Shown in pieces: positions 1 through 64,000 of a stretch of 64,000 bases of DNA (within the stretch, counting starts at the first letter, position 1; every line of letters begins with the position of its first letter). The DNA lies in assembly GCA_013519935.1 (NCBI GenBank), contig JACDUA010000001.1, positions 123,982 to 187,981 of the forward strand, in the 5' to 3' direction. Both the position numbers and the translations under genes were made by a program. The DNA comes from Ectothiorhodospiraceae bacterium WFHF3C12. GTDB lineage: Bacteria; Pseudomonadota; Gammaproteobacteria; Nitrococcales; Nitrococcaceae. The notes under the pieces are model-generated. The model did no database searches, was not told the DNA's origin, and saw only the letters and a program-made list of their open reading frames with translations.

Positions 1-604
1 TGCGCTCGATCTCATGGCGGCGGCCGATCAGCGGGTCGATAAGACCCTTCTCGGCCTTGGCGTTGAGATCCGTGGCAAAGCTCTCCAGCGGCTTCTTGCC
101 GCCCGCCTCGGCGATGGTCTCCTCGTCCGGGGCGCCGGCGCTGGGGTCTTCACCGGCCTGGTCGTCGTCGGAGACCTTGGAGATCCCGTGGGAGATGTAA
201 TTGACGGCGTCCAGCCGGGAGATGTTCTGCTTGTGCAGCAGATACACGGCCTGGGACTCCTGCTCGTTGAAGATGGCGACCAGCACGTTGGCGCCGGTCA
301 CCTCCTTCTTGCCGGAGGACTGCACGTGCAGGATGGCCCGCTGGAGCACCCGCTGAAAGCCCAGCGTCGGCTGGGTCTCACGGCTGTCATTGGGCGGCAG
401 CAGCGGCGTCGTCTCGTCGAGATAGCTCTCCAGCTCGGTGCGCAGCTGATCGAGGTCTGCACCACAAGCGCGCAGCACCTCCAGGGCCGCCGGATTATCC
501 GTCAGCGCCAGGAGCAGATGCTCCACGGTGAGGAATTCGTGTCTCTTGTCCCGGGCCTCCTTGAAGGCCAGGTTCAGCGTAAATTCAAGCTCTTTGCTTA
601 GCAT
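1..604 (-). CDS. clpA: ATP-dependent Clp protease ATP-binding subunit ClpA, N-terminal part
   Basis: The visible 201 codons begin at ATG 604 and run off the left edge. The protein opens MLSKELEFTLNLAFKEARD and contains the double Clp-N repeat (about residues 1-145), an acidic linker, and the beginning of the first AAA+ domain (LIDPLIGRRHEIER). ClpA is the unfoldase that feeds substrates to ClpP in the cytoplasm, and its Clp-N domain docks the adaptor ClpS, encoded 100 bp upstream on the same strand. A purine-rich stretch lies upstream of the ATG. The conserved clpS-clpA order supports the call; only the C-terminal three quarters is missing from view. Confidence 0.96.
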   Translation of the reverse strand, partial: MLSKELEFTLNLAFKEARDKRHEFLTVEHLLLALTDNPAALEVLRACGADLDQLRTELESYLDETTPLLPPNDSRETQPTLGFQRVLQRAILHVQSSGKKEVTGANVLVAIFNEQESQAVYLLHKQNISRLDAVNYISHGISKVSDDDQAGEDPSAGAPDEETIAEAGGKKPLESFATDLNAKAEKGLIDPLIGRRHEIER

Positions 605-706
605 CCGGTCCCACCCGTATTGAGAGGTTGAAGCCGTGTGCTCCAAACGACTGTGACTTGGACCTTACCACCGCTTTGCAAGTTCCGGGCCCTGGCACCG
701 GCCCGT

Positions 707-1027
707 TCACGCGGGCTCCATGGTGCACATCAGCGGGTGCTGGTGCTCGCGTGAGTAGTCGTTGACCAGCGAAACCTTGGTCTCCGCCACGTCACGGCTG
801 AACACGCCGCACACCCCCTTACCCCGAGTATGTACATGTAGCATGATTTGCGTGGCCTTACTGCGATCCATGTAGAAGAACCGCTGCAGCACGTCCACGA
901 CGAACTCCATCGGGGTGAAGTCGTCGTTGAGCAGGACGACACGGTACAGCGGCGGCCGTTTCAGTTCCGGCTTTGATTCCTCGACGGACAGATCGCCGTC
1001 GCGCTGATTGTCCTTCTCTTGGGCCAT
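707..1027 (-). CDS. clpS: ATP-dependent Clp protease adapter ClpS
   Basis: ClpS delivers N-degron substrates to ClpAP. The core carries the family signature [19 protein letters not shown], followed by ATQIMLHVH, the GVCGVF strand and the [13 protein letters not shown] end, all typical of the adaptor. From ATG 1027 the protein is 106 aa, the same length as the E. coli protein. An in-frame GTG at 1054 would add nine residues; neither start has a clear Shine-Dalgarno, so family length decided the choice. It lies directly upstream of clpA, the usual arrangement. Confidence 0.95.
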
Positions 1028-1187
1028 GATCGGTTGCGTTACTGGTTGGTCCACGTGGGAGATAGGTGCTTGGAGGTCATTTTAAAAGACTCGCGCCGGC
1101 CTTGAAACGCAGCTCGTCCGCCATGCCGTCCCGCCGGGACGATCTTCGCGCCTGACGCATTCCGGTCCGGCCACCGGGGGCCGGCAC

Positions 1188-1220
1188 AAAAAAACCCGGA
1201 GCGGTTTTGCCGCTCCGGGT
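1188..1220 (-). terminator. Rho-independent terminator of aceA
   Basis: A perfect 11-bp stem (1194-1204 paired with 1210-1220) with a 5-nt loop is followed, reading the minus strand, by an uninterrupted run of seven U (A 1188-1194). It sits 35 bp beyond the aceA stop codon, so it ends aceA transcription before clpS. Confidence 0.9.
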
Positions 1221-1255
1221 CCCTCAAGCGGGGGCCGGTTGGACCCCTCAAGCCA

Positions 1256-2542
1256 TTAGGCCTGCTTGAACTGCTCCTCTTCCGTGGAGCCGGTCATGGC
1301 GGTGGTGGAGGACTCGCCGCCCTGGATGACCTGAGTAACCTGATCGAAATAGCCGGCACCGACCTCGCGCTGATGGCGCGTGGCGGTGTAGCCATCCTTC
1401 TCGGCCTCGAACTCGGCCTGCTGGAGCTCGGAGTAGGCCGACATCTGGCGCTCCTTGTAGCCCTTCGCCAGCTGGAACATGCTGTAGTTCAGCGCGTGGA
1501 AGCCGGCCAGGGTGATGAACTGGAACTTGAAGCCCATGGCGCCCAGCTCGCGCTGGAACTTGGCGATGGTGGCGTCGTCCAGATTGCCCTTCCAGTTGAA
1601 GGACGGGGAGCAGTTGTAGGCCAGCAGCTGATCCGGATACTCCTTGTGGATCGCCTCGGCGAACTTCTTGGCGAACTCCAGATCGGGCTTGCCGGTCTCG
1701 CACCAGACCAGGTCGGCGTACGGCGCGTAGGCCAGGCCGCGGTCGATGGCCTGATCGATGCCGTTCTTGGTCCGGTAGAAGCCCTCGAAGGTGCGCTCGC
1801 CGGTGATGAACTTGTGATCGCGCTCGTCGATGTCCGAGGTGATCAGGTCCGCGGCCTCGGCGTCCGTACGGGCGACCACCAGGGTCGGCACGTCCATCAC
1901 GTCGGCGGCCAGGCGGGCGGCGACCAGCTTCTGCACGGCTTCCTGGGTCGGCACGAGCACCTTGCCGCCCATGTGGCCGCACTTCTTCACCGCGGCGAGC
2001 TGATCCTCGAAGTGCACGCCGGCGGCACCGGCCTTGATCATGCCCTTCATCAGCTCGAAGGCGTTCAGCACGCCACCGAAGCCGGCCTCGGCGTCGGCCA
2101 CGATCGGGGCCATGTAGTCGAAGTCTTCATTGCCCTCGGCGTGATTGATCTCGTCGGCGCGCATCAGTGCGTTGTTGATACGCTCGACGACCTGCGGCAC
2201 GGAGTTCACCGGGTACAGGGACTGGTCCGGGTACATGGTGGAGCCGAGGTTGGCATCGGCAGCCACCTGCCAGCCGGACAGGTAGATGGCCTTCAGGCCG
2301 GCCTTGACCTGCTGCAGCGCCTGGTTGCCGGTCATGGCGCCAAGAGCGTTGACGTAATCCATCTCCTGGATGCGCTTGAACAGCTTCTCGGCACCCTGAC
2401 GGGCAAGGGAATACTCCACCTTGACGGTGCCGCGCAGGCGCACCACGTCTTCGGCCGTGTAGCCGCGGGTGACGTTACTCCAGCGCGGATCCTCGGCCCA
2501 CTGCTTCTTCAGCTGATCGATCGCAGCCTGATCGTTACTCAT
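1256..2542 (-). CDS. aceA: Isocitrate lyase
   Basis: Cleaves isocitrate to glyoxylate and succinate, the first step of the glyoxylate bypass. The protein is 428 aa, close to the 434 aa of E. coli AceA. It has the catalytic loop KKCGHMGGK (residues 186-194, nucleophile Cys188) and the following [29 protein letters not shown] and [10 protein letters not shown] segments of the family. Start ATG 2542 ([10 protein letters not shown]) was chosen because GGAGG lies about 8 nt upstream; the open frame continues 14 codons further without support. A LysR regulator is divergent across a 467-bp gap, and aconitase and malate synthase G genes lie elsewhere in the window, completing the bypass. Confidence 0.98.
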
Positions 2543-2927
2543 CAAAAATGCCTCCCATGTTGGGCACGGTCTCGCGCCCGGCAAGGTAATGCGTTATGTG
2601 GTGTTGACGCGTGTCGCCCGTGGTGAAGGGGTTAGGCCGATCCGGCAGCTCGCACGGATCGGCCGGCCGAGACCGGACCCCGCCGTTTTGCCGACGCGGG
2701 TCTGACGTAGTCCGGCGCGGATTCGGCGCCTGGACTCCACGGTGACTTCCGGCCCTGCGTTTGACCTCCCTTTCGGAGCATCAAACTCCCGGAGCGAACG
2801 GGCGGCCCTCGCCCGGCGCTCCGCCTCACACCCGGATCGGCTCCAAGCCCCTGATTGCGCGAAAAATCGCCCCTGGCGCGACGCAATCCCCGCGGATGTG
2901 AAGCGGAAGTGTAATGTCGCGCCGCAG

Positions 2928-2981
2928 CAATTGACAACCCCGAATTGTAAATATTCAATATTGAGCCCACCAATTATTGGG
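2928..2981. promoter_or_regulatory. AT-rich palindrome cluster, probable LysR operator region
   Basis: Within about 55 bp are CAATTG (2928-2933), GAATTG (2942-2947), the palindrome AATATT-C-AATATT (2950-2962) and CCAAT-T-ATTGG (2970-2980). LysR proteins usually bind AT-rich T-N11-A palindromes between themselves and a divergent target, so this is the best candidate site for autoregulation and for control of aceA. The binding itself is inference. Confidence 0.5.
2931..2959 (+). promoter_or_regulatory. Putative sigma-70 promoter of the LysR gene
   Basis: A perfect -35 hexamer TTGACA (2931-2936) is followed after 17 bp by TTCAAT (2954-2959; 4 of 6 matches to the -10 consensus). Initiation would fall near 2966, just ahead of the candidate start codons and inside the palindrome cluster, as expected for an autoregulated LysR gene. 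Confidence 0.4.
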
Positions 2982-3009
2982 GACAATCAGGGCTGCGAGT
3001 CGATCCCCG

Positions 3010-4035
3010 ATGAAAAACGAAACGGCAGACAGGCAACGGGTGACACCATTGGCCAGAGAGGGCGGGCGACTTCATTACAAACATAACCGGGTCAAGCAGC
3101 TTCGGGCGTTCTGTTTCACCGCCCAGTCCGGCAGTATTTCCAAGGCCGCCGAACGCCTGTTCCTGAGCCAGCCGTCGGTCTCACTGCAGATCCAGGCACT
3201 GGAGCGCGAGCTGGGCATCACTCTGTTCGAGCGCCGCGGGCCGCGTATCCGCCTGACGCCCGACGGTCAGACGCTCTACGAGCTCGCCCTGCCGCTCGTC
3301 GAGGGCGTGGATGCGCTGCCCGAGCGTTTCCAGGCGCGCAACCAGAGCCTGCAGCAGGGACGGCTGGACATCGCCGCCGGCGAGTCCACGACGCTGTACA
3401 TACTGCCCGAGCTGCTATCGGAGTTCATGCAACGCCACCCCGGCGTACGCGTGCGCCTGCACAACCTCATCGGCAAGGACATGACCCAGGCCATGCGCAA
3501 CGATGAGGTGGACTTCGGCGTGGGCTCCATGCTCGACCTTCCGGACGATATCGTGTACCGGGCGGTCTATGGCTATGAGCTCAAGCTGCTGGTGCCCCGC
3601 GATCACACCCTGGCCCGGAAGCGGGATATCACGCTGGAGGATATTGCCGCCGCCGACCTGATCCTGCCGCCACGCCATCTCACCACCTGGCGCCTGGTCA
3701 GCATCGTCTTCCAGCAGAACAGCATTCCCTACAACGTGAAGCTGGAAGTGGGCGGCTGGGAGATCATGAAGCGATACGTCGAGCGGGGATTCGGCGTCGG
3801 CATCGCCAGCAGCATCTGCCTGACCGGGGACGAGGATCTCGCCGTCCGCGACCTGCCCGCCGTATTCCCCCGGCGGACCTACGGCGTGATGCACCGGCGC
3901 GGCAAGTTCCTCTCGCCCCAGGCGAAGCGATTCATCGAGCTGATGAAGCCGGATTACTTCGACCAGGAACAGGCCGCCGCGGCCGGCGAGCAGAGCAGCG
4001 CCAGCGTATTTGTGGCGGCGCGACAGAACGATTAG
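3010..4035 (+). CDS. LysR family transcriptional regulator (CysB-like fold), divergent from aceA
   Basis: The N-terminal winged helix-turn-helix (LRAFCFTAQSGSISKAAERL, then SQPSVSLQIQALERELG and LFERRGPRIRLTPDG) is followed by a periplasmic-binding-protein-like effector domain (IAAGESTTLYILPELL onwards) to the end of 341 aa. It has an unusual basic N-terminal extension of about 27 residues before the HTH. An in-frame TTG at 2977 would add 11 more residues. ATG 3010 was preferred, but neither has a strong ribosome site. Divergent placement next to aceA suggests it controls the glyoxylate bypass; the effector is unknown. Confidence 0.9.
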   Translation: MKNETADRQRVTPLAREGGRLHYKHNRVKQLRAFCFTAQSGSISKAAERLFLSQPSVSLQIQALERELGITLFERRGPRIRLTPDGQTLYELALPLVEGVDALPERFQARNQSLQQGRLDIAAGESTTLYILPELLSEFMQRHPGVRVRLHNLIGKDMTQAMRNDEVDFGVGSMLDLPDDIVYRAVYGYELKLLVPRDHTLARKRDITLEDIAAADLILPPRHLTTWRLVSIVFQQNSIPYNVKLEVGGWEIMKRYVERGFGVGIASSICLTGDEDLAVRDLPAVFPRRTYGVMHRRGKFLSPQAKRFIELMKPDYFDQEQAAAAGEQSSASVFVAARQND

Positions 4036-4071
4036 GCTTGCGCGCCGATACGCGAGCGAGGGCACGGCGCC

Positions 4072-4518
4072 ATGGTCTGGAAACCTCATGTCACGGTAGC
4101 GGCGCTGGCGCAGGACGACGCCGGCCGGTTCCTGTTCGTCGAGGAACGGGCCGACGGGCGCATCGTCCTGAACCAGCCCGCGGGCCATCTGGAACCGGGT
4201 GAGACGCTGACCGACGCGGTGCGCCGGGAAACCCTGGAGGAGACCGCGTGGCAGTTCGAGCCCGAAGCCCTGGTGGGCATCTACCGCTGGCATGACCTGG
4301 CGAACGAAAAGACCTTCCTGCGGGTAACCTTCACCGGCCGCGCCGTCAGCCATGATCCGGGCCGGGCGCTGGACGACGGTATACTCCGGGCCCTGTGGCT
4401 GGACGAAGAGGCGCTGCGCTCGGAGCGGGAGCGGCTCAGAAGCCCCCTGGTCTGGCGCTGCATCGAGGACTTCGGCACCGGCCGGCGTTTTCCCCTGGAG
4501 CTGTTGCAGGATCTGTAA
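4072..4518 (+). CDS. nudJ: NUDIX hydrolase, NudJ-type phosphatase
   Basis: A 148-aa NUDIX protein. The Nudix box spans about residues 41-63: GHLEPGETL, then RETLEETAW, with the metal-binding Glu residues intact and Ala where the general consensus has the Gly after EEx. In E. coli NudJ hydrolyses thiamine and nucleoside pyrophosphates and lies immediately upstream of mnmA and hflD, exactly the order here. The gene ends 9 bp before mnmA, so the three probably form one operon. Assignment to NudJ rests on this synteny plus the box. Confidence 0.9.
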   Translation: MVWKPHVTVAALAQDDAGRFLFVEERADGRIVLNQPAGHLEPGETLTDAVRRETLEETAWQFEPEALVGIYRWHDLANEKTFLRVTFTGRAVSHDPGRALDDGILRALWLDEEALRSERERLRSPLVWRCIEDFGTGRRFPLELLQDL

Positions 4519-4527
4519 GGCGATTTC

Positions 4528-5664
4528 ATGAACGGCAATGCCCAGCGCATCATCGTAGGACTCTCCGGCGGCGTGGATTCGGCCGTCACCGCCGCGCGTC
4601 TCGTCGCGGCGGGATTCGAGGTCCACGGGTTGTTCATGAAGAACTGGGAGGGGGACGACACCGATAGCCATTGCACCGCCGCCACCGACCTGGAGGACGC
4701 CAAGCAGGTCTGTCAGCGTCTGGAGATCCCCCTCCACCAGGCCAACTTCGCGGCCGAGTACCGACACAGCGTGTTCGAGCATTGCCTGCGGGAGTTCGAA
4801 GCCGGGCGCACGCCCAACCCCGACGTTCTCTGTAACCAGCACATCAAGTTTCAGGCGTTCGTCGACCACGCGCGGCGGCTCGGTGCCGACGCGGTGGCCA
4901 CCGGGCACTACGCGCGACGCGCCCTGGACGACGACGGCCGGGTCCCGCTGCTCAAGGGCGTGGACGGCAACAAGGACCAGAGCTACTTCCTCTACCGCCT
5001 CACCCAGGCTCAGCTCGCCATGAGCCGTTTCCCGCTGGGGGATCTGACCAAGGACCGGGTCAGGCGAATGGCCGAGGATGCCGGCTTCGAGAACTTCGAC
5101 AAGAAGGACAGCACGGGCATCTGCTTCATCGGCGAACGCGATTTCCGTGCCTTTCTGGCCCAGTACGTCCAGGGCGAGCCCGGCGACATCGTCACGGCCG
5201 ACGGGCAGATCATCGGCCGCCACCACGGCCTGCCCTTCTATACCATCGGCCAGCGCCAGGGTCTGGAGATCGGCGGGCGCGCCGGCCACGGCGGCGCGCC
5301 CTGGTACGTGGCCGCCAAGGACCTGGCGCGGAACACGCTGACGGCGGTGCAGGGGCACGATCATCCCGCCCTGTTCGCCGTGGGGCTCAATGCGGCGGAG
5401 CTGAGCTGGGTGGCCGGCGAACCGCCGGCCGTTGGCAGCCGCCTCGCCGCAAAGACCCGTTACCGGCAGCCCGACCAGACCTGCACCGTCGTCTCCTGCG
5501 ACGACCGGGAGCTCGTGCTCGCCTTCGATCAGCCACAGCGGGCCGTCGCGCCGGGTCAGTCGGTGGTGCTGTACGACGGCGAATGCTGCCTGGGCGGGGG
5601 CGTCATTCAGGCGGCGACGCCCTTGACCGGCGAGGCGGCTCCGGCCGGAGCGGCGGCCCGATGA
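4528..5664 (+). CDS. mnmA: tRNA-specific 2-thiouridylase MnmA
   Basis: Installs sulfur at position 2 of the wobble uridine in tRNA-Lys, -Glu and -Gln, using ATP and sulfur relayed by the Tus system. The PP-loop SGGVDS is at residues 13-18. The catalytic cysteine pair is Cys102 (PDVLCNQHIKF) and Cys199 (DSTGICFIGERDFR), the same numbers as in E. coli. Length is 378 aa. It follows nudJ by 9 bp, and its TGA overlaps the ATG of hflD, indicating translational coupling. Confidence 0.98.
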   Translation: MNGNAQRIIVGLSGGVDSAVTAARLVAAGFEVHGLFMKNWEGDDTDSHCTAATDLEDAKQVCQRLEIPLHQANFAAEYRHSVFEHCLREFEAGRTPNPDVLCNQHIKFQAFVDHARRLGADAVATGHYARRALDDDGRVPLLKGVDGNKDQSYFLYRLTQAQLAMSRFPLGDLTKDRVRRMAEDAGFENFDKKDSTGICFIGERDFRAFLAQYVQGEPGDIVTADGQIIGRHHGLPFYTIGQRQGLEIGGRAGHGGAPWYVAAKDLARNTLTAVQGHDHPALFAVGLNAAELSWVAGEPPAVGSRLAAKTRYRQPDQTCTVVSCDDRELVLAFDQPQRAVAPGQSVVLYDGECCLGGGVIQAATPLTGEAAPAGAAAR

Positions 5665-6269
5665 ACGATCCCCAGGCGAACCGCGTACTGGCTCTCGCCG
5701 GGGTCTTCCAGGCCCTGGAGGCGGTACGGGAAATCGCCACACAGGGCGCCAGCCCGCCCGAACACTACAAGCCGTGCGTGCAGGCCCTGCTGGCGGAGTT
5801 CGAAGGCGAGGTGGCACCGCTCTATGGCGGCATCCCGACTCTGAAACCGGGCCTGCGGACACTGATTCGCCACCTGGAGCAGCCCGCCGACGCGGAGCTC
5901 AGCCGGCACCTGATCATGGTGCTGCACCTGGAGCGCCGCCTGCAGCGCCGCAAGGCCGTCATGGCCGAGCTCACCGACGGCCTCGGCCGCGCCCGGAATC
6001 AGGCCGCCTATTTCCACAGCGGCCACGAGAACGTCATCAGCAACCTCGCCGATCTCTACCAGCGCACCGTGAGCACGGTCGGGCCGCGTATCATGGTCCG
6101 GGGCGAGCGGCATTACCTGGAGGATCCGCGCAGCGCCGCGTTGGTGCGGGTACTGCTGCTCGCCGCGCTGCGGGGCGTCTCCCTCTGGCGGGCCTGCGGC
6201 GGCTCGCGGTTGTCCCTGCTGCTGCGACGCAAATCCGCGATTGCCGAGGCCCGGCATCTGTTGCACTAG
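5661..6269 (+). CDS. hflD: High frequency lysogenization protein HflD homologue
   Basis: Start ATG 5661 overlaps the mnmA stop (ATGA). The 202-aa, largely helical protein opens MNDPQANRVLALAGVFQALE and carries the HflD pattern of GIPTLKPGLRTLIRHL, MVLHLERRLQRR and YQRTVSTVGPRIMVRG. HflD is a peripheral inner-membrane protein that in E. coli interacts with phage lambda CII; its housekeeping role is unclear. Position after mnmA is conserved in gammaproteobacteria. Confidence 0.94.
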   Translation: MNDPQANRVLALAGVFQALEAVREIATQGASPPEHYKPCVQALLAEFEGEVAPLYGGIPTLKPGLRTLIRHLEQPADAELSRHLIMVLHLERRLQRRKAVMAELTDGLGRARNQAAYFHSGHENVISNLADLYQRTVSTVGPRIMVRGERHYLEDPRSAALVRVLLLAALRGVSLWRACGGSRLSLLLRRKSAIAEARHLLH

Positions 6270-6511
6270 GGGCACGCTGAGAGCTTCCTTCGGCGGGCAA
6301 GTGCCGCCACCGGGCCGGGCCTGACATCAAAAGCGCGGCTGATTCGTGTATCATATCGCGCGCGTTCCACAGCGCGGAGCCGAGCCGAAAGCCATAAGCG
6401 TTCGCGCTCCGGCAGAATTCAATGGCGCCGTGGTGTATCGGTCCCCGGCAACCCCGGACAGCGATGGCATCACCCCGGCGCCTCCTCGATGCGACAGGAC
6501 TGGGAGGTACG

Positions 6512-9256
<2,745 letters not shown>

Positions 9257-9285
9257 GGCTCCCGCCGACAACGGCAACAGGAAAG

Positions 9286-9310
9286 GCCCGGCCCAGCGCC
9301 GGGCTTTTTT
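9286..9310 (+). terminator. Rho-independent terminator of acnA
   Basis: GCCCGGC (9286-9292) pairs with GCCGGGC (9298-9304) across a 5-nt loop and is followed by six T (9305-9310). It lies 30 bp after the acnA stop. Confidence 0.9.
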
Positions 9311-9536
9311 GTGCCAATCCGGAACACTCCGCGCACCGGGTAGCCCGGCACCGTCGGTGACGCCGTTGACACGGATTCCCCATGCCCCCGGGACCTTCTG
9401 GCTATTCTCCGCCGGAGCCGCTACCACGCCGCGAGCGGCTTTCGGCCGGACCGCGAGCCAAACGGGCCACAAACCGCTACGGAACGCCTCTCCTATACTT
9501 GCCGACTGGGACCATTCCCAACGAAAGGAAACCCCC

Positions 9537-10550
9537 ATGAGCGACCTCTACATAGGCGTCCTCCTCGGCGACCCGCGTCTCCCCTACCCCTACGCGGTAA
9601 ACGAGCGCTTCGGACCGGAGGAATACACTGCCCTGGAACACCTGGAACGCGCCCAGAAGCAGCTCAGCGGCTACCGATTCCGCTGGTTCGACAACCACGA
9701 GACCCTGATCGATGATCTGCGGGCCGACCCGCCCGATCTGGTCCTCAACCTCTGCGATACCGGCTTTCGCAACAACACCTACCGGGAGCTGAACGTCCCG
9801 GCCCTGCTGGAGATACTGGACCTCCCCTACACGGGCGCGGGGCCCATCGGCATGACCCTGAGCACGGACAAGTCCCTGGTCCGCGCCATGGCCCAGAACG
9901 ACGGCATTCCGGTACCCAACGAGCAGTTCGTTGACCTCAACGCCGACCCCTTGGTGCTGCCGGGTCTCTACCCGGCCTTCATCAAGCCCAATTTCAGCGA
10001 CGGCAGCTTCGGCATCACGGAGGACTCGGTGGTCCACGACGCCGCCCAGGCCGAGAAGCAGCTTCAGTGGCTGCGCGAGACGCTGGCCCGCCCCCAGGCA
10101 CTCATCCAGGACTACCTCACCGGCGATGAATACACCGTCGGCCTAATCGGTAACCCGGACGGCGGCTTTACGGTCCTGCCCCCGTTAATGGTCGACTACT
10201 CCGGACTCGAAGCGGGGCTGCCGCCCATCATGCCCTACGCGTCCAAGGCCGATCCCGACTCCCCCTACTGGCAGGAGCTGAGCTACAAGCAGGCGGCACT
10301 CGACGAGATCACCCACGCCAAGCTGGTGGACTACGCCGCCCGGCTGTTCCACCGCCTGGGCTACCGCGATTACGCCCGCTTCGACTTCCGCGCCGGCGCC
10401 GACGGCGAGCCCCGGCTACTGGAACCGAATCACAACCCGACGTGGTACTGGGACGGCAAGATGGCCATGATGGCCGGGTATGCCGGGCAGGACTACGCGG
10501 GGTTTCTCGGAATGATTCTGGAGGCGGCGGTGAGGCGGGTGGGCATTTGA
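9537..10550 (+). CDS. ATP-grasp ligase, D-alanine-D-alanine ligase-like
   Basis: A 337-aa ATP-grasp enzyme. The N-terminal part resembles the Ddl substrate-binding domain (DLVLNLCDTGFRNN, LLEILDLPYTGAGPIGMTLS). The ATP-grasp core includes FIKPNFSDGSFGI, IQDYLTGDEYTVG and the metal-binding end ARFDFRAGADGEPRLLEPNHNP. Start ATG 9537 follows AAAGGA. It is probably not the cell-wall Ddl, since no mur or fts genes adjoin it. The next gene downstream is an ornithine cyclodeaminase homologue, hinting at amino-acid or peptide metabolism; the substrates cannot be read from sequence. Confidence 0.85.
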   Translation: MSDLYIGVLLGDPRLPYPYAVNERFGPEEYTALEHLERAQKQLSGYRFRWFDNHETLIDDLRADPPDLVLNLCDTGFRNNTYRELNVPALLEILDLPYTGAGPIGMTLSTDKSLVRAMAQNDGIPVPNEQFVDLNADPLVLPGLYPAFIKPNFSDGSFGITEDSVVHDAAQAEKQLQWLRETLARPQALIQDYLTGDEYTVGLIGNPDGGFTVLPPLMVDYSGLEAGLPPIMPYASKADPDSPYWQELSYKQAALDEITHAKLVDYAARLFHRLGYRDYARFDFRAGADGEPRLLEPNHNPTWYWDGKMAMMAGYAGQDYAGFLGMILEAAVRRVGI

Positions 10551-10638
10551 TGCCGGCCGGCCTCGCCCGCGCGCGGCGCGGGGCGCGCTTGACTCCAAGC
10601 CCCGTACCCCTGGGCGGCGGCGCCGAGCGGAGTGGCGA

Positions 10639-11616
10639 ATGCCGAGGGAGGATCGGTTGACGCGGTTACTGAACAGATCGGAGGTGGCGGACCTGGTGGA
10701 TGTCCCCGCCCTGGTGCCCCTGCTGGAGGAGGCCTTCCGCGCCCACTCGGCCGGCGAGCTCATCCATGGCCAGCGGTTCTTCTCGCGTCTGCCCGGGCCC
10801 GGCAGTTCCATGATACTGGCGCCGGGCATCGCGCCCGGCGTCCCGGCCTACAGTGTGAAGGTACACAGCAAGTTCCCGGCGAGCCCGCCGGGCATCAAGG
10901 GCGTCCTGTTGCTGAATGACCTCCAGGACGGCCGATTGCTGGCGATCCTGGACTCCACTTACCTCACGGCGGTTCGAACCGGGCTGTCGGCGGCCATCGC
11001 CACCCATCGACTTGCCCGGAGCGCCGCGGGGCGGGTGGCCGTGGTGGGTGCGGGCGTCCAGGGCGAGTTCCAGCTGCGCTACCTCGCTACGCTCCGCGAG
11101 CTGGAGTCCGTTCGGGTGTTCGATGCCAGACCGCAACAGACACAGCGCTACGTCGAGCGGCTTGGCGCCGAGCTGGCCGTTCCCGTCCAGGGTTCCGAAG
11201 ATATAGCCGGGGCCGTGGCCGACGCCGATATCGTGCTCATGGCCACCTGGGCGAGTGAGCCTATCCTCTATCTCGACATGCTGCGGCCGGGCTGCCACGT
11301 AACCACGCTGGGCGCCGATCAGCCTCATGAGGCCGAGGTCGACGCGGCGTTGATCCGCCAGGGGCTCTTCGTCTGCGACGACCGCGAGCTCGCGGTCCGA
11401 CAGGGTGCCGTCGGCGGCGTGAACCTTGGCCCGGAGGCCATCGACGCCGAGCTGGGCGAGATCATCGCCGGCCGGCATCCCGGCCGGACCGGGGCCGACG
11501 AGATCAGCGTTTACGGGGCCGTCGGGCTTGCCTTTCAGGACGTCGTCGTGGCTTGGCAGGTGTATGACAGCGCGTTGCGCAACGACGTGGGGCAGGATCT
11601 GGCGTTCCTCGCCTAG
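10639..11616 (+). CDS. Ornithine cyclodeaminase / mu-crystallin family protein
   Basis: A 325-aa NAD(P)-dependent enzyme of the family that includes ornithine cyclodeaminase, ketimine reductases and alanine dehydrogenase of archaeal type. Seen are the substrate-binding KVHSKFPASPPG and DSTYLTAVRTGLSAAIAT segments, the Rossmann motif VVGAGVQGEFQ (about 135-145) and the DADIVLMATWA and PGCHVTTLGADQP segments. Start ATG 10639 opens MPREDRLTRLLNRSEV. The exact substrate cannot be assigned. It follows the ATP-grasp gene by 88 bp on the same strand. Confidence 0.88.
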   Translation: MPREDRLTRLLNRSEVADLVDVPALVPLLEEAFRAHSAGELIHGQRFFSRLPGPGSSMILAPGIAPGVPAYSVKVHSKFPASPPGIKGVLLLNDLQDGRLLAILDSTYLTAVRTGLSAAIATHRLARSAAGRVAVVGAGVQGEFQLRYLATLRELESVRVFDARPQQTQRYVERLGAELAVPVQGSEDIAGAVADADIVLMATWASEPILYLDMLRPGCHVTTLGADQPHEAEVDAALIRQGLFVCDDRELAVRQGAVGGVNLGPEAIDAELGEIIAGRHPGRTGADEISVYGAVGLAFQDVVVAWQVYDSALRNDVGQDLAFLA

Positions 11617-11738
11617 CTCAACGGCGCGCTTTCGCTCATACGGCGCCGGGCCCTCATGGGCCTGCATTGGCTGGTGGGATTCGCGCGCTTCCCATGTTGT
11701 ACCCTGCCAACGGTAGCCAGTGGTGGAGTGTCATCCAG

Positions 11739-11939
11739 ATGAACCGGCAAGCCCGGGCCGGGTCGCCATGCATATCCGTGTGCAAGCTCGTCGACCTTGA
11801 AGGCGACGATGTCTGCTGCGGCTGCGGCCGCACACTGGAGGAGATCGCTCAGTGGCCGGACGCGGGCTACGAGCGACGCCAGGAGATTCTGGAGGCCGCG
11901 TCGGCGCGGCGACTGGCAATGCTGTCTCGGCGCGCATGA
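11739..11939 (+). CDS. DUF1289 family small cysteine protein
   Basis: A 66-aa protein beginning MNRQARAGSPCISVCKL and containing CISVC followed by CCGCGRTLEEIAQW, the conserved cysteine cluster of DUF1289, often predicted to bind Fe-S or zinc. The function of the family is unknown. The open frame extends upstream to 11667, but family members begin shortly before the first cysteines, so ATG 11739 was chosen. Confidence 0.85.
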   Translation: MNRQARAGSPCISVCKLVDLEGDDVCCGCGRTLEEIAQWPDAGYERRQEILEAASARRLAMLSRRA

Positions 11940-11991
11940 ACCATCTCGCGCGGCGCCCCGGACTGGGGCGTGACGCGTCCGCCGGGCCCGC

Positions 11992-14025
11992 TCAAAGGAG
12001 CATTCGCGGTATTGCCTCGTCCCACTCGCGCTCTGTGAACAGCGTCTCGCCTTCGTAAGCAACGAGCCGGGCCTTGAGGTAGAAGTGCTTCGCGTCGGAG
12101 CGCAGCTCCGTGACCAGATGCATTCGCGTCTGCCAGTCCCCTCTTCCCAGCGAGGTCCGCTGCTCGATGGTCATCGAAGCCGACAGCGGGTCGTCTTCCG
12201 CGATGCGGTAGGTCCGGGTGATCGTATAGCCCACCGTCAGATCGATGTCCTCGATGCGCGCCAGGGCCGCGCCGCCGAAGTCGCCGGCATCGCTGTGCAC
12301 GGTGTACACGGTCTCGTTGGTGGTCAAATCCCGCCGGATGCTTCGCTGCACGTCGGCCATGGTCACGGGAGTGTGCTCCCCGGTGGGCCCCTTCTCCGGG
12401 GGCGGGAACGCCCGTAGCTCATCATCCTCGTCGCGCGGCGGGCGGACCGGCAGATCCAGCCGGCTTGTCCCCGTGTGCACCGTGAGCGTGACCGGCGCCG
12501 GGGTTGGCCAGACCAGCGGCCAGTAGGCCGTGGAGACGGCGATGCGCATGGTGTGCCCGGGCTCGAAGGCGTAGGCGATGTCGTTGAGCTGGACGGGGAT
12601 GCGGTAGCGCTCCCCGGGTTCCAGCGCCTGCGGCGCCTCGTGGCTTTCGTGATGAGTCAGATTGAGCACGCCGTAGCACACCCGGGTGGAGGTGCCGTCG
12701 GGGGCGACATCGTTGAGTCGGATGAACACCGCGGCCACGGGCTCGTCACTACTGAGATCCAGGGTGACCACCGGGGCGCCCAGCAGCTCGAAGCGCTCGG
12801 TGACGGGGTCGGAGTCGAACACCAGGGACTTGCCGTCATCCTCGCGCTGATCGGCCGGCGCCTCGCCTTCCGCGCCGAAGCCATACCAGTCCCCGGCCAC
12901 CAGGCCGGTGGTCTGGGGCGAGCACACGCGCACCGCATCTGCCGGGTCGGGGGCCGCTCCCAGGGCGTTGACGTTCAGGTACCAGCGCCAATACGCGATA
13001 TTGGGTGACGGCCAACGCTCTTCAGCGACCCAGCGCCCGGGCCGCTCGCCGTGGGTGGGATAGGGCTCATGCCACTCCTCCATCCAGACGCGGTAGCGAG
13101 GCTCGCGGTCGATGCCGTTATCCCGGCCCTTGAGCCAGCGGTCCCACCAGCGCAGGGCCTCCTGGAAGAAACCGATGCTGGGGCCGGGCGCGGCGTCGTG
13201 TGGGAATACGTGGGCCCAGGGTCCGATCAGCGCCTTCCGCGGGCAGTGCAGGCCCTCCATCATGCGCGGTATGGCATTGGTGTAGCCATCCGCCCAGCCG
13301 CCCACGGCGTATACCGGGCACTCGATGGCGGAGAAATCCTCGCAGACCGAGCCCTGGCGCCAGTAATCGTCCCGGTGCGGGTGTTCGAGCCACACCGCCG
13401 GGTACAGCACGGCCTGATCCAGTCGCTGGCGCCATTGCTCGCGCCACCCCTCACCCACCACGTCCGGATCCGGCGGCATGGTAGCCACGTTGACGAAGGC
13501 CGAACCCCAGTTCTGGTTCTCCGTCAGCAGGCAGCCGCCCTTGTAATGGGCATCGTCGGCGTAGCGATCGTCGGTGGAGCACATGGTGATGATGGCCTTG
13601 AGAGCAGGCGGACGCAGGGCGGCAACCTGCAGGGCGTTGAATCCGCCCCAGGAAATGCCGAACATCCCCACCTCGCCGCTGCACCAGGGCTGTGCCGCGA
13701 TCCAGGCGATAGCCTCCACGGCGTCTTCCTGTTCCCGGGGCAGATACTCGTCCCGCAAAAGGCCCTCGGAGTCCCCCGAGCCGCGCAGGTCCAGCCGAAT
13801 CGAGGCGTAGCCATGGCCGGCAAAGTAGCTGTGTAGCGGCTCGTCGCGCAGTCGGGTGAAATCGCGCTTGCGGTAAGGCATGTACTCCAGGACGGCGGGC
13901 ACTGGGCGCTGCTCCGCGTCGGTGGGCAGCCACACCCGGGCGGCCAGGCGAACGCCGTCCGACATGGGGATCCACAGGTTCTCGATGACGCGTACGTCCC
14001 TGGGAAAATCCTCGACGATGCGCAT
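11992..14025 (-). CDS. CocE/NonD family (X-Pro dipeptidyl-peptidase-like) hydrolase
   Basis: A 677-aa serine hydrolase. An alpha/beta-hydrolase domain at the N-terminus carries the nucleophile elbow GISWGG (Ser125) after the DLRGSGDSEG loop. The C-terminal half (from about residue 390, LVFDSDPVTERFELLGAPV) is the jelly-roll domain typical of cocaine esterase, glutaryl acylase and X-Pro dipeptidyl-peptidase relatives. There is no signal peptide, so it is probably cytoplasmic. The DksA-like gene is divergent 114 bp away. The substrate is unknown. Confidence 0.92.
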   Translation of the reverse strand: MRIVEDFPRDVRVIENLWIPMSDGVRLAARVWLPTDAEQRPVPAVLEYMPYRKRDFTRLRDEPLHSYFAGHGYASIRLDLRGSGDSEGLLRDEYLPREQEDAVEAIAWIAAQPWCSGEVGMFGISWGGFNALQVAALRPPALKAIITMCSTDDRYADDAHYKGGCLLTENQNWGSAFVNVATMPPDPDVVGEGWREQWRQRLDQAVLYPAVWLEHPHRDDYWRQGSVCEDFSAIECPVYAVGGWADGYTNAIPRMMEGLHCPRKALIGPWAHVFPHDAAPGPSIGFFQEALRWWDRWLKGRDNGIDREPRYRVWMEEWHEPYPTHGERPGRWVAEERWPSPNIAYWRWYLNVNALGAAPDPADAVRVCSPQTTGLVAGDWYGFGAEGEAPADQREDDGKSLVFDSDPVTERFELLGAPVVTLDLSSDEPVAAVFIRLNDVAPDGTSTRVCYGVLNLTHHESHEAPQALEPGERYRIPVQLNDIAYAFEPGHTMRIAVSTAYWPLVWPTPAPVTLTVHTGTSRLDLPVRPPRDEDDELRAFPPPEKGPTGEHTPVTMADVQRSIRRDLTTNETVYTVHSDAGDFGGAALARIEDIDLTVGYTITRTYRIAEDDPLSASMTIEQRTSLGRGDWQTRMHLVTELRSDAKHFYLKARLVAYEGETLFTEREWDEAIPRMLL

Positions 14026-14139
14026 GAACCGTGCTCCCTAGCCTCGCCCGCGGGCGGAATGGCGTTGCCGTTATGTTACTCTGCCACGCGCCGCCGGGGC
14101 ATCGCATCCCCGAACCATGTGCCGAGAGGCCCGACGCCC

Positions 14140-14487
14140 ATGGACCCGACACGCATCGAACACTACCGCCAGCGGCTGCTCGCCATGCGCGAAGAGCTGG
14201 AAGCGTTCGCCGAGACCCGGGCGGATTCGTCGTCCACCGTGGAGCTGGACCAGACCCGCCAGGGCCGGTTGTCGCGCATGGACGCCCTGCAGGGACAGGC
14301 CATGGCCAAGGCCGGTGAAGAGCGGGCCCGCGCGGGACTGCGCCGTATCGCCGCGGCCCTCGCCCGCTGCGACACCGGCGACTTCGGGGAATGCCTGGAA
14401 TGCGGCGATCCCATCGCCGAGAAGCGGCTCGACTTCGACCCCAGCGTCGGTCTTTGCATTCAGTGCGCCCAGGCCCGGGAGGAATAG
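14140..14487 (+). CDS. DksA/TraR family C4-type zinc finger protein
   Basis: A 115-aa protein: a helical hairpin (MDPTRIEHYRQRLLAMREEL and the ALARCDTGDFGECLECGDP region) and a C-terminal four-cysteine finger CLECGDP ... LCIQCAQ. The RLDFDPSV segment between cysteine pairs is typical of the short DksA paralogues (YbiI/DksA2 type), which bind the RNA polymerase secondary channel. Start ATG 14140 gives the normal family length; the upstream frame to 14059 is unsupported. It lies 55 bp upstream of recQ on the same strand. Confidence 0.9.
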   Translation: MDPTRIEHYRQRLLAMREELEAFAETRADSSSTVELDQTRQGRLSRMDALQGQAMAKAGEERARAGLRRIAAALARCDTGDFGECLECGDPIAEKRLDFDPSVGLCIQCAQAREE

Positions 14488-14542
14488 CCGGCGTGGCAGT
14501 GTTGCCCCTCGCGAATCCCCACGGCCGCATCGGAGGGCGCCC

Positions 14543-16402
14543 GTGAGCCAGCCCGGGTCTCTCAGCCAGCCGCCCGTGAAAGACCCCCACGCCTGCCTTC
14601 GGCAGGTATTCGGCTACCAGGACTTTCGCGGCAACCAGCAGGCAGTGGTCGAGGCCGTCATGGCCGGCCGCAACGCACTGGTGCTGATGCCTACCGGCGG
14701 CGGCAAGTCCCTCTGTTACCAGGTGCCGGCACTATGCCGGCAGGGCACGGCCGTGGTCATCTCCCCACTCATCGCGCTGATGCGCGACCAGGTGGAGGCC
14801 ATGAAGCATCTGGGCGTGCGCGCCGCGTATCTGAACTCGACCCTCACGCCCGGCGAAGCCGCCGAGGTACGCGCCGCCCTCGCCGCGGGCGAGCTGGACC
14901 TGCTCTATGTGGCGCCGGAGCGGTTGCTGCAGGAGCAGACCCTCACCCAGTTGGACCGGGTGGAGCTGGCGCTCGTCGCCATCGACGAGGCCCACTGCGT
15001 CTCCCAGTGGGGCCACGACTTCCGGCCGGAATACCTGCGCCTGCGCGAGCTCATTGAGCGCTTTCCAGGCGTGCCGCGGCTGGCGCTGACGGCCACGGCG
15101 GATCTGCGCACCCGCCGGGAGATCCTGGAACAGCTTTTCCCCGACGAGGGCGAGACCTACCTGTCGAGCTTCGACCGCCCCAACATACGTTACCGGGTGG
15201 GACGCAAGGACAACCCCAAGCAGCAGCTGTTGCGCTTCATCCGCGAGGAGCATGAGGGCGAGTCGGGCATCGTCTACTGCATGTCCCGCCGCAAGACCGA
15301 GGAATACGCCGCGTGGCTGGACGGCCAGGGCATTCCCGCCATCGCCTACCATGCCGGCCTCGACGGGGAAATCCGCCGCCACCACCAGCAGCGCTTCGTT
15401 CAGGAGGAAGGCCTTGTGGTGGTCGCCACGGTGGCCTTCGGCATGGGTATCGACAAACCCGACGTGCGCTTCGTCGCCCACCTGGATCTGCCCAAGAGCG
15501 TCGAGGCCTACTACCAGGAGACCGGCCGGGCGGGTCGGGACGGCCTGGCCGCCGACGCCTGGATGGTCTACGGCCTCCAGGATGTCTACCAGCTACGCCA
15601 GCTGATCGCCGCTTCGGACGCCGGCGAGCTGCACAAGCGCAACGAGCAGAAGCGCCTGGACGCGCTCCTGGCCTATTGCGAGGGCGTTGCCTGCCGACGC
15701 CGGACCTTGCTGGCCTACTTCGACGAAGCACATCCCGGTGACTGCGGCAATTGCGACAACTGTCTGCAGCCGGTGGAAACCTGGGACGCCACCGAGGCAG
15801 CGCAAAAGGCGTTGTCCTGCATCTACCGCACCGGGCAGCGCTACGGCGCCGCCTACATAGCGGACGTTCTGCGCGGCGTGGAGACGGACCGCATCCGTGA
15901 GGCCGGCCACGACCGGCTTTCGGTCTTCGGCATCGGCGAGGCGCTGGACAAGCGCACCTGGCAGTCCGTGATTCGCCAGCTCATGGCACTGGGCTACCTT
16001 CAGGCCGATCCCGAAGGCTACGGCGGCCTGCGCCTGGACGAGCGCTGCCGCGCGCTGTTGCGCGGCGAGGAGACCGTCCGGCTGCGCTGGGAGAAGGGCC
16101 GGCAGCGCAGCCGCGCCACCCAGCGCCGGAGCACGGTATCGGCGGAAGACCAGCCTCTCTGGGAGGCGCTGCGTGCCCACCGCCGGCATCTCGCCGAATC
16201 CGAGGGCGTGCCGCCCTACGTCATCTTCCATGACGCCACGCTGCAGGAGATGGCCGCGCGGCGCCCGGGAACCCTCGATGCCCTGGCCGGCATATCGGGT
16301 GTCGGACAGTACAAGCTCGATCGATACGGCGAGGAGTTCATCGCGGTGATCAGGGCCTACGAACACGGTGTGGATGCGCGCGACTTCCCGGACGCGGAAT
16401 AA
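14543..16402 (+). CDS. recQ: ATP-dependent DNA helicase RecQ
   Basis: A 3'-5' helicase of the RecF pathway. The 619-aa product contains Walker A MPTGGGKSLCYQ, DEAH box AIDEAHCVSQWGHDFRPEYL, the motif VI region YYQETGRAGRDG, a zinc-binding cysteine cluster (CEGVACRR ... CGNCDNC), the RecQ winged helix and a C-terminal HRDC domain. GTG 14543 was chosen: GGAGGG lies 6 nt upstream, and the upstream frame runs through the DksA-like gene in a different frame. Length agrees with E. coli RecQ (about 610 aa). Confidence 0.96.
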   Translation: MSQPGSLSQPPVKDPHACLRQVFGYQDFRGNQQAVVEAVMAGRNALVLMPTGGGKSLCYQVPALCRQGTAVVISPLIALMRDQVEAMKHLGVRAAYLNSTLTPGEAAEVRAALAAGELDLLYVAPERLLQEQTLTQLDRVELALVAIDEAHCVSQWGHDFRPEYLRLRELIERFPGVPRLALTATADLRTRREILEQLFPDEGETYLSSFDRPNIRYRVGRKDNPKQQLLRFIREEHEGESGIVYCMSRRKTEEYAAWLDGQGIPAIAYHAGLDGEIRRHHQQRFVQEEGLVVVATVAFGMGIDKPDVRFVAHLDLPKSVEAYYQETGRAGRDGLAADAWMVYGLQDVYQLRQLIAASDAGELHKRNEQKRLDALLAYCEGVACRRRTLLAYFDEAHPGDCGNCDNCLQPVETWDATEAAQKALSCIYRTGQRYGAAYIADVLRGVETDRIREAGHDRLSVFGIGEALDKRTWQSVIRQLMALGYLQADPEGYGGLRLDERCRALLRGEETVRLRWEKGRQRSRATQRRSTVSAEDQPLWEALRAHRRHLAESEGVPPYVIFHDATLQEMAARRPGTLDALAGISGVGQYKLDRYGEEFIAVIRAYEHGVDARDFPDAE

Positions 16403-16553
16403 CCTGCGGATGTGCCCGGTCCCCCTCATCGTCCACCGCGGGAACGCGGCAAGGCGCGAATCCCGGGTGGTCGCGGTGACCTCGCCGTGACTGGGCTTTC
16501 CGAATCGGGGGACCGGCGACGACAGGTTCTCTGTCCCGGCGATAAAGGCGTTG

Positions 16554-16607
16554 GGAGAGCGGGAAGCCCATGACCGCGAGGGCCCGCCTCCCGCAAGCCC
16601 GCTCTCC
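16554..16607. repeat. Interrupted 10-bp inverted repeat between convergent genes
   Basis: GGAGAGCGGG (16554-16563) is exactly complementary to 16598-16607, with 34 bp between. It sits in the 266-bp gap between the convergent recQ and HIT genes and could be a bidirectional terminator-like structure, although no T-run is present. The rest of the gap holds nothing recognisable. Confidence 0.35.
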
Positions 16608-16668
16608 GGCCGACGATGCCGCGTTCGGTCGCGGACCCGGCAAGACGCTCGCTCCGGGGTATGCGCTG

Positions 16669-17091
16669 CTATAGCGGTACCATCGCGATGGCGTCTCCAA
16701 GACCGGCACGCAGATCGTCCAGCTCGGCCCGGCCGTACGCCGGCCCGGGCGGCAGCCGGCCCCAGACCGGGCCCGGCCAGCATGGGTCCCCCTCGAATCG
16801 CCCGATGACATGGACGTGCAACTGCCGGACCTGGTTGCCCAGCGCGGCGACGTTGAGCTTGTGGCACTCGAATCGCCGCGCGACGAACCGCGCCAGACCG
16901 TCCTGGGCGCCCACCAGGCTGATACGCAATGCGTCGGGCAGCTGATGCAACTCGGCGACGTCGGTCTCGGGGACCAGGATGAACCAGGGCAAAGCGGCGT
17001 TGCGATGGAGCAGCACCAGGCCGGCGGGCAGTCGCCCCAGCACGTGGCAGTCGTCCCGCAGTCTGTCGTCGAGCTGAAAGGTCATGTCCAT
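16669..17091 (-). CDS. HIT family protein
   Basis: A 140-aa histidine-triad family protein. It has the sequence KLNVAALGNQVRQLHVHVIG, in which the usual H-x-H-x-H is Q-L-H-V-H; this Gln variant is common in a proteobacterial HIT subgroup that also shares the PWFILVPE and DPCWPGPVWG segments seen here. HIT proteins hydrolyse or transfer nucleotides; the specific substrate is unknown. The gene may begin at Met1 or Met3. It is convergent with recQ and divergent from ectA 90 bp away. Confidence 0.9.
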   Translation of the reverse strand: MDMTFQLDDRLRDDCHVLGRLPAGLVLLHRNAALPWFILVPETDVAELHQLPDALRISLVGAQDGLARFVARRFECHKLNVAALGNQVRQLHVHVIGRFEGDPCWPGPVWGRLPPGPAYGRAELDDLRAGLGDAIAMVPL

Positions 17092-17181
17092 CCCGTGCTA
17101 CACGGTCCGGGGAACGCCTCCCGGGCCAGGGCCCCATGATACCCTTGCCGACAGAACCGGCACGATGGAGAAGGCCACGAC

Positions 17182-17697
17182 ATGAGCACAGACGAGCAGT
17201 TTTCCGGCATCACCCTGCGCAAGCCCACGGTGGAGGACGGGGCGGCCCTGCATCACCTGGTGAACGAGTGCAAGCCGCTCGACGAGAACTCCGTCTACTG
17301 CAACGTGCTCCAGTGCACGCACTTCGCCGATACCTGCGTAGTCGCGGAGCGCGACAGCGACGGCCGGCTGATCGGTTTCGTCACCGGCTACCGGATGCCC
17401 GCCGACCCGCACGTTTATTTCCTCTGGCAGGTTGGTGTCAGCGAGGCGGGCCGCGGTCACGGCCTGGGCAAGAAGATGATCAAGGCCATCCTGGCCCGGG
17501 ACTTCTGCCAGGGCGTCACCGAGCTCAACACCACGATCACCAAGAGCAACGAGGCCTCGCGGGGCCTGTTCGCCTCCTTCGCCCGCGACGAAGGGGCGGA
17601 GATGACCGAGCACGAGTGGCTCACGGAAGTCCTGCTGGACGGCCACAGCGCCGAGTTCCTGTTTCGAATTGCACCCCTGAGCACCCCCAGACGCTGA
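17182..17697 (+). CDS. ectA: L-2,4-diaminobutyric acid acetyltransferase EctA
   Basis: Acetylates 2,4-diaminobutyrate in the ectoine (compatible solute) pathway. The 171-aa GNAT protein has the EctA-specific LRKPTVEDGAALHHLVNECK, then NSVYCNVLQCTHFADTC and the acetyl-CoA loop GRGHGLGKKMI. A good ribosome site (GGAGAAGG) precedes ATG 17182. ectB and ectC would normally follow immediately but do not; the next gene is an AEC transporter. The rest of the pathway must therefore be elsewhere, or this copy acts alone. Confidence 0.95.
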   Translation: MSTDEQFSGITLRKPTVEDGAALHHLVNECKPLDENSVYCNVLQCTHFADTCVVAERDSDGRLIGFVTGYRMPADPHVYFLWQVGVSEAGRGHGLGKKMIKAILARDFCQGVTELNTTITKSNEASRGLFASFARDEGAEMTEHEWLTEVLLDGHSAEFLFRIAPLSTPRR

Positions 17698-17727
17698 TCC
17701 GGCGATACGCCAACGGCCCGGACCGCC

Positions 17728-18648
17728 GTGAACCTGGAGCTGGTCTATCTCAGCCTGGCGCCGATTTTCGCGCTGATCGCCCTGGGCTACGGCCTCAGGC
17801 GCCTCGGCTTTCCCGGCGAGGCGGCCTGGCCGGCGCTGGAGCGGCTGGTCTACTACGTGCTGTTCCCCGCCTTGCTGGTGGAAACCCTTGGTACTGCCGA
17901 GGTCTCGGTTCTGCGCGGGCTTTGGGTGGGTCTCGCCGTGGTGACGGCGATCGGCGCGATGGCCGTGCTGACAAGCCTGCTGCGGCCACTGCTGGCGCTC
18001 GACGGTCCCGCCTATACTTCCTTTTTCCAGGGCAGCATCCGCTTCAACACCTACGTGGGCATAGCCGCCGCCATCGGCCTCTTCGGCCCCGAGGGCGGCG
18101 CAGTGGCCGCCATGGTCATGGCAGTGATGATTCCGCTGGTGAACGTTCTCAGCGTCGGTGTGCTGGCCCGGCACGCCGACAACCGGACAGGTCCTGGCCC
18201 GCTGGTGCGCGGCATTGCCACCAATCCCTTGATCCTCGGCTGCGTGGCCGGCGCCTTGCTCAACCTCAGTGGCGTCGGGCTGCCCGGCGGTTTGGACCGC
18301 ATCACCGGTACCATCGGCCGCGGTGCCCTGCCCCTGGGCCTTCTGACGGTTGGCGCGGGGCTCAGCATCCAGGCGGCCTGGCGGCGCCGCGGGGTGATAG
18401 CCATGGGGTCGGTCGCCAAGCTCGCGGTATTGCCACTACTGTGCCTGGCGGCGGCGCGGGTATTCGCCCTCGGCGAACTGGAAATGCGTGTCGTGGTGCT
18501 GTTCGGCGCACTGCCGACGGCCACATCCGCCTATATCCTGGCGCGCCAGCTCGGTGGTGACGGCCCGTTAATGGCCGGTCTGCTCACCGCCCAGACCCTG
18601 GCAGCGGTGCTCACCCTCCCGGTAACCCTCGTGCTTCTGGGCGTGTAA
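17728..18648 (+). CDS. AEC family transporter (auxin efflux carrier type)
   Basis: A 306-aa inner-membrane protein with about ten hydrophobic segments in two halves, typical of the auxin efflux carrier/bile-acid fold family. Motifs seen are PIFALIALGYGLRRLG near the start, GSIRFNTYVGIAAA in the middle and GALPTATSAYILARQLGGD near the end, all diagnostic of bacterial AEC proteins (MdcF/YfdV type), which move organic acids. GTG 17728 is the start. It begins 30 bp after ectA on the same strand and may be cotranscribed. The substrate is unknown. Confidence 0.93.
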   Translation: MNLELVYLSLAPIFALIALGYGLRRLGFPGEAAWPALERLVYYVLFPALLVETLGTAEVSVLRGLWVGLAVVTAIGAMAVLTSLLRPLLALDGPAYTSFFQGSIRFNTYVGIAAAIGLFGPEGGAVAAMVMAVMIPLVNVLSVGVLARHADNRTGPGPLVRGIATNPLILGCVAGALLNLSGVGLPGGLDRITGTIGRGALPLGLLTVGAGLSIQAAWRRRGVIAMGSVAKLAVLPLLCLAAARVFALGELEMRVVVLFGALPTATSAYILARQLGGDGPLMAGLLTAQTLAAVLTLPVTLVLLGV

Positions 18649-18666
18649 GGCGGCTCGCGGTCTTCA

Positions 18667-19587
18667 TCAGCGGTCCATGGCCATCCCGGTGCGGTCGCGT
18701 GCCGCCGGAGCCTCTCCGGTCAGGAACGCTTCCACTGACCGCGCCACGGGCCCGGGATGATCGTGATGGAGGTTGTGACCGGCATCGCGGATCAGCACGT
18801 CCCGTCCGTCCGGCAGACACGCCAGGCGGCGGTGGTAAGCGGCCTCCTCGTCACCGAAGGCGTACTTCATGTAGAAGGAATCATCCCCGCGCACCCACAG
18901 CGTCGGCGCCGTGGTGCGGCGCCAGAACTGCTCGAAAAACTCGATGGTGGGGAACGACAGCGCCACCGTGATCATGCGACGCCACGGGTCGGCGGCCAGC
19001 TCCACGCCGCCGTTTTCCGCATCCCGGGCCACATGGCCGGCGAGGAAACGGGCTCGCGCCTCGGTCAGCCGGGGATTGGCCTTGCGCAGCCGCCGGGCCA
19101 GCGCTTCCCGGCTTTCGTAGACGCTGCCGGAATGGCGCTCGCGAACGGCATCCAGGAAGTGCGCCACCCGATCCGGCGCCTCGCTGAGATGGCGCTGCTG
19201 TGGCCCGAACCCTTCCAGGCTGACGAGCCGGCGCACCCGATCCGGCCGCGCGCCGGCGAACAGACCGGCCACACCGCCGCCGTAGCTGTGCCCGAGAAGA
19301 TTGACCGGTTGGCCGCCCCCGTAATGATCGACGAAGAAGTCCATGTCGGCGAGGTCGTCATACAGCCAGTACTTGTCGTCTCGCCAGTCGGAGCCACCGT
19401 ACCCGCGCCAGTCGGGCGCGATAACGGACCACTCCCGCGCGAGCTCATCCACCAGGAACTGAAAGGTGGCCGAAGTATCCAGCCAGCCGTGGAACATCAA
19501 CAGTGGCTGGCCGTCCTCGGGCCCCCAGCGGCGCACGTGGTAGCGCACGCCGCGAATCGTGATGTATTCGGAGCGACTCGGTTTCAT
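18667..19587 (-). CDS. Alpha/beta fold hydrolase
   Basis: A 306-aa soluble alpha/beta hydrolase. Seen are the oxyanion-hole HGWLDTSATF, the DWRGYGGSDW loop, the nucleophile elbow LLGHSYGGG (Ser101) and the terminal catalytic His (DAGHNLHHDHPG). ATG 19587 (MKPSRSEYIT) was chosen over the longer frame from 19620 because it sits right before the first beta strand, although no strong ribosome site is visible. It converges on the AEC transporter gene 18 bp away. The substrate is unknown. Confidence 0.9.
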   Translation of the reverse strand: MKPSRSEYITIRGVRYHVRRWGPEDGQPLLMFHGWLDTSATFQFLVDELAREWSVIAPDWRGYGGSDWRDDKYWLYDDLADMDFFVDHYGGGQPVNLLGHSYGGGVAGLFAGARPDRVRRLVSLEGFGPQQRHLSEAPDRVAHFLDAVRERHSGSVYESREALARRLRKANPRLTEARARFLAGHVARDAENGGVELAADPWRRMITVALSFPTIEFFEQFWRRTTAPTLWVRGDDSFYMKYAFGDEEAAYHRRLACLPDGRDVLIRDAGHNLHHDHPGPVARSVEAFLTGEAPAARDRTGMAMDR

Positions 19588-19660
19588 GGCCCGGTGTTCT
19601 ACCGGATTTCGCCACGACATGCACCCCGTCCGTCACCGCGCACGACACGGCCCTGGCAAA

Positions 19661-20422
19661 TCAGCCGCGCCCGATGTAGGGCATGGTCGTCGCCATGACC
19701 GTCATGAACTGCACGTTCGCCTCCAGCGGCAGACTGGCCATGTACACCACGGCCCGCGCCACGTTCTCGACATCCATGGTCGGCTCCGGCGCGACCTCGC
19801 CGTTGGCCTGGGGCACCCCGCGCGCCATGGGTGCGGTCATCTCGGTGGCCGCGTTGCCGATGTCGATCTGCCCGCAGGCGATGTTGTGGGCCCGGCCGTC
19901 CAGGGACGTGGACCGCGTCAGCCCGGTAATCGCGTGCTTGGTGGACGTATACGGCGCGGAGTTCGGGCGGGGCACATGGGCCGAAATGGAGCCGTTGTTG
20001 ATGATGCGTCCGCCTTTCGGCGACTGACGCTTCATCAAAGCGAAGGCGGCCCGGGTGCAGAGAAATGGCCCGGTCAGGTTGGTATCCACGACCCGCCGCC
20101 ACTGTTCGTAGGTCAGCTCCTCCATCGGCACTGGCGGCGCTCCGCTACCGGCATTGTTGAACAGCAGGTCCAGCCGGCCGAATGCCTCCTCCGTGCGCCG
20201 GAACAGCTCGTCCACTGAGTCTGGCTCACGGACGTCGCAAGGGCGGACCAGGACACGATCCGTCCCGGCACCCGATGCCTGCGCCGCAGCCTGGAGACGT
20301 TCCTCACGCCGACCGGCGAACACCACCCGAAAACCTTCCGCCAGCAGCGCCGTCGCCACGGCCGTCCCGATCCCGCTGCCGGCGCCGGTAACCAGCGCCA
20401 CCTTGTCCGTCCCCATTGCCAC
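19661..20422 (-). CDS. Short-chain dehydrogenase/reductase
   Basis: A 253-aa classical SDR: cofactor motif TGAGSGIG (about 12-19), RR at the end of the second strand suggesting NADP(H), structural NNAGSG, and catalytic YTSTK with the preceding serine ([21 protein letters not shown] region). The C-terminal region differs from typical fatty-acyl SDRs. It is divergent from the second SDR gene across a 416-bp gap. Start is ATG 20422, or ATG two codons later. The substrate is unknown. Confidence 0.9.
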
Positions 20423-20496
20423 CCCCTGTTCACGGAAACGTCATCGAAGGTCGATCATGATCGCGCGATAGGATCCTGAACGCGAACCGGCACTGA

Positions 20497-20796
20497 CCCG
20501 ACGAGCTGCGCCTGGCGAAAGCCCGGCTCCGAGCCGGCGAGACGACCGCCGCCCGGGCGGCGATGAATCGTGCCTGGCAGCTCCCCGGCCGGCTGGAGGG
20601 CCACGGGCTGGTGCTCGGCGGCGTACTTGCCGTGCCTGGCCTGCACCGCGCCGTGCGGCTGTTCGATTCCACGCGCGAGCGCCTGCGGTCCCGCGGCTCG
20701 CCGCTGGCCGGTGACTGGTTTCCGGCCATTGCAGGCCGGGTGCCGACGGGCCCATCCGGCGGCCGGTCCCTTATTGCCCATTTCCGAATCCTTTAA
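20497..20796 (+). CDS. Possible small hypothetical protein or gene remnant
   Basis: The 416-bp gap between two SDR genes holds an open plus-strand frame from just after a stop at 20494-20496 to TAA at 20796. It has strongly GC-rich third codon positions over about 90 codons and a plausible sequence (DELRLAKARLRAG, then AARAAMNRAWQLPGRLEG). The only ATG is at 20563 and lacks a ribosome site. It could be a decayed gene; it resembles nothing I recognise, and the opposite strand is open too, so the evidence is weak. Confidence 0.2.
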   Translation, partial: PDELRLAKARLRAGETTAARAAMNRAWQLPGRLEGHGLVLGGVLAVPGLHRAVRLFDSTRERLRSRGSPLAGDWFPAIAGRVPTGPSGGRSLIAHFRIL

Positions 20797-20838
20797 ACTG
20801 CGTCCTCCACAGCCGAGCACCAAGCGGAGGAGCAGCTC

Positions 20839-21645
20839 ATGAGCGGACGACTGGAAGGCAAGATCGCCGTCATTACCGGCGCCACCAGCGGCATTGGTGA
20901 GGCTACGGCCTGGCGTTTTGCCGAAGCCGGCGCCAGGCTCGTTCTGGCGGGACGCAGTGAAGACAAGGGCCAGGCTCTGGCCGAGCAGATCGGCACCGAG
21001 GCGATTTTCCATCGCACGGATGTCACCCGGGAGGCCGACATTGCCGCCCTGCTGGACAAGGCCGTGTCCCACTTCGGACGGGTCGACTGCCTGTTCAACA
21101 ATGCCGGCGCGGGTGATCGCACCAGCGCGGAGTCGGTCACCGAGGAGGACTTCGACAAGGCCTTCCGTCTGCTGACCGGCAGTGTGGTCTTCGGCATCAA
21201 GCACGCGGCGCGGGTAATGAAGGCCGAGGGCGGCGGCAGCATCATCAACAACGCCAGCATCGCCGGCCACCGCATCAACCAGGGCGGTTATCTTTATTCC
21301 GGCGCCAAGGCCGCCGTGGCCCACCTGACCCGCTTGGCCGGCGTCGAGCTCGGCCCCCACGGCATCCGCGTCAACGCCATCTCGCCCGGCGCGGTCGCAA
21401 CGCCGATCTTCTGGGGCGGTTCCGCGCGGGCGCAGACCCTGAGCGAGGAGGAGAACGCCCAGAAAATGGAAAAGCTCAAGCGCAACCTGGCCAACGCCAC
21501 GCCACTCCCGCGGGCCGGGCTGGCCGACGACATAGCCTACGCCGCACTTTTCCTGGCCAGCGACGAGGGCAGCTTCATCAACTCCCACGACCTGGTCGTC
21601 GACGGCGGCCGCATCGCCATGTTCAACGAGAAGCCCTCCGGCTGA
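20839..21645 (+). CDS. Short-chain dehydrogenase/reductase
   Basis: A 268-aa SDR: TGATSGIG cofactor motif (about 14-21), NNAGAGD, the catalytic Ser in INNASIAGHR and YSGAK, then AVAHLTRLAGVELGPHGIRV and ISPGAVATPIFWGG. The C-terminal DGGRIAMFNEK ending is common in SDRs acting on lipids or secondary alcohols. GGAGGAG lies 8 nt ahead of ATG 20839. A GC hairpin follows downstream. The substrate is unknown. Confidence 0.92.
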   Translation: MSGRLEGKIAVITGATSGIGEATAWRFAEAGARLVLAGRSEDKGQALAEQIGTEAIFHRTDVTREADIAALLDKAVSHFGRVDCLFNNAGAGDRTSAESVTEEDFDKAFRLLTGSVVFGIKHAARVMKAEGGGSIINNASIAGHRINQGGYLYSGAKAAVAHLTRLAGVELGPHGIRVNAISPGAVATPIFWGGSARAQTLSEEENAQKMEKLKRNLANATPLPRAGLADDIAYAALFLASDEGSFINSHDLVVDGGRIAMFNEKPSG

Positions 21646-21665
21646 ATCACGCGCCCGCTATTTGC

Positions 21666-21690
21666 GGCCCCGCCACCGGCGGGGCCTTGT
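21666..21690 (+). terminator. Probable terminator after the SDR gene
   Basis: GGCCCCGCC (21666-21674) pairs with GGCGGGGCC (21678-21686) over a 3-nt loop, followed by TTGT. It lies 20 bp after the SDR stop. The T-run is weak. Confidence 0.45.
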
Positions 21691-21851
21691 CCGCCGGCTT
21701 TCGCATCGCAAAACGCCGCCCGCCGCCGGCAACCCGCAACCCCATACCGCGCCCTTCCGGCTCGCGCCAGCCGCGCGCCCTGTTCAGCGCCCGTTCAGCT
21801 CCCCCGCCCTAATCTGGACGCGACAACCCGGCATCACAGAGGAGCTGAGCC

Positions 21852-22238
21852 ATGTGGACCAGACTGAGTCGATGGACCCTGCCGTTGACCCTGGCGGCGG
21901 TTCTCGCCATCCCCGCCGCCGCCCAGGCCGGCGATCGGGGCCGCTCCGAGGAGAACCGGCTCTCGGATGCCGCCGGACTCTTGCAACCGGCCGGCTATCG
22001 TGACCACGAGGATCGCCACCGCGGCCGTGACCACGGCCGGCGGCACGATCGCGGCGAGCGCCACCACGGACGGCGGGACAGACACCGTTACCGGCACCAC
22101 CGCTATTACCACTACCACCGCCCACCGGTAATCTGGCGCCATTACGGCCACAGGCACGGCTACAAGCACCGCCACCACCGCCGACACCGTCCCCACGGCC
22201 GCTTCGAGCTCCATTTCGACCTGGGTGGCCGGCGCTAG
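21852..22238 (+). CDS. Secreted His/Arg-rich protein
   Basis: A 128-aa protein with a clear signal peptide (basic start, hydrophobic LPLTLAAVLAIPAAAQAG, cleavage near residue 26). The mature part is dominated by His, Arg, Asp and Tyr in short repeats such as HRGRDHGRRHDRGERHHGRR and HHRYYHYHRPPVIWRHYGHR. The histidine density suggests periplasmic or surface metal binding; this is inference. It heads a run of three exported proteins that leads into a two-component system. GAGGAG lies 6 nt ahead of the ATG. Confidence 0.8.
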   Translation: MWTRLSRWTLPLTLAAVLAIPAAAQAGDRGRSEENRLSDAAGLLQPAGYRDHEDRHRGRDHGRRHDRGERHHGRRDRHRYRHHRYYHYHRPPVIWRHYGHRHGYKHRHHRRHRPHGRFELHFDLGGRR

Positions 22239-22268
22239 CGCGGCACGCCCGCAACGGGAGGACCCGAT

Positions 22269-22793
22269 ATGAAGCCTGTCAAGATCTGTATTGTGGTGGC
22301 GGCGCTTTCCGGTCTGCTGGCCGCGCAGGCGGCGCTGGCCGGGCATGCGCGCTACGAAAAGGCCCGGGTGATTGACGTGCGGCCCATCTACGAGGTGGTC
22401 CGCGTGCCTTCCCGGGAGCGCGAATGCTGGACTGAGGAGATCGAGACCCGGCGTCCACGGCACGACGACGGTGCCCGGACCGTGGTTGGAGCCATAATCG
22501 GCGGCGTGGTGGGTCACCAGATCGCCAAGGGCAGCGACCGCTTCGAGCGTCGTGCCGCCACCGCGGCCGGCGCGATAATCGGTGGGGCCGTGGGCCGCGA
22601 TCTGGCGGGCCGGGAGCGCGGAGGCTGGCGCGAAGAGCGCCACTGTCGGGTCACCGAGCGCTATCGAGAAGAAGAGCGGCACGCGGGTTACCAGGTCACC
22701 TACCGCTATCATGGCCAGACTTACACCACGGAGCTCGACCATGATCCCGGGCGGTTCCTGCGGGTGCGAGTCGATGTGCGGCCGGCCGAGTGA
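22269..22793 (+). CDS. Glycine zipper 2TM domain protein (17-kDa surface antigen-like)
   Basis: A 174-aa exported protein: signal peptide (VVAALSGLLAAQAALAG), then a Val/Arg-rich segment ending CWTEEIETRR. A glycine zipper follows, GAIIGGVVGHQIAKG and GAIIGGAVGRDLAG (about 73-118), and then a C-terminal domain HCRVTERYREEERHAGYQV. The architecture is that of the glycine-zipper 2TM/Rick_17kDa family of envelope proteins; the zipper probably inserts in the outer membrane. It follows the His-rich protein by 30 bp with GGGAGG ahead of its ATG. Confidence 0.88.
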   Translation: MKPVKICIVVAALSGLLAAQAALAGHARYEKARVIDVRPIYEVVRVPSRERECWTEEIETRRPRHDDGARTVVGAIIGGVVGHQIAKGSDRFERRAATAAGAIIGGAVGRDLAGRERGGWREERHCRVTERYREEERHAGYQVTYRYHGQTYTTELDHDPGRFLRVRVDVRPAE

Positions 22794-22864
22794 GCCCGCG
22801 CACGAACGGTCCATGCGGGCGGCCCCATTGGTGCCTTGCGCGGGCCTGCGTGTAAACTCCGGGC

Positions 22865-23164
22865 ATGGTCATGAACCGGCTCCGAACCGCCCTGACATCG
22901 GCACTTGTGACCGCGCTCCTGCTGGCCACGGCGAACGCCGCACCACGCGACGGGCAGCCCCCCGCGCTGCTGCTGGCGCAGGGCGGCGAGCGGGTTACCC
23001 TGGAAGAGGCCGCGGCCAGCGTGCGCGCCGAGACCGGCGGTCGTATTCTTTCCGCCGAGACGCGCGGTCGCGGCGCGGATCGTGTTCATCGCATCAAGGT
23101 GCTCACCGGTGACAACCGCGTTCGCATCATCGAAGTCGATCCGCGGTCCGGCTCGCGGCGTTAG
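22865..23164 (+). CDS. PepSY domain protein, exported
   Basis: A 99-aa protein with an N-terminal signal peptide (LTSALVTALLLATANAAP) and a C-terminal PepSY-like domain (VTLEEAAASVRAETGGRIL, then RIKVLTGDNRVRIIEVDP). Small PepSY proteins often lie upstream of PhoPQ-like systems and are thought to act as periplasmic inhibitors or sensors. It ends 15 bp before the response regulator gene. ATG 22865 or the ATG two codons later is the start. Confidence 0.88.
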   Translation: MVMNRLRTALTSALVTALLLATANAAPRDGQPPALLLAQGGERVTLEEAAASVRAETGGRILSAETRGRGADRVHRIKVLTGDNRVRIIEVDPRSGSRR

Positions 23165-23179
23165 GCACGGCACGCCAGC

Positions 23180-23878
23180 ATGGGTGAACCGATGCGCGTG
23201 CTGATCGTCGAGGACGAATCCGCGCTGAGGGAACAGATCGCCAACGCACTGGCGGACCAGGACTGGGCTGCCGACGGCAGCGGCGATGGCGCCGAAGGTC
23301 TCTACCTGGCCCGGGAATTCCCATTCGATGTCGCCGTGGTGGATCTGGGACTGCCGGGGCTTCCCGGTCTGGATCTCATTCGCACGCTTCGCGCCGAGGA
23401 CAACGCCCTGCCCATTCTCGTGCTCACGGCGCGGGGACGCTGGCAGGAGCGCGTCGAGGGCCTGGAGGCTGGCGCCGACGACTACCTGGTCAAGCCCTTC
23501 CACATGGAAGAGCTGGTAGCACGGCTCAGGGCCCTCACCCGCCGCGCCGCCGGCAGCGGCAGTGACCGGCTTGTCGCCGGCCCCCTGACCCTGGACACGA
23601 CGGCCCAGAGCGTTACCGTGGCGGAGCGGCCCTGCGAGCTGACCGCCTACGAGTACCAGTTGCTGGAATACCTCGTTCGCCACGCCGGACAGGTGGTATC
23701 CAAGCAGGTCCTGGCGGACTGGCTGTACCCGCATGACGAGGACCGGGACAGCAACGTCATCGAAGTGCTGCTGGGCCGGCTGCGCCGCAAGCTGGACCCC
23801 GACGGTCAGCTCAAGCCCATCGAAACCCTTCGCGGCCGGGGCTACCGGTTCACGTTGCAGGACAACGGCGAGCGATGA
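23180..23878 (+). CDS. OmpR/PhoP-family response regulator
   Basis: A 232-aa response regulator: receiver domain with acidic pocket VEDE, phosphoacceptor Asp55 (VVDLGLPG), Thr (LTARG) and Lys (LVKPFHMEEL). A C-terminal winged helix follows, LTAYEYQLLEYLVRHAGQVV, then NVIEVLLGRLRRKLD and ETLRGRGYRF, which most resembles PhoP. ATG 23192 (MRVLIVED) is an alternative start. Its stop overlaps the kinase ATG by 4 bp. Confidence 0.95.
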   Translation: MGEPMRVLIVEDESALREQIANALADQDWAADGSGDGAEGLYLAREFPFDVAVVDLGLPGLPGLDLIRTLRAEDNALPILVLTARGRWQERVEGLEAGADDYLVKPFHMEELVARLRALTRRAAGSGSDRLVAGPLTLDTTAQSVTVAERPCELTAYEYQLLEYLVRHAGQVVSKQVLADWLYPHDEDRDSNVIEVLLGRLRRKLDPDGQLKPIETLRGRGYRFTLQDNGER

Positions 23879-25194
23879 ACTCCCTGAGATGGCGCGCCGG
23901 CCTGGCAACCATGACGGTGGTGGCCGTGTTCGCCGCGGCCACCGCCGTGGCGCTGGATCAGGCCTTTCGCGACGCCACGCGCACCGCCTGGGCCGAGCGT
24001 CTGCGCGCCCAGGTGTTCCTGTTGATGGGGGCGACGGAAGTCGCACCGGATGGGCAGCCCCGGCTTCCGGACGTGCTGCCGGAGGTCCGCCTGGAAGGTA
24101 CCGATTCCGGCCTGTTCGCGAGGATACTGGACGGCCGGGGCGAGACCCTGTGGCGCTCCCCCTCGGCCCTGGGCTACGAGCTCCCGGCACCTGCGCCGGG
24201 GAGCGGGCTGCGAACCGTAACCATGGGCGGCAGCGACTATTTCAGCAGCAGCATCCGCGTGGACTGGCAGCTTGACCACCAGGCCGTTCCCCTGACCTTC
24301 CAGATCGTGGAAGACCGCAGCGCCTTCGCCGCGGAGCTCACACGCTTCCGGCGCACGCTCTGGACCTACCTCGGTATCGCCGCGGCCGGACTGGTCGTAC
24401 TCCAGGGTCTGGCGCTGCGCTGGGGACTGCGCCCGCTGCGGGGCGTCGAACGCGAGCTCTACGCCGTCGAGCGGGGCAGCCAGCAAGCGATTCACGGTCG
24501 CTACCCCCGGGAGCTGGAAAGACTCACCATGGGTCTCAACACCCTGCTCCACCACGAGCGGGCTCAGCAGCGGCGCTACCGCGACGCCCTCGGCGACCTG
24601 GCCCACAGCCTGAAGACACCCCTGGCCATTATGCGCGGCGCGCTCGGTTCCGGCGGCGAGGACCAGACTGCCCGGGAGCAGCTGGAGCGCATGGACCGCA
24701 TCATTGGCTATCAGCTTCAGCGCGCGACGACCAGCGGACGCACGGCACTGGTGGCGCCTGTTGCGCTGAAACCCGTGCTGGAGCGATTGATCCGCAGCCT
24801 GGCCAAGGTATACGCGGAGAAGGCCATCCGCCCGGACATGGAGATCGACGGCGGGGCGGCGTTTCGCGGGAACGAGGATGACCTCATGGAGGTGCTGGGC
24901 AATCTCCTGGACAACGCCTTCAAGTGGGGACGGGAGACGATCCAGGTGCGCGTGACCGGAGGCGACCCGTTGATCTCCCTGGTCCTGGAGGACGACGGTC
25001 CAGGCATTCCCGAGAGCGATATCCCCACCATACTCAGCCGCGGCGGCCGCCTCGACGAAGCGGTTCCCGGCCAGGGCATCGGCCTGGCGGTGGTCAGGGA
25101 CGTGGTGGACGCCTACGGCGGGACGCTGACCCTCGAGCGCTCCGAGTCCCTCGGCGGGCTGCGCGTCACGCTGCAGCTGCCCGGCTTCGCGTGA
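23875..25194 (+). CDS. Sensor histidine kinase, PhoQ-like
   Basis: A 439-aa inner-membrane kinase: TM1 (about 10-28), a periplasmic domain of about 130 residues, TM2 (LWTYLGIAAAGLVVLQGLAL), a HAMP-like linker, and the H-box LGDLAHSLKTPLAIM (His244). The ATPase domain has N-box NLLDNAFKWG, G1 EDDGPGIP and G2 GQGIGLAVV. The PhoQ-type H-box spelling matches the PhoP-like partner. It overlaps the regulator by ATGA. The upstream PepSY and His-rich genes suggest metal or cationic stress as signal; this is inference. Confidence 0.95.
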   Translation: MNSLRWRAGLATMTVVAVFAAATAVALDQAFRDATRTAWAERLRAQVFLLMGATEVAPDGQPRLPDVLPEVRLEGTDSGLFARILDGRGETLWRSPSALGYELPAPAPGSGLRTVTMGGSDYFSSSIRVDWQLDHQAVPLTFQIVEDRSAFAAELTRFRRTLWTYLGIAAAGLVVLQGLALRWGLRPLRGVERELYAVERGSQQAIHGRYPRELERLTMGLNTLLHHERAQQRRYRDALGDLAHSLKTPLAIMRGALGSGGEDQTAREQLERMDRIIGYQLQRATTSGRTALVAPVALKPVLERLIRSLAKVYAEKAIRPDMEIDGGAAFRGNEDDLMEVLGNLLDNAFKWGRETIQVRVTGGDPLISLVLEDDGPGIPESDIPTILSRGGRLDEAVPGQGIGLAVVRDVVDAYGGTLTLERSESLGGLRVTLQLPGFA

Positions 25195-25203
25195 GTCGCT
25201 TCA

Positions 25204-25953
25204 CTAGCGAAAATCCGCCGTATCGATGACGCAACGGAAGAACTCGCCCTCCGCTTCCATCCCGTCGCCGCCGTGGAGCCAGCCGACGCTGAGTTTTGCC
25301 GGTATCCGGTATTGCCCGAATCGCGCCAGGGCCTCGATACGCCCGCCAAAGCGCTCGTAGCGAAAACCGCGGCCGTCCGGATCCCCCCACCGTGGGAAGG
25401 ACAGCGCCGTCGGCGCACCCGCCTCATCGACATCCACCGTAAGATTCACGGTCTCGCCCCAGGCTCCCAGGGTCGCGGTCGCCCGCTCACCGTCGCCGTC
25501 GTGCCATTGCGCGCCGGGCGGCAACAGCGCCGAAGGCAGCCAGACCCGCTCGCCGAGCGCCCGGCCGATGGATGAACGCGTGATGTCCGGGTCACTGCGC
25601 CGCATCACCGGGATCAACCCCAGAATGCGCCAGTCCAGCGCGCCGCGGCCATCGATCAGCCGGTCCGAGCCGGCCACCGGCAATCCGCCCATCCGGACCC
25701 TGGCGGCCCAGATCATCGCCCCATCGGCACGGATCACCTGCTCGGCGCGGAACCGGCACCAGCCCCTGAGGCGAATCTCGCCATGCATGGTCAGGCGGAC
25801 GGCACCGGCTAGCGGGGCACCGGGGGCAATGGCGGCCCGCAGATACCGCACCGCGGCCGGAGGCAGGCCCTGGAGGTCGGTCTCCGAGAAACGCCCGGCC
25901 ATCCTCGGTGCCGTCCGCCATAGCCGTTCCAGCAGTCGATGCCCGTTACCCAA
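25204..25953 (-). CDS. DUF6920-type (DUF6544) family protein
   Basis: A 249-aa protein opening near LLERLWRTAPRMAGRFSETD and containing LPPAAVRYLRAAIAPG, VRLTMHGEIRLRGWCRFRAE, VWLPSALLPP and FRYERFGGRIEALARFGQYR, a pattern found in a widespread uncharacterised family. TTG 25953 was chosen because GAGAGG lies 9 nt upstream. The longer open frame to 26136 would overlap the divergent MFS gene. ATG 25902 is another possibility. It converges on the kinase gene 9 bp away. Confidence 0.75.
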   Translation of the reverse strand: MGNGHRLLERLWRTAPRMAGRFSETDLQGLPPAAVRYLRAAIAPGAPLAGAVRLTMHGEIRLRGWCRFRAEQVIRADGAMIWAARVRMGGLPVAGSDRLIDGRGALDWRILGLIPVMRRSDPDITRSSIGRALGERVWLPSALLPPGAQWHDGDGERATATLGAWGETVNLTVDVDEAGAPTALSFPRWGDPDGRGFRYERFGGRIEALARFGQYRIPAKLSVGWLHGGDGMEAEGEFFRCVIDTADFR

Positions 25954-26104
25954 TTCCCATAGCCTCTCGCCAGTGCATTCGGGCCGCCGGGGCCGTAACC
26001 ATGATATCGTCTGCGGCTGCGCGATGGGCCCATGCGACGCGGCCGGCCACGGGACAACAACGCGGCGCCGCCCCGCCCCAGGAAACTGGCACAAGAACCG
26101 GACC

Positions 26105-27445
26105 ATGAACAGCGTATCCCCGACGAGCACAGCCACCCTGAGCCACGGCAGCGGCAGCCGCTTCGAGTGGATACGCTGGCGGCTCTACGCCGTGCTGGCC
26201 GCTTCGTTCTTCCTGGGTTTCTTCTATCGAATGGCGCCCGGGGTCGTCGCCGACGAGCTCATGCGGGCCTTCCAGACAAGCGGCGCCGCGCTGGGCCTGA
26301 TGGTGGCGATGTATTTCTACATCTACACCCTGATGCAGGTTCCCGCGGGCGTCCTGGCCGATACCCTGGGGCCGCGGACCAGCACCAGCCTGGGGGCGTT
26401 ACTGGCCGGCGGCGGCTCCATCCTGTTCGGCCTGGCGCCCACGTTCGAGTTCGCCGCCGCTGGCCGCTTCCTGATGGGTCTGGGCACGTCGACGATCTTC
26501 GTCGGGCTGTTGAAGATCAACACCACCTGGTTTCGGGATCGCAGCCAGGGCGCCGCCAACGGGCTGGCCATGCTGCTGGGGAACCTGGGGTCGGTCTTGG
26601 CCGCCAGCCCGTTCGCCGCCATGCTGGCTGTCATGACCTGGCGAACGGCCTTCACCGCCGCTGGGGTTCTATCGGTGATCCTCGGCGCGCTCACCTGGCT
26701 GTTCGTCCGGGACCGTCCCGAGCAGGTAGGCTATCGGCTCGAGGAGGATCTGCCTCCCTCGGAGACACCCCCGGTCCACTGGACCCGAAACCTGCTGGCA
26801 GTGGTCAGAACGCCGCCGGTGTGGGCCGGCCTCGGCGCGCAGTTCGGCATCGGCGGCACGTTCTTCACGTTTGCCGGCCTCTGGGGCGTGCCCCTGATGC
26901 AGCAGGGCTACGGTCTCGGCCGCACCCATGCCGCCCTTTATCCCACGTTCGCGGTTATCGGGCTGGCCGTGGGTGCCCTGTTCTTCGGCTGGCTCTCGGA
27001 CCGGGTGGGTCGGCGCAAACCGTTCATTGTTGGCGGGGCGCTCATGACCTGTCTCCTCTGGACGTACTTCATCCTGGGCCCGTGGAGCCCGGGCTGGAGC
27101 GGCCTGACGCTATGCTTTCTGATCGGCTTCCTGGGGGCGGCAACCAGCGTGGCCTACACCGCCGCCAAGGAGACGGTGATGCCGCACCAGGCGGGCATGG
27201 CAATGGCGATGGTCAACACGGGCCTGTTCCTGGGCGTCGCCATTGCGCAGCCGGCCCTGGGGTGGGTCCTCGATCTGAGCTGGAGCGGTGCCGCGGTGGA
27301 CGGCGTGCGTCAGTACGGCCTGGAAGCCTATCGCCAGGCGCTCTGGCTGTCGGTTCTGTTAGGCGGCATCAGCCTGGGCGCTGCGCTGTTCAGCCGGGAG
27401 ACCCGCTGCCGGAACCTGGCGCTTCTGGACAAGGCCGATCACTGA
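26105..27445 (+). CDS. MFS transporter
   Basis: A 446-aa major facilitator superfamily protein with about 12 hydrophobic segments in two halves. The family loop GVLADTLGPRTSTSLGALL follows TM2, and its mirror FGWLSDRVGRRKPFIVGGAL follows TM8. The first segments (ASFFLGFFYRMAPGVVADEL) resemble the anion:cation symporter/OPA-like branch. ATG 26105 (MNSVSPTSTA) was chosen over a frame extending to 25568 because the latter lies wholly inside the opposite gene. The substrate is unknown. Confidence 0.92.
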   Translation: MNSVSPTSTATLSHGSGSRFEWIRWRLYAVLAASFFLGFFYRMAPGVVADELMRAFQTSGAALGLMVAMYFYIYTLMQVPAGVLADTLGPRTSTSLGALLAGGGSILFGLAPTFEFAAAGRFLMGLGTSTIFVGLLKINTTWFRDRSQGAANGLAMLLGNLGSVLAASPFAAMLAVMTWRTAFTAAGVLSVILGALTWLFVRDRPEQVGYRLEEDLPPSETPPVHWTRNLLAVVRTPPVWAGLGAQFGIGGTFFTFAGLWGVPLMQQGYGLGRTHAALYPTFAVIGLAVGALFFGWLSDRVGRRKPFIVGGALMTCLLWTYFILGPWSPGWSGLTLCFLIGFLGAATSVAYTAAKETVMPHQAGMAMAMVNTGLFLGVAIAQPALGWVLDLSWSGAAVDGVRQYGLEAYRQALWLSVLLGGISLGAALFSRETRCRNLALLDKADH

Positions 27446-27452
27446 CGGCCGC

Positions 27453-28562
27453 TCAGCCGACCGCCACTTCGACGTAACGGTTCACGGAGGGCAGCCCGCG
27501 GACGGCCCAGAGCCGTCGGGACGAGGGGTCCGCGATCACGGCACCGCAGGTGGCAATGTGCGCAGGGGGCTTGCCCTGGTAACAGATGGCCTGCTCGTCC
27601 CGGGTCACCGCCATGAGGTCCTCGACGTCCAGACCGGACCGGTCCAGCAGCTCGTAGGCGCGTTCCAGCCGCCGCTCCGAGCTCGCCTGGGCGATCGGGT
27701 CCCGGGTGCGCTGCCGGGCACGCGTTTCCTTCGCCACGCAGTGGTTGGTATGCGCCAGCGGCTCGCGTTCGAGATGGGTCACCACCTGGGTGGTGGCGGT
27801 TGCCTCGACGTTGACCCCGTTGCCCAGGGCGTCCATCAGCAGGTAGTTGTGCGCCCCGGCCAGCGTCGCCTGCGTTATGCAGTCCAGGGCGTCCTCGAAT
27901 CGGGTCTGGCGCAGCGCCTCCCGCACAACGAAGTTCCAGGTCACCCCGATGCGGCCGTCCGCGCCGGAAAGGTTATTGATGCCAATGGTAATGCCCGCCT
28001 CGTTCATGCCGATCATGCCGACGGCGCCGGCGCTGGTGAAAACGGCGAACGCCGGTGCGTCGTCCGGGTGCCCCTGAAGCACCAGTGCGTGGCTGGCCCC
28101 TGTCTCGTGCATGTCCCAGGTCTGGCCGAAAAGGGCATGGCCCGTACGGGTGCGTTCGCCGGGCACCAGGAAGGCCGTGCACTGGTCGGCTTCCACCGGC
28201 GCGGGACCCGCCGCCCCCGCCGCCGCGTAGAACGTATCGACGAGATCCGTGAAGCCACCGACCAGCAGCGCCTCCTCCAGGCCGATGCCCGCCGCCGCGG
28301 CGAGTCCCTCCAACTCGGCGGTGAGCGCCGGGGAATAATCCCGATGGGCCGTCAGGCAGTCCCCCGTCACGGACAGGACGGTCTCCTCCATGAGAGGTTG
28401 GCCCACCCAGTGAGGCTCGATGGCGAGCCTCAGCCGCTCACGGGCGAACCGGCGCACGTCCGCCTCGTATGCCCGGCCATGCGCCCGTCCCATGGCGCGA
28501 CCGTCGCCGGAGACCTCGAGGACGGGTATCCCGGTTTCGAATTGGCCCGAAGCGTTATTCAT
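27453..28562 (-). CDS. C45 family autoproteolytic acyltransferase/hydrolase
   Basis: A 369-aa relative of acyl-CoA:6-aminopenicillanic acid acyltransferase (peptidase family C45, Ntn-hydrolase fold). The probable self-cleavage site and nucleophile is Cys128 in DQCTAFLVPGE, followed by the family's GQTWDMHE and GMIGMNEAGITIGINNL. C45 enzymes cleave or form amide bonds after autoproteolysis; the substrate here is unknown. It converges on the MFS gene 7 bp away. Confidence 0.88.
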   Translation of the reverse strand: MNNASGQFETGIPVLEVSGDGRAMGRAHGRAYEADVRRFARERLRLAIEPHWVGQPLMEETVLSVTGDCLTAHRDYSPALTAELEGLAAAAGIGLEEALLVGGFTDLVDTFYAAAGAAGPAPVEADQCTAFLVPGERTRTGHALFGQTWDMHETGASHALVLQGHPDDAPAFAVFTSAGAVGMIGMNEAGITIGINNLSGADGRIGVTWNFVVREALRQTRFEDALDCITQATLAGAHNYLLMDALGNGVNVEATATTQVVTHLEREPLAHTNHCVAKETRARQRTRDPIAQASSERRLERAYELLDRSGLDVEDLMAVTRDEQAICYQGKPPAHIATCGAVIADPSSRRLWAVRGLPSVNRYVEVAVG

Positions 28563-28637
28563 TGCAGACCTCCGACAGGTGCTCGTCCAGGAAGTGTAGG
28601 ACGATCAGCCACCCCCGGCCCAATCCCGGGGCCGCTG

Positions 28638-29072
28638 TCAGAGACTGACATTGAAGTGATGGGCGGTCAGATCCAGCCCCTTGTTGAGATAGAGACGGTG
28701 CGCGTCGTGGCGCTGATAACCCGAGTCCAGGTGCAGCCCTTCACAGCCGGCCTCCCTGGCGTGCTCGATGAGCCAGTCCAGCAGCAGCCCGCTGTAGCCG
28801 CGACGGCGGTGGTCGGGATGGGTGACCAGATCGTCGACGTACAGCACCCGGCCCCAGGCCATGAAATGAGCGAATCGATAACCGGCCACGGCCGTGACGC
28901 CGCCCTCGGCCGCGATGCAGGCGAGCCTGTAGCCCTCCTCGGCCTGAACCCGCACCCGGCGAACGAACTCGGCCTCGTCAAGATGTGTTCGCAACGCGAC
29001 CATTACCGGGAAACACGCCCGCACGGCCCCTTCGTCGGCAAGATCCACCGACGTCACACTTGCCCCACTCAT
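28638..29072 (-). CDS. GNAT family N-acetyltransferase
   Basis: A 144-aa acetyltransferase with the acetyl-CoA loop HPDHRRRGYSGLLLDWLIEH and the terminal LHLDSGYQRHDAHRLYLNKG pattern common in single-domain GNATs. Its ATG (29072) overlaps the stop of the putative molybdenum carrier gene upstream (ATGA), so the two are translationally coupled. The substrate cannot be read from sequence. Confidence 0.9.
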   Translation of the reverse strand: MSGASVTSVDLADEGAVRACFPVMVALRTHLDEAEFVRRVRVQAEEGYRLACIAAEGGVTAVAGYRFAHFMAWGRVLYVDDLVTHPDHRRRGYSGLLLDWLIEHAREAGCEGLHLDSGYQRHDAHRLYLNKGLDLTAHHFNVSL

Positions 29073-29590
29073 TGTTCCGCTCCCCCCTTTTTCGGCGCCG
29101 CCTGATTCGCGGCATTCGATTGCGCGGCAGAGCATATCAGCGCCGCGACCACCGCTTGAGCATACGCGTGAGCGCCGCCCCATTTGCTGGCCCGGGGCCC
29201 GGCCACGTTGAGCACCCGGATCGCCCATCGCTCCACGAAGCGGGACAGCAGTCGAACCGCCGCCTCCACATCCTGCGCCTCCGCGTCCACCGTGAGGCAG
29301 GGCCTGCGCAGCTCATCGCAATAACGCTGCGTCAGGGCGGTGCCGCCCTGCAGAACACCGTGGCGGAGGATCACGGTGCCGTCACTATCCAGTACATTGC
29401 GCCGGGTCCGCGTCCGGTAGTCCCGCCGGGGCAACGTCGTGAGCGGATAATCGGCCGGTATGGTTCCGTCTTCCGCCCGCCGTCCGGCGGGGCACCACCC
29501 GCCGCATGGGAAACGCGCCGCCAGGGCCGCGTCCAGGGCACCCCGGTCCACCCCGGTCTGCCCGCCCGAAACGATCCGTTCAAGCGGCAT
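29069..29590 (-). CDS. Putative molybdenum carrier family protein
   Basis: A 173-aa protein beginning MPLERIVSGGQTGVDRGALD. The SGGQTGVDRGALD loop, GGWCPAGRRAEDG and the NVAGPRASKW segment are hallmarks of the family annotated as putative molybdenum carrier (a Rossmann-like, lysine-decarboxylase-related fold). The biochemical role is not well established. It is coupled by a 4-bp overlap to the downstream GNAT. ATG 29590 lies inside the 3' end of a truncated acetyltransferase reading frame; no good ribosome site is visible. Confidence 0.85.
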   Translation of the reverse strand: MPLERIVSGGQTGVDRGALDAALAARFPCGGWCPAGRRAEDGTIPADYPLTTLPRRDYRTRTRRNVLDSDGTVILRHGVLQGGTALTQRYCDELRRPCLTVDAEAQDVEAAVRLLSRFVERWAIRVLNVAGPRASKWGGAHAYAQAVVAALICSAAQSNAANQAAPKKGGAEQ

Positions 29591-29690
29591 TTGAAGCTGG
29601 TGACCGGTTCCAGGGCGGTGTGGAATCGCAACACTGCCACAGCGCCACCTCCGCCCCGGTGTCGTCCCGGTGAAACCGACGTATTTCCAT
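29580..29690 (-). pseudogene. N-terminal remnant of a YpeA-like GNAT acetyltransferase
   Basis: Reading the minus strand from ATG 29690 gives 36 codons, MEIRRFHRDDTGAEVALWQC then CDSTPPWN, before diverging and stopping. This matches the opening of YpeA-type acetyltransferases (MEIR.F...D...V..LW..CDL.RPWN), which run to about 140 aa. The match breaks right after PPWN, and the molybdenum-carrier gene begins there. It looks like a truncated gene whose remainder has been lost; the similarity is from memory of the family, not a search. Confidence 0.5.
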
Positions 29691-29922
29691 GCCCTGGTCC
29701 CGATACCGCCCCAACGCGCCAGCGTTCGGCCCGTGACCGGGCCGGCCGTCGACAAGTATGCCGAATCCCACGCCCGGTGACAGTACCCGATGCCTTCTTC
29801 GCCACGCGAGCGCTCAGCCCTCGTGCCGCCGGTCCGAGGCCGGGATACGCGCAACGTTGCCTCGGTTTTCGGGCAACGGACAGGCCCCGCAGTGCCACGC
29901 CAGGGGAATGCCGTAGACAGAA
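29691..29922. other. Non-coding remainder between the YpeA remnant and the BON gene
   Basis: Several open frames cross this stretch on both strands, but none has a start with a ribosome site or a recognisable sequence. It probably contains the promoter for the molybdenum-carrier/GNAT pair and decayed sequence. Confidence 0.4.
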
Positions 29923-29951
29923 GGGGCGGCACCCACAAGGGGTGCCGCCCC
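29923..29951 (-). terminator. Strong hairpin downstream of the BON gene
   Basis: A perfect 12-bp stem (29923-29934 with 29940-29951) and 5-nt loop lies 28 bp after the BON-protein stop. There is no U-run on the minus-strand side (CUUCUGUC follows), so it is terminator-like rather than canonical. Confidence 0.5.
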
Positions 29952-29978
29952 TCGGTAAAAGGCCGCGTGAGCCGGTGA

Positions 29979-30311
29979 TCAACGGCCGGTGATCCGCTCA
30001 CCCTTGTTGACCACGACGATACGGTCGTGAACCGGCTCACCATTGCTGTGGCGGCGCGCGATCTCGAGGATGCGGTCCTCCAACTCGTTGCTGGCCACCA
30101 TGCCGTGGACCGTCAGCGTGCCATTGGGCTCGACGTAGACCTGCAGCCCTTCCACCCTGGCATCGTCCACGCTCTCGATGGCCTGGGTAATCGCCCGCTC
30201 AACCTCGGGGCCGGAGTCTGCATCCTGCGCCAGCGCGGGACCGCTGACGCCGATCACGCCGCCCAGCAGTACGGCTATAGCCGCAAGGGAAAGACGGTTC
30301 CGACGTAGCAT
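29979..30311 (-). CDS. BON domain protein, exported
   Basis: A 110-aa protein with a signal peptide (LSLAAIAVLLGGVIGVSGPA, cleavage after ALA-Q) and a single BON domain: VERAITQAIESVDDARVEGL, VYVEPNGTLTVHGMV, LEDRILEIARRHSNGEPVHD, IVVVNKG. BON domains bind phospholipid or other envelope surfaces (as in OsmY). GGGAGGAG lies 4 nt ahead of ATG 30311. Confidence 0.9.
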   Translation of the reverse strand: MLRRNRLSLAAIAVLLGGVIGVSGPALAQDADSGPEVERAITQAIESVDDARVEGLQVYVEPNGTLTVHGMVASNELEDRILEIARRHSNGEPVHDRIVVVNKGERITGR

Positions 30312-30474
30312 ACGCTCCTCCCGGAGACCGTTGCTTCGTCTCCTTCTTCGGGCCTTGTACCTTGTTCGACAGGTTGTCCCCGGCATTTGATCCTGATCGC
30401 CGCCAAGGTGCCAGCGCTGCCACGCGAAGATCCCGGGTAGCACGCCGCGAGCGGCACTGACGGGCTCACGGACG

Positions 30475-30501
30475 AAAAAAAGCCCCGCTCGGGGCGGGGC
30501 T
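30475..30501 (-). terminator. Rho-independent terminator of glcB
   Basis: AGCCCCGC (30481-30488) pairs with GCGGGGCT (30494-30501) over a 5-nt loop; on the minus strand it is followed by seven U (A 30475-30481). It lies 23 bp after the glcB stop. Confidence 0.9.
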
Positions 30502-30524
30502 CAGGGGTTGGGGCAAGCGTGCTT

Positions 30525-32708
30525 TCAGCCCTGGAGCCTGGCCTTCAGTTCACGGCGCCGGGCATGCAGCACGGGTTCCGTGTAGCCGTTGGGCTGCTCG
30601 GTACCCTTGAAGACCAGGTCGCAGGCGGCCTGGAAAGCGACGCTGTCCTCGAAGTCCGGCGCCATGGGCCGGTAGTTGGGGTCGCCGGCATTCTGGCGGT
30701 CCACCACCTCGGCCATGCGCTTCATGGTGTCCATGGCCTGCTCCCGGGAGCAAACACCGTGGCGGAGCCAGTTCGCCATGTGCTGGCTGGAAATCCGGCA
30801 GGTGGCCCGGTCCTCCATGAGGCCGACATCGTTGATGTCCGGAACCTTGGAGCAACCCACGCCCTGGTCGATCCAGCGAACCACGTAGCCGAGTATGCCC
30901 TGGGCGTTGTTGTCCAGCTCCTGCTGGATCTCCTCGGCGGACCAGTCGGCCTTGTCCACAACCGGAATGGTCAGCAGGTCATCCAGGCTGGCCCGGCCGC
31001 GGCTGGCCAGCTTGTCCTGCACGGCCATTACATTGACCCGGTGATAATGAATGGCATGCAGGGTCGCCGCCGTGGGCGACGGTACCCAGGCGCAGTTGGC
31101 CCCGGCTTCCGGATGGGCCTGCTTGGTGTCCATCATCTCCTGCATCCTGTCCGGCTTGGGGAACATGCCCTTGCCGATCTGGGCGTGGCCGCGCAGGCCG
31201 CATTCCAGGCCCACGTCCACGTTCCAGTCCTCGTAGGCCTTGATCCAGGGCTGGGCCTTCATGTCGCCCTTGCGCACCATGGGACCGAGCTCCATGGAGG
31301 TGTGAATCTCGTCGCCGGTGCGGTCCAGGAAGCCGGTGTTGATGAAGATGACCCGCTCCTTCGCCTGACGGATGCACTCCTTGAGGTTCACCGTGGTGCG
31401 GCGCTCCTCGTCCATGATGCCCACCTTCAGGGTATTGCGGGCCAGGCCGAGGGCGTCCTCGACGCGGGAGAACAGCTCCACGGTGAAGGCCACTTCCTCG
31501 GGACCGTGCATCTTGGGCTTGACGATGTAGACGCTGCCGGCCCGGGAGTTGCTGACCGGCCCGGTGCCCTTGAGGTCATGAATGGCGATCAGCGAGGTGA
31601 TCATGCCGTCGAGCATGCCCTCGGGAATCTCGTTGCCGTCACCGTCCAGCACCGCCGGCGTGGTCATCAGGTGGCCTACGTTGCGGACCAGCATCAGGCT
31701 CCGGCCCGGCAATGTCAGGGTGGACCCATCCGCCGCGGTGTAGGTGCGGTCGGCGTTGAGGCGGCGGGTCATCATGCTGCCGCCCTTCTGGAAGCTTTCC
31801 TCCAGATCGCCCTTCATCAGGCCGAGCCAGTTGGCGTAGACCCCGACCTTGTCCTCGCCATCCACGGCGGCGACGGAGTCCTCGCAGTCCTGGATGGTGG
31901 TGACCGCGGCCTCCATCAGCACGTCCTTGACGCCGGCGGCGTGATCCTTGCCGATGTTGTCGTTGCGATCGATCTGGATCTCCGCGTGCAGCCCGTTATG
32001 CGCCAACAGCACGGCGTGAGGCTCGCTCTCGTCGCCGTTGTAGCCGGCGAACTGCGCGGGGTCGCGGAGACCGGTTTCCCCCCGGCTCGTATTGACCACC
32101 AGCGTCTTGCCGCCGTCGGAGCGGACGGTGTAGGCGGTGGCGTCCCCGTGGCTACCCTCGGCCAGCGGCGCTATCTCGTCGAGGATCTCGCCGGCGCGCT
32201 CCATCACCTTTTTGCCGCGCACGGGGTTGTAGCCCGGCCCCTTGTCGGCGCCGTCGGACTCCGGTATCACGTCGGTACCGTAGAGGGCGTCATAGAGGCT
32301 GCCCCAGCGGGCATTGGCGGCGTTCAGCGCGAACCGGGCGTTGCTCACCGGCACCACCAGCTGCGGGCCGGCCACATTCGCGACTTCCGGATCGACGTTC
32401 GCCGTGGAGACCTTGAAATCCTCTCCTTCCTCAACGAGATAACCAATCTCCTTGAGATACTCCTTGACCTTGGACGGCGCCGGCCGTTTGCCGTCCTGAG
32501 CCCGGTTGAACTCGTCCAGTTTCGCCTGGAGCTCGTCTCGCTTGGCCAGCAGCGCCTTGTTCTTGGGGCCGAGATCCCGAACGATCTCGCCGAGCGCCTG
32601 CCAGACGGCGTCGGCCTCGATGCCCAGCCCGGGCACCACGTCCCTGGCCACCAAGTCATGGAGGTCCCTGGAGACCTTCAGCCCACCAACCTCAACACGT
32701 TCTGTCAT
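30525..32708 (-). CDS. glcB: Malate synthase G
   Basis: Condenses glyoxylate with acetyl-CoA to malate, the second step of the glyoxylate bypass. The 727-aa product (E. coli GlcB is 723 aa) contains the G-isoform core [40 protein letters not shown] and the late acid residue region [17 protein letters not shown] lies 9 nt ahead of ATG 32708. It is a single gene with its own terminator, separate from aceA, as is common for the G isoform. Confidence 0.98.
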
Positions 32709-33076
32709 AGCTGGATGCCTCGTTTCCCGGTTCGCAGTTTGGGGTATCAGGTCCGTGCCGCCCTCGGGATGGATTGCGGCGGTTCACGGTCATTAACCGG
32801 CTGAACCGCGCGGTTGGCGCCGGTTCAGTGGTCCACCGTCCGCCTCCCCGTTCGCAAGATCGTCGGAACGTGGATGAGGGCCCGGATCCGGGCACGCGGG
32901 CAAACGGCGGTTACAGGGAAGCACTGACCGGCCCGCGCTTTTCGATTCGCGCGACGGCGCAGTTGCCGGGGGCACGGTTCAGCCTCCCCAAGGAGCCGGG
33001 ATTGTACCGGAGTTGGCGGGATTTGGCATGTGCCCGCGCAGGCAGGGCCCGGCCGCATCCCTGGGGTCCGGGGGCT
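32709..33076. other. Intergenic region upstream of glcB
   Basis: Between glcB (leftward) and the stop of the DUF2845 gene (also leftward). No gene is supported. It should contain the glcB promoter and holds a cluster of inverted repeats at 32794-32828; otherwise nothing recognisable. Confidence 0.5.
32794..32828. promoter_or_regulatory. Nested inverted repeats, possible operator of glcB
   Basis: CTGAACCG (32801-32808) is exactly complementary to CGGTTCAG (32821-32828). Overlapping them are the 10-bp palindrome ACCGCGCGGT (32805-32814) and AACCGGC (32795-32801) with a GCCGGTT match at 32819-32825. They sit 86-120 bp upstream of the glcB start, where an operator would be expected; the function is inference. 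Confidence 0.35.
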
Positions 33077-33652
33077 TCAGGGCCGGCCGCGATCGCCGAG
33101 CTCCACCTCGACGACGCGGCCGTCAATGATGCGCACGTAGCGCACGAAATGCTGGGGCCCGAAATCGTAAACCCATTCCTCGACGGTCACCTTGCCGGAA
33201 ATGACCTCGTGCCTGCCGACCCTGAACCGGCCGAATTCCTCCCAGCTGTCCCGGGCACTGGGCTCGCCGCACTCGGAGAGAAGCTGGTAGCGGTCGAGCC
33301 CCTCGTCGATGAAATGCGGGTCGCAACCACCGGTGGCCGACCCGGAACGCCCGACGGTCTCGATGTGGGACAGGCGGCCCTCACGGAACGTCAGGCGGCG
33401 GACAAACGCGTTGCCGCCCGGATCGTAGTACCAGACCTCGCGCACACCGACATATCCGAGGCCCTCCAGGTAGGCATCGGCTTCCTTTTCGACATAGTCG
33501 GGATGGCCACAGGCGCGGCGGACGTCGTATTTGCGGTCGCCTTCGCGAACCAGCTCGTTCCCGCAGCGAAACGCCGAGGCAGCGCCGGACCAGGCCAATA
33601 GCAGCCCGGCAATGACCAGCAGCAGGCACGCGCGCGCCCTGAACGTGTGCAT
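33077..33652 (-). CDS. DUF2845 domain protein, exported
   Basis: A 191-aa protein with a signal peptide (CLLLVIAGLLLAWSGAASAF) and two DUF2845-like repeats: FRCGNELVREGDRKYDVRRA with CGHPDYVE, and LSECGEPSARDSW with VYDFGPQHFVRYVRIIDGRV. The conserved cysteines may form disulfides in the periplasm. The function of the family is unknown. ATG 33652 (MHTFRARACLL) was chosen over the frame from 33691, as it starts the signal peptide. Confidence 0.87.
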   Translation of the reverse strand: MHTFRARACLLLVIAGLLLAWSGAASAFRCGNELVREGDRKYDVRRACGHPDYVEKEADAYLEGLGYVGVREVWYYDPGGNAFVRRLTFREGRLSHIETVGRSGSATGGCDPHFIDEGLDRYQLLSECGEPSARDSWEEFGRFRVGRHEVISGKVTVEEWVYDFGPQHFVRYVRIIDGRVVEVELGDRGRP

Positions 33653-33793
33653 CGACCCGGATCTCCCGTGCAACCCTGTCCGTTCGACCACCCTGGCGGC
33701 GATTTAGTGCCGCGGCAAGCGCCGCCGGCTTGCCGCGAGTGGCTCGGCGTTGCACTATCCCAGGCATCATGGCCGCAAACCGGGAGGCCCGCT

Positions 33794-34582
33794 TTGAGCG
33801 ACTACGAGGACACCGCCCGCCCCGCCAACCCCCACGTCGGCCTGTTCGTGACCTGCCTGGTGGATCTGTTCCGGCCATCCGTGGGATTCGCCTCCCTCGC
33901 CCTGCTGGAGCAAGCCGGCTGTACCGTGACCGTGCCACGGGCGCAGACCTGTTGCGGGCAACCCACCTTGAACAGCGGTGACACGGACGACACGCGGGCT
34001 ATCGCCCGTCAGGTGATCAGGGCCTTCGAGGCGTTCGACTACGTCGTCGGGCCCTCGGGCTCATGCCTGGCCACGGTCCAAAAGGACTACCCCGGCCTGT
34101 TCGAGGAGGAACAGGACTGGCGCCACCGCGCGGAGGCACTGGCCCGGCGGTGTTACGAGCTCACCTCATTCCTGGTCGATGTCATGGGGCTGGAGGAGGT
34201 TCCGGGGGTATTGCAGGGCCACGCCGCCTACCACGACAGTTGTTCCGGTCTTCGCCAGCTCGGCGTCCGCGAACAGCCCCGCAGCCTGCTGGCCGGCGTG
34301 GATGAGCTGGCCGTCTCGGACCTGGACAGCGCCGAGGTCTGCTGCGGCTTTGGCGGCACCTTCTGCGTCAAGTACCCGGAGATCTCCGCCAAAATGGCCG
34401 ACGACAAGATCGCGGCAGTGGAGCGAACCGGCGCCGACATCCTGCTCGGCGGCGACCTGGGCTGCCTGATGCACCTGTCCGGCCGACTCAAGCGTCTGGG
34501 CAAACCCACCCGCGTCTACCACGTCGCCGAAGTCCTCGCCGACATGACGGACGGAGCCGGCATAGGCGACCCCGAGCGTTAA
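33794..34582 (+). CDS. LutA/LldE-type Fe-S protein (cysteine-rich CCG domains)
   Basis: A 262-aa protein with two CCG domains: HVGLFVTCLVDLFRPSVG with TCCGQP, then AYHDSCSGLRQLG with VCCGFGGTFCVKYPEIS. This is the architecture of LutA/LldE, the electron-transfer subunit of lactate oxidation (also like the end of GlcF). It starts at TTG 33794, since GGGAGG lies 6 nt upstream and no in-frame ATG precedes the first domain. lutB and lutC are not adjacent, so the gene is solitary here. Confidence 0.9.
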   Translation: MSDYEDTARPANPHVGLFVTCLVDLFRPSVGFASLALLEQAGCTVTVPRAQTCCGQPTLNSGDTDDTRAIARQVIRAFEAFDYVVGPSGSCLATVQKDYPGLFEEEQDWRHRAEALARRCYELTSFLVDVMGLEEVPGVLQGHAAYHDSCSGLRQLGVREQPRSLLAGVDELAVSDLDSAEVCCGFGGTFCVKYPEISAKMADDKIAAVERTGADILLGGDLGCLMHLSGRLKRLGKPTRVYHVAEVLADMTDGAGIGDPER

Positions 34583-34589
34583 ACCCTCT

Positions 34590-34824
34590 TTAGCCACAGA
34601 TGAACACGGATGAACACCGATAGCTGGCCGTTGCTCCAAGGTCTCCGCGGAATCAGCGAGGATCACCGACTAGACAGCCGCTTGCACTCGTTCTGGTCGA
34701 CATTACATTCAAGAGGCTCGCAACAATTGCCGTGAACGAGTAATAACCCGAACGAGCGGGTACTTGATCAACCAAAAGAATACATTCCATACATCCGTGT
34801 TTATCTGTGTTCATCTGTGGCTAA
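34590..34824. repeat. Pair of 31-bp inverted repeats framing an AT-richer spacer
   Basis: 34590-34620 matches the reverse complement of 34794-34824 at 28 of 31 positions. Each arm begins TTAGCCACAGATGAACAC and continues with a tandem 10-bp unit (GATGAACACN). The 173-bp spacer is far richer in A and T than the surrounding genes and has no gene. The arms resemble a very widespread bacterial intergenic repeat built on the GATGAACAC unit. The right arm abuts the stop codon of the epimerase gene, the left arm ends 7 bp after lutA. Confidence 0.85.
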
Positions 34825-35832
34825 TCAAAGCAGTCCCTCCTTGACCAGCCACTGGTGGCAATCTTCCAGCATCGTCCGCAGCGGCACGGCCTCGTAGCCG
34901 AGCTCGCGCTGAGCCTTGTCCGACGCCACCCGGGGATGGCGGCTGACCATGCGGGCGCTGTCGCGGGTGATGTCCGGCTCCCGGCCGCTGAAGGTGGCCG
35001 CGAGCTCCATCACCCGGCCGTAGGCCCGCAGCACGGGTGCCGGCACGGTGCGCTTGGGCACCGGCTTATTCAGCAACTCGCCGATGGTCTCGAAGACTTC
35101 CCGGAAACTCGCGTCGGTGCCGCCGAGCAGGTAATGCTGGCCGACCTGGCCATGGTCCACCGCGGCGATATGCGCCCGCGCCACCTGCTCGGCGTGGCAG
35201 AAGGAGCCCGAGCCGGGCGGGATGCCCGGTACCGTGCCCGTCCGGACCATCAGAAACATCCGGGCCCAGTTGTGGGTATCGTAGCGCCCGATGATGTGGG
35301 ACGGGTTGATGATCACCGCGGGCAATCCGGCGTCGATCCCCTTGAGCACTTCGTCCTCCGCAAGCGCCTTGGTGCGGTCGTAGCCGACGCGGGAGGCCCG
35401 GCCCGCCCGCTGGTCATCCTCGCGGACCGACTGGTTGGCGAGACCATAGACGTTCCAGGTCGAGGTATGAATCAGCCGTCCTGCGCCGGCCCGGGCGGCG
35501 GTCTCCACCATGTTACGCGTGCCCTGCACGTTGACCGCGAACTGGCGCCCGGCATTGCGCCGCCACAATGTCGTATCACCCGCCACGTGGAACACGGCGT
35601 CCACGGATGCCGGCATCGCGCGGCCGAGTGCGTCCGGATCCAGCAGGTCGCACTCCACGGGATCCGCCCCCATTGCGGCCAGCTGCCGCGCCTGTTCCTC
35701 GCGGCGGCACATGGCAATGACCCGCCAGTCGCCGGCGACCAGTTGTTCCACCAGGTTTCGCCCCACGAATCCCGCGGCACCGCTCACGAAAGCCGTCCGG
35801 CCCTGCCCGTGCGTATTCCCCGAATGCGCCAT
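34825..35832 (-). CDS. NAD-dependent epimerase/dehydratase family protein
   Basis: A 335-aa extended SDR: cofactor motif SGAAGFVGRNLVEQL (about 17-31), DLLDPDAL, HVAGDTTLW, HTSTWNVYG, and the catalytic YDRTKALAE. The C-terminal segment GQHYLLGGTDASFREVFETI is typical of dihydroflavonol-4-reductase-like members. The function is unassigned. The start is ATG 35832, 36 bp from the divergent MotY-like gene, so both promoters are compressed into or beyond that gap. Confidence 0.9.
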   Translation of the reverse strand: MAHSGNTHGQGRTAFVSGAAGFVGRNLVEQLVAGDWRVIAMCRREEQARQLAAMGADPVECDLLDPDALGRAMPASVDAVFHVAGDTTLWRRNAGRQFAVNVQGTRNMVETAARAGAGRLIHTSTWNVYGLANQSVREDDQRAGRASRVGYDRTKALAEDEVLKGIDAGLPAVIINPSHIIGRYDTHNWARMFLMVRTGTVPGIPPGSGSFCHAEQVARAHIAAVDHGQVGQHYLLGGTDASFREVFETIGELLNKPVPKRTVPAPVLRAYGRVMELAATFSGREPDITRDSARMVSRHPRVASDKAQRELGYEAVPLRTMLEDCHQWLVKEGLL

Positions 35833-35868
35833 AAAGTCCGCCCCCCGGCAGCCGATGTAAGGACTATC

Positions 35869-37047
35869 ATGAGAGCGACCATACACCTTATCGCCATTCT
35901 GCTGCCCGTCCTGTCCCTGGCGGTACATGCTGCCCAGGACCCGCGCACCTACGCCGCGGGAATCAACGAGGCCGAGTGGCGCAGCGAGCCCGGGGAACGC
36001 GCCTGCCACCTCTTCCATGCCATCCCCGGTTACGGAACCGCGCTGTTCACCAGCGCCCTGGACGACACCCTGGCGTTGACGGTGTTCACCCGGCGTCCGC
36101 CCGCATCCGGCACGAGCGCGACGGTCATCAGCCGGCCGACCCGCTGGCGCACGGGTAACGCCCGGACCGTTGCCCAGACCAGCGTCTATCCGGAACGGGC
36201 GGCGCTGAAGTTCGGGCATCGCACCACCGTCCGCATCCTGGGCGCGCTGGAGGCGGGGCGGGCCATCGCCTTCCGCTTCAACAGTTATTACGACGACCGT
36301 CCCGTGGAGGTGGTTCTGCAGCCGGTGCGGTTCGGGCCGGCCTACCAACAGCATCTGCGCTGTCTGCCCCGTGTGCGCACGAACCTCGCCGGGGCGCCCG
36401 GTGACCTATCGGCCCCGGCCGCCGATGGCGAATCCACAGCCGCCCGGCAGAATATGGCGTCAATCGAAGCGCCGGGCATGGCGGCTACGGGTGTGGGGAC
36501 GGCTGTCCCATCGATGGATACATCCGGTGAGGGGCCGGTCCCCGTCACGTCCGATGGGCCGCGGGGCGATCAGCGTGCTTCCGCGGGGGGCGCCGAGTCC
36601 GACGGGGCCGGCAATCGCCCTGGCGGCAGGGTCAGCGCGGAGGGGCTACCGTCCGGCACGGTCACGGCACGGGCCGCGGACGCTGGTACCGCGCCCGCGG
36701 GCATCCCGCTGCCGGCAGGCACGACGATTCACTTCGTTCACGACAACGCCCTTCTGGATCGGGAGGCGCTGGACAAGATCGATGCCCTCGCCCGGGCTAT
36801 CGCAGGAAGCCCGCACTGGAGCGCGGTGGTTGTGACGGGCCACGCCGATAGCCGCGGCGAATACCATTACAATAGGCGTTTGGGGCTCGAACGGGCGCGA
36901 CGGGTTCGCCAACGGCTCATCGAGCAGGGGGTGGCGGCGAACAGCATCCGCATTCAGACCCAGGGCGAACGCAACCCCGTGGGCAGCAACGACAGCGTCT
37001 ACGGGCGCGCCGAGAATCGCCGCGTGGCCATCCAGCCCATGCTCTGA
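35869..37047 (+). CDS. MotY-like OmpA family protein
   Basis: A 392-aa exported protein: signal peptide (LIAILLPVLSLAVHA), an N-terminal domain resembling MotY_N (AGINEAEWRSEPGERACHLF, IPGYGTALFTSALDD), a low-complexity Gly/Ala/Ser/Pro linker of about 110 residues (roughly 170-280), and a C-terminal OmpA peptidoglycan-binding domain (IHFVHDNALLDREALDKID, TGHADSRGEYHYNRRLGLER). MotY anchors the sodium-driven flagellar stator in Vibrio and Pseudomonas and is about 290 aa; the long linker is unusual. No flagellar genes are nearby. A GC hairpin follows the stop. Confidence 0.82.
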   Translation: MRATIHLIAILLPVLSLAVHAAQDPRTYAAGINEAEWRSEPGERACHLFHAIPGYGTALFTSALDDTLALTVFTRRPPASGTSATVISRPTRWRTGNARTVAQTSVYPERAALKFGHRTTVRILGALEAGRAIAFRFNSYYDDRPVEVVLQPVRFGPAYQQHLRCLPRVRTNLAGAPGDLSAPAADGESTAARQNMASIEAPGMAATGVGTAVPSMDTSGEGPVPVTSDGPRGDQRASAGGAESDGAGNRPGGRVSAEGLPSGTVTARAADAGTAPAGIPLPAGTTIHFVHDNALLDREALDKIDALARAIAGSPHWSAVVVTGHADSRGEYHYNRRLGLERARRVRQRLIEQGVAANSIRIQTQGERNPVGSNDSVYGRAENRRVAIQPML

Positions 37048-37050
37048 CCC

Positions 37051-37075
37051 GCCTGGCCGGCAGTCCCGGCCAGGC
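37051..37075 (+). terminator. Hairpin after the MotY-like gene
   Basis: GCCTGGCCGG (37051-37060) pairs perfectly with CCGGCCAGGC (37066-37075) across 5 nt, 3 bp after the stop codon. No T-run follows, so termination here is only probable. Confidence 0.5.
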
Positions 37076-37106
37076 CCGGCTTCTGACATTCGACCACCGG
37101 AGCAAC

Positions 37107-38564
37107 GTGCTCCGTGCCATCTGGACGCGAAAAACATTGGTGCGAACGAACGCAAAGGTACAGACGTGGGTGGACCGTCTGAGCGAAGCCGAGGTACCGG
37201 TGCTCAGCAACACGGTCCAGCGCATTGGCGCGGCCACCGGCGACCGCGAGACCTCCGCACGCGATCTGGCCAACATCATCCTGGGCGACGCGGCAATGAC
37301 CTCCGGGGTGCTGCGCGTGGCAAACAGCGCCTACTTCAGCTCCGCTTCCCGGGAGATCTCGACCATCAGTCGCGCCGTCGTGCTGCTGGGCTTCGAGACC
37401 GTACGCGCCATAGGCACATCTGTGGCGATCATCGAGACCTTTCTCAAAGGCCGCAGCCACGGGCCGCTCCTGGCGGTGATGCGCGACTCCGTCCATGCCG
37501 CCGTCCAGGCCCGCACCATCGCCGCCCTGGCGGGCGATCCGGAGCCGGAGGAGGTCTTCGTGGCCGCCCTGCTGGCGCGGCTCGGGGAGATGGCGTTCTG
37601 GGCTTTCGCGGCCGAGGATCAGGCCGAGAGTCTTAGCGAGGCACTGGCCGAGCGCGGCCAGACCCGCCGACAGGCGGAGATGGCGGTGCTTGGATTCACG
37701 CTTACGGAGCTCACACGCGCCCTCGCCCATGCCTGGAACCTCGGCGACCTGGTCCAGGAAGCCGTGGCCGATCGAGGCCGAAAGGGGCTGACCCGGGCAC
37801 GCAGCGTCCAGCTCGGTCACGAGCTCCAATCCGCCATCCGCGGCAATGGTCTGGAATCCCCGGAAGTCGAGCGCGTGATGCGCCGGATCGGCGAGCACGC
37901 CGGGCAACCGGCCAAGCTCGTCACCGAACGCATCGTCGGGTCCCTGGAGGAAGTGAAGGTCGCGGCCCGGGCGTTCGGGGTCAGCGGCGAGATAACGGAC
38001 CATGGAGAGGACGCTACGGCCGACACGGACGAGCCGGAAGCCGGCCCCCAGCCCTCCCCGAAGCTGCAGCTTCGAATACTCCGGGAGCTGACCCAGATAC
38101 GCAAGGAAAAGGCGGACCTGCAGACTATCCTGGACATGGTGCTCGAAGGCATTTATCGGGGCGTTGGCATGGACCGCACCCTTGTGGCCATACTGACGCG
38201 TGACCGGGAGCGTCTGAACGTGCGCTACACCCTGGGTGATTCCGGACGCTTGCGTGACGCCTTCGATTTCGCCCTGGACGATGAGGAACGCCAGCTCTTT
38301 CGCGGCGTGCTGAGCGACCAGCGGCCGGTATGGGTCAGCCATCTGGAACCGGGCCGCAAGCAGCGCTGGCTGACGACGTCGGTCAGGCAACGATTCGCCG
38401 CTGATTTCTACGTGGCGCCACTGGTGGTGCGTCAACGCGACATCGGGCTGATTTACGCCGATCGCAGCACCAGCCGGCGCGGTATGGACGAAGAAAGCTT
38501 CGAGGCGTTCTGTCATTTCGCCGAGGAGTGCAACGCCGCCATCGAGCAGCTCACCGCCGGCTGA
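37107..38564 (+). CDS. HDOD domain protein with C-terminal GAF domain
   Basis: A 485-aa cytoplasmic signalling protein. The HDOD domain (about 20-230) has VLSNTVQRIG, NIILGDAAMTSGVLRVANSA, ISRAVVLLGFETVRAIGTSV and VAALLARLGEMAFW. A charged linker leads to a GAF domain (about 325-480: TILDMVLEGIYRGVGMDRTL, FYVAPLVVRQRDIGLIYADR). HDOD proteins take part in signalling without phosphodiesterase activity. Start GTG 37107 follows CGGAG; a TTG at 37138 is an alternative. It begins 60 bp after the MotY-like gene. Confidence 0.88.
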   Translation: MLRAIWTRKTLVRTNAKVQTWVDRLSEAEVPVLSNTVQRIGAATGDRETSARDLANIILGDAAMTSGVLRVANSAYFSSASREISTISRAVVLLGFETVRAIGTSVAIIETFLKGRSHGPLLAVMRDSVHAAVQARTIAALAGDPEPEEVFVAALLARLGEMAFWAFAAEDQAESLSEALAERGQTRRQAEMAVLGFTLTELTRALAHAWNLGDLVQEAVADRGRKGLTRARSVQLGHELQSAIRGNGLESPEVERVMRRIGEHAGQPAKLVTERIVGSLEEVKVAARAFGVSGEITDHGEDATADTDEPEAGPQPSPKLQLRILRELTQIRKEKADLQTILDMVLEGIYRGVGMDRTLVAILTRDRERLNVRYTLGDSGRLRDAFDFALDDEERQLFRGVLSDQRPVWVSHLEPGRKQRWLTTSVRQRFAADFYVAPLVVRQRDIGLIYADRSTSRRGMDEESFEAFCHFAEECNAAIEQLTAG

Positions 38565-38600
38565 CGCGCCAGCGAAGAGAAACCGAGTTTGAGGGAATGC

Positions 38601-39233
38601 ATGGCTGAACAGAACGACGTGCGCGTCCCGGTGGCGCTTTACTTCGACTACATCTGCCCGTTCTGCTATGTCGCCGACGCGCGGCTCGACCGGGTACGAC
38701 GGCGTTATCCCGTGGCGGTGCAGTACCGCTTCATCGAGATCCACCCGGACAATCCAGCGGAGGGCCGTCCGGTCGAGGACCTGGGATACCCGCCGGAACA
38801 GTGGCGGGCAATGAACGAGAACCTGCGGCGAATGGTCGCCGAAGACGGCCTGGAGATGGCCGAGCGTACGTTCACCACCAACTCGCGCCGGGCGCTGCTG
38901 CTGGCACAGGCGGTGTTCGAAGGGCGGCCGGAGCGGTTTCTGGACGTGCACCGGGCCATCTTCAGGGCCTACTTCGTCGACCGACGCAACATCGGGGATC
39001 CGGAAGTGCTTGTGGACCTGGCACGGACCCACGGAGTGGCGGATCTCGCCGAACGGGCCTGGAGCGAGCAGCACTACCTCACCCGGCTGCTGGAGCACGT
39101 GGAGGCCGCTCAGGCGCTGCAGCTGACCGGCGTCCCGACTCTGGTGGTGGACGACCGGCCGTTCACCGGCGCGGTCTCGGTCGAAACCCTGGAGCAGGCA
39201 TTGCAGCAACACGGCGACGCCGGCCGCGCCTGA
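38601..39233 (+). CDS. DsbA family oxidoreductase (FrnE-like)
   Basis: A 210-aa thioredoxin-fold protein with active site CPFC (Cys19, Cys22), an inserted helical domain (LRRMVAEDGLEMAERTFTTN) and the cis-Pro segment LQLTGVPTLVVDDRP. There is no signal peptide, so it is cytoplasmic, like FrnE. ATG 38601 (MAEQNDVRVP) was chosen because GAGGGA lies about 5 nt upstream; an upstream in-frame TTG is unsupported. Confidence 0.9.
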   Translation: MAEQNDVRVPVALYFDYICPFCYVADARLDRVRRRYPVAVQYRFIEIHPDNPAEGRPVEDLGYPPEQWRAMNENLRRMVAEDGLEMAERTFTTNSRRALLLAQAVFEGRPERFLDVHRAIFRAYFVDRRNIGDPEVLVDLARTHGVADLAERAWSEQHYLTRLLEHVEAAQALQLTGVPTLVVDDRPFTGAVSVETLEQALQQHGDAGRA

Positions 39234-39274
39234 GCCCGGACAGCATCCCGTCGACGATACCTAACGAGCGAGCC

Positions 39275-39706
39275 ATGCCCCGCGTCCAGCTGGATCTTCC
39301 CGAGAGCTTTACCTACCGCACGGAAATCATCCTGCGCGTCACCGACATGAACTATGCCGGCCACATGGGCAACGACACCGTCATGGCCCTGTTCCACGAG
39401 GCCCGCTCCCGGCTGCTCAAGGAAGGCGGCTGCGAGGGCCAGAAGATAGGCGGCCTGGGCCTGGTGGTGGCAGACGCGGTGGTCGTCTACAAGGCGCAGG
39501 CCCACTACGCCGAGGTCATGCTGGTCGAGATGACGGCGCGCGACTTCAACAAATACGGTTGCGATCTGGTCTACCGCATCAGCAACCGGGACACCGGCAC
39601 CGAGATCGCCCGGGGGAAGACCGGTATCGTCTTCTTCAATTACGAGCAGGGCCGGCCCAACCCGGTGCCGGCGCAATTTCACGAGCTGATCGGCGTGCCG
39701 GCCTGA
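39275..39706 (+). CDS. Acyl-CoA thioesterase family protein (hotdog fold)
   Basis: A 143-aa 4HBT-type hotdog protein: FTYRTEIILRVTDMNYAGHM (Asp and Asn at the usual active-site positions), NDTVMALFHEARSRLLKEGG, VVYKAQAHYAEVMLVEMTAR and TGIVFFNYEQGRP. Such proteins hydrolyse acyl-CoA thioesters. It follows the DsbA-like gene by 41 bp on the same strand. The acyl specificity is unknown. Confidence 0.9.
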   Translation: MPRVQLDLPESFTYRTEIILRVTDMNYAGHMGNDTVMALFHEARSRLLKEGGCEGQKIGGLGLVVADAVVVYKAQAHYAEVMLVEMTARDFNKYGCDLVYRISNRDTGTEIARGKTGIVFFNYEQGRPNPVPAQFHELIGVPA

Positions 39707-39727
39707 ACGGGCAAGCAGCTCGGCCGC

Positions 39728-40513
39728 TCAGGCCTGTATGATCTCGCCGTCGCGGCCGACGCTGACCGACCGCGGCAGGCGCTCGGCATAATCCAGCAGC
39801 CAGCAGTCGAGCGCGTGGCCGACGTGGGTGAGCACGGTCCGCCCGGGTGCGATGCGCTCGGCCAGCATGAGCGCCTGGTCCACGTCGTTGTGGTTGCCTC
39901 GGCTCTCACCGGGTGGATGGCTACAGTCCACAACCAGCACGGCGGGTTTCGCGTCCGCCAGGAAGGCGGTGGCGTAGTCGTCAAGCCCGCAGGTATCGGT
40001 CAGATACACAATGGACGAGTCCGTCCCGGCCCGGAGCAGGTAGCCATGACTGGGCTTGCTGTGGCGCAGCGGGACGGGGGTGACTTCGATACCTTCCAGG
40101 ATGGCCGGCGTAAAGGGCGTCTGGGCGGGCTGGAAGTCCAGAACACCGGGATGGCGGTAGAGGTCCGCCAGGCCCTGGGCGTCAGCTGGGCCGTGTACCT
40201 GGATCCGCAGCCCCTGCCCCCACCGTAACTCCAGCAGGCCCTGGGCGTGGTCCGCATGATAGTGGGTCAACAGGATGTGCTGCAGGGACCCGGCGGGGAA
40301 GCGTTGCCGCAGATCCCACAGGCCTGCGTCGATCAGCAGGGGACCGTGATCGGCCCGGACCACGGCGCTGGCGTGCCGCCGCACGCGGGCATCGCACGCC
40401 CTTGCCCGCTGGCAGGCCGGGCATGCGCAGCCGTAGACCGGCACACCGGGCGAATCCCCCGTGCCCAGCAGGGTCATGGAAAGACCGTCGTTCCGCCGAT
40501 CATCGACGCTCAT
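39728..40513 (-). CDS. phnP: PhnP-type metallo-hydrolase (cyclic phosphodiesterase)
   Basis: A 261-aa metallo-beta-lactamase-fold protein with LLGTGDSPGVPVYGCACPAC (the PhnP cysteine pair), the metal motif HYHADHAQG, and downstream HSKPSHGYLL, DTCGLDDY and CSHPPGES with LTHVGHAL. In the C-P lyase pathway PhnP opens 5-phosphoribosyl-1,2-cyclic phosphate. No other phn gene is near, so a different cyclic-phosphate substrate is possible. Met1 or Met13 (MTLLGTG) may be the start. Confidence 0.87.
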   Translation of the reverse strand: MSVDDRRNDGLSMTLLGTGDSPGVPVYGCACPACQRARACDARVRRHASAVVRADHGPLLIDAGLWDLRQRFPAGSLQHILLTHYHADHAQGLLELRWGQGLRIQVHGPADAQGLADLYRHPGVLDFQPAQTPFTPAILEGIEVTPVPLRHSKPSHGYLLRAGTDSSIVYLTDTCGLDDYATAFLADAKPAVLVVDCSHPPGESRGNHNDVDQALMLAERIAPGRTVLTHVGHALDCWLLDYAERLPRSVSVGRDGEIIQA

Positions 40514-40530
40514 GGACGCCGGGAGACCTC

Positions 40531-41181
40531 TCAGACGTGCCGGTTGGACTCGCCGATGGAAGCGACGTTCTCTGGCGCTGCCACCTCCCGGCGGTGTAGT
40601 GAACGGTCATAGCCCGGAATCAGCGCCTCGCCGACGAAATGCATGTAATCGTGAAAGGCTTCCCCGGCCGGCAGCGTATCCGGCGCGTCCCGCCGCAGCT
40701 CCAGCGTCCCCATGAACACGGAGTAAGCCAGAACCGCCTTGTGACGCGCGGCCTGGCGATCCAGCCCGAGGTCCAGGTAGCACTCCCAGAGGAACTCGGT
40801 CTGCCGCTCGATGACGCGGCGCACGACGCTCTGGATCAGCGTGTTTTCGGTGGCGCCGGCCAGCGCCAGATACAGGCGGCCGGCGTACCGGCTGCCGTCG
40901 GCCTCGGCGAAGACCCGGGCCAGGCGCCGGCGCGGATCCGATTCCTGTGCGACCCGTTCCAGGATCTCGTCGGTCTGCTGGTGTTCCCAGAGATCCAACG
41001 CGGCCTGCAGCAATGCCCGGCGGTTGGCGAAGTGCCAGTAGAAGCTGCCCTTGGTTACGCCGAGACGACGTGCCAGGGGCTCCACGGCGACACCCTTCAC
41101 GCCCTTTTCGGCGATGACCTCGAGCGCGGCCTCGGCCCAGTCCCGCACACTCAGCGTCTGTCTGTTGTTGGTTTCCGTCAT
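40531..41181 (-). CDS. TetR family transcriptional regulator
   Basis: A 216-aa regulator with an N-terminal HTH (ALEVIAEKGVKGVAVEPLAR, VTKGSFYWHFANRRALLQAA) and an all-helical ligand domain. It is divergent from the large acyl-CoA synthetase/GNAT gene; the 156-bp gap contains a perfect 7-4-7 palindrome, so this protein probably controls itself and that gene. The ligand is unknown; the neighbour suggests an acyl-CoA. It lies 17 bp beyond phnP on the same strand. Confidence 0.93.
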   Translation of the reverse strand: MTETNNRQTLSVRDWAEAALEVIAEKGVKGVAVEPLARRLGVTKGSFYWHFANRRALLQAALDLWEHQQTDEILERVAQESDPRRRLARVFAEADGSRYAGRLYLALAGATENTLIQSVVRRVIERQTEFLWECYLDLGLDRQAARHKAVLAYSVFMGTLELRRDAPDTLPAGEAFHDYMHFVGEALIPGYDRSLHRREVAAPENVASIGESNRHV

Positions 41182-41196
41182 CGGCTTCCCATCGTT

Positions 41197-41250
41197 CCAT
41201 ACGGTCGCGTATGGCGCTAACATTACCTTAGCCCGTACGTTAGCGTATGG
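41197..41250. promoter_or_regulatory. Palindromic operator between TetR and the Pat-like gene
   Basis: CCATACG (41197-41203) and CGTATGG (41208-41214) form a perfect inverted repeat with a 4-bp centre, 15 bp upstream of the tetR start. A related half-site, GCGTATGG, recurs at 41243-41250 next to CGTACG. This spacing and symmetry suit a TetR dimer. Confidence 0.6.
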
Positions 41251-41337
41251 CAATGTCGTTGCCAGGCGCCAGCCCGAGTCTCTAAGGTGGCGGCAGCGAT
41301 GGCGTGCCCAGATACCCGAGCCAGGACATCCCTCAGC

Positions 41338-44010
41338 ATGCCCAGACACTACCTGGAACGCCTCTTCGAACCCCGCGCCGTGGCCGTCATCGGCGCCAGC
41401 GACAAAGAAGATACCGCCGGCAACCGGGTCCTGCGCAACCTCAAGGACTCCGGCTTCGAAGGCTCGATCTACCCGGTCAACCCGCACCACCGCCAGCTGC
41501 TTGGCGAGCGCAGCTACCGGAGTATTGCCGACACGCCCCGCCCCGTGGATCTGGCGGTGATCTCCACCCCCACCCACGCGGTGGCGGACGTGGTCCGCGA
41601 GTGCGGCGAACACGGCGTCAGCGGGCTGGTGATCCTCACGGCGGGCATCGACCGCGACGGCGCCCTGGAACGGCGGATTCTCGACCACGCCCGGCAGTAC
41701 CGGATGCACGTCATCGGACCCAACTGCCTCGGCATCATGCGCCCGCGGGTGGGGCTGAACGCCACATTCAGCCGCAACCAGGCCGCCAGTGGAGGGCTCG
41801 CGCTGGTCTCCCAGTCCGGCGCTCTGGTCAGCGCCATCCTCGACTGGGCCCAGGCCCGCAACATCGGTTTCTCGCTGACGGCATCCCTGGGCAACGCGTC
41901 GGACGCGGACTTCGGGGACCTGCTGGACTACCTCGCCACCGACGCCTCGACGCGGGCCATCCTCCTCTACGTCGAGGGCATCCGGGACAGCCGCCGTTTC
42001 ATGAGCGGTCTGCGGGCGGCGGCACGCGTCAAGCCGGTAATCGTCGTCAAGGCGGGCCGCCGCCCGGACGGCTCGCGGGCCGCGCTCTCCCATTCCGGCG
42101 CCCTCGTCGGCAGCGACCAGGTCTTCGAGGCGGCTCTCGCCCGGGCCGGGGGCATCCGCGTGCATACCGTGGAGCAGCTGTTCTCGGCCGCCGAGATCCT
42201 GTCGAAGGGGTTTCGCCTCAGGGGGAAGCGTCTGTGCATCGTCACCGACGGTGGCGGTCCGGCCGTCATCGCCAGCGACCACGCCAACGAGATCGGCGTG
42301 GGGCTTGCCGAGCTCTCCCCCGGCGCCATCGAGCGGCTGGATGCCACCCTTCCACGTCACTGGTCCCGGACCAATCCCGTGGACCTGCTGGAGGACGCGA
42401 CCCCGGAGCGATACCGCGATGCGCTAGCGGTCTGCCTCCAGGAAGACGGCGTGGATGCGGTGCTCGCCATGCTGGTGCCCCAGGCCATGACCGAACCCGA
42501 GCAGATCGCCCAGACGGTCATCGACGCCGCCAGCGAGACCCGCAAACCCGTGCTGGCGTGCTGGATGGGCGACGCCCAGGTGCGCGAGGCCCGCCATCGG
42601 TTCAGCGATGCGGGCATCCCGCATTTCGAGACGCCGGAGGCATCCATCGAGGCCTTCGCCGCCCTGGACCGTTATCAGGCCAACCACCAACTGCTGGTGC
42701 AGGTCCCCGGACCCGCCGCGTTCCGTCCCGGCCGGGACGTGGACGGCCCGCGCCTGATCATGGAGAACGCCCTGACCGAGGGCCGGGATCTGCTCACGAA
42801 CCTGGAATCCAAGGCGGTGCTGCGCGCTTTCGACATCCCCGTGGTCCGGACCATCGAGGCGCGAACCGCCTCGGAGGCGCTCGTGGTGGCCGAGTCGCTG
42901 GGCTATCCCCTCGCCATGAAGGTCAGCTCGCCGACCCTGACCCACAAATCCGATTTCGGCGGCGTTCGGCTGGACGTCGCCGACGCTCAGCAGGTCCGCA
43001 GGGCCTACGACGAGCTCATCGAGGCGGCCCGCACGGCTCATCCGGACGCGTTGGTCTCGGGCGTCACACTGGAGCCCATGCAGCACCGCATCCATGGCCG
43101 GGAGCTCATGGTCGGCATCAGTACCGACCCGGTCTTCGGCCCGGTGGTGAATTTCGGCGGCGGGGGTACGGCCGTGGAGTTGGTCAACGACGTCGCCGTG
43201 GCCCTGCCGCCGCTGAACGACTTTCTCGCCGACCAGCTCATGGCCCGCCCCCGTGTCGCCCGTCTGCTCACGGCGTACCGGGAACTGCCGGCCGTGGACA
43301 TGGCGGCGGTGCGCAACGTGCTGTTACAGGTCTCGGAGATGGTCTGTGCCCTGCCGCATATCCGGGAACTCGACATCAATCCGCTAATCGCCGATGAGTC
43401 CGGCGTCGTCGCGGTGGATGCCCGTATTCGCATCGCCTCCCCGGGCCGCGGCGCCGACCGGTACGGTCATCTCGCCGTGCATCCCTATCCCAGCCATCTG
43501 GTCAAGCGTACCCAGCTGCCCGACGGCACGGACATCGTCATCCGGCCCATCCGGCCGGAGGACGCCGAGCGCGAGCGCGCCTTCATCGACAGTCTGTCGC
43601 CGGAAGCGAAGTACTACCGCTTCATGGAGAATCTGCGCGAGCTCTCGCCGGCCATGCTGGCCCGCTTCACGCAGATCGACTACGACCGCGAGCTCGCGTT
43701 GATCGCCGTGCGAATGGATGGCCTGGACGAGGCGGAGCAGCTGGGCGTGGCCCGTTACAACATCGATCCCGACGGTGAGACCTGCGAGTTCGCGCTGGTG
43801 GTGGCGGACACCGTGCGCCGCCAGGGCCTGGGAACCCGCCTCATGATGGACCTCATGGAGAGCGCGCGAGCCCGTGGGTTGCGTGAAATCCACGGTGACG
43901 TGCTCTCGGAAAACCGCAAGATGCTGAAACTGATGCGGCAGCTCGGTTTCGCCGTGCTGACCTCCCCGGACGATGCCGGGGTCAAACGCGTCACGCGGGA
44001 TCTGCGCTGA
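41338..44010 (+). CDS. Bifunctional NDP-forming acyl-CoA synthetase / GNAT protein (Pat-like)
   Basis: An 890-aa fusion: CoA-binding domain (LFEPRAVAVIGASD), succinyl-CoA-ligase-like domain (LVSQSGALV, then SHSGALVG with His252), ATP-grasp domain (SPTLTHKSDFGGVRLDV), and a C-terminal GNAT domain (about 735-890; VADTVRRQGLGTRLMMDLME). In E. coli PatZ, as I recall, the catalytic His is replaced and the protein only acetylates lysines; here both phosphohistidine motifs look intact. ATG 41299 (with AAGGTGG 8 nt upstream) is an equally possible start. A TetR gene is divergent. Confidence 0.92.
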   Translation: MPRHYLERLFEPRAVAVIGASDKEDTAGNRVLRNLKDSGFEGSIYPVNPHHRQLLGERSYRSIADTPRPVDLAVISTPTHAVADVVRECGEHGVSGLVILTAGIDRDGALERRILDHARQYRMHVIGPNCLGIMRPRVGLNATFSRNQAASGGLALVSQSGALVSAILDWAQARNIGFSLTASLGNASDADFGDLLDYLATDASTRAILLYVEGIRDSRRFMSGLRAAARVKPVIVVKAGRRPDGSRAALSHSGALVGSDQVFEAALARAGGIRVHTVEQLFSAAEILSKGFRLRGKRLCIVTDGGGPAVIASDHANEIGVGLAELSPGAIERLDATLPRHWSRTNPVDLLEDATPERYRDALAVCLQEDGVDAVLAMLVPQAMTEPEQIAQTVIDAASETRKPVLACWMGDAQVREARHRFSDAGIPHFETPEASIEAFAALDRYQANHQLLVQVPGPAAFRPGRDVDGPRLIMENALTEGRDLLTNLESKAVLRAFDIPVVRTIEARTASEALVVAESLGYPLAMKVSSPTLTHKSDFGGVRLDVADAQQVRRAYDELIEAARTAHPDALVSGVTLEPMQHRIHGRELMVGISTDPVFGPVVNFGGGGTAVELVNDVAVALPPLNDFLADQLMARPRVARLLTAYRELPAVDMAAVRNVLLQVSEMVCALPHIRELDINPLIADESGVVAVDARIRIASPGRGADRYGHLAVHPYPSHLVKRTQLPDGTDIVIRPIRPEDAERERAFIDSLSPEAKYYRFMENLRELSPAMLARFTQIDYDRELALIAVRMDGLDEAEQLGVARYNIDPDGETCEFALVVADTVRRQGLGTRLMMDLMESARARGLREIHGDVLSENRKMLKLMRQLGFAVLTSPDDAGVKRVTRDLR

Positions 44011-44014
44011 CCCC

Positions 44015-45409
44015 TCACAGGGGATTCTTGCTGGTCACCTCGACGACGTCGTGCAGGTAGCGCCGCTCTCCGCCCAGTTCCAGTAGCGAGACCGAGAACG
44101 TGAACACACTCGGTGCCGGGGCCCTTATCGCTATCCGGCTGGCTTTCAGCGTGACCCCCGCGGCGTCGACCCGGGAACCCGTGGCATCGATGGCTACCGG
44201 TGCCTGAATCCGGCTGGCGGTCATCTCCACCGTGCTGTGGGCCAGCACCAGGGCGACTTCGTCACCGTGGACGACGGTATTGCGCAGTGTCGCCCGGGAG
44301 CTGAGGATCTCCAGTCGGCCGATATGAGCATCGCGGATGATGACGTCCTCGCAGTCGTAGATGAGCAGCCTGCGAAACTCGCCCGTGAAAACGCGCCCGT
44401 GCTCGCCCCGGCATTCCGCCGTGCGCCCGGTCCCGGGCGGGCGCTCCGCCGTCTTCCGGGGGTAGCCGTCCTGGGCGAAATCCAGGAAGCCGCGGGACGG
44501 CATCCTCAAAGCATTTCCCACCAGCCGGTTGAATCGATCGGCCTGCTCCAGCGGAAAGACATGGCTGCCGCCCTCGACGATCTTCAGCCGGCTGTTGGGG
44601 AGCAGCGTGGTCAGGAGGTAACCGACGCGAAGCGGCGCCACTTCCTCGTCACCGCCCCAGAGCACGTAGGCGGGCACGCGGGTCTCGCGGACGATACGGC
44701 TGAAGTCCGTGGAGACCAGTGCCAGGCCGGCGATCCGCGCGGGATCGGCCTCCAGATAGAGCTCCCGGGACTCGGGCGTCTTCAGCGCCGTGGCCGGGTC
44801 GGGCCCGAGGCGCTCGAATTTGGTGAGAATGCGCTGCACCAGTTTCCCGGCCACCTCGCCGATGCCGGGAATCTGCGGCAGATAGCGCTGCACCCCGTAG
44901 CGGCTGAGAAAATGGGCATAGGCCGCACCGTGCAGGATGCCCGCGGTGGAGGCCATCACGAGCCGCTCCACCCGATCCGGGTGAGCGTGGGCGTAGTAGA
45001 GCGCCACCGCGGCGCCCATGGAATGTCCCACCAGCGCCACGGGGGAATCGAAGCGCTCGCTGACCAGTTCGTCCAGAAACGCGGCGTAGTTCTCCGGCGA
45101 GTACAGCGCGTTGGGCTTGCCCGAACCGCCGAAGCCCGGCAGGTCAACCGCGACGACACGGTGACGCTTCGCCAGGGCCGGAATCAGCTCGCGCCAGAAA
45201 CGCGCCCCGTCCGTGCCCAGGCCATGAACCAGAAGCACGGGATCGCCAGTCGACGGCCCCGCCTCGTAGACGGCGGCGCCGGTGTCGAAAACCCTGGAGT
45301 GAAACCGCGTCGCGCGGGCATCGGTCCCTTCCAGCCAGGATACGTCACCGGCCGGCGCTGCACCGCTCAGGATCAGGCCGGCCAGCAGCGCAAACACACG
45401 TCCCAACAA
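44015..45409 (-). CDS. Exported alpha/beta hydrolase with C-terminal beta-helix-like domain
   Basis: A 464-aa protein: signal peptide (VFALLAGLILSGAAPAGD), alpha/beta hydrolase (LLVHGLGTDGARFWRELIPA, VDLPGFGGSGKP, nucleophile LVGHSMGAA, WGGDEEVAPL, and EGGSHVFPLEQA with the catalytic His) to about residue 300. A C-terminal region of about 140 residues has short alternating hydrophobic strands (LLIYDCEDVIIRDAHIGRLE, ATLRNTVVHGDEVALVLAHS) that look like turns of a parallel beta-helix. The fusion is unusual. It is divergent from the darA-like gene. The substrate is unknown. Confidence 0.85.
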   Translation of the reverse strand: MLGRVFALLAGLILSGAAPAGDVSWLEGTDARATRFHSRVFDTGAAVYEAGPSTGDPVLLVHGLGTDGARFWRELIPALAKRHRVVAVDLPGFGGSGKPNALYSPENYAAFLDELVSERFDSPVALVGHSMGAAVALYYAHAHPDRVERLVMASTAGILHGAAYAHFLSRYGVQRYLPQIPGIGEVAGKLVQRILTKFERLGPDPATALKTPESRELYLEADPARIAGLALVSTDFSRIVRETRVPAYVLWGGDEEVAPLRVGYLLTTLLPNSRLKIVEGGSHVFPLEQADRFNRLVGNALRMPSRGFLDFAQDGYPRKTAERPPGTGRTAECRGEHGRVFTGEFRRLLIYDCEDVIIRDAHIGRLEILSSRATLRNTVVHGDEVALVLAHSTVEMTASRIQAPVAIDATGSRVDAAGVTLKASRIAIRAPAPSVFTFSVSLLELGGERRYLHDVVEVTSKNPL

Positions 45410-45789
45410 GCCGCTCTCCTTGTTTGCTCGTCATCGCGCACGGCGTCAATCCCCCATCCGGGTTTACCGGCGCCGGCGCCTGGTCAGGCACTATACACCA
45501 GCGGCTGGCGCCCGCAGGGCGACGCCCGTTGGCGCCCGCGCTCCGCGGTACGCCCATGCCGCTCACCCGGGCCCCGACGGCCGGCACGGTTGCGGCGATC
45601 GCAATGCCGGACATGTCGGCGCACCAGCGTTCCGGCCGGGGAAACGGTGCGAATTGTTCGGCGTTTCCGATCCATCGGCATTGGCGCCCGGGCGCCGCAA
45701 CCGATAGAATTCCGCCGCGATGCCGCAGCCGCGAACGTTCGGTGCGAACCACCAACTCGGCGGGCATTGAGGGGGAATGCCAGAGAATC
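45410..45789. other. Divergent promoter region of hydrolase and darA-like operon
   Basis: A 380-bp gap with no supported gene; open frames cross it only as extensions of the darA-like ORF. It contains the candidate promoter at 45681-45710. Confidence 0.5.
45681..45710 (+). promoter_or_regulatory. Putative sigma-70 promoter of the darA-darB operon
   Basis: TTGGCG (45681-45686) and TAGAAT (45705-45710; 5 of 6 matches) are separated by 18 bp, giving a leader of about 70 nt before the darA-like ATG. Confidence 0.35.
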
Positions 45790-46731
45790 ATGAAACGTGT
45801 CCTCGTCGTCTACTTTTCGCAGACCGGTCAGTTGGCCTCCATCGCCCGAACGCTCAGCGAGCCGCTGGCGAGCGCCGCTGATTGCGAGGTCGAATACGAG
45901 GCGTTGACACCCCGCAAGCCGTATCCGTTCCCGTGGCCGGTGTTCGATTTCCTCGACGCCTTCCCGGAGACCGTGGCCCTGGAGCCACCGGAGATCGAGC
46001 CGCTACGGGCCGATCCGGACCAGCGATACGACCTGATCATACTGGCGTATACGGTCTGGTTCCTGTCACCGGCACCGCCGATCACGGCGTTTCTCAAGTC
46101 CGGGTCCGGGCGCGCCCTGCTGTCGAACACACCCGTGGTGACGGTGGTCGGCTGCCGGAACATGTGGCTGCAGGCCCAGGAAGACATGAAAGCCCTGCTC
46201 GCGGAAGCAGGCGCCCGGCACGTCGATCACGTGGCGCTTACCGACCGCGGCAGCAGCCTCAAGACGCTGATCACGACGCCGCGCTGGATGCTGACCGGGC
46301 GGCGGGATCCATTCTGGGGTGTCTTCCCCCGCGCCGGTATCGACGCCGCCGATATCCGCGACTCGGCGCGTTTCGGCAACGCGCTGCTCCGGGCACTGCG
46401 CGCCGGCACCATCGACAGCGGTGAACCGACGCTGCGGGGCCTGGGGGCCGCGCCCGTGGATGATCGCCTGATTGACAGCGAGCGCATCGGCAAACGAAGC
46501 TTTACGATCTGGTCGAAGCTCCTCCGGCGCGTGGGGCCACCGGGTACGGCCGCGCGGCGGGCCGTGCTGGGGATCTATCTGGTATTTCTGGTGACCATGA
46601 TCGCCACCGTCGTGCCGATAACGATGACATTGCGCGCCCTTCTCCGGCCGCTGCGGCAGCGGAAGATCTCGGCGCAGAAAGCCTATTTCGAACAGCCCTC
46701 GGGCTCGGACCGATCCGGAATCCATTCCTAG
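45790..46731 (+). CDS. darA: DarA-like flavodoxin-fold protein (dialkylresorcinol/aromatase type)
   Basis: A 313-aa protein with an N-terminal flavodoxin fold: KRVLVVYFSQTGQLASIART (FMN phosphate loop), then LIILAYTVWFLSPAPPITAF and VVTVVGCRNMWLQAQEDMKA. Near the C-terminus is one transmembrane helix (AVLGIYLVFLVTMIATVVPI), followed by a basic tail. In dialkylresorcinol clusters DarA is the enzyme that aromatises the cyclohexanedione made by DarB, and is annotated in databases under the family name dialkylresorcinol condensing enzyme. DarB-like ketosynthase follows 6 bp later. Assignment is by family resemblance and context. Confidence 0.82.
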   Translation: MKRVLVVYFSQTGQLASIARTLSEPLASAADCEVEYEALTPRKPYPFPWPVFDFLDAFPETVALEPPEIEPLRADPDQRYDLIILAYTVWFLSPAPPITAFLKSGSGRALLSNTPVVTVVGCRNMWLQAQEDMKALLAEAGARHVDHVALTDRGSSLKTLITTPRWMLTGRRDPFWGVFPRAGIDAADIRDSARFGNALLRALRAGTIDSGEPTLRGLGAAPVDDRLIDSERIGKRSFTIWSKLLRRVGPPGTAARRAVLGIYLVFLVTMIATVVPITMTLRALLRPLRQRKISAQKAYFEQPSGSDRSGIHS

Positions 46732-46737
46732 CTGCTC

Positions 46738-47892
46738 ATGACGAATCCCGTATATATCCGCCGGCTCGCCGCATTTCTGCCGGGCGAGCCCATCGACAAC
46801 GAGCGCATGGAATCGCTTCTGGGTCAGATCGATCAACGCCCGTCCAGGGCCCGCCGGCTGGTGCTGCGGAACAATGGCATCACCACGCGGTACTACGCCC
46901 TGGACCCGGCCACCGGTCGGCCCACCCACAATAATGCCCAGCTCACCGCCGAGGCGGTACACCTGCTCGCCGATGCCGGTCTGGATCTGGATCAGCTGGA
47001 CGTGCTCGCCTGCGGCACCAGTTCCCCGGACCAGCTCATGCCCAACCACGCGGTCATGGTCCACGGCGAGCTCGGCAACCCGCCCTGCGAGGTCTCCAGC
47101 AGTGCCGGCGTCTGTGTTGCGGGCGTCACCGCGCTGAAGTACGCGGCCATGACGATCGCCCTTGGCACCGCCCGCACCGCGGTGGCGACGGGCTCGGAGA
47201 TCGCCTCCACCTTCATGCAGGGCAAGTACTTCCGTGGCGAAAACGACGCCCGCGTCGCTGCCATGGAGCAGAATCCGGAGATCGCCTTCGAGAAGGACTT
47301 CCTGCGCTGGATGCTGTCGGACGGTGCCGGTGCCGTATGGCTGTCTCCGGATCCCGGCGATGGGCTTGCGCTGCGGCTGGACTGGATCGAGCAGCGCTCC
47401 TTCGCCAACGAGTTGCCGGCCTGCATGTACGCCGGCGCCCGCAAGCGCGAGGACGGCACCCTCGAGGGCTGGCGCGAGGTGGGCTCGATGCAGGAGGTCG
47501 TCGACGACTCCCTGTTCGCCGTCAAGCAGGACGTGCGGTTGCTCAACGAGCACATCGTCGAATACACCGTGGAGCGCATGCTGCCTTACGTTCGCGCCCG
47601 GCATCCGCTGCACCCCGCGGATGTGGACTGGTTCCTGCCCCACTACTCGTCACGCTACTTCCGCGACCGGTTGGCCGCGGGCCTGCGACGTGCCGATTTC
47701 GAAATTCCCCAGGAGCGCTGGTTCACGAATCTGCCCTGGGTGGGCAACGTGGGTTCGGCCTCCATCTACCTCATGCTCGAGGAGCTCCAGCGCAGCGGCC
47801 GCCTGCAACCCGGCCAGACCGTGTTGTGCCACGTGCCGGAGAGCGGCCGATTCTCCTCGGCGTTCATGCAGCTGACCGCCGTGACCCCATGA
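46738..47892 (+). CDS. darB: DarB/StlD-like ketosynthase (KAS III fold)
   Basis: A 384-aa FabH-fold condensing enzyme. The catalytic triad is Cys126 (SSAGVCVAGVTALKYA), His302 (WFLPHYSSRYF) and Asn337 (NLPWVGNVGSASIYL). It opens VYIRRLAAFLPGEPIDNERM and has GITTRYYALDPATGRPTHNN, as in the DarB family, which joins two 3-oxoacyl chains into a 1,3-cyclohexanedione. Its stop overlaps the next ATG by 4 bp. The acyl substrates are presumably supplied on ACP or CoA. Confidence 0.9.
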   Translation: MTNPVYIRRLAAFLPGEPIDNERMESLLGQIDQRPSRARRLVLRNNGITTRYYALDPATGRPTHNNAQLTAEAVHLLADAGLDLDQLDVLACGTSSPDQLMPNHAVMVHGELGNPPCEVSSSAGVCVAGVTALKYAAMTIALGTARTAVATGSEIASTFMQGKYFRGENDARVAAMEQNPEIAFEKDFLRWMLSDGAGAVWLSPDPGDGLALRLDWIEQRSFANELPACMYAGARKREDGTLEGWREVGSMQEVVDDSLFAVKQDVRLLNEHIVEYTVERMLPYVRARHPLHPADVDWFLPHYSSRYFRDRLAAGLRRADFEIPQERWFTNLPWVGNVGSASIYLMLEELQRSGRLQPGQTVLCHVPESGRFSSAFMQLTAVTP

Positions 47893-48299
47893 GACGCGAG
47901 CAGGTACCACAGGACGACAACCGCACCCTCGGCGGCCACCGCAAGGCGGTCTACGCCGCCGATGAACGCGGCCGCATGAGAACGGTGGAGAGCACTGGCT
48001 GGTCCGTGGAGGAGCTGGTGACGTCCATGGCCGTGGAGGAATTCGAGGAGCTGGCCCGGGACGCCCGGGCCCGCGTCCAGGATGGGCGATGCGCGCCTCT
48101 CGCCTACCATATGTACCGACGCCGCATGGACACCCAGGTCCTGGCACAGGCGGTGGGCATGATGCAGTGGCGGGTGCGGCGCCATCTGCGCCCCGGCCCC
48201 TTCAGGCGGCTTCCGCCCCGGTTGCTGCAGCGCTACGCCGAGGCCCTCGGCATGTCCGTCGAAGCACTGGTCGCCTGGCCACCGGAAGAACAGCCATGA
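47889..48299 (+). CDS. Hypothetical protein with XRE-like C-terminal helices
   Basis: A 136-aa basic protein, unrecognised as a whole. Residues 1-60 include YAADERGRMRTVESTGWSVE. The C-terminal half, LAYHMYRRRMDTQVLAQAVG, MMQWRVRRHLRPGPF and RLLQRYAEALGMSVEALVAW, looks like a helix-turn-helix of the Cro/CI type. It overlaps darB and the BtrH-like gene by 4 bp on each side, so it is made in step with them. It could be a cluster regulator or a protein-protein adaptor. Confidence 0.8.
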   Translation: MRREQVPQDDNRTLGGHRKAVYAADERGRMRTVESTGWSVEELVTSMAVEEFEELARDARARVQDGRCAPLAYHMYRRRMDTQVLAQAVGMMQWRVRRHLRPGPFRRLPPRLLQRYAEALGMSVEALVAWPPEEQP

Positions 48300-49339
48300 G
48301 CCACATCGAGTTTCAGCACCGCCATGCCGGGCACTGCGAGAGCGGTGTCATGGCCTCGCTGATGAGCCACTACGGCCTGGCACTGTCGGAGCCCATGGCC
48401 TTCGGGCTGTCCGCCGCCCTGCTCTTCGCGCATTTCCCCTTTCTGCGCATCGGCGGGGTCCCGCTGACGGCCTACCGCATGCCGCCGGGCAGCATCATCA
48501 ATGGTGTGGCCCGGGTTACAGGCGCCCACTTCGAGCGCCGCCGCTTTCGCGACCCCGACGCCGGCATGCGCGCACTTGACGCGGCGCTGGAAGCCGGGCG
48601 GCCGGTGGGCGTGCAGACCAGCGTGTACTGGCTGCCGTACTTTCCGCCAGACATGCGCTTTCACTTCAACGCCCACAATCTGGTGGTCTATGGTCGCGAC
48701 GGCGACAACTACCTGATCAGCGACCCGGTCTTCGAGGCGCCCCAGCGTTGTCCGGCCGAGGCGCTGCGCAAGGCGCGGTTCGTCCGAGGCGCTTTCGCCC
48801 CACGCGGGCTCATGTACTGGCCCCGCCGGGTTCCGTCGTCCTTCGACCAGCGCCGCGCCGTGCGCAAGGCTGTGGCACGAACACTCAACATCATGACGCG
48901 TGCGCCCGTGCCGTGGGTCGGCACCCGGGCGATCCGGCGGCTGGCCACCCACATCGAGCGCCTGGGCCGCCGCGCCGATCCCCGTTACACGCGCTACCTG
49001 GTCGGCAGCATCATCCGGATGCAGGAAGAAATCGGCACCGGCGGCGGCGGATTCCGCTTCATGTATGCCTCCTTCCTGCAGGAAGCGGCTGAAGCCCTGG
49101 ATGCGCCGGATCTGTCAGTCTGTGCCGAAGCAATGAATGACGCCGGCGACCGGTGGCGGCTGTTCGCCCTGGCCGGGGCCCGTTTCATCCGCGACCGGAA
49201 TGAAGCCGGCACCGGCGAGCTGGCCGAAGCCCTGCGCCACTGCGCCGATCAGGAAGAGACGGTCTATTCGATGCTGCGGGAGTGGCTGCGGGGCCGCCCG
49301 GTGCCCACCGCCCGGGTGGGAACGGTCTCCGGAGACTGA
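48296..49339 (+). CDS. BtrH N-terminal domain protein, predicted ACP-linked acyltransferase
   Basis: A 347-aa protein whose N-terminal half matches the BtrH/peptidase-like fold: HAGHCESGVMASLMSHYG (probable nucleophile Cys14), then FHFNAHNLVVYGRDGDNYLI and SDPVFE (probable His and Asp). The C-terminal half is helical, as in the DUF4872 partner domain. In butirosin biosynthesis BtrH moves an acyl group from an acyl carrier protein to an amine. An ACP lies in the facing operon, supporting a similar acyl-transfer role; the acceptor is unknown. Confidence 0.85.
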   Translation: MSHIEFQHRHAGHCESGVMASLMSHYGLALSEPMAFGLSAALLFAHFPFLRIGGVPLTAYRMPPGSIINGVARVTGAHFERRRFRDPDAGMRALDAALEAGRPVGVQTSVYWLPYFPPDMRFHFNAHNLVVYGRDGDNYLISDPVFEAPQRCPAEALRKARFVRGAFAPRGLMYWPRRVPSSFDQRRAVRKAVARTLNIMTRAPVPWVGTRAIRRLATHIERLGRRADPRYTRYLVGSIIRMQEEIGTGGGGFRFMYASFLQEAAEALDAPDLSVCAEAMNDAGDRWRLFALAGARFIRDRNEAGTGELAEALRHCADQEETVYSMLREWLRGRPVPTARVGTVSGD

Positions 49340-49353
49340 CTGCGGCCCTTGCT

Positions 49354-50169
49354 CTAGCGCGCGCGGGTGACGCGGACCAGCGCTCGGCGGCCGTCGGCGC
49401 CTGCGGAGACATGTGCCATTTGCGCGCCGGCGGGGCCGTTGCGCAGGAACCCGCACCAGTGGGCCGCGGCAGCCGTATCGTGGGCCGGTACCCCGCCATT
49501 CTGACCCGGCGTTCGGATAACCACATCGACTCCCGCGCCCTGTAGGACAGCCTCCAGCTCGGCCTCGTCGGCGCAATACACGGGCGGCTCGATCCAGCCC
49601 AGCACGGGCCCGTCACCAATGCGCAGCCAGTGGCTGCCCTCACCGACCGGCGCGTCCGGCGGGCACCCGACGCGCCGGCGATGCGCGTCCAGCGGCCAGA
49701 CCAGCTCGTCCACCGCGCCCAGCAACGCGGCGCCATGACCGGCATGTTCCTCCGCCGCGATCTGCAGTGCCGCCTCCGCCGGGAAGTCCAGCTGTGAAAC
49801 CGTGGTATTGGCGGACTCCGCCCCCAGGCTCTGGGCCAGGTAGAAGCCCGCCATGTTGCCCGCGAGATTGATGAACTGGAACGGCATCGGTGGCAGGCCC
49901 CGGCCGACCACGGACTCCACCATCTCCGTCGTATCGGCGATATTGCCCTGCCCCGTGGCAATGACGATGGGCTGGGTGCTCCGCCACGCGGCAGCATCGC
50001 CCTGACGGCAGCGGTGAGCGCCGATCAGCGCGAGCTGGATGAACCGGTTGATGCGCCGGAAGCGTTGTCCCTCGGTGGCTTCACTGACCCAGGCGCCCAG
50101 GTCCACGGGCGCTTCCTCCGCCGCCAGTGTCAGGGAATAGGCGCTCGTCACCGGCAGGGCACGGCTCAT
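49354..50169 (-). CDS. Ketosynthase-like protein without the active-site Cys (chain-length-factor type)
   Basis: A 271-aa protein related to the N-terminal half of beta-ketoacyl synthases: FQFINLAGNMAGFYLAQSLG, then NTTVSQLDFPAEAALQIAAE (121-140), where a true KS has TVxxACxSS. The Cys position is Asp128, and no HGT or KxxxGH histidine motifs follow. This is the pattern of standalone 'beta-ketoacyl synthase chain length factor' proteins (PF13723-like) that pair with a KS. Its ATG overlaps the stop of the FabF-like gene by 4 bp, supporting a heterodimer. Confidence 0.82.
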   Translation of the reverse strand: MSRALPVTSAYSLTLAAEEAPVDLGAWVSEATEGQRFRRINRFIQLALIGAHRCRQGDAAAWRSTQPIVIATGQGNIADTTEMVESVVGRGLPPMPFQFINLAGNMAGFYLAQSLGAESANTTVSQLDFPAEAALQIAAEEHAGHGAALLGAVDELVWPLDAHRRRVGCPPDAPVGEGSHWLRIGDGPVLGWIEPPVYCADEAELEAVLQGAGVDVVIRTPGQNGGVPAHDTAAAAHWCGFLRNGPAGAQMAHVSAGADGRRALVRVTRAR

Positions 50170-51314
50170 GACGCGTACCTCAGAACCAGGCTCGTGTTGT
50201 TCCCGCCGAAGCCGAAGTAGTTCAGCAGGTAAAAACCGTCGCCGGCGGGCCGGTTCGATTCCAGCGGCTCGATGCCCAGCTCGGAATCCATCTCGGTGAA
50301 GCCGGCCGTGGCGGGCAGAAAGCCGGCCTTGAGCACGCTGACCAGGGCCGCCGTCTCCAGGGCCCCGCAGGCGCCCAGCGTATGTCCCAGATGGCCTTTC
50401 ATCGAAGTGAAAGGCGGCACGCCATCGCCGAAGGTCAGTCGCATTCCCGCGCCCTCGGCCTCATCGTTGCTCGGCGTGCTGGTGCCATGAGCCTTGATGG
50501 CGGTAACGTCGCTGGCAGGGATTCGGGCCTCGTCGAGGGCCGACTGCATCACCGCGGCGATAGCGTCCGGACGCGAATTGGTGGCACTGGAAGTATCGCA
50601 ACGGTTGGCCCCGCCATGGAACTGCACCGCCTGCCCCGCCCCGGCACGCCCAAGCACCAACGCGCCCACGCCCTCGCCGAGCACCAGCCCGTCCCGGCCG
50701 GCATCGAACGGCCGTGCACCCGTGTCCGAGATGAGCATCAAGGAAGCGAATCCCAGCAGCGACATCCGGTTATAGGACTCGGTACCCAGAATGAGCGCGG
50801 TCTCGAGCTCACCGCGGGCGATCATGCGCGCGGCGTAGAGCGCGGCGTTCGCGCTGGAGGAGCAGGCCGTGTTGAAGGTCAGGCGTGGCCCGCCGAGTCC
50901 GAGCCGCCGGGCCAGCACGTCGGCCACCACGCCGTATCCCGATCGCTCGCCCCCCATGGGCACGGCGTCCGGGTCCTTCTTCCGGGCCTCGTGGTAAGCC
51001 ACTTCGCAGTCGCCGATCTGCAGGGAGGAGCTGCCCAGAAACAGTCCCATGCCGGCGCGCCGGGAACCGACCAGGCCGGCCTCGCGCAATGCCTGCTCGG
51101 CGGCGGCGTCCATCATGTCCGGCAGGCTCGGCGCCCCGGCAACGCCCCGGTATGGCAGGCGCTTGCCGTCCTCCAGCTCCCCGGCTCCCACCCACGACAC
51201 CTCGGGTGGCTCACTGGCGAGCGCCGTCACGTGAGCCTGGCTGCCGGTTCCCAGGTGAGAGACCATACCGGTGCCGAGAACGCTGGCGATTCCCTGATTG
51301 CTCGCTGCGGCCAT
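50166..51314 (-). CDS. Beta-ketoacyl synthase, FabF-like
   Basis: A 382-aa condensing enzyme with the complete triad: Cys151 (LTFNTACSSSANA), His276 (AIKAHGTSTPSNDEAEG) and His308 (SMKGHLGHTLGACG). The terminal LLNYFGFGGNNTSLVLRYAS is also typical. It is shorter than FabF (about 410 aa), mainly at the N-terminus. It follows the ACP gene by 1 bp and overlaps the CLF-like gene, so the three should be made together. Confidence 0.93.
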   Translation of the reverse strand: MAAASNQGIASVLGTGMVSHLGTGSQAHVTALASEPPEVSWVGAGELEDGKRLPYRGVAGAPSLPDMMDAAAEQALREAGLVGSRRAGMGLFLGSSSLQIGDCEVAYHEARKKDPDAVPMGGERSGYGVVADVLARRLGLGGPRLTFNTACSSSANAALYAARMIARGELETALILGTESYNRMSLLGFASLMLISDTGARPFDAGRDGLVLGEGVGALVLGRAGAGQAVQFHGGANRCDTSSATNSRPDAIAAVMQSALDEARIPASDVTAIKAHGTSTPSNDEAEGAGMRLTFGDGVPPFTSMKGHLGHTLGACGALETAALVSVLKAGFLPATAGFTEMDSELGIEPLESNRPAGDGFYLLNYFGFGGNNTSLVLRYAS

Positions 51315-51315
51315 G

Positions 51316-51582
51316 CTACTCGGGTTGCAGAAAGTCGGCGAGACCGTTCACCGAGGTCATTACACGGCGCATTTCCTTGGGATCTGCGATGCGCACCGAG
51401 AACTCCTTCTGGAGCGCCATGGATACCTGAAGGCCATCCAGCGAATCCAGCTGCAGCTCGGATTCTTCGCCGAAAAGGGGCGCATCGTCGGCGATGTCCG
51501 CCGGTGCCACGTCCTTGTCGCATTCCTGGATGATGAGCGCCTTGAGGCGGTGTTTGAGATCAGCGTCCTCGGAGCCTCGCAT
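51316..51582 (-). CDS. Acyl carrier protein
   Basis: An 88-aa ACP with phosphopantetheine attachment Ser47 in LQLDSLDGLQ, preceded by DDAPLFGEESELQ, and a final helix ending in SVNGLADFLQPE. It opens MRGSEDADLKHRLKALIIQE. A GTG one codon upstream is also possible. Placement between the ABC permease and the ketosynthase marks it as the dedicated carrier of this locus rather than the housekeeping AcpP. Confidence 0.9.
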   Translation of the reverse strand: MRGSEDADLKHRLKALIIQECDKDVAPADIADDAPLFGEESELQLDSLDGLQVSMALQKEFSVRIADPKEMRRVMTSVNGLADFLQPE

Positions 51583-51589
51583 TACGACT

Positions 51590-52783
51590 TTACCGTTCGC
51601 TCGTGAATCGTTTCGCGGCCAGCACCAGGCAAAGCACACCCAGCGCCGCAAGGGCCGCGGTCTCGGGCAATACCGCCTGCCATCCGCGGTCGCGCAGCAG
51701 AATGTCCCAGAAGCCTTCCAGCCCCCACGACATCGGCGAGAGCACGGTGAAGGCCTGAACGTCCGGGGCCATGACCGCCTTCGGCACCATGACGCCACCC
51801 ACCGCTCCCATGACCAGGTTGGCCACGCCGGCGAAGGTCGTCGCCTGCACCGTGGTGCCCGCCATGACCGATATTAACAGCGCGTAACCGATGGCGGCGA
51901 TGCTGGTGCCGGAGCCGATGAGCCAGAGGCCCACGCTGCTGCCGCCCAGACTGAGCCTGTCGCCGCCGAGCAGCGGCACCAGCCATGCACCGACGGCGAG
52001 CATGATACCCATTTGCGCCATATTGACCAGGTAGTAAGGCAGAATCTTGCCACCGAACACCACACCGGATGGCACGTTCATCAGCTTCAGCCGCTGGGCA
52101 CTGCCCTGCTGACGCTCGACGATGAACACCGTGGATATCGGTATGACCACGAAGAACATGGCAAAGACCAGCCATGCGGGCACGTTCTGCTGGACGGCGT
52201 TGGGCAGCCGCCCCGTCCGGGCCCCGCCGCCCGACGTCACGGCCACCGGCAGCTCCGCCGCGGAGCCCGCACTGGCTGCCATGCCCAGGCCCGGCGTGGC
52301 GGCGATCAGGCGTTCCACCCGCAGGGTCTGCAGGGCACGCGCCACGGCCATCTCCAGCGCCGTCCGCCGGAACGCCGTGATTGCCGGATCGACGAACAGC
52401 TCGACCACCGCGCCGTCGGGGGCACGGCCGCTTTCCACCCATTCGGCGAGGCCCGGACGAACCACTATGGCGTAGGACAGCCGTCCGCTCGCAACGGCCG
52501 CGCCCAGGCCCTCCCCGTCACCCTCGATCCGCTCGGGGTGAATACCGTCGGTCTGCCGCAGGGTATCGATGAACAACTGGGCCGTCGGGGTGCCGGAGAG
52601 ATCCGCCAGTGGCACGCTCACCGATTCACTGAGCCGCTCCTCGAAGCTGCCCTTCAGCGCCAGGGACATGGTCAGGATGAACACCGCCGGCAGCGCGAAG
52701 AGCACCACGAGACCCTGCCAGTCCCGGCGCAGTACCCGCAGTTCCTTCTCAGTCGCGCTCAGCAGACGCCGCATCTTCTTCAT
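51590..52783 (-). CDS. ABC-2 type transporter permease
   Basis: A 397-aa permease: one N-terminal TM (LVVLFALPAVFILTMSLALK), a large extracytoplasmic domain (about 50-210), and five C-terminal TMs (VPAWLVFAMFFVVIPISTVF, YYLVNMAQMGIMLAVGAWLV and following). This is the ABC-2 topology of YhhJ/DrrB-like exporters. Its start overlaps the ATPase gene by about 35 bp. It lies 7 bp before the ACP gene. Confidence 0.92.
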   Translation of the reverse strand: MKKMRRLLSATEKELRVLRRDWQGLVVLFALPAVFILTMSLALKGSFEERLSESVSVPLADLSGTPTAQLFIDTLRQTDGIHPERIEGDGEGLGAAVASGRLSYAIVVRPGLAEWVESGRAPDGAVVELFVDPAITAFRRTALEMAVARALQTLRVERLIAATPGLGMAASAGSAAELPVAVTSGGGARTGRLPNAVQQNVPAWLVFAMFFVVIPISTVFIVERQQGSAQRLKLMNVPSGVVFGGKILPYYLVNMAQMGIMLAVGAWLVPLLGGDRLSLGGSSVGLWLIGSGTSIAAIGYALLISVMAGTTVQATTFAGVANLVMGAVGGVMVPKAVMAPDVQAFTVLSPMSWGLEGFWDILLRDRGWQAVLPETAALAALGVLCLVLAAKRFTSER

Positions 52784-53708
52784 CCCAGCTTCGCCCGCTC
52801 AGGCGCAGGTAGACGTCCTCCAGTCGCGGTCGCCCGAAATCGAAGCCGGCGACTCTCGCCCCGCAGGTTCCGGCCAGATCACGGACCCGGGCCAGCACCT
52901 CGACGGGCTCCCCGGCCGCGAGCTCCAGCTCTCCCGCCGCCGGTAGCCAGCTGGCCTCCGGGAAGCACCGGCGCAGCCCCTCACCCAGGGCCTCGCCACC
53001 GCCGGCCAGGCGCACCTGCAGCCGGCTCTCCGAGTAGCGCTCCAGCAGCGCGGCCAGGGAATCCTGCACGAGAATACGGCCCGACTCGATGATCGCGACC
53101 GTGTCGCATAACTGCTGCACCTCGTCCATGTAGTGGGAGGTGTAGATCACGGTCATGCCCTGATCCCGCAGATCCCGGATACGTTCGAGGATGTAGTGGC
53201 GGGAATGGGGGTCTATCCCCACCGTGGGCTCGTCCAGACATAGCAGCTTCGGGTCGTTGAGCAATCCGATGGCCAGGTTGAGCCGCCGTTTGAGCCCGCC
53301 GGAGAGCCGCTCGGCGCGCACCTCCGCGTACTCGCCGATCTGAACCGTCTCCATGGCCGTGGCGATACGCCGTGCCGCGGCCTCGCGGCGCAGCCCCATG
53401 ACCCCGGCATAGAATCGCAGGTTTTCCGCCACCGTCAGCATGGGATAGAACGCCAGCGCCTGGGGCACGAAGCCGAGGACGTCCCCCAGCCGGCCCCGCC
53501 AGGCCCCCAGAGGCCGATCCGCCAGGTGGATCTCGCCGGAATCGGCCCTGAGCAGCCCCGCCAGCACCGACAGCAGCGTGGTCTTGCCGGCGCCGTTCGG
53601 TCCCAGCAGACCGAAGATGCTGCCCCGCTGGATGTCCAGGCTGACGTCATCCAGCGCCGGGCGGCGCCCGCCGGGGTATCGCTTGCTAAGGTGTCGGATC
53701 GAAATCAT
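52749..53708 (-). CDS. ABC transporter ATP-binding protein
   Basis: A 319-aa ATPase: Walker A LLGPNGAGKTT (about 34-44), signature LSGGLKRRLNLA, Walker B LLCLDEPTVGIDP, and a C-terminal accessory region typical of drug- or lipid-exporting ABC-2 systems (DrrA/CcmA type). ATG 53708 (MISIRHLSKRYPGG) is preferred over the frame from 53741. It is the first gene of the minus-strand operon and overlaps the permease gene. Confidence 0.94.
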   Translation of the reverse strand: MISIRHLSKRYPGGRRPALDDVSLDIQRGSIFGLLGPNGAGKTTLLSVLAGLLRADSGEIHLADRPLGAWRGRLGDVLGFVPQALAFYPMLTVAENLRFYAGVMGLRREAAARRIATAMETVQIGEYAEVRAERLSGGLKRRLNLAIGLLNDPKLLCLDEPTVGIDPHSRHYILERIRDLRDQGMTVIYTSHYMDEVQQLCDTVAIIESGRILVQDSLAALLERYSESRLQVRLAGGGEALGEGLRRCFPEASWLPAAGELELAAGEPVEVLARVRDLAGTCGARVAGFDFGRPRLEDVYLRLSGRSWDEEDAASAERD

Positions 53709-53927
53709 GGGTCTCCGCGACGTATCGTGCCGCTCAATCACGCGGCCGTCACCGCAAACACGGCCTCGCTCACGCAGCTCTCCTGGTCTGCGTCAGGGCA
53801 ATGACTCGGGCGGGCACGGCTCACGGCACCGCTTGCCGGCATGACTCGCCGTTCCGCGGCCGTGGGCGCTGATCTGCGGGCCGGGCCGCTGCGGCATTGT
53901 GCCAAATGGCGGGGCGGATTGCAGAGC

Positions 53928-53950
53928 GGGCGGGGCGTATCGGGGCGGGG
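53928..53950 (+). other. Potential G-quadruplex motif
   Basis: Four runs of three or four G (53928-53930, 53932-53935, 53942-53945, 53947-53950) are separated by loops of 1, 6 and 1 nt, satisfying the G3+ N1-7 pattern. It lies between the ABC operon and the yceI terminator. Confidence 0.35.
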
Positions 53951-53954
53951 CGCA

Positions 53955-53981
53955 CAAAAAAGCCGGCTCCAGGGCCGGCTT
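53955..53981 (-). terminator. Rho-independent terminator of yceI
   Basis: AGCCGGC (53961-53967) pairs with GCCGGCT (53974-53980) across 6 nt, with A-T extension at the base. On the minus strand seven U follow (A 53955-53961). It lies 23 bp after the yceI stop. Confidence 0.88.
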
Positions 53982-54003
53982 CCGGGTGCTTCGAATGATG
54001 CCT

Positions 54004-54573
54004 CTACTGCCTGACCGCCTCCGCCTCGATGCGGATGTCGATCTCGTCGCTGATGGCCGGCACGAACTTGGTCATGCCAAAGTCCGATCGCTTGACCGTC
54101 GTGATGGCATTGAATCCGCAGACCTGATCACCGCTCATCGGGTGCTCGCCGCAGTTGATGCTGTTGACGTGGAGTGTCACGCGCTTCGTGGTGCCCAGCA
54201 TCGTGAGGTTGCCCGTGACGGTCGCGCTGTCCTCGCCCTGAAAATACACGTTCTCCGATTTGTAGGTGATGGTCGGGTATTCGGAGACGTTGAAGAAATC
54301 CGCGCTGCGCAGGTGCTCGTCGCGCTTGTCGTGGCCTGTGTCTATGGACGCCGTCTGGATCGTGATATCCACGGCGGAATCGCCGCCCTCCCGGTCCATG
54401 ACGATGGTCCCGGTCGTCTCATTGAAACGCCCGTGCATGGTGGAGAAGCCAAGGTGGCTGACGGTGAAGTTGGGATAGGTATGGGATGAATCGATTTTGT
54501 ACGTATCCGCCGCTGCAGCCAGACCCGGGGCGGCCAAGAGCGCAAGTGCGAACCCAGCGAAAATTATTCTCAT
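54004..54573 (-). CDS. YceI family protein, periplasmic
   Basis: A 189-aa lipocalin-like protein: signal peptide (FAGFALALLAAPGLAAAADT) and the YceI signature YKIDSSHTYPNFTVSHLGFS, GRFNETTGTIVMD, FFNVSEYPTITYKS, VTGNLTMLGTTKRVTLHV. YceI proteins bind isoprenoid-like lipids in the periplasm, for example polyprenyl chains. AGGAG lies 9 nt ahead of ATG 54573. Followed by a terminator; apparently monocistronic. Confidence 0.95.
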   Translation of the reverse strand: MRIIFAGFALALLAAPGLAAAADTYKIDSSHTYPNFTVSHLGFSTMHGRFNETTGTIVMDREGGDSAVDITIQTASIDTGHDKRDEHLRSADFFNVSEYPTITYKSENVYFQGEDSATVTGNLTMLGTTKRVTLHVNSINCGEHPMSGDQVCGFNAITTVKRSDFGMTKFVPAISDEIDIRIEAEAVRQ

Positions 54574-54758
54574 GCCGTCATGCTCCTGTGTTTTGCGTTG
54601 ATGTCGCTACACTCGACAGCGCCAATGTGGGACTGCGACGGGAATCGCTCAAGCCTGACCGCGCCTCATCGCGTCGCCGCGGGCGAAACACTGCGTTTCC
54701 GGCGCCGGTGGCAGGCACGCGCAGTCCGCGGCCTGCCGTGGAGCGGCGACCGTGCAAT

Positions 54759-54780
54759 GCCCGCCTCCGCGAAGGCGGGC
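54759..54780 (-). terminator. Hairpin after the small basic ORF
   Basis: GCCCGCCT (54759-54766) pairs with AGGCGGGC (54773-54780) across 6 nt, 13 bp after the stop of the 83-aa ORF on the minus strand. No U-run follows, so it is a weak candidate. Confidence 0.3.
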
Positions 54781-54793
54781 GCGGTATGGAGCC

Positions 54794-55045
54794 TTAGCCG
54801 CTGAACGCGGGACCGGGATGTCGCCGGCGCGCTACGGCGTCCCGAAGCCTGTTGCGGCGGCTCACGACCACGGGCTCGCGCCGCGGCGGGTCGACCGGCG
54901 CAGAACGCTCCTCGTGCGTCGGGGCCTGTCCCGGTGCGTCGCTCTTGGGCGAATGCCGGGGCGGCGCGTCACCTTCGTGACGATTTCTCTTGCCAACCCG
55001 CGGAGGCCAGCGACGGGTCTTCTTGGTGCTGTTCTGGTCGCGCAT
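54794..55045 (-). CDS. Possible small basic protein
   Basis: An 83-aa reading frame, rich in Arg, Lys and Pro (MRDQNSTKKTRRWPPRVGKR at the start, then HEGDAPPRHSPKSDAPG), predicted disordered. It is unrecognised. Support comes from a very good ribosome site (GGAGG, 8 nt before ATG 55045) and a promoter-like AT-rich patch upstream. Against it are the low-complexity composition and no known relative. The opposite strand is not convincing either. Confidence 0.45.
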   Translation of the reverse strand: MRDQNSTKKTRRWPPRVGKRNRHEGDAPPRHSPKSDAPGQAPTHEERSAPVDPPRREPVVVSRRNRLRDAVARRRHPGPAFSG

Positions 55046-55132
55046 TGAACGTTCCTCCGACTGAGCCGCGCATGCGCGGCATTGCCCGGAACCGTCGGCC
55101 GGTGACGGCCGGTTCAGCCCCGGTTCTGGAGG

Positions 55133-55159
55133 AATATGATCCGAAGGTTACAATTTCAA
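55133..55159 (-). promoter_or_regulatory. Possible promoter of the small basic ORF
   Basis: On the minus strand TTGAAA (55159-55154) is followed after 15 bp by CATATT (55138-55133). The surrounding 40 bp is notably AT-rich for this genome. The spacer is short, so the call is weak. Confidence 0.3.
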
Positions 55160-55199
55160 GTGTTGCGACGCAGCACACTACTGCCGCGCCCGACGAGCG

Positions 55200-56462
55200 T
55201 TATTCCTGCCCGCGAATGTCCTCGATTCGCCATGCCGCCTCGAACCGGCTCTGACGATGCGTCAACCGGTCCAGCGAGATACCCAGCGATTCCAGCTTGA
55301 TCACGGCCACCGCGCGGTCAACGGCATCCGGTACGGAATGGACTCCGGCCGGGACCTCGGCACGTCGCCCGACAAGGTCCACGGCCGCCATGATCTGGGT
55401 CGCGAACGTCTGATCCATGACCTCGGCCGGGTGCCCCATCGCACCGGGCGCGGCCAGGTTGGCAAGCCGTCCCTGGGCGAGGACGTTGAGGCAGCGTCCG
55501 TCGGCCAGGCGGTATTCATCGATTCCCGGCCGCACTTCGCGGACCCCCTGGGCCAGGTCCGCCAGTGCCGAGGTATCGATCTCGATGTTGAAATGCCCGG
55601 CATTGGCCAGCACCACGCCGTCTTTCATGCGTTCTAAATGCTCCCCACGGATCACCTCGGGATTACCGGTGGCCGTTACGAAGACGTCGCCGTATTCGGC
55701 GGCCTCGGCCATGGTGGCGACACGGAAGCCGTTCATGTGTGCCTCGAGCGCGCGGCGCGGCTCCACTTCGGTAACCGTGACCTGGGCATTCCAGCCACGG
55801 GCCTTCTCGGCCAGGCCCCGTCCGCAATAGCCGTAGCCGGCGACGACCACATGCTTGCCGGCGAAAAGCAGGTTGGTTGCCTGGGCGATATTGGACAGCG
55901 TGGACTCCCCGGTGCCATGGACGTTGTCGAAATAGTGTTTCATCGGCGCGTCGTTCACCGCGTAGCTCGGGAACGCCATGACCCCCTCGGCATGCATGGC
56001 CTGGAGCCGGCGCACGCCGGTGGTGGTCTGTTCGCAGGTGCCGATGAGCGCGCCGAGTAGATCCGGCCGGTGGTGGACCAGTCGCGCGGTGAGCTCCGCG
56101 GCGTCATCCAGGATGAACCGAGGGCCATGCTCCAGCACCGCCATGTGGAAGCCCTTGAAGGCCGTTTCATCCGCACCCCGGCGCGCGTAGCCCGTCAAGC
56201 CGGGCTGCTCGTTGAGCGCGGCGACCACGTCGTCCTGGGTGGACTGCGGTTCGCTGCCCGTGAACACCACGTTCGCGCCCGCCGCCGCCAGCGTCTCGAT
56301 GAACACGCCGGTCTTCGCTTCCAGGTGAGAACACACCGCCACCGTAATCCCCGCCAGCGGCGGGTTGTCGTGAAAGCGCGCCCGCAGTCGGGCATGGATG
56401 GGCATGTGCGCCCGCGCCCAGGCCAGCTTCTTCCGGCCCAGCTCGATATCCACCTCGGTCAT
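55200..56462 (-). CDS. ahcY: Adenosylhomocysteinase (short, archaeal/Thermotoga-like form)
   Basis: Hydrolyses S-adenosylhomocysteine to adenosine and homocysteine in the methyl cycle. The 420-aa enzyme has VCSHLEAKTGVFIETLAAAG, IGTCEQTTTGVRRLQAM, the NAD loop VVAGYGYCGRG and NAGHFNIEID. It lacks the internal insert of about 40 residues found in the usual proteobacterial enzyme (about 470 aa). It ends SRFEAAWRIEDIRGQE rather than the canonical KPDHYRY, the pattern of archaeal and Thermotoga enzymes. ATG 56462 (MTEVDIELG) was chosen over the frame from 56507. Confidence 0.94.
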   Translation of the reverse strand: MTEVDIELGRKKLAWARAHMPIHARLRARFHDNPPLAGITVAVCSHLEAKTGVFIETLAAAGANVVFTGSEPQSTQDDVVAALNEQPGLTGYARRGADETAFKGFHMAVLEHGPRFILDDAAELTARLVHHRPDLLGALIGTCEQTTTGVRRLQAMHAEGVMAFPSYAVNDAPMKHYFDNVHGTGESTLSNIAQATNLLFAGKHVVVAGYGYCGRGLAEKARGWNAQVTVTEVEPRRALEAHMNGFRVATMAEAAEYGDVFVTATGNPEVIRGEHLERMKDGVVLANAGHFNIEIDTSALADLAQGVREVRPGIDEYRLADGRCLNVLAQGRLANLAAPGAMGHPAEVMDQTFATQIMAAVDLVGRRAEVPAGVHSVPDAVDRAVAVIKLESLGISLDRLTHRQSRFEAAWRIEDIRGQE

Positions 56463-56545
56463 GGTTTCTCTCTTGCTGCCTCGAATAAGCGGCGCCGATT
56501 CTCGCATCGCCGCACTGCCTTGTCGCCCTGGCGTCGGAACGACGC

Positions 56546-57409
56546 TCAGTACATCAGCGTGAATAGCCGGCGCCGGTATTCCTTGACTCGCGGATCCTCG
56601 CTGCCGAGCAGCTCGAAGAGCTCCAGCAGGGCCTTGCGGGCGGCATCTTCACCGTAGGCGCGATCCCGCCGGGCCAGATCCATGTACAGGGACAGCGCCG
56701 TGTCGTAGTCACCGGCCGCCACGGCATGGGTCGCCAGCTGGTACGCCGCCTCGGAGTCGGCAGGGTCGGTCTCGAGGCGCGCCTGCAGCTCGGCCACCGG
56801 AGCCGCGCCAGCCAGCCGGGTCGCGAAATCCAGCCGCGCACGAACGCCGGCCAGCCGTGCCTGGTCCACGTCGTCGGGCAGTGTGTCGACAATCGCCCGG
56901 GCGGCGTCCACTTCGCCCTGTGCCGCGAGCACTGCCGCCATTTCCAGCCTCAGGGCCGCGTCTTCCGGATGCTCTTGCAGCGCCGTCTCCAGGGCCTGTC
57001 GGGCGGCGTCGTAGTCACCGCGAGCAACCGCCTCGGCCGCCGCCTCGGCCGGACCCTGCTGGCCGGGCCGCTCGACGTGGCGGTCCAGAAACGCCCGAAC
57101 CTGACCCTCCGGCAGAGCACCCTGAAAGTGATCGACCACCTGGCCGCCCTTGACCAGCAGCACCGTCGGCAAGCTGCGCACGCCCACCCGGCGCACCAGA
57201 TCCGTTTCCTGGTCGGCGTTGACCCGGGCGAGCACGAAACCGCCCCGGTAATCCGCCGCCAGCTTCTCCAGCACGGGCATCAGGCTCTTGCACGGTGCGC
57301 ACCATTCCGCCCAGAAGTCCACGAGCACCGGAACGCTCTCCGAGCGTTCAACCACCGCGGACTGAAAATCCGCGTCACCCACGTCCGCCACAAAAGCTGG
57401 CTCATTCAT
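56546..57409 (-). CDS. cnoX: Thioredoxin-like chaperedoxin CnoX (YbbN)
   Basis: A 287-aa protein: an N-terminal thioredoxin domain with active site WCAPC (Cys37, Cys40) and cis-Pro VRSLPTVLL, then a C-terminal TPR-like region (AVARGDYDAARQALETALQE, LATHAVAAGDYDTALSLYMD). This is the CnoX/YbbN architecture; CnoX protects proteins from oxidation and passes them to GroEL. The E. coli protein has lost the CxxC, whereas here it is intact. ATG 57409 (MNEPAFVADV) was chosen for family length. Confidence 0.92.
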   Translation of the reverse strand: MNEPAFVADVGDADFQSAVVERSESVPVLVDFWAEWCAPCKSLMPVLEKLAADYRGGFVLARVNADQETDLVRRVGVRSLPTVLLVKGGQVVDHFQGALPEGQVRAFLDRHVERPGQQGPAEAAAEAVARGDYDAARQALETALQEHPEDAALRLEMAAVLAAQGEVDAARAIVDTLPDDVDQARLAGVRARLDFATRLAGAAPVAELQARLETDPADSEAAYQLATHAVAAGDYDTALSLYMDLARRDRAYGEDAARKALLELFELLGSEDPRVKEYRRRLFTLMY

Positions 57410-57561
57410 ATGCCTTTCCCCTCGCAACGCCGCTCGCCGCGGCGTAACAAACCCTTAACCTGTCTGCAATAATATGCCCGATGGGGAACGTCCCGGGGTG
57501 TATTCTACGCCCACCAGCCCCAACCATAAGCCAGAAGAGTGCGTCGAGCCGCCGCCACACC

Positions 57562-59640
57562 ATGGACACACCAGACCTCAAGCAGCCGGATCTTTTCATC
57601 AACCGTCAGCTCAGCCTGCTGGAATTCAACCACCGGGTGCTGGAACAGGCGAAGGACACGCGTCATCCCCTCCTCGAGCGACTGAAGTTCCTGTGCATCA
57701 CCAGCACCAACATGGACGAGTTCTTCGAGATCCGCGTGGCGGGCCTCAAGCAGGCCATCGAGATGGGGTCCGTGCAGGCTGGTCCGGATAACCGCACGCC
57801 CCAGGAAGTCCTGCGGGCCATCTCCACCCGGACCCACGAGCTGGTATCGGAGCAGTACCGGGTGCTCAACGACGTCCTCACTCCGGCACTGGCCGGCGAA
57901 GGCATCCGGTTCCTGCGACGCGCCGAGTGGACACAGGCGCATCAGGGCTGGGTCAAGGAATATTTCGAGGATTCCCTGCTCCCCGTGCTGAGCCCGCTGG
58001 GACTGGACCCGGCTCACCCCTTTCCCCAGGTTCTGAACAAGAGCCTGAATTTCATCGTTTCCCTGGAGGGCAAGGATGCCTTCGGGCGCAACAGCGGGCT
58101 CGCAGTGGTGCAGGCGCCCCGGGCGCTGCCGCGTATCATCCAGCTGCCGCCCGAGGACCCGAACAACGGGCCCAATGACTTCGTCTTCCTTTCCTCCGTT
58201 ATCCATGCCCACGTCAACGATCTGTTTCCGGGCATGAATGCCACGGGCTGCTATCAGTTCCGGGTAACCCGCAACAGCGATCTGTTCGTGGACGAGGAGG
58301 AAGTGGATGATCTGTTGCGGGCCATGGAGGGCGAGCTGCCCTCGCGGCGCTACGGCGACGCGGTGCGGCTGGAGATGGCCGCCAATTGCCCGGACTACAT
58401 GGCGAGCTTCCTGCTCAACGAGTTCGAGCTCGGCCAGGACGACCTCTACCAGGTGGACGGTCCCGTGAACGTCAACCGGCTCCTGGCCGTGGTCGATCTG
58501 GTGGACCGCCCGGACCTGAAATACGGTTCCTTCACACCGGGACTGCCGCCCCAGGTGGACCGCCAGAGCGATATCTTCAAGACGCTCCGGCAGCGCGACG
58601 TGCTGCTGCATCACCCATTCGAGTCCTTCGCACCGGTGGTGGACTTCGTCCGCCAGGCCGCCCACGACCCCGAAGTCCTGGCCATCAAGCAGACGCTCTA
58701 CCGCACCGGACCGGACTCGGTCATCGTCGACAACCTGGTCGCTGCCGCACGGGCCGGCAAGGAGGTCACCGTCGTCATCGAGCTGCGCGCCCGGTTCGAT
58801 GAAGAAGCCAATATCAAGCTTGCGAACCGGCTTCAGGAGGCGGGTGCCCACGTGGTCTACGGCGTGGTCGGCCACAAGACACATGCCAAGCTGATCCTCG
58901 TGGTCCGCCGCGAGGGCCGCCATCTGCGGCACTACGTTCACCTGGGGACCGGCAACTACCATTCACGCACGGCCCGGCTCTACACGGATTACGGCCTGCT
59001 CACCAGCAACGAGAACATCGGCGAGGACGTGCACAAGGTATTCCTGCAGCTCACCAGCCTGGGGAAGGTCTCGGCGTTGTCCGAGCTGCTGGAATCGCCC
59101 TTCACCATGCATGACGGCATGCTGGCCAAGATTGAGCGCGAAACCCGTAACGCCGAGGCGGGCAAGCCCGCCCGTATCATCGCCAAGGTGAACTCCCTGG
59201 TGGAACCGCGGGTGATTCAGGCGCTCTACCAGGCCGCGATGGCGGGCGTGGAAACCGACCTCATCGTCCGGGGCATGTGCTCTCTGCGCCCCGGTGTCCC
59301 CGGCATCTCGGAGCGCATCCGGGTACGTTCCGTCATCGGACGCTTCCTGGAGCACACCCGGGTTTTCTACTTCGAGAACGGCGGCGACCCGGAGATTTTC
59401 TGCAGCAGCGCCGACTGGATGGAACGCAACTTCTTCCGCCGCGTCGAGATTGCCTTCCCCATCAAGCAGCCCGACCTGCGCGACCGGGTGCTGCGCGATC
59501 TGCAGTGCTATCTGGAGGACAACGTGGAAGCCTGGGAACTGGATCGCGAGGGCCTTTACCACCGTCTCACGCCCGCGGAAGGCGAGCGGCCCCGACCGGC
59601 GCAGATCCTGCTGCTGGAAGCGCACGCCGAGTCGAGCTGA
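57562..59640 (+). CDS. ppk1: Polyphosphate kinase 1
   Basis: Makes polyphosphate from ATP at the inner membrane. The 692-aa protein has the N domain (FINRQLSLLEFNHRVLEQAK), and the kinase core with the phospho-acceptor His441 in GHKTHAKLIL, then YVHLGTGNYHSRTARLYTDY, and FCSSADWMERNFFRRVE. ATG 57562 (MDTPDLKQPD) was chosen over the frame from 57481. It is convergent with ppx 15 bp away, so the two opposing activities are adjacent but not in one operon. Confidence 0.97.
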   Translation: MDTPDLKQPDLFINRQLSLLEFNHRVLEQAKDTRHPLLERLKFLCITSTNMDEFFEIRVAGLKQAIEMGSVQAGPDNRTPQEVLRAISTRTHELVSEQYRVLNDVLTPALAGEGIRFLRRAEWTQAHQGWVKEYFEDSLLPVLSPLGLDPAHPFPQVLNKSLNFIVSLEGKDAFGRNSGLAVVQAPRALPRIIQLPPEDPNNGPNDFVFLSSVIHAHVNDLFPGMNATGCYQFRVTRNSDLFVDEEEVDDLLRAMEGELPSRRYGDAVRLEMAANCPDYMASFLLNEFELGQDDLYQVDGPVNVNRLLAVVDLVDRPDLKYGSFTPGLPPQVDRQSDIFKTLRQRDVLLHHPFESFAPVVDFVRQAAHDPEVLAIKQTLYRTGPDSVIVDNLVAAARAGKEVTVVIELRARFDEEANIKLANRLQEAGAHVVYGVVGHKTHAKLILVVRREGRHLRHYVHLGTGNYHSRTARLYTDYGLLTSNENIGEDVHKVFLQLTSLGKVSALSELLESPFTMHDGMLAKIERETRNAEAGKPARIIAKVNSLVEPRVIQALYQAAMAGVETDLIVRGMCSLRPGVPGISERIRVRSVIGRFLEHTRVFYFENGGDPEIFCSSADWMERNFFRRVEIAFPIKQPDLRDRVLRDLQCYLEDNVEAWELDREGLYHRLTPAEGERPRPAQILLLEAHAESS

Positions 59641-59655
59641 AGCCGGCGCCGGGGC

Positions 59656-61149
59656 TCAGCGGCAGATCAGCCGATAGCCGGCGGACCGAAGGTAGCCTGC
59701 CTCTTCTTCGAGATCGGCTTCCGCCAGGGGATGATCCGCGAGCCAGTCATCCGGGAAATGCAGTGCAACGCTCCGGCCATCGGGCTTCAGCACGATGCTG
59801 GGCAGCGGGTCCCGACCACGGCCCCGGTGCAGCCGAACTGACAGCCGCAGCAGTATGGCCAGCCGCTGGGCCGGCTCCGTCCACGCATCGGGCAATTCCT
59901 CGAACACCGTACGCGGGAACTTCCGCCGGTGGGTCCGCACCAGGCTCGCCAACAGCAGCTGTTCCTGTTTGGAGAACCCCGCCATATCCGCGTTGCGGAG
60001 CACATAGGCGCCGTGCTTGTGATACTGGCTGTGGGATATGTCCAGGCCGATCTCGTGCAGCGAAGCGGCCCAGGCCAGGGCCCGGCCGAAGATGGGCTCG
60101 CCCAGCCGCCAGTGGTTCCGCGCCTGCTCCAGGAAGCCGAGGGCCGTCTCTCCGACGCGCCCGGCGTGCTCCGTATCGGCGTGATAGCGCCGCGCCAGGG
60201 CCTCCACGGTCAGAGCGCGCACGTCCTCGTGCTGGATGCGCCCGAGCAGATCGTAGAGCAGCCCCTCGCGCATCGCGCCGTCGGCCGCCTCCATCCGTTC
60301 GATGCCCAGCGCCTCGAACACCCCCACCAGAACGGCCACGCCCCCCGGGAAGATCTCGGCGCGATCCCGGCTGAGGCTCGAGAATCGGATTTTGTCCACG
60401 TGCCCGGCTTCCACCAGGGCCTTGCGCAGCTGTTTGAGGCTCGAAGCGGTAATGCCGTAGTCGCTCCAGCCGGCCTCCTGGACCACGCGCTGGATCGCCC
60501 GAACCGTCCCCGATGCACCGACGGCGCGCTGCCAGGCCTCTTCGCGGAACCGGCTCTCGATGGGTTCCAGTTCCATTCGCGCGGCAAGCACCGCCCGCTG
60601 CATGCGACGGCTGGAAATGCCGCCCCCCTGGAAGTGCGCCTCCATGAGGCTGACGCAGCCCATGTGCAGGCTTTCCATAAGCCGCGGCGCGAACCCCTCG
60701 CCGGTGATGAGCTCCGTGCTGCCCCCGCCTATGTCCACCACCAGCCGCTGTTGGCCGTCGTCCGCGAGGGAATGGGCAACGCCGAGGTAGATGAGCCGGG
60801 CCTCCTCGTAGCCGGACACGATGTCGATCTCATGCCCCAGCGCATCCCGGGCCCGATCGAGAAAACGCCGCGAATTCCGGGCCTTGCGCAGGGTATTCGT
60901 ACCCACGGCACGCACGCTGCCGGGTGGGAACTCGCGGAGCCGTTGACCGAACCGGGCGAGGGTCTCCAGCCCTCTTTCCATCGCCGCGCTGGTGAGGTAA
61001 TTGGTTTCGTCGAGGCCCCCACCGAGCCGCACGCTCTCGCGCAGGCGATCCACCACCTTCAGCTGGCCGTCCTCGACCCGGGCGATAAGCAGGTGAAAGC
61101 TGTTGGAACCGAGGTCAATGGCAGCTGCAATTTCCGGATCCCGCAACAC
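59656..61149 (-). CDS. ppx: Exopolyphosphatase (Ppx/GppA family)
   Basis: Degrades polyphosphate (or pppGpp). The 497-aa protein has the ASKHA ATPase motifs IAAAIDLGSNSFHLLIAR and LVVDIGGGSTELITGEGFAP, GASGTVRAIQRVVQEAG, and a C-terminal HD-like half (LAWAASLHEIGLDISHSQYH). Start: GGGAGA lies upstream of GTG 61149 by 3 nt and TTG 61146 by 6 nt; TTG may be the true start. It follows sixA by 44 bp and is convergent with ppk1. Confidence 0.95.
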   Translation of the reverse strand: MLRDPEIAAAIDLGSNSFHLLIARVEDGQLKVVDRLRESVRLGGGLDETNYLTSAAMERGLETLARFGQRLREFPPGSVRAVGTNTLRKARNSRRFLDRARDALGHEIDIVSGYEEARLIYLGVAHSLADDGQQRLVVDIGGGSTELITGEGFAPRLMESLHMGCVSLMEAHFQGGGISSRRMQRAVLAARMELEPIESRFREEAWQRAVGASGTVRAIQRVVQEAGWSDYGITASSLKQLRKALVEAGHVDKIRFSSLSRDRAEIFPGGVAVLVGVFEALGIERMEAADGAMREGLLYDLLGRIQHEDVRALTVEALARRYHADTEHAGRVGETALGFLEQARNHWRLGEPIFGRALAWAASLHEIGLDISHSQYHKHGAYVLRNADMAGFSKQEQLLLASLVRTHRRKFPRTVFEELPDAWTEPAQRLAILLRLSVRLHRGRGRDPLPSIVLKPDGRSVALHFPDDWLADHPLAEADLEEEAGYLRSAGYRLICR

Positions 61150-61193
61150 AGTTCTCCCGAATCGATAGCCCGCCGGCGCCCCGGCACCACGGG

Positions 61194-61715
61194 TCAACCC
61201 GCGGGAAGCCGGCGCAGGACCTTTGGCGGCAGCGACCAGACCAGCTCGCCCCTGCCGGCGCGCACCTGTTCTTCGAAGGCGATCAGGCAGCAACCGCCCT
61301 TCTTCAACGGCACGAAGGACCGTGCCGTGCCGGCCAGGGCGGCGCTGGCCAGTTCGCCGAGGTCCGGCTCGTGGCCCACGACGGCGGCACAGGCTTCCCG
61401 GGGCTGGCCGCGTCGCCATGCCAGCACCGCTTCCGGGTCGCCCCCTGGAACCAGCACCTGCAACGTTACACGCTGCGCCGCGGGATAGAACTCACCCAGA
61501 ATATCCGCCGTCTCCATCGCCCGACGGTAAGGGCTTGCGGCGATGATCCCGATCTCCGGGAGAAACCCGGCCAGCCCGCTGGCCGCACGCGCCATGCGCT
61601 CCCGGCCCTCGTCGGTGATCGGACGGGCTGCCTCGTCGATGCCCTGCTTCGCCGCCACTTCACGGTCCAGGGCAATGGCGTGGCGCACGATCAGCAGGCG
61701 CGCGGCGTGGCTCAT
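61194..61715 (-). CDS. sixA: Phosphohistidine phosphatase SixA
   Basis: A 173-aa histidine-phosphatase-superfamily protein with the catalytic RHA motif LLIVRHAIA (His12), SPYRRAMETADILGEF and the second His in VVGHEPDLGELA. SixA removes phosphate from phosphohistidine domains of phosphorelay or PTS proteins. ATG 61715 (MSHAARLLIV) was chosen over the frame from 61790 because family members begin just before the RHG/RHA motif. It lies upstream of ppx on the same strand. Confidence 0.93.
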   Translation of the reverse strand: MSHAARLLIVRHAIALDREVAAKQGIDEAARPITDEGRERMARAASGLAGFLPEIGIIAASPYRRAMETADILGEFYPAAQRVTLQVLVPGGDPEAVLAWRRGQPREACAAVVGHEPDLGELASAALAGTARSFVPLKKGGCCLIAFEEQVRAGRGELVWSLPPKVLRRLPAG

Positions 61716-61825
61716 GATAACCCGTTCTCCGGGCCGCTCGGGCCCATCGCCGACATGATCCCGGCAGCTTGCGGCAATCGAATGCTTCACTCAACCGCCG
61801 GCGCGGATCGCCCACGATGCCCAAC

Positions 61826-61858
61826 GAAAAAGGGCCGCTGCCCGAAAGGCAACGGCCC
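61826..61858 (-). terminator. Rho-independent terminator of the phasin gene
   Basis: Stem 61832-61842 pairs with 61848-61858 (10 of 11 bp, one mismatch) around a CGAAA loop, and on the minus strand is followed by a U-run (A 61827-61831). It lies 26 bp after the phasin stop. Confidence 0.85.
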
Positions 61859-61883
61859 CGTATGCGCCTCGTTGCGAGCCGCG

Positions 61884-62315
61884 TCAGGCGGACTTGCGGG
61901 CGCTGCCCTGGCTGGCGGTGCTCGAAGCCGCGGTGACTGCGTTGCTCGGCGTCTTGGCCCTGGCGGGCTTGCTCCGGGCGGAGACGGACGAGGCGTTCTC
62001 CTGAACCAGGCTCTGCAGTTCCGAGGCGAAGCTCTGCCCCATCTCCGCCAGGTTGCGGACGTCCTGCTGCGCGCGCTCGGCTACGGTCTTGGCGACCCCG
62101 GCCTGATTGCCGAGGTAATCCTGCAGCGTCTTGGCGTCGTTGATTTCCATGATGTCCCGCAGCTGCTTGATGCCCAGATCGGCGTAAGAGCGCGCGGCAT
62201 CGAGCTGCATCGACACCAGCTTCTCCGCGTGATCCATCACCAGGGCGTTGTAGCGGCGGGCGGGCTCCACCATATTCGCGACGTTCACGTTCTTGAACAG
62301 TTCCTGATAATTCAT
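61884..62315 (-). CDS. Phasin family protein
   Basis: A 143-aa helical protein: YQELFKNVNVANMVEPARRY, AEKLVSMQLDAARSYADLGI, MEINDAKTLQDYLGNQAGVA, then an Ala/Ser/Lys/Arg-rich tail from about residue 108. Phasins coat polyhydroxyalkanoate granules. GGAGG lies ahead of ATG 62315. It is a single gene with a terminator; no pha biosynthesis genes are in view. Confidence 0.92.
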   Translation of the reverse strand: MNYQELFKNVNVANMVEPARRYNALVMDHAEKLVSMQLDAARSYADLGIKQLRDIMEINDAKTLQDYLGNQAGVAKTVAERAQQDVRNLAEMGQSFASELQSLVQENASSVSARSKPARAKTPSNAVTAASSTASQGSARKSA

Positions 62316-62609
62316 TTCGACCTCCGTTATCGACTGACAGGCGGGTATTGTTGCCACCATTTCTGCACCGCAACATAACACTGCCGGTGCTGCTCCGCAA
62401 CATGCCGTAACTGACGGCCATGCGCGCGATTTTTGGTGCCGATTCGGGGCACCGCTGCCGGTCTTCCAGAGCGTTCGAGACCGCATCGCCCACCGCCGCG
62501 GCAACCGCGGGCACCCCGGCCGCGAGCGTTGCACCGGCCATGGCGCTACCCGCGACCATCGCCTAACATGGGCAACCCCCAGCGCCCCCTGACGGATCCG
62601 AAACGAGGC

Positions 62610-64000
62610 ATGTCCGACAACACCATCCGCGTGCGCGGCGCGCGCCAGAACAACCTGCGCAACCTGGACCTGGACATCCCGCTCGGCGAGCTGGTGGTGG
62701 TCACCGGCGTCAGCGGTTCCGGAAAATCTTCCCTGGCATTCGATACCATCTATTCGGAAGGCCAGCGTCGCTACGTCGAGACGTTTTCGCCCTACGCCCG
62801 GCAGTTTCTGGACCGCATGGACAAACCGGCCGCCGAGCGCATCGAGGGCATCCCGCCGGCCATTGCCATCGATCAGACCAACCCGGTGCGCACCTCCCGG
62901 TCCACGGTCGGGACCATGACCGAGCTGAACGATCACCTGAAGCTGCTCTTCGCCCGGGCCGCGCAGCTCTATTGCGGGCGGTGCGGCCAACCCGTCCGCC
63001 GCGACAACGCCCAGAGCGTGCTGGCGCGGCTGCTGGAACGCGGCGGGGGCGAGCGCGCCATGGTCACCTTCCGGGTACCGCGGCCGAAGAGCCTCAGCCT
63101 GGCGGACCTCCAGGCGGAGCTCGGTGCCCAGGGCTATACGCGTTTTCACACCAGCGACGACGACGGCATAGACGTCGTGCAGGACCGCGTCCGACTCGAT
63201 GCGGACCGCGGCGATCGCATCGTCGAGGCCCTGGAGGCGGCCTTTACCCATGGGCGCGGGCACCTGGCGGTGCACCTGCTGGACGCCGAGCGCGAGCCAA
63301 TGCAGACCTGGCGCTTCTCCAGCGAGCTGCATTGCGCCGACTGTGGCATCGACTACCGCCAGCCCATTCCCAACAGCTTCTCGTTCAACTCGCCGGTCGG
63401 AGCCTGCGAGACCTGCCGTGGCTTCGGCCGGGTCATGGGCATCGACTACGACCTGGTGATTCCGGACAAAACCCGGACGCTGGCGGACGGGGCCATCAGG
63501 CCGTGGCAATCCGGCAAGTCGCGGGAGTGCCAGGATGACCTCATGGCCTTTGCCCGGCGACGCGGCGTGGCCACGGACATCCCCTGGCAGGATCTGCCGG
63601 AGGCCGACAGGCGCTGGGTCATCGAGGGCGAAGGGTCGTGGAACGGGCGACGCTGGTACGGCGTGCAGCGGTATTTCGACTACATGGAGTCGAAGAGCTA
63701 CAAGATGCACATGCGCGTACTGCTGTCCAAGTACCGCTCCTACGAGCCTTGCCCCGACTGTCGGGGCGCCCGCCTGAAAAGCGAGAGCCTGTACTGGCGA
63801 CTGGGCCGGCGGTCGGACTCCGACGCCGTCATGGCACCCGAGGCGCGCTTTCGCCCGGCCGAGGCGGGGCTGGACGGGGCTCGGTGGGCGGCGCTCCCGG
63901 GCCTGAACATTCACGATATCATGCTGCTGCCGCTGGAACGCGCCGAACGCTTCTTCCGCGAGGTACACCTGCCGGCGCCGCTGGACGAAGCCACCGCCCT
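62610..64000 (+). CDS. UvrA-family excinuclease ABC subunit A-like protein, N-terminal part
   Basis: 463 visible codons from ATG 62610 (ACGAGG upstream), running off the right edge. Seen are IRVRGARQNNLRNLDLDIPL, Walker A VTGVSGSGKSSLAFDT, GQRRYVETFSPYARQFLDRM, the SRSTVGTMTELNDHLKLLFA segment, and a zinc motif CADCGIDY ... ACETCRGFG, then CPDCRGARLK. UvrA recognises damaged DNA in nucleotide excision repair. The region after RSTVGT and an extra CGRCG pair differ from canonical UvrA and suggest a UvrA paralogue; this is not settled without the rest of the gene. Confidence 0.88.
   Translation, partial: MSDNTIRVRGARQNNLRNLDLDIPLGELVVVTGVSGSGKSSLAFDTIYSEGQRRYVETFSPYARQFLDRMDKPAAERIEGIPPAIAIDQTNPVRTSRSTVGTMTELNDHLKLLFARAAQLYCGRCGQPVRRDNAQSVLARLLERGGGERAMVTFRVPRPKSLSLADLQAELGAQGYTRFHTSDDDGIDVVQDRVRLDADRGDRIVEALEAAFTHGRGHLAVHLLDAEREPMQTWRFSSELHCADCGIDYRQPIPNSFSFNSPVGACETCRGFGRVMGIDYDLVIPDKTRTLADGAIRPWQSGKSRECQDDLMAFARRRGVATDIPWQDLPEADRRWVIEGEGSWNGRRWYGVQRYFDYMESKSYKMHMRVLLSKYRSYEPCPDCRGARLKSESLYWRLGRRSDSDAVMAPEARFRPAEAGLDGARWAALPGLNIHDIMLLPLERAERFFREVHLPAPLDEATA

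Follow-up and report, generated by a model that had tools for sequence, protein, structure and literature searches.

The closest described counterpart of the locus considered here is the dar cluster of Azoarcus sp. BH72 (azo0283-azo0293), published in 2014, for which Table 1 of the paper lists darA (annotated as a DAR-aromatase), darB, a conserved hypothetical gene, a BtrH-like gene, an ABC ATPase, an ABC permease, an ACP, a ketosynthase and a further hypothetical gene (PMC3949708). In that organism the dialkylresorcinol (DAR) occurs esterified to an aryl polyene as the yellow pigment arcuflavin, and disrupting either of two mutually unlinked polyene clusters abolishes the pigment; free DAR is undetected, though the dar genes make DAR in E. 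coli, and Variovorax, Dechloromonas and Sideroxydans are named as carriers of both cluster types (PMC3949708). The flexirubin clusters of the Bacteroidota, as in Chitinophaga pinensis and Flavobacterium johnsoniae (PMC3992019), also combine DarA and DarB with aryl polyene genes and lead to an ester product, as is proposed below for the present host, and they use a tyrosine ammonia-lyase to provide the starter.

Within the window (the whole 64-kb stretch of DNA that was analysed, which lies on contig C1 of the host genome), nine open reading frames correspond to the Azoarcus set, and together they very probably represent the dar half of a pathway, of the arcuflavin/flexirubin kind, for an aryl-polyene-dialkylresorcinol pigment:

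45790-46731, plus strand: darA, flavodoxin-like dialkylresorcinol aromatase/condensing protein, assigned from its position and its similarity to the darA neighbour of DarB elsewhere
46738-47892, plus strand: darB, ketosynthase (cyclase) of the StlD/DarB family (NF005293; Cys126, His302, Asn337)
47889-48299, plus strand: small protein of the darG family (NF053536), in the position of darD in Azoarcus naming
48296-49339, plus strand: darH (darE in Azoarcus naming), BtrH-type cysteine acyltransferase (NF053550; BtrH_N and DUF4872; Cys14, His127, Asp143)
49354-50169, minus strand: darK, ketosynthase-like putative chain-length-factor partner without an active-site Cys, assigned from an AlphaFold model and structural matches
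50166-51314, minus strand: darJ, FabF-like ketosynthase (PF00109/PF02801; Cys151, His276, Lys306, His311)
51316-51582, minus strand: darC, acyl carrier protein (PP-binding over cut-off; invariant D-S-x-D motif)
51590-52783, minus strand: darI, ABC-2 permease (PF12698 and PF01061 over cut-off)
52749-53708, minus strand: darF, DrrA-like ABC ATPase (ABC_tran over cut-off; best NCBIfam match drrA, under its cut-off)

All nine ORFs were confirmed in the order, at the positions and on the strands originally predicted, as two convergent blocks whose ends lie 14 bp apart. The spacing of -4 to +7 bp predicted within the blocks does not hold everywhere, in that a permease ORF starting from the ATG at 52783 shares 35 bp with that of the ATPase. 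There is also a clash of names: the NCBIfam families DarG and DarH correspond to darD and darE of Azoarcus, while the darG and darH of Azoarcus are its Phd-like and PilT-like genes. DarTG, a toxin-antitoxin system, is unrelated to the DarG of dar clusters.

Taken function by function, all nine members of the Azoarcus set (darA, B, D, E, F, I, C, J and K) occur together here, the comparison being with the gene list in Table 1 of PMC3949708 and sequence conservation having been checked in other proteobacteria. The BH72 cluster differs in having two extra internal genes of toxin-antitoxin type (PilT-like and Phd-like), whereas the locus has none; in both organisms the polyene clusters lie elsewhere in the genome. 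The BtrH-like and ABC genes, which the original prediction had regarded as additions to the usual set, are in fact standard parts, present both in the BH72 cluster and in relatives, and the proposal that the locus makes an undescribed resorcinol- or cyclohexanedione-type lipid gives way to a published set of the same nine functions, the BH72 cluster, like those in relatives, being largely the known cluster of identical content and product that would count against it. That claim of novelty arose because only 64 kb had been seen. The locus is ordinary in kind and well conserved, and its gene set is already known.

It had also been remarked that ketoreductase, dehydratase, acyltransferase and other polyene genes are lacking, which is true of the locus itself but not of the genome. 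Using Ketoacyl-synt_2 (PF13723) and LolA_3 (PF19574) as markers for aryl polyene clusters, matches were found on host contigs C145 and C47, and the genes concerned are distributed over three short contigs as follows:

C47:1-3682: AMP-ligase, ApeI/FabA-like dehydratase, lipid A-type acyltransferase, LolA_3 protein and the start of an exporter
C53:1-3012: remainder of an MMPL-type exporter (identified by inspection and from similarity to relatives) and a ketosynthase
C145:1-2592: ketosynthase-like partner, second dehydratase-like ORF, ketoreductase and glycosyltransferase

The second dehydratase-like ORF on C145, for which there was no Pfam match, was assigned from similarity and position. The gene order over the three contigs is that of an unbroken cluster which directly adjoins dar in a relative from the same order (G072); exact overlaps between the contig ends were sought and none was found. 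It would appear that the three are pieces of a single broken aryl polyene operon. The host genome therefore contains aryl polyene genes as well as dar, as is expected of an aryl-polyene-DAR (arcuflavin-like) pathway, on contigs that have no proven link to the window contig. A new lipid pathway with no polyene part, which was the original proposal, would accord with the absence of polyene genes from the 64-kb window, but given such genes on C47, C53 and C145 of the same genome, and given that the same dar set has been published (PMC3949708), it is scarcely credible. Because the dar set is a known one and the genome, like that of Azoarcus, has its polyene genes at other sites, the product would, by analogy, most likely be an aryl-polyene-dialkylresorcinol ester, a yellow membrane pigment like arcuflavin. 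As a separate observation, in G072 (L065:7495-9282) the dar ABC ATPase is separated from the AMP-ligase by an ACP and an ORF that, by eye only, resembles an FAD-dependent halogenase and recalls arcA, the halogenase gene of Azoarcus.

The individual proteins fit this assignment to differing degrees. DarA, which reached the cut-off of no NCBIfam or Pfam family, has 43-59% identity by tblastn to the darA neighbours of DarB in other loci; a plasmid search with it returned three places in Streptomyces, at 33% identity and annotated as hypothetical. DarB scored 575.9 bits against the StlD/DarB family NF005293 (cut-off 450) and 492.9 bits against NF053539, resorcinol_DarB, which represents DarB sensu stricto and has a cut-off of 550. 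Its Cys/His/Asn active site aligns with that of StlD, the three residues being at the positions originally claimed (Cys126, His302, Asn337). The possibility that DarB is a housekeeping FabH was considered and rejected on the strength of the StlD/DarB family score and of its closest match in the PDB, which is StlD (5gk0, 452 bits), FabH-type enzymes reaching only about 50 bits. The small plus-strand protein, predicted to be HTH-like, belongs instead to the DarG family (NF053536, 164.5 bits, cut-off 70), and Pfam found no HTH domain in it; it falls below the cut-off for flexirubin_DarG (123.1 bits against 170), in contrast to what would be expected of a flexirubin cluster. In the ACP, DarC, the Asp-Ser of the D-S-x-D motif is invariant.

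In the case of DarJ and DarK, an active ketosynthase, with Cys151, Lys306 and His311 invariant in the alignment, adjoins a partner of ketosynthase fold that has no active-site Cys, which is the arrangement characteristic of a ketosynthase/chain-length-factor pair. The description of the partner as "Cys-less" is right for the active site only, there being four other Cys residues in the protein. DarK matched no NCBIfam or Pfam family, but its AlphaFold model (pLDDT 88) has as its top structural matches the ishigamide chain length factor and an AntDE chain, with active ketosynthases only about 1-2 Z units lower. On the basis of these models, DarJ and DarK may form a ketosynthase/chain-length-factor pair that feeds DarB.

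A tblastn search with the nine window proteins found the set again in dozens of genomes, for the most part with 30-60% identity, and as judged from these sequence matches the recurrence is more than chance. A DarH scan of named genomes gave 33 loci with a DarH neighbourhood. Among the loci and relative contigs, the second block lies downstream on the opposite strand, as in the host, in 16 cases, downstream on the same strand in 14 (mostly betaproteobacteria) and upstream in two, while in eight no second block was recovered, in most of them because the contig or the retrieved sequence stops short. The two blocks are thus linked in relatives, and two layouts are common, namely the convergent one, seen in many gammaproteobacteria, and the single collinear operon of betaproteobacteria. 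The latter, in Variovorax, Xenophilus and Rhizobacter (L019-L030, L034), contains the same genes at about 30-57% identity, but in one collinear operon rather than two convergent blocks, and with a DarK homologue that is either shorter (about 160 aa) or undetected. All this supports the view that DarA and DarB, the BtrH-like acyltransferase and a dedicated ACP, ketosynthase pair and ABC exporter make up one conserved unit. In G072 about 13 kb separates the two dar blocks, and this interval (C6:115108-127998, in L064 and L065) holds, by eye only, a response-regulator-like ORF and a very long haemagglutinin-repeat adhesin-like ORF. Elsewhere about 1 kb of extra sequence occurs inside the dar block, on one or other side of darG, towards darB or towards darH (L007:8404-9600, L015:2596-3540 and G252 C33:26541-27586, the last being in L075).

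The association between dar and polyene genes was then assessed in a class sample of 369 genomes, 18 of which have DarH over cut-off. PF13723 is present in every one of these 18 genomes and in 69 of the 351 others (Fisher p 1.2e-12), and LolA_3 in 15/18 and 52/351 respectively (p 1e-9); for DarB over cut-off the corresponding figure is 21 of 21 genomes with PF13723 (p 9e-15). These p values are optimistic in that the genomes are not independent, though the matches come from many different families. PF13723 is absent from four genomes whose DarB-like matches are weaker, under the family cut-off. In several genomes the dar and polyene genes are also physically linked. Three genomes of the sample (G104, G198 and G221) have DarB over cut-off and PF13723 without a DarH match; a different enzyme might form the ester there, or the assembly might have a gap.

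These counts bear on the idea that the locus makes a free dialkylresorcinol (a signal or antioxidant, like those of Pseudomonas chlororaphis or Photorhabdus) and exports it unjoined by the ABC transporter, with the polyene cluster providing a separate pigment. Members of the StlD/DarB family do also make free resorcinols or stilbenes, and the cluster has an ABC exporter of its own. Nonetheless, the locus includes DarH, which throughout the class sample is accompanied by a polyene-type gene (18/18), the DarB-like genomes lacking the polyene marker are just those under the family cut-off, and in Azoarcus, as noted above, it is the ester and not free DAR that is seen, so that a free product seems unlikely. 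The polyene-resorcinol ester remains the preferred reading, and attention then turns to the enzyme that would form it.

DarH scored 458.1 bits against NF053550 (cut-off 300), and the 27 sequences from which its structure model was built (pLDDT 92) all share Cys14, His127 and Asp143. Its relatives in the PDB surfaced through fold comparison only, since a search of the PDB with the DarH alignment profile gave nothing but coiled-coil chance matches and phmmer gave no match at all. The best fold matches of the model are AziU3, CtaG and CcbD (Z 22-25 over about 300 residues, the next group being at Z 14), so that DarH combines the papain-like fold, helical domain and Cys-His-Asp triad of CtaG/CcbD-type acyltransferases; the His-to-Asp spacing, 16, is the same as in CtaG. 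Compared with CtaG, CcbD, AziU3 and BtrH, this shared fold is accompanied by an identity of just 12-16% or so. The PDB entry titles for CtaG name C11A, H128A and D144N variants and a complex with PHBA, while that for CcbD states that it was solved with a carrier-protein domain. Enzymes of the CtaG and CcbD type transfer carrier-bound acyl groups, although the known acyltransferases of this group (CtaG, CcbD, AziU3, BtrH) mostly act on amines of other substrates. By virtue of its CtaG-like fold, invariant triad and His-Asp spacing, DarH is a good candidate for polyenoyl transfer to the resorcinol, and, as far as the model can indicate, it probably joins the two by taking the polyenoyl group from a carrier protein.

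A variant of this reading would have DarH transfer some other acyl group, for instance a fatty acyl group from DarJ, DarK and DarC, to give an acylated resorcinol lipid not far from what was first proposed. That an ACP and a ketosynthase/chain-length-factor pair adjoin DarH speaks for it, but the strict co-occurrence of DarH with polyene genes, their physical linkage in several genomes and the fact that the product of the known analogue is a polyene ester make it very improbable. For the polyene-resorcinol ester, then, Cys14, His127 and Asp143 of DarH offer a concrete candidate for the joining step, which the arcuflavin and flexirubin papers cited here leave unproven; the flexirubin literature suggests a ligase-like enzyme, FlxW. 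This structural case for DarH as the ester-forming enzyme, together with the strict co-occurrence that supports such a role, is of modest new value.

From the observed gene content, families, catalytic residues, predicted folds, polyene genes and co-occurrence we infer, for every enzymatic step as well as for product and export, the following route. DarJ and DarK would supply the acyl chain with the ACP DarC, DarB would condense two fatty-acid-derived acyl thioesters to a cyclohexanedione, and DarA would aromatise this to a 2,5-dialkylresorcinol. An aryl polyenoyl thioester would come from the polyene genes outside the window, and DarH, as a papain-like cysteine acyltransferase, would transfer its polyenoyl group to a phenol of the resorcinol. 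DarF and DarI, aided by the polyene cluster's MMPL and LolA proteins, might move the product towards the outer membrane. Such a route would extend the aryl-polyene-resorcinol pigments to another gammaproteobacterial lineage.

The origin of the aryl ring is a different matter. The HAL/TAL ammonia-lyase family PF00221, to which a flexirubin-like starter enzyme would belong, was not found in the host genome, its controls matching, and nor was PF21168, the FkbO/Hyg5-type (XanB2/ArcB-type) chorismatase that would provide the 3-HBA starter of arcuflavin, in contrast to the Azoarcus polyene cluster, which has a XanB2-type chorismatase. PF21168 does match 66 of the 369 class genomes, including G358 and G071, where it lies near their dar and polyene genes. 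An assembly gap or some other route could possibly account for the lack of a detected ring-starter enzyme in the host. Because no ring starter was found, the locus is best classed with the dar clusters of Azoarcus type, as part of an aryl-polyene-DAR pathway, and not as a proven arcuflavin pathway. It may tentatively be supposed, with some doubt, that the pigment is an ester of arcuflavin type, that a starter route involving neither tyrosine ammonia-lyase nor XanB2 chorismatase provides its aryl ring, and that DarH is a CtaG-like cysteine acyltransferase that forms the ester on a phenol.

As to the surroundings of the locus, only one of four flanking genes tested, an alpha/beta hydrolase on the minus strand (44015-45409), had a relative, and that in a single locus, so that the flanks are taken to lie outside the unit. 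The hydrolase has an apparent signal peptide and a C-terminal part of about 150 residues without assignment, and its relative, with 36% identity across 432 aa, is found in L004, some 8 kb downstream of darH. Next to it, at 41287-44010 on the plus strand, is an acetyl-CoA-synthetase-type (ADP-forming) protein fused to a C-terminal Pat-like GNAT acetyltransferase, and at 57481-61419 a polyphosphate kinase (plus strand) and an exopolyphosphatase (minus strand) converge, about 15 bp apart.
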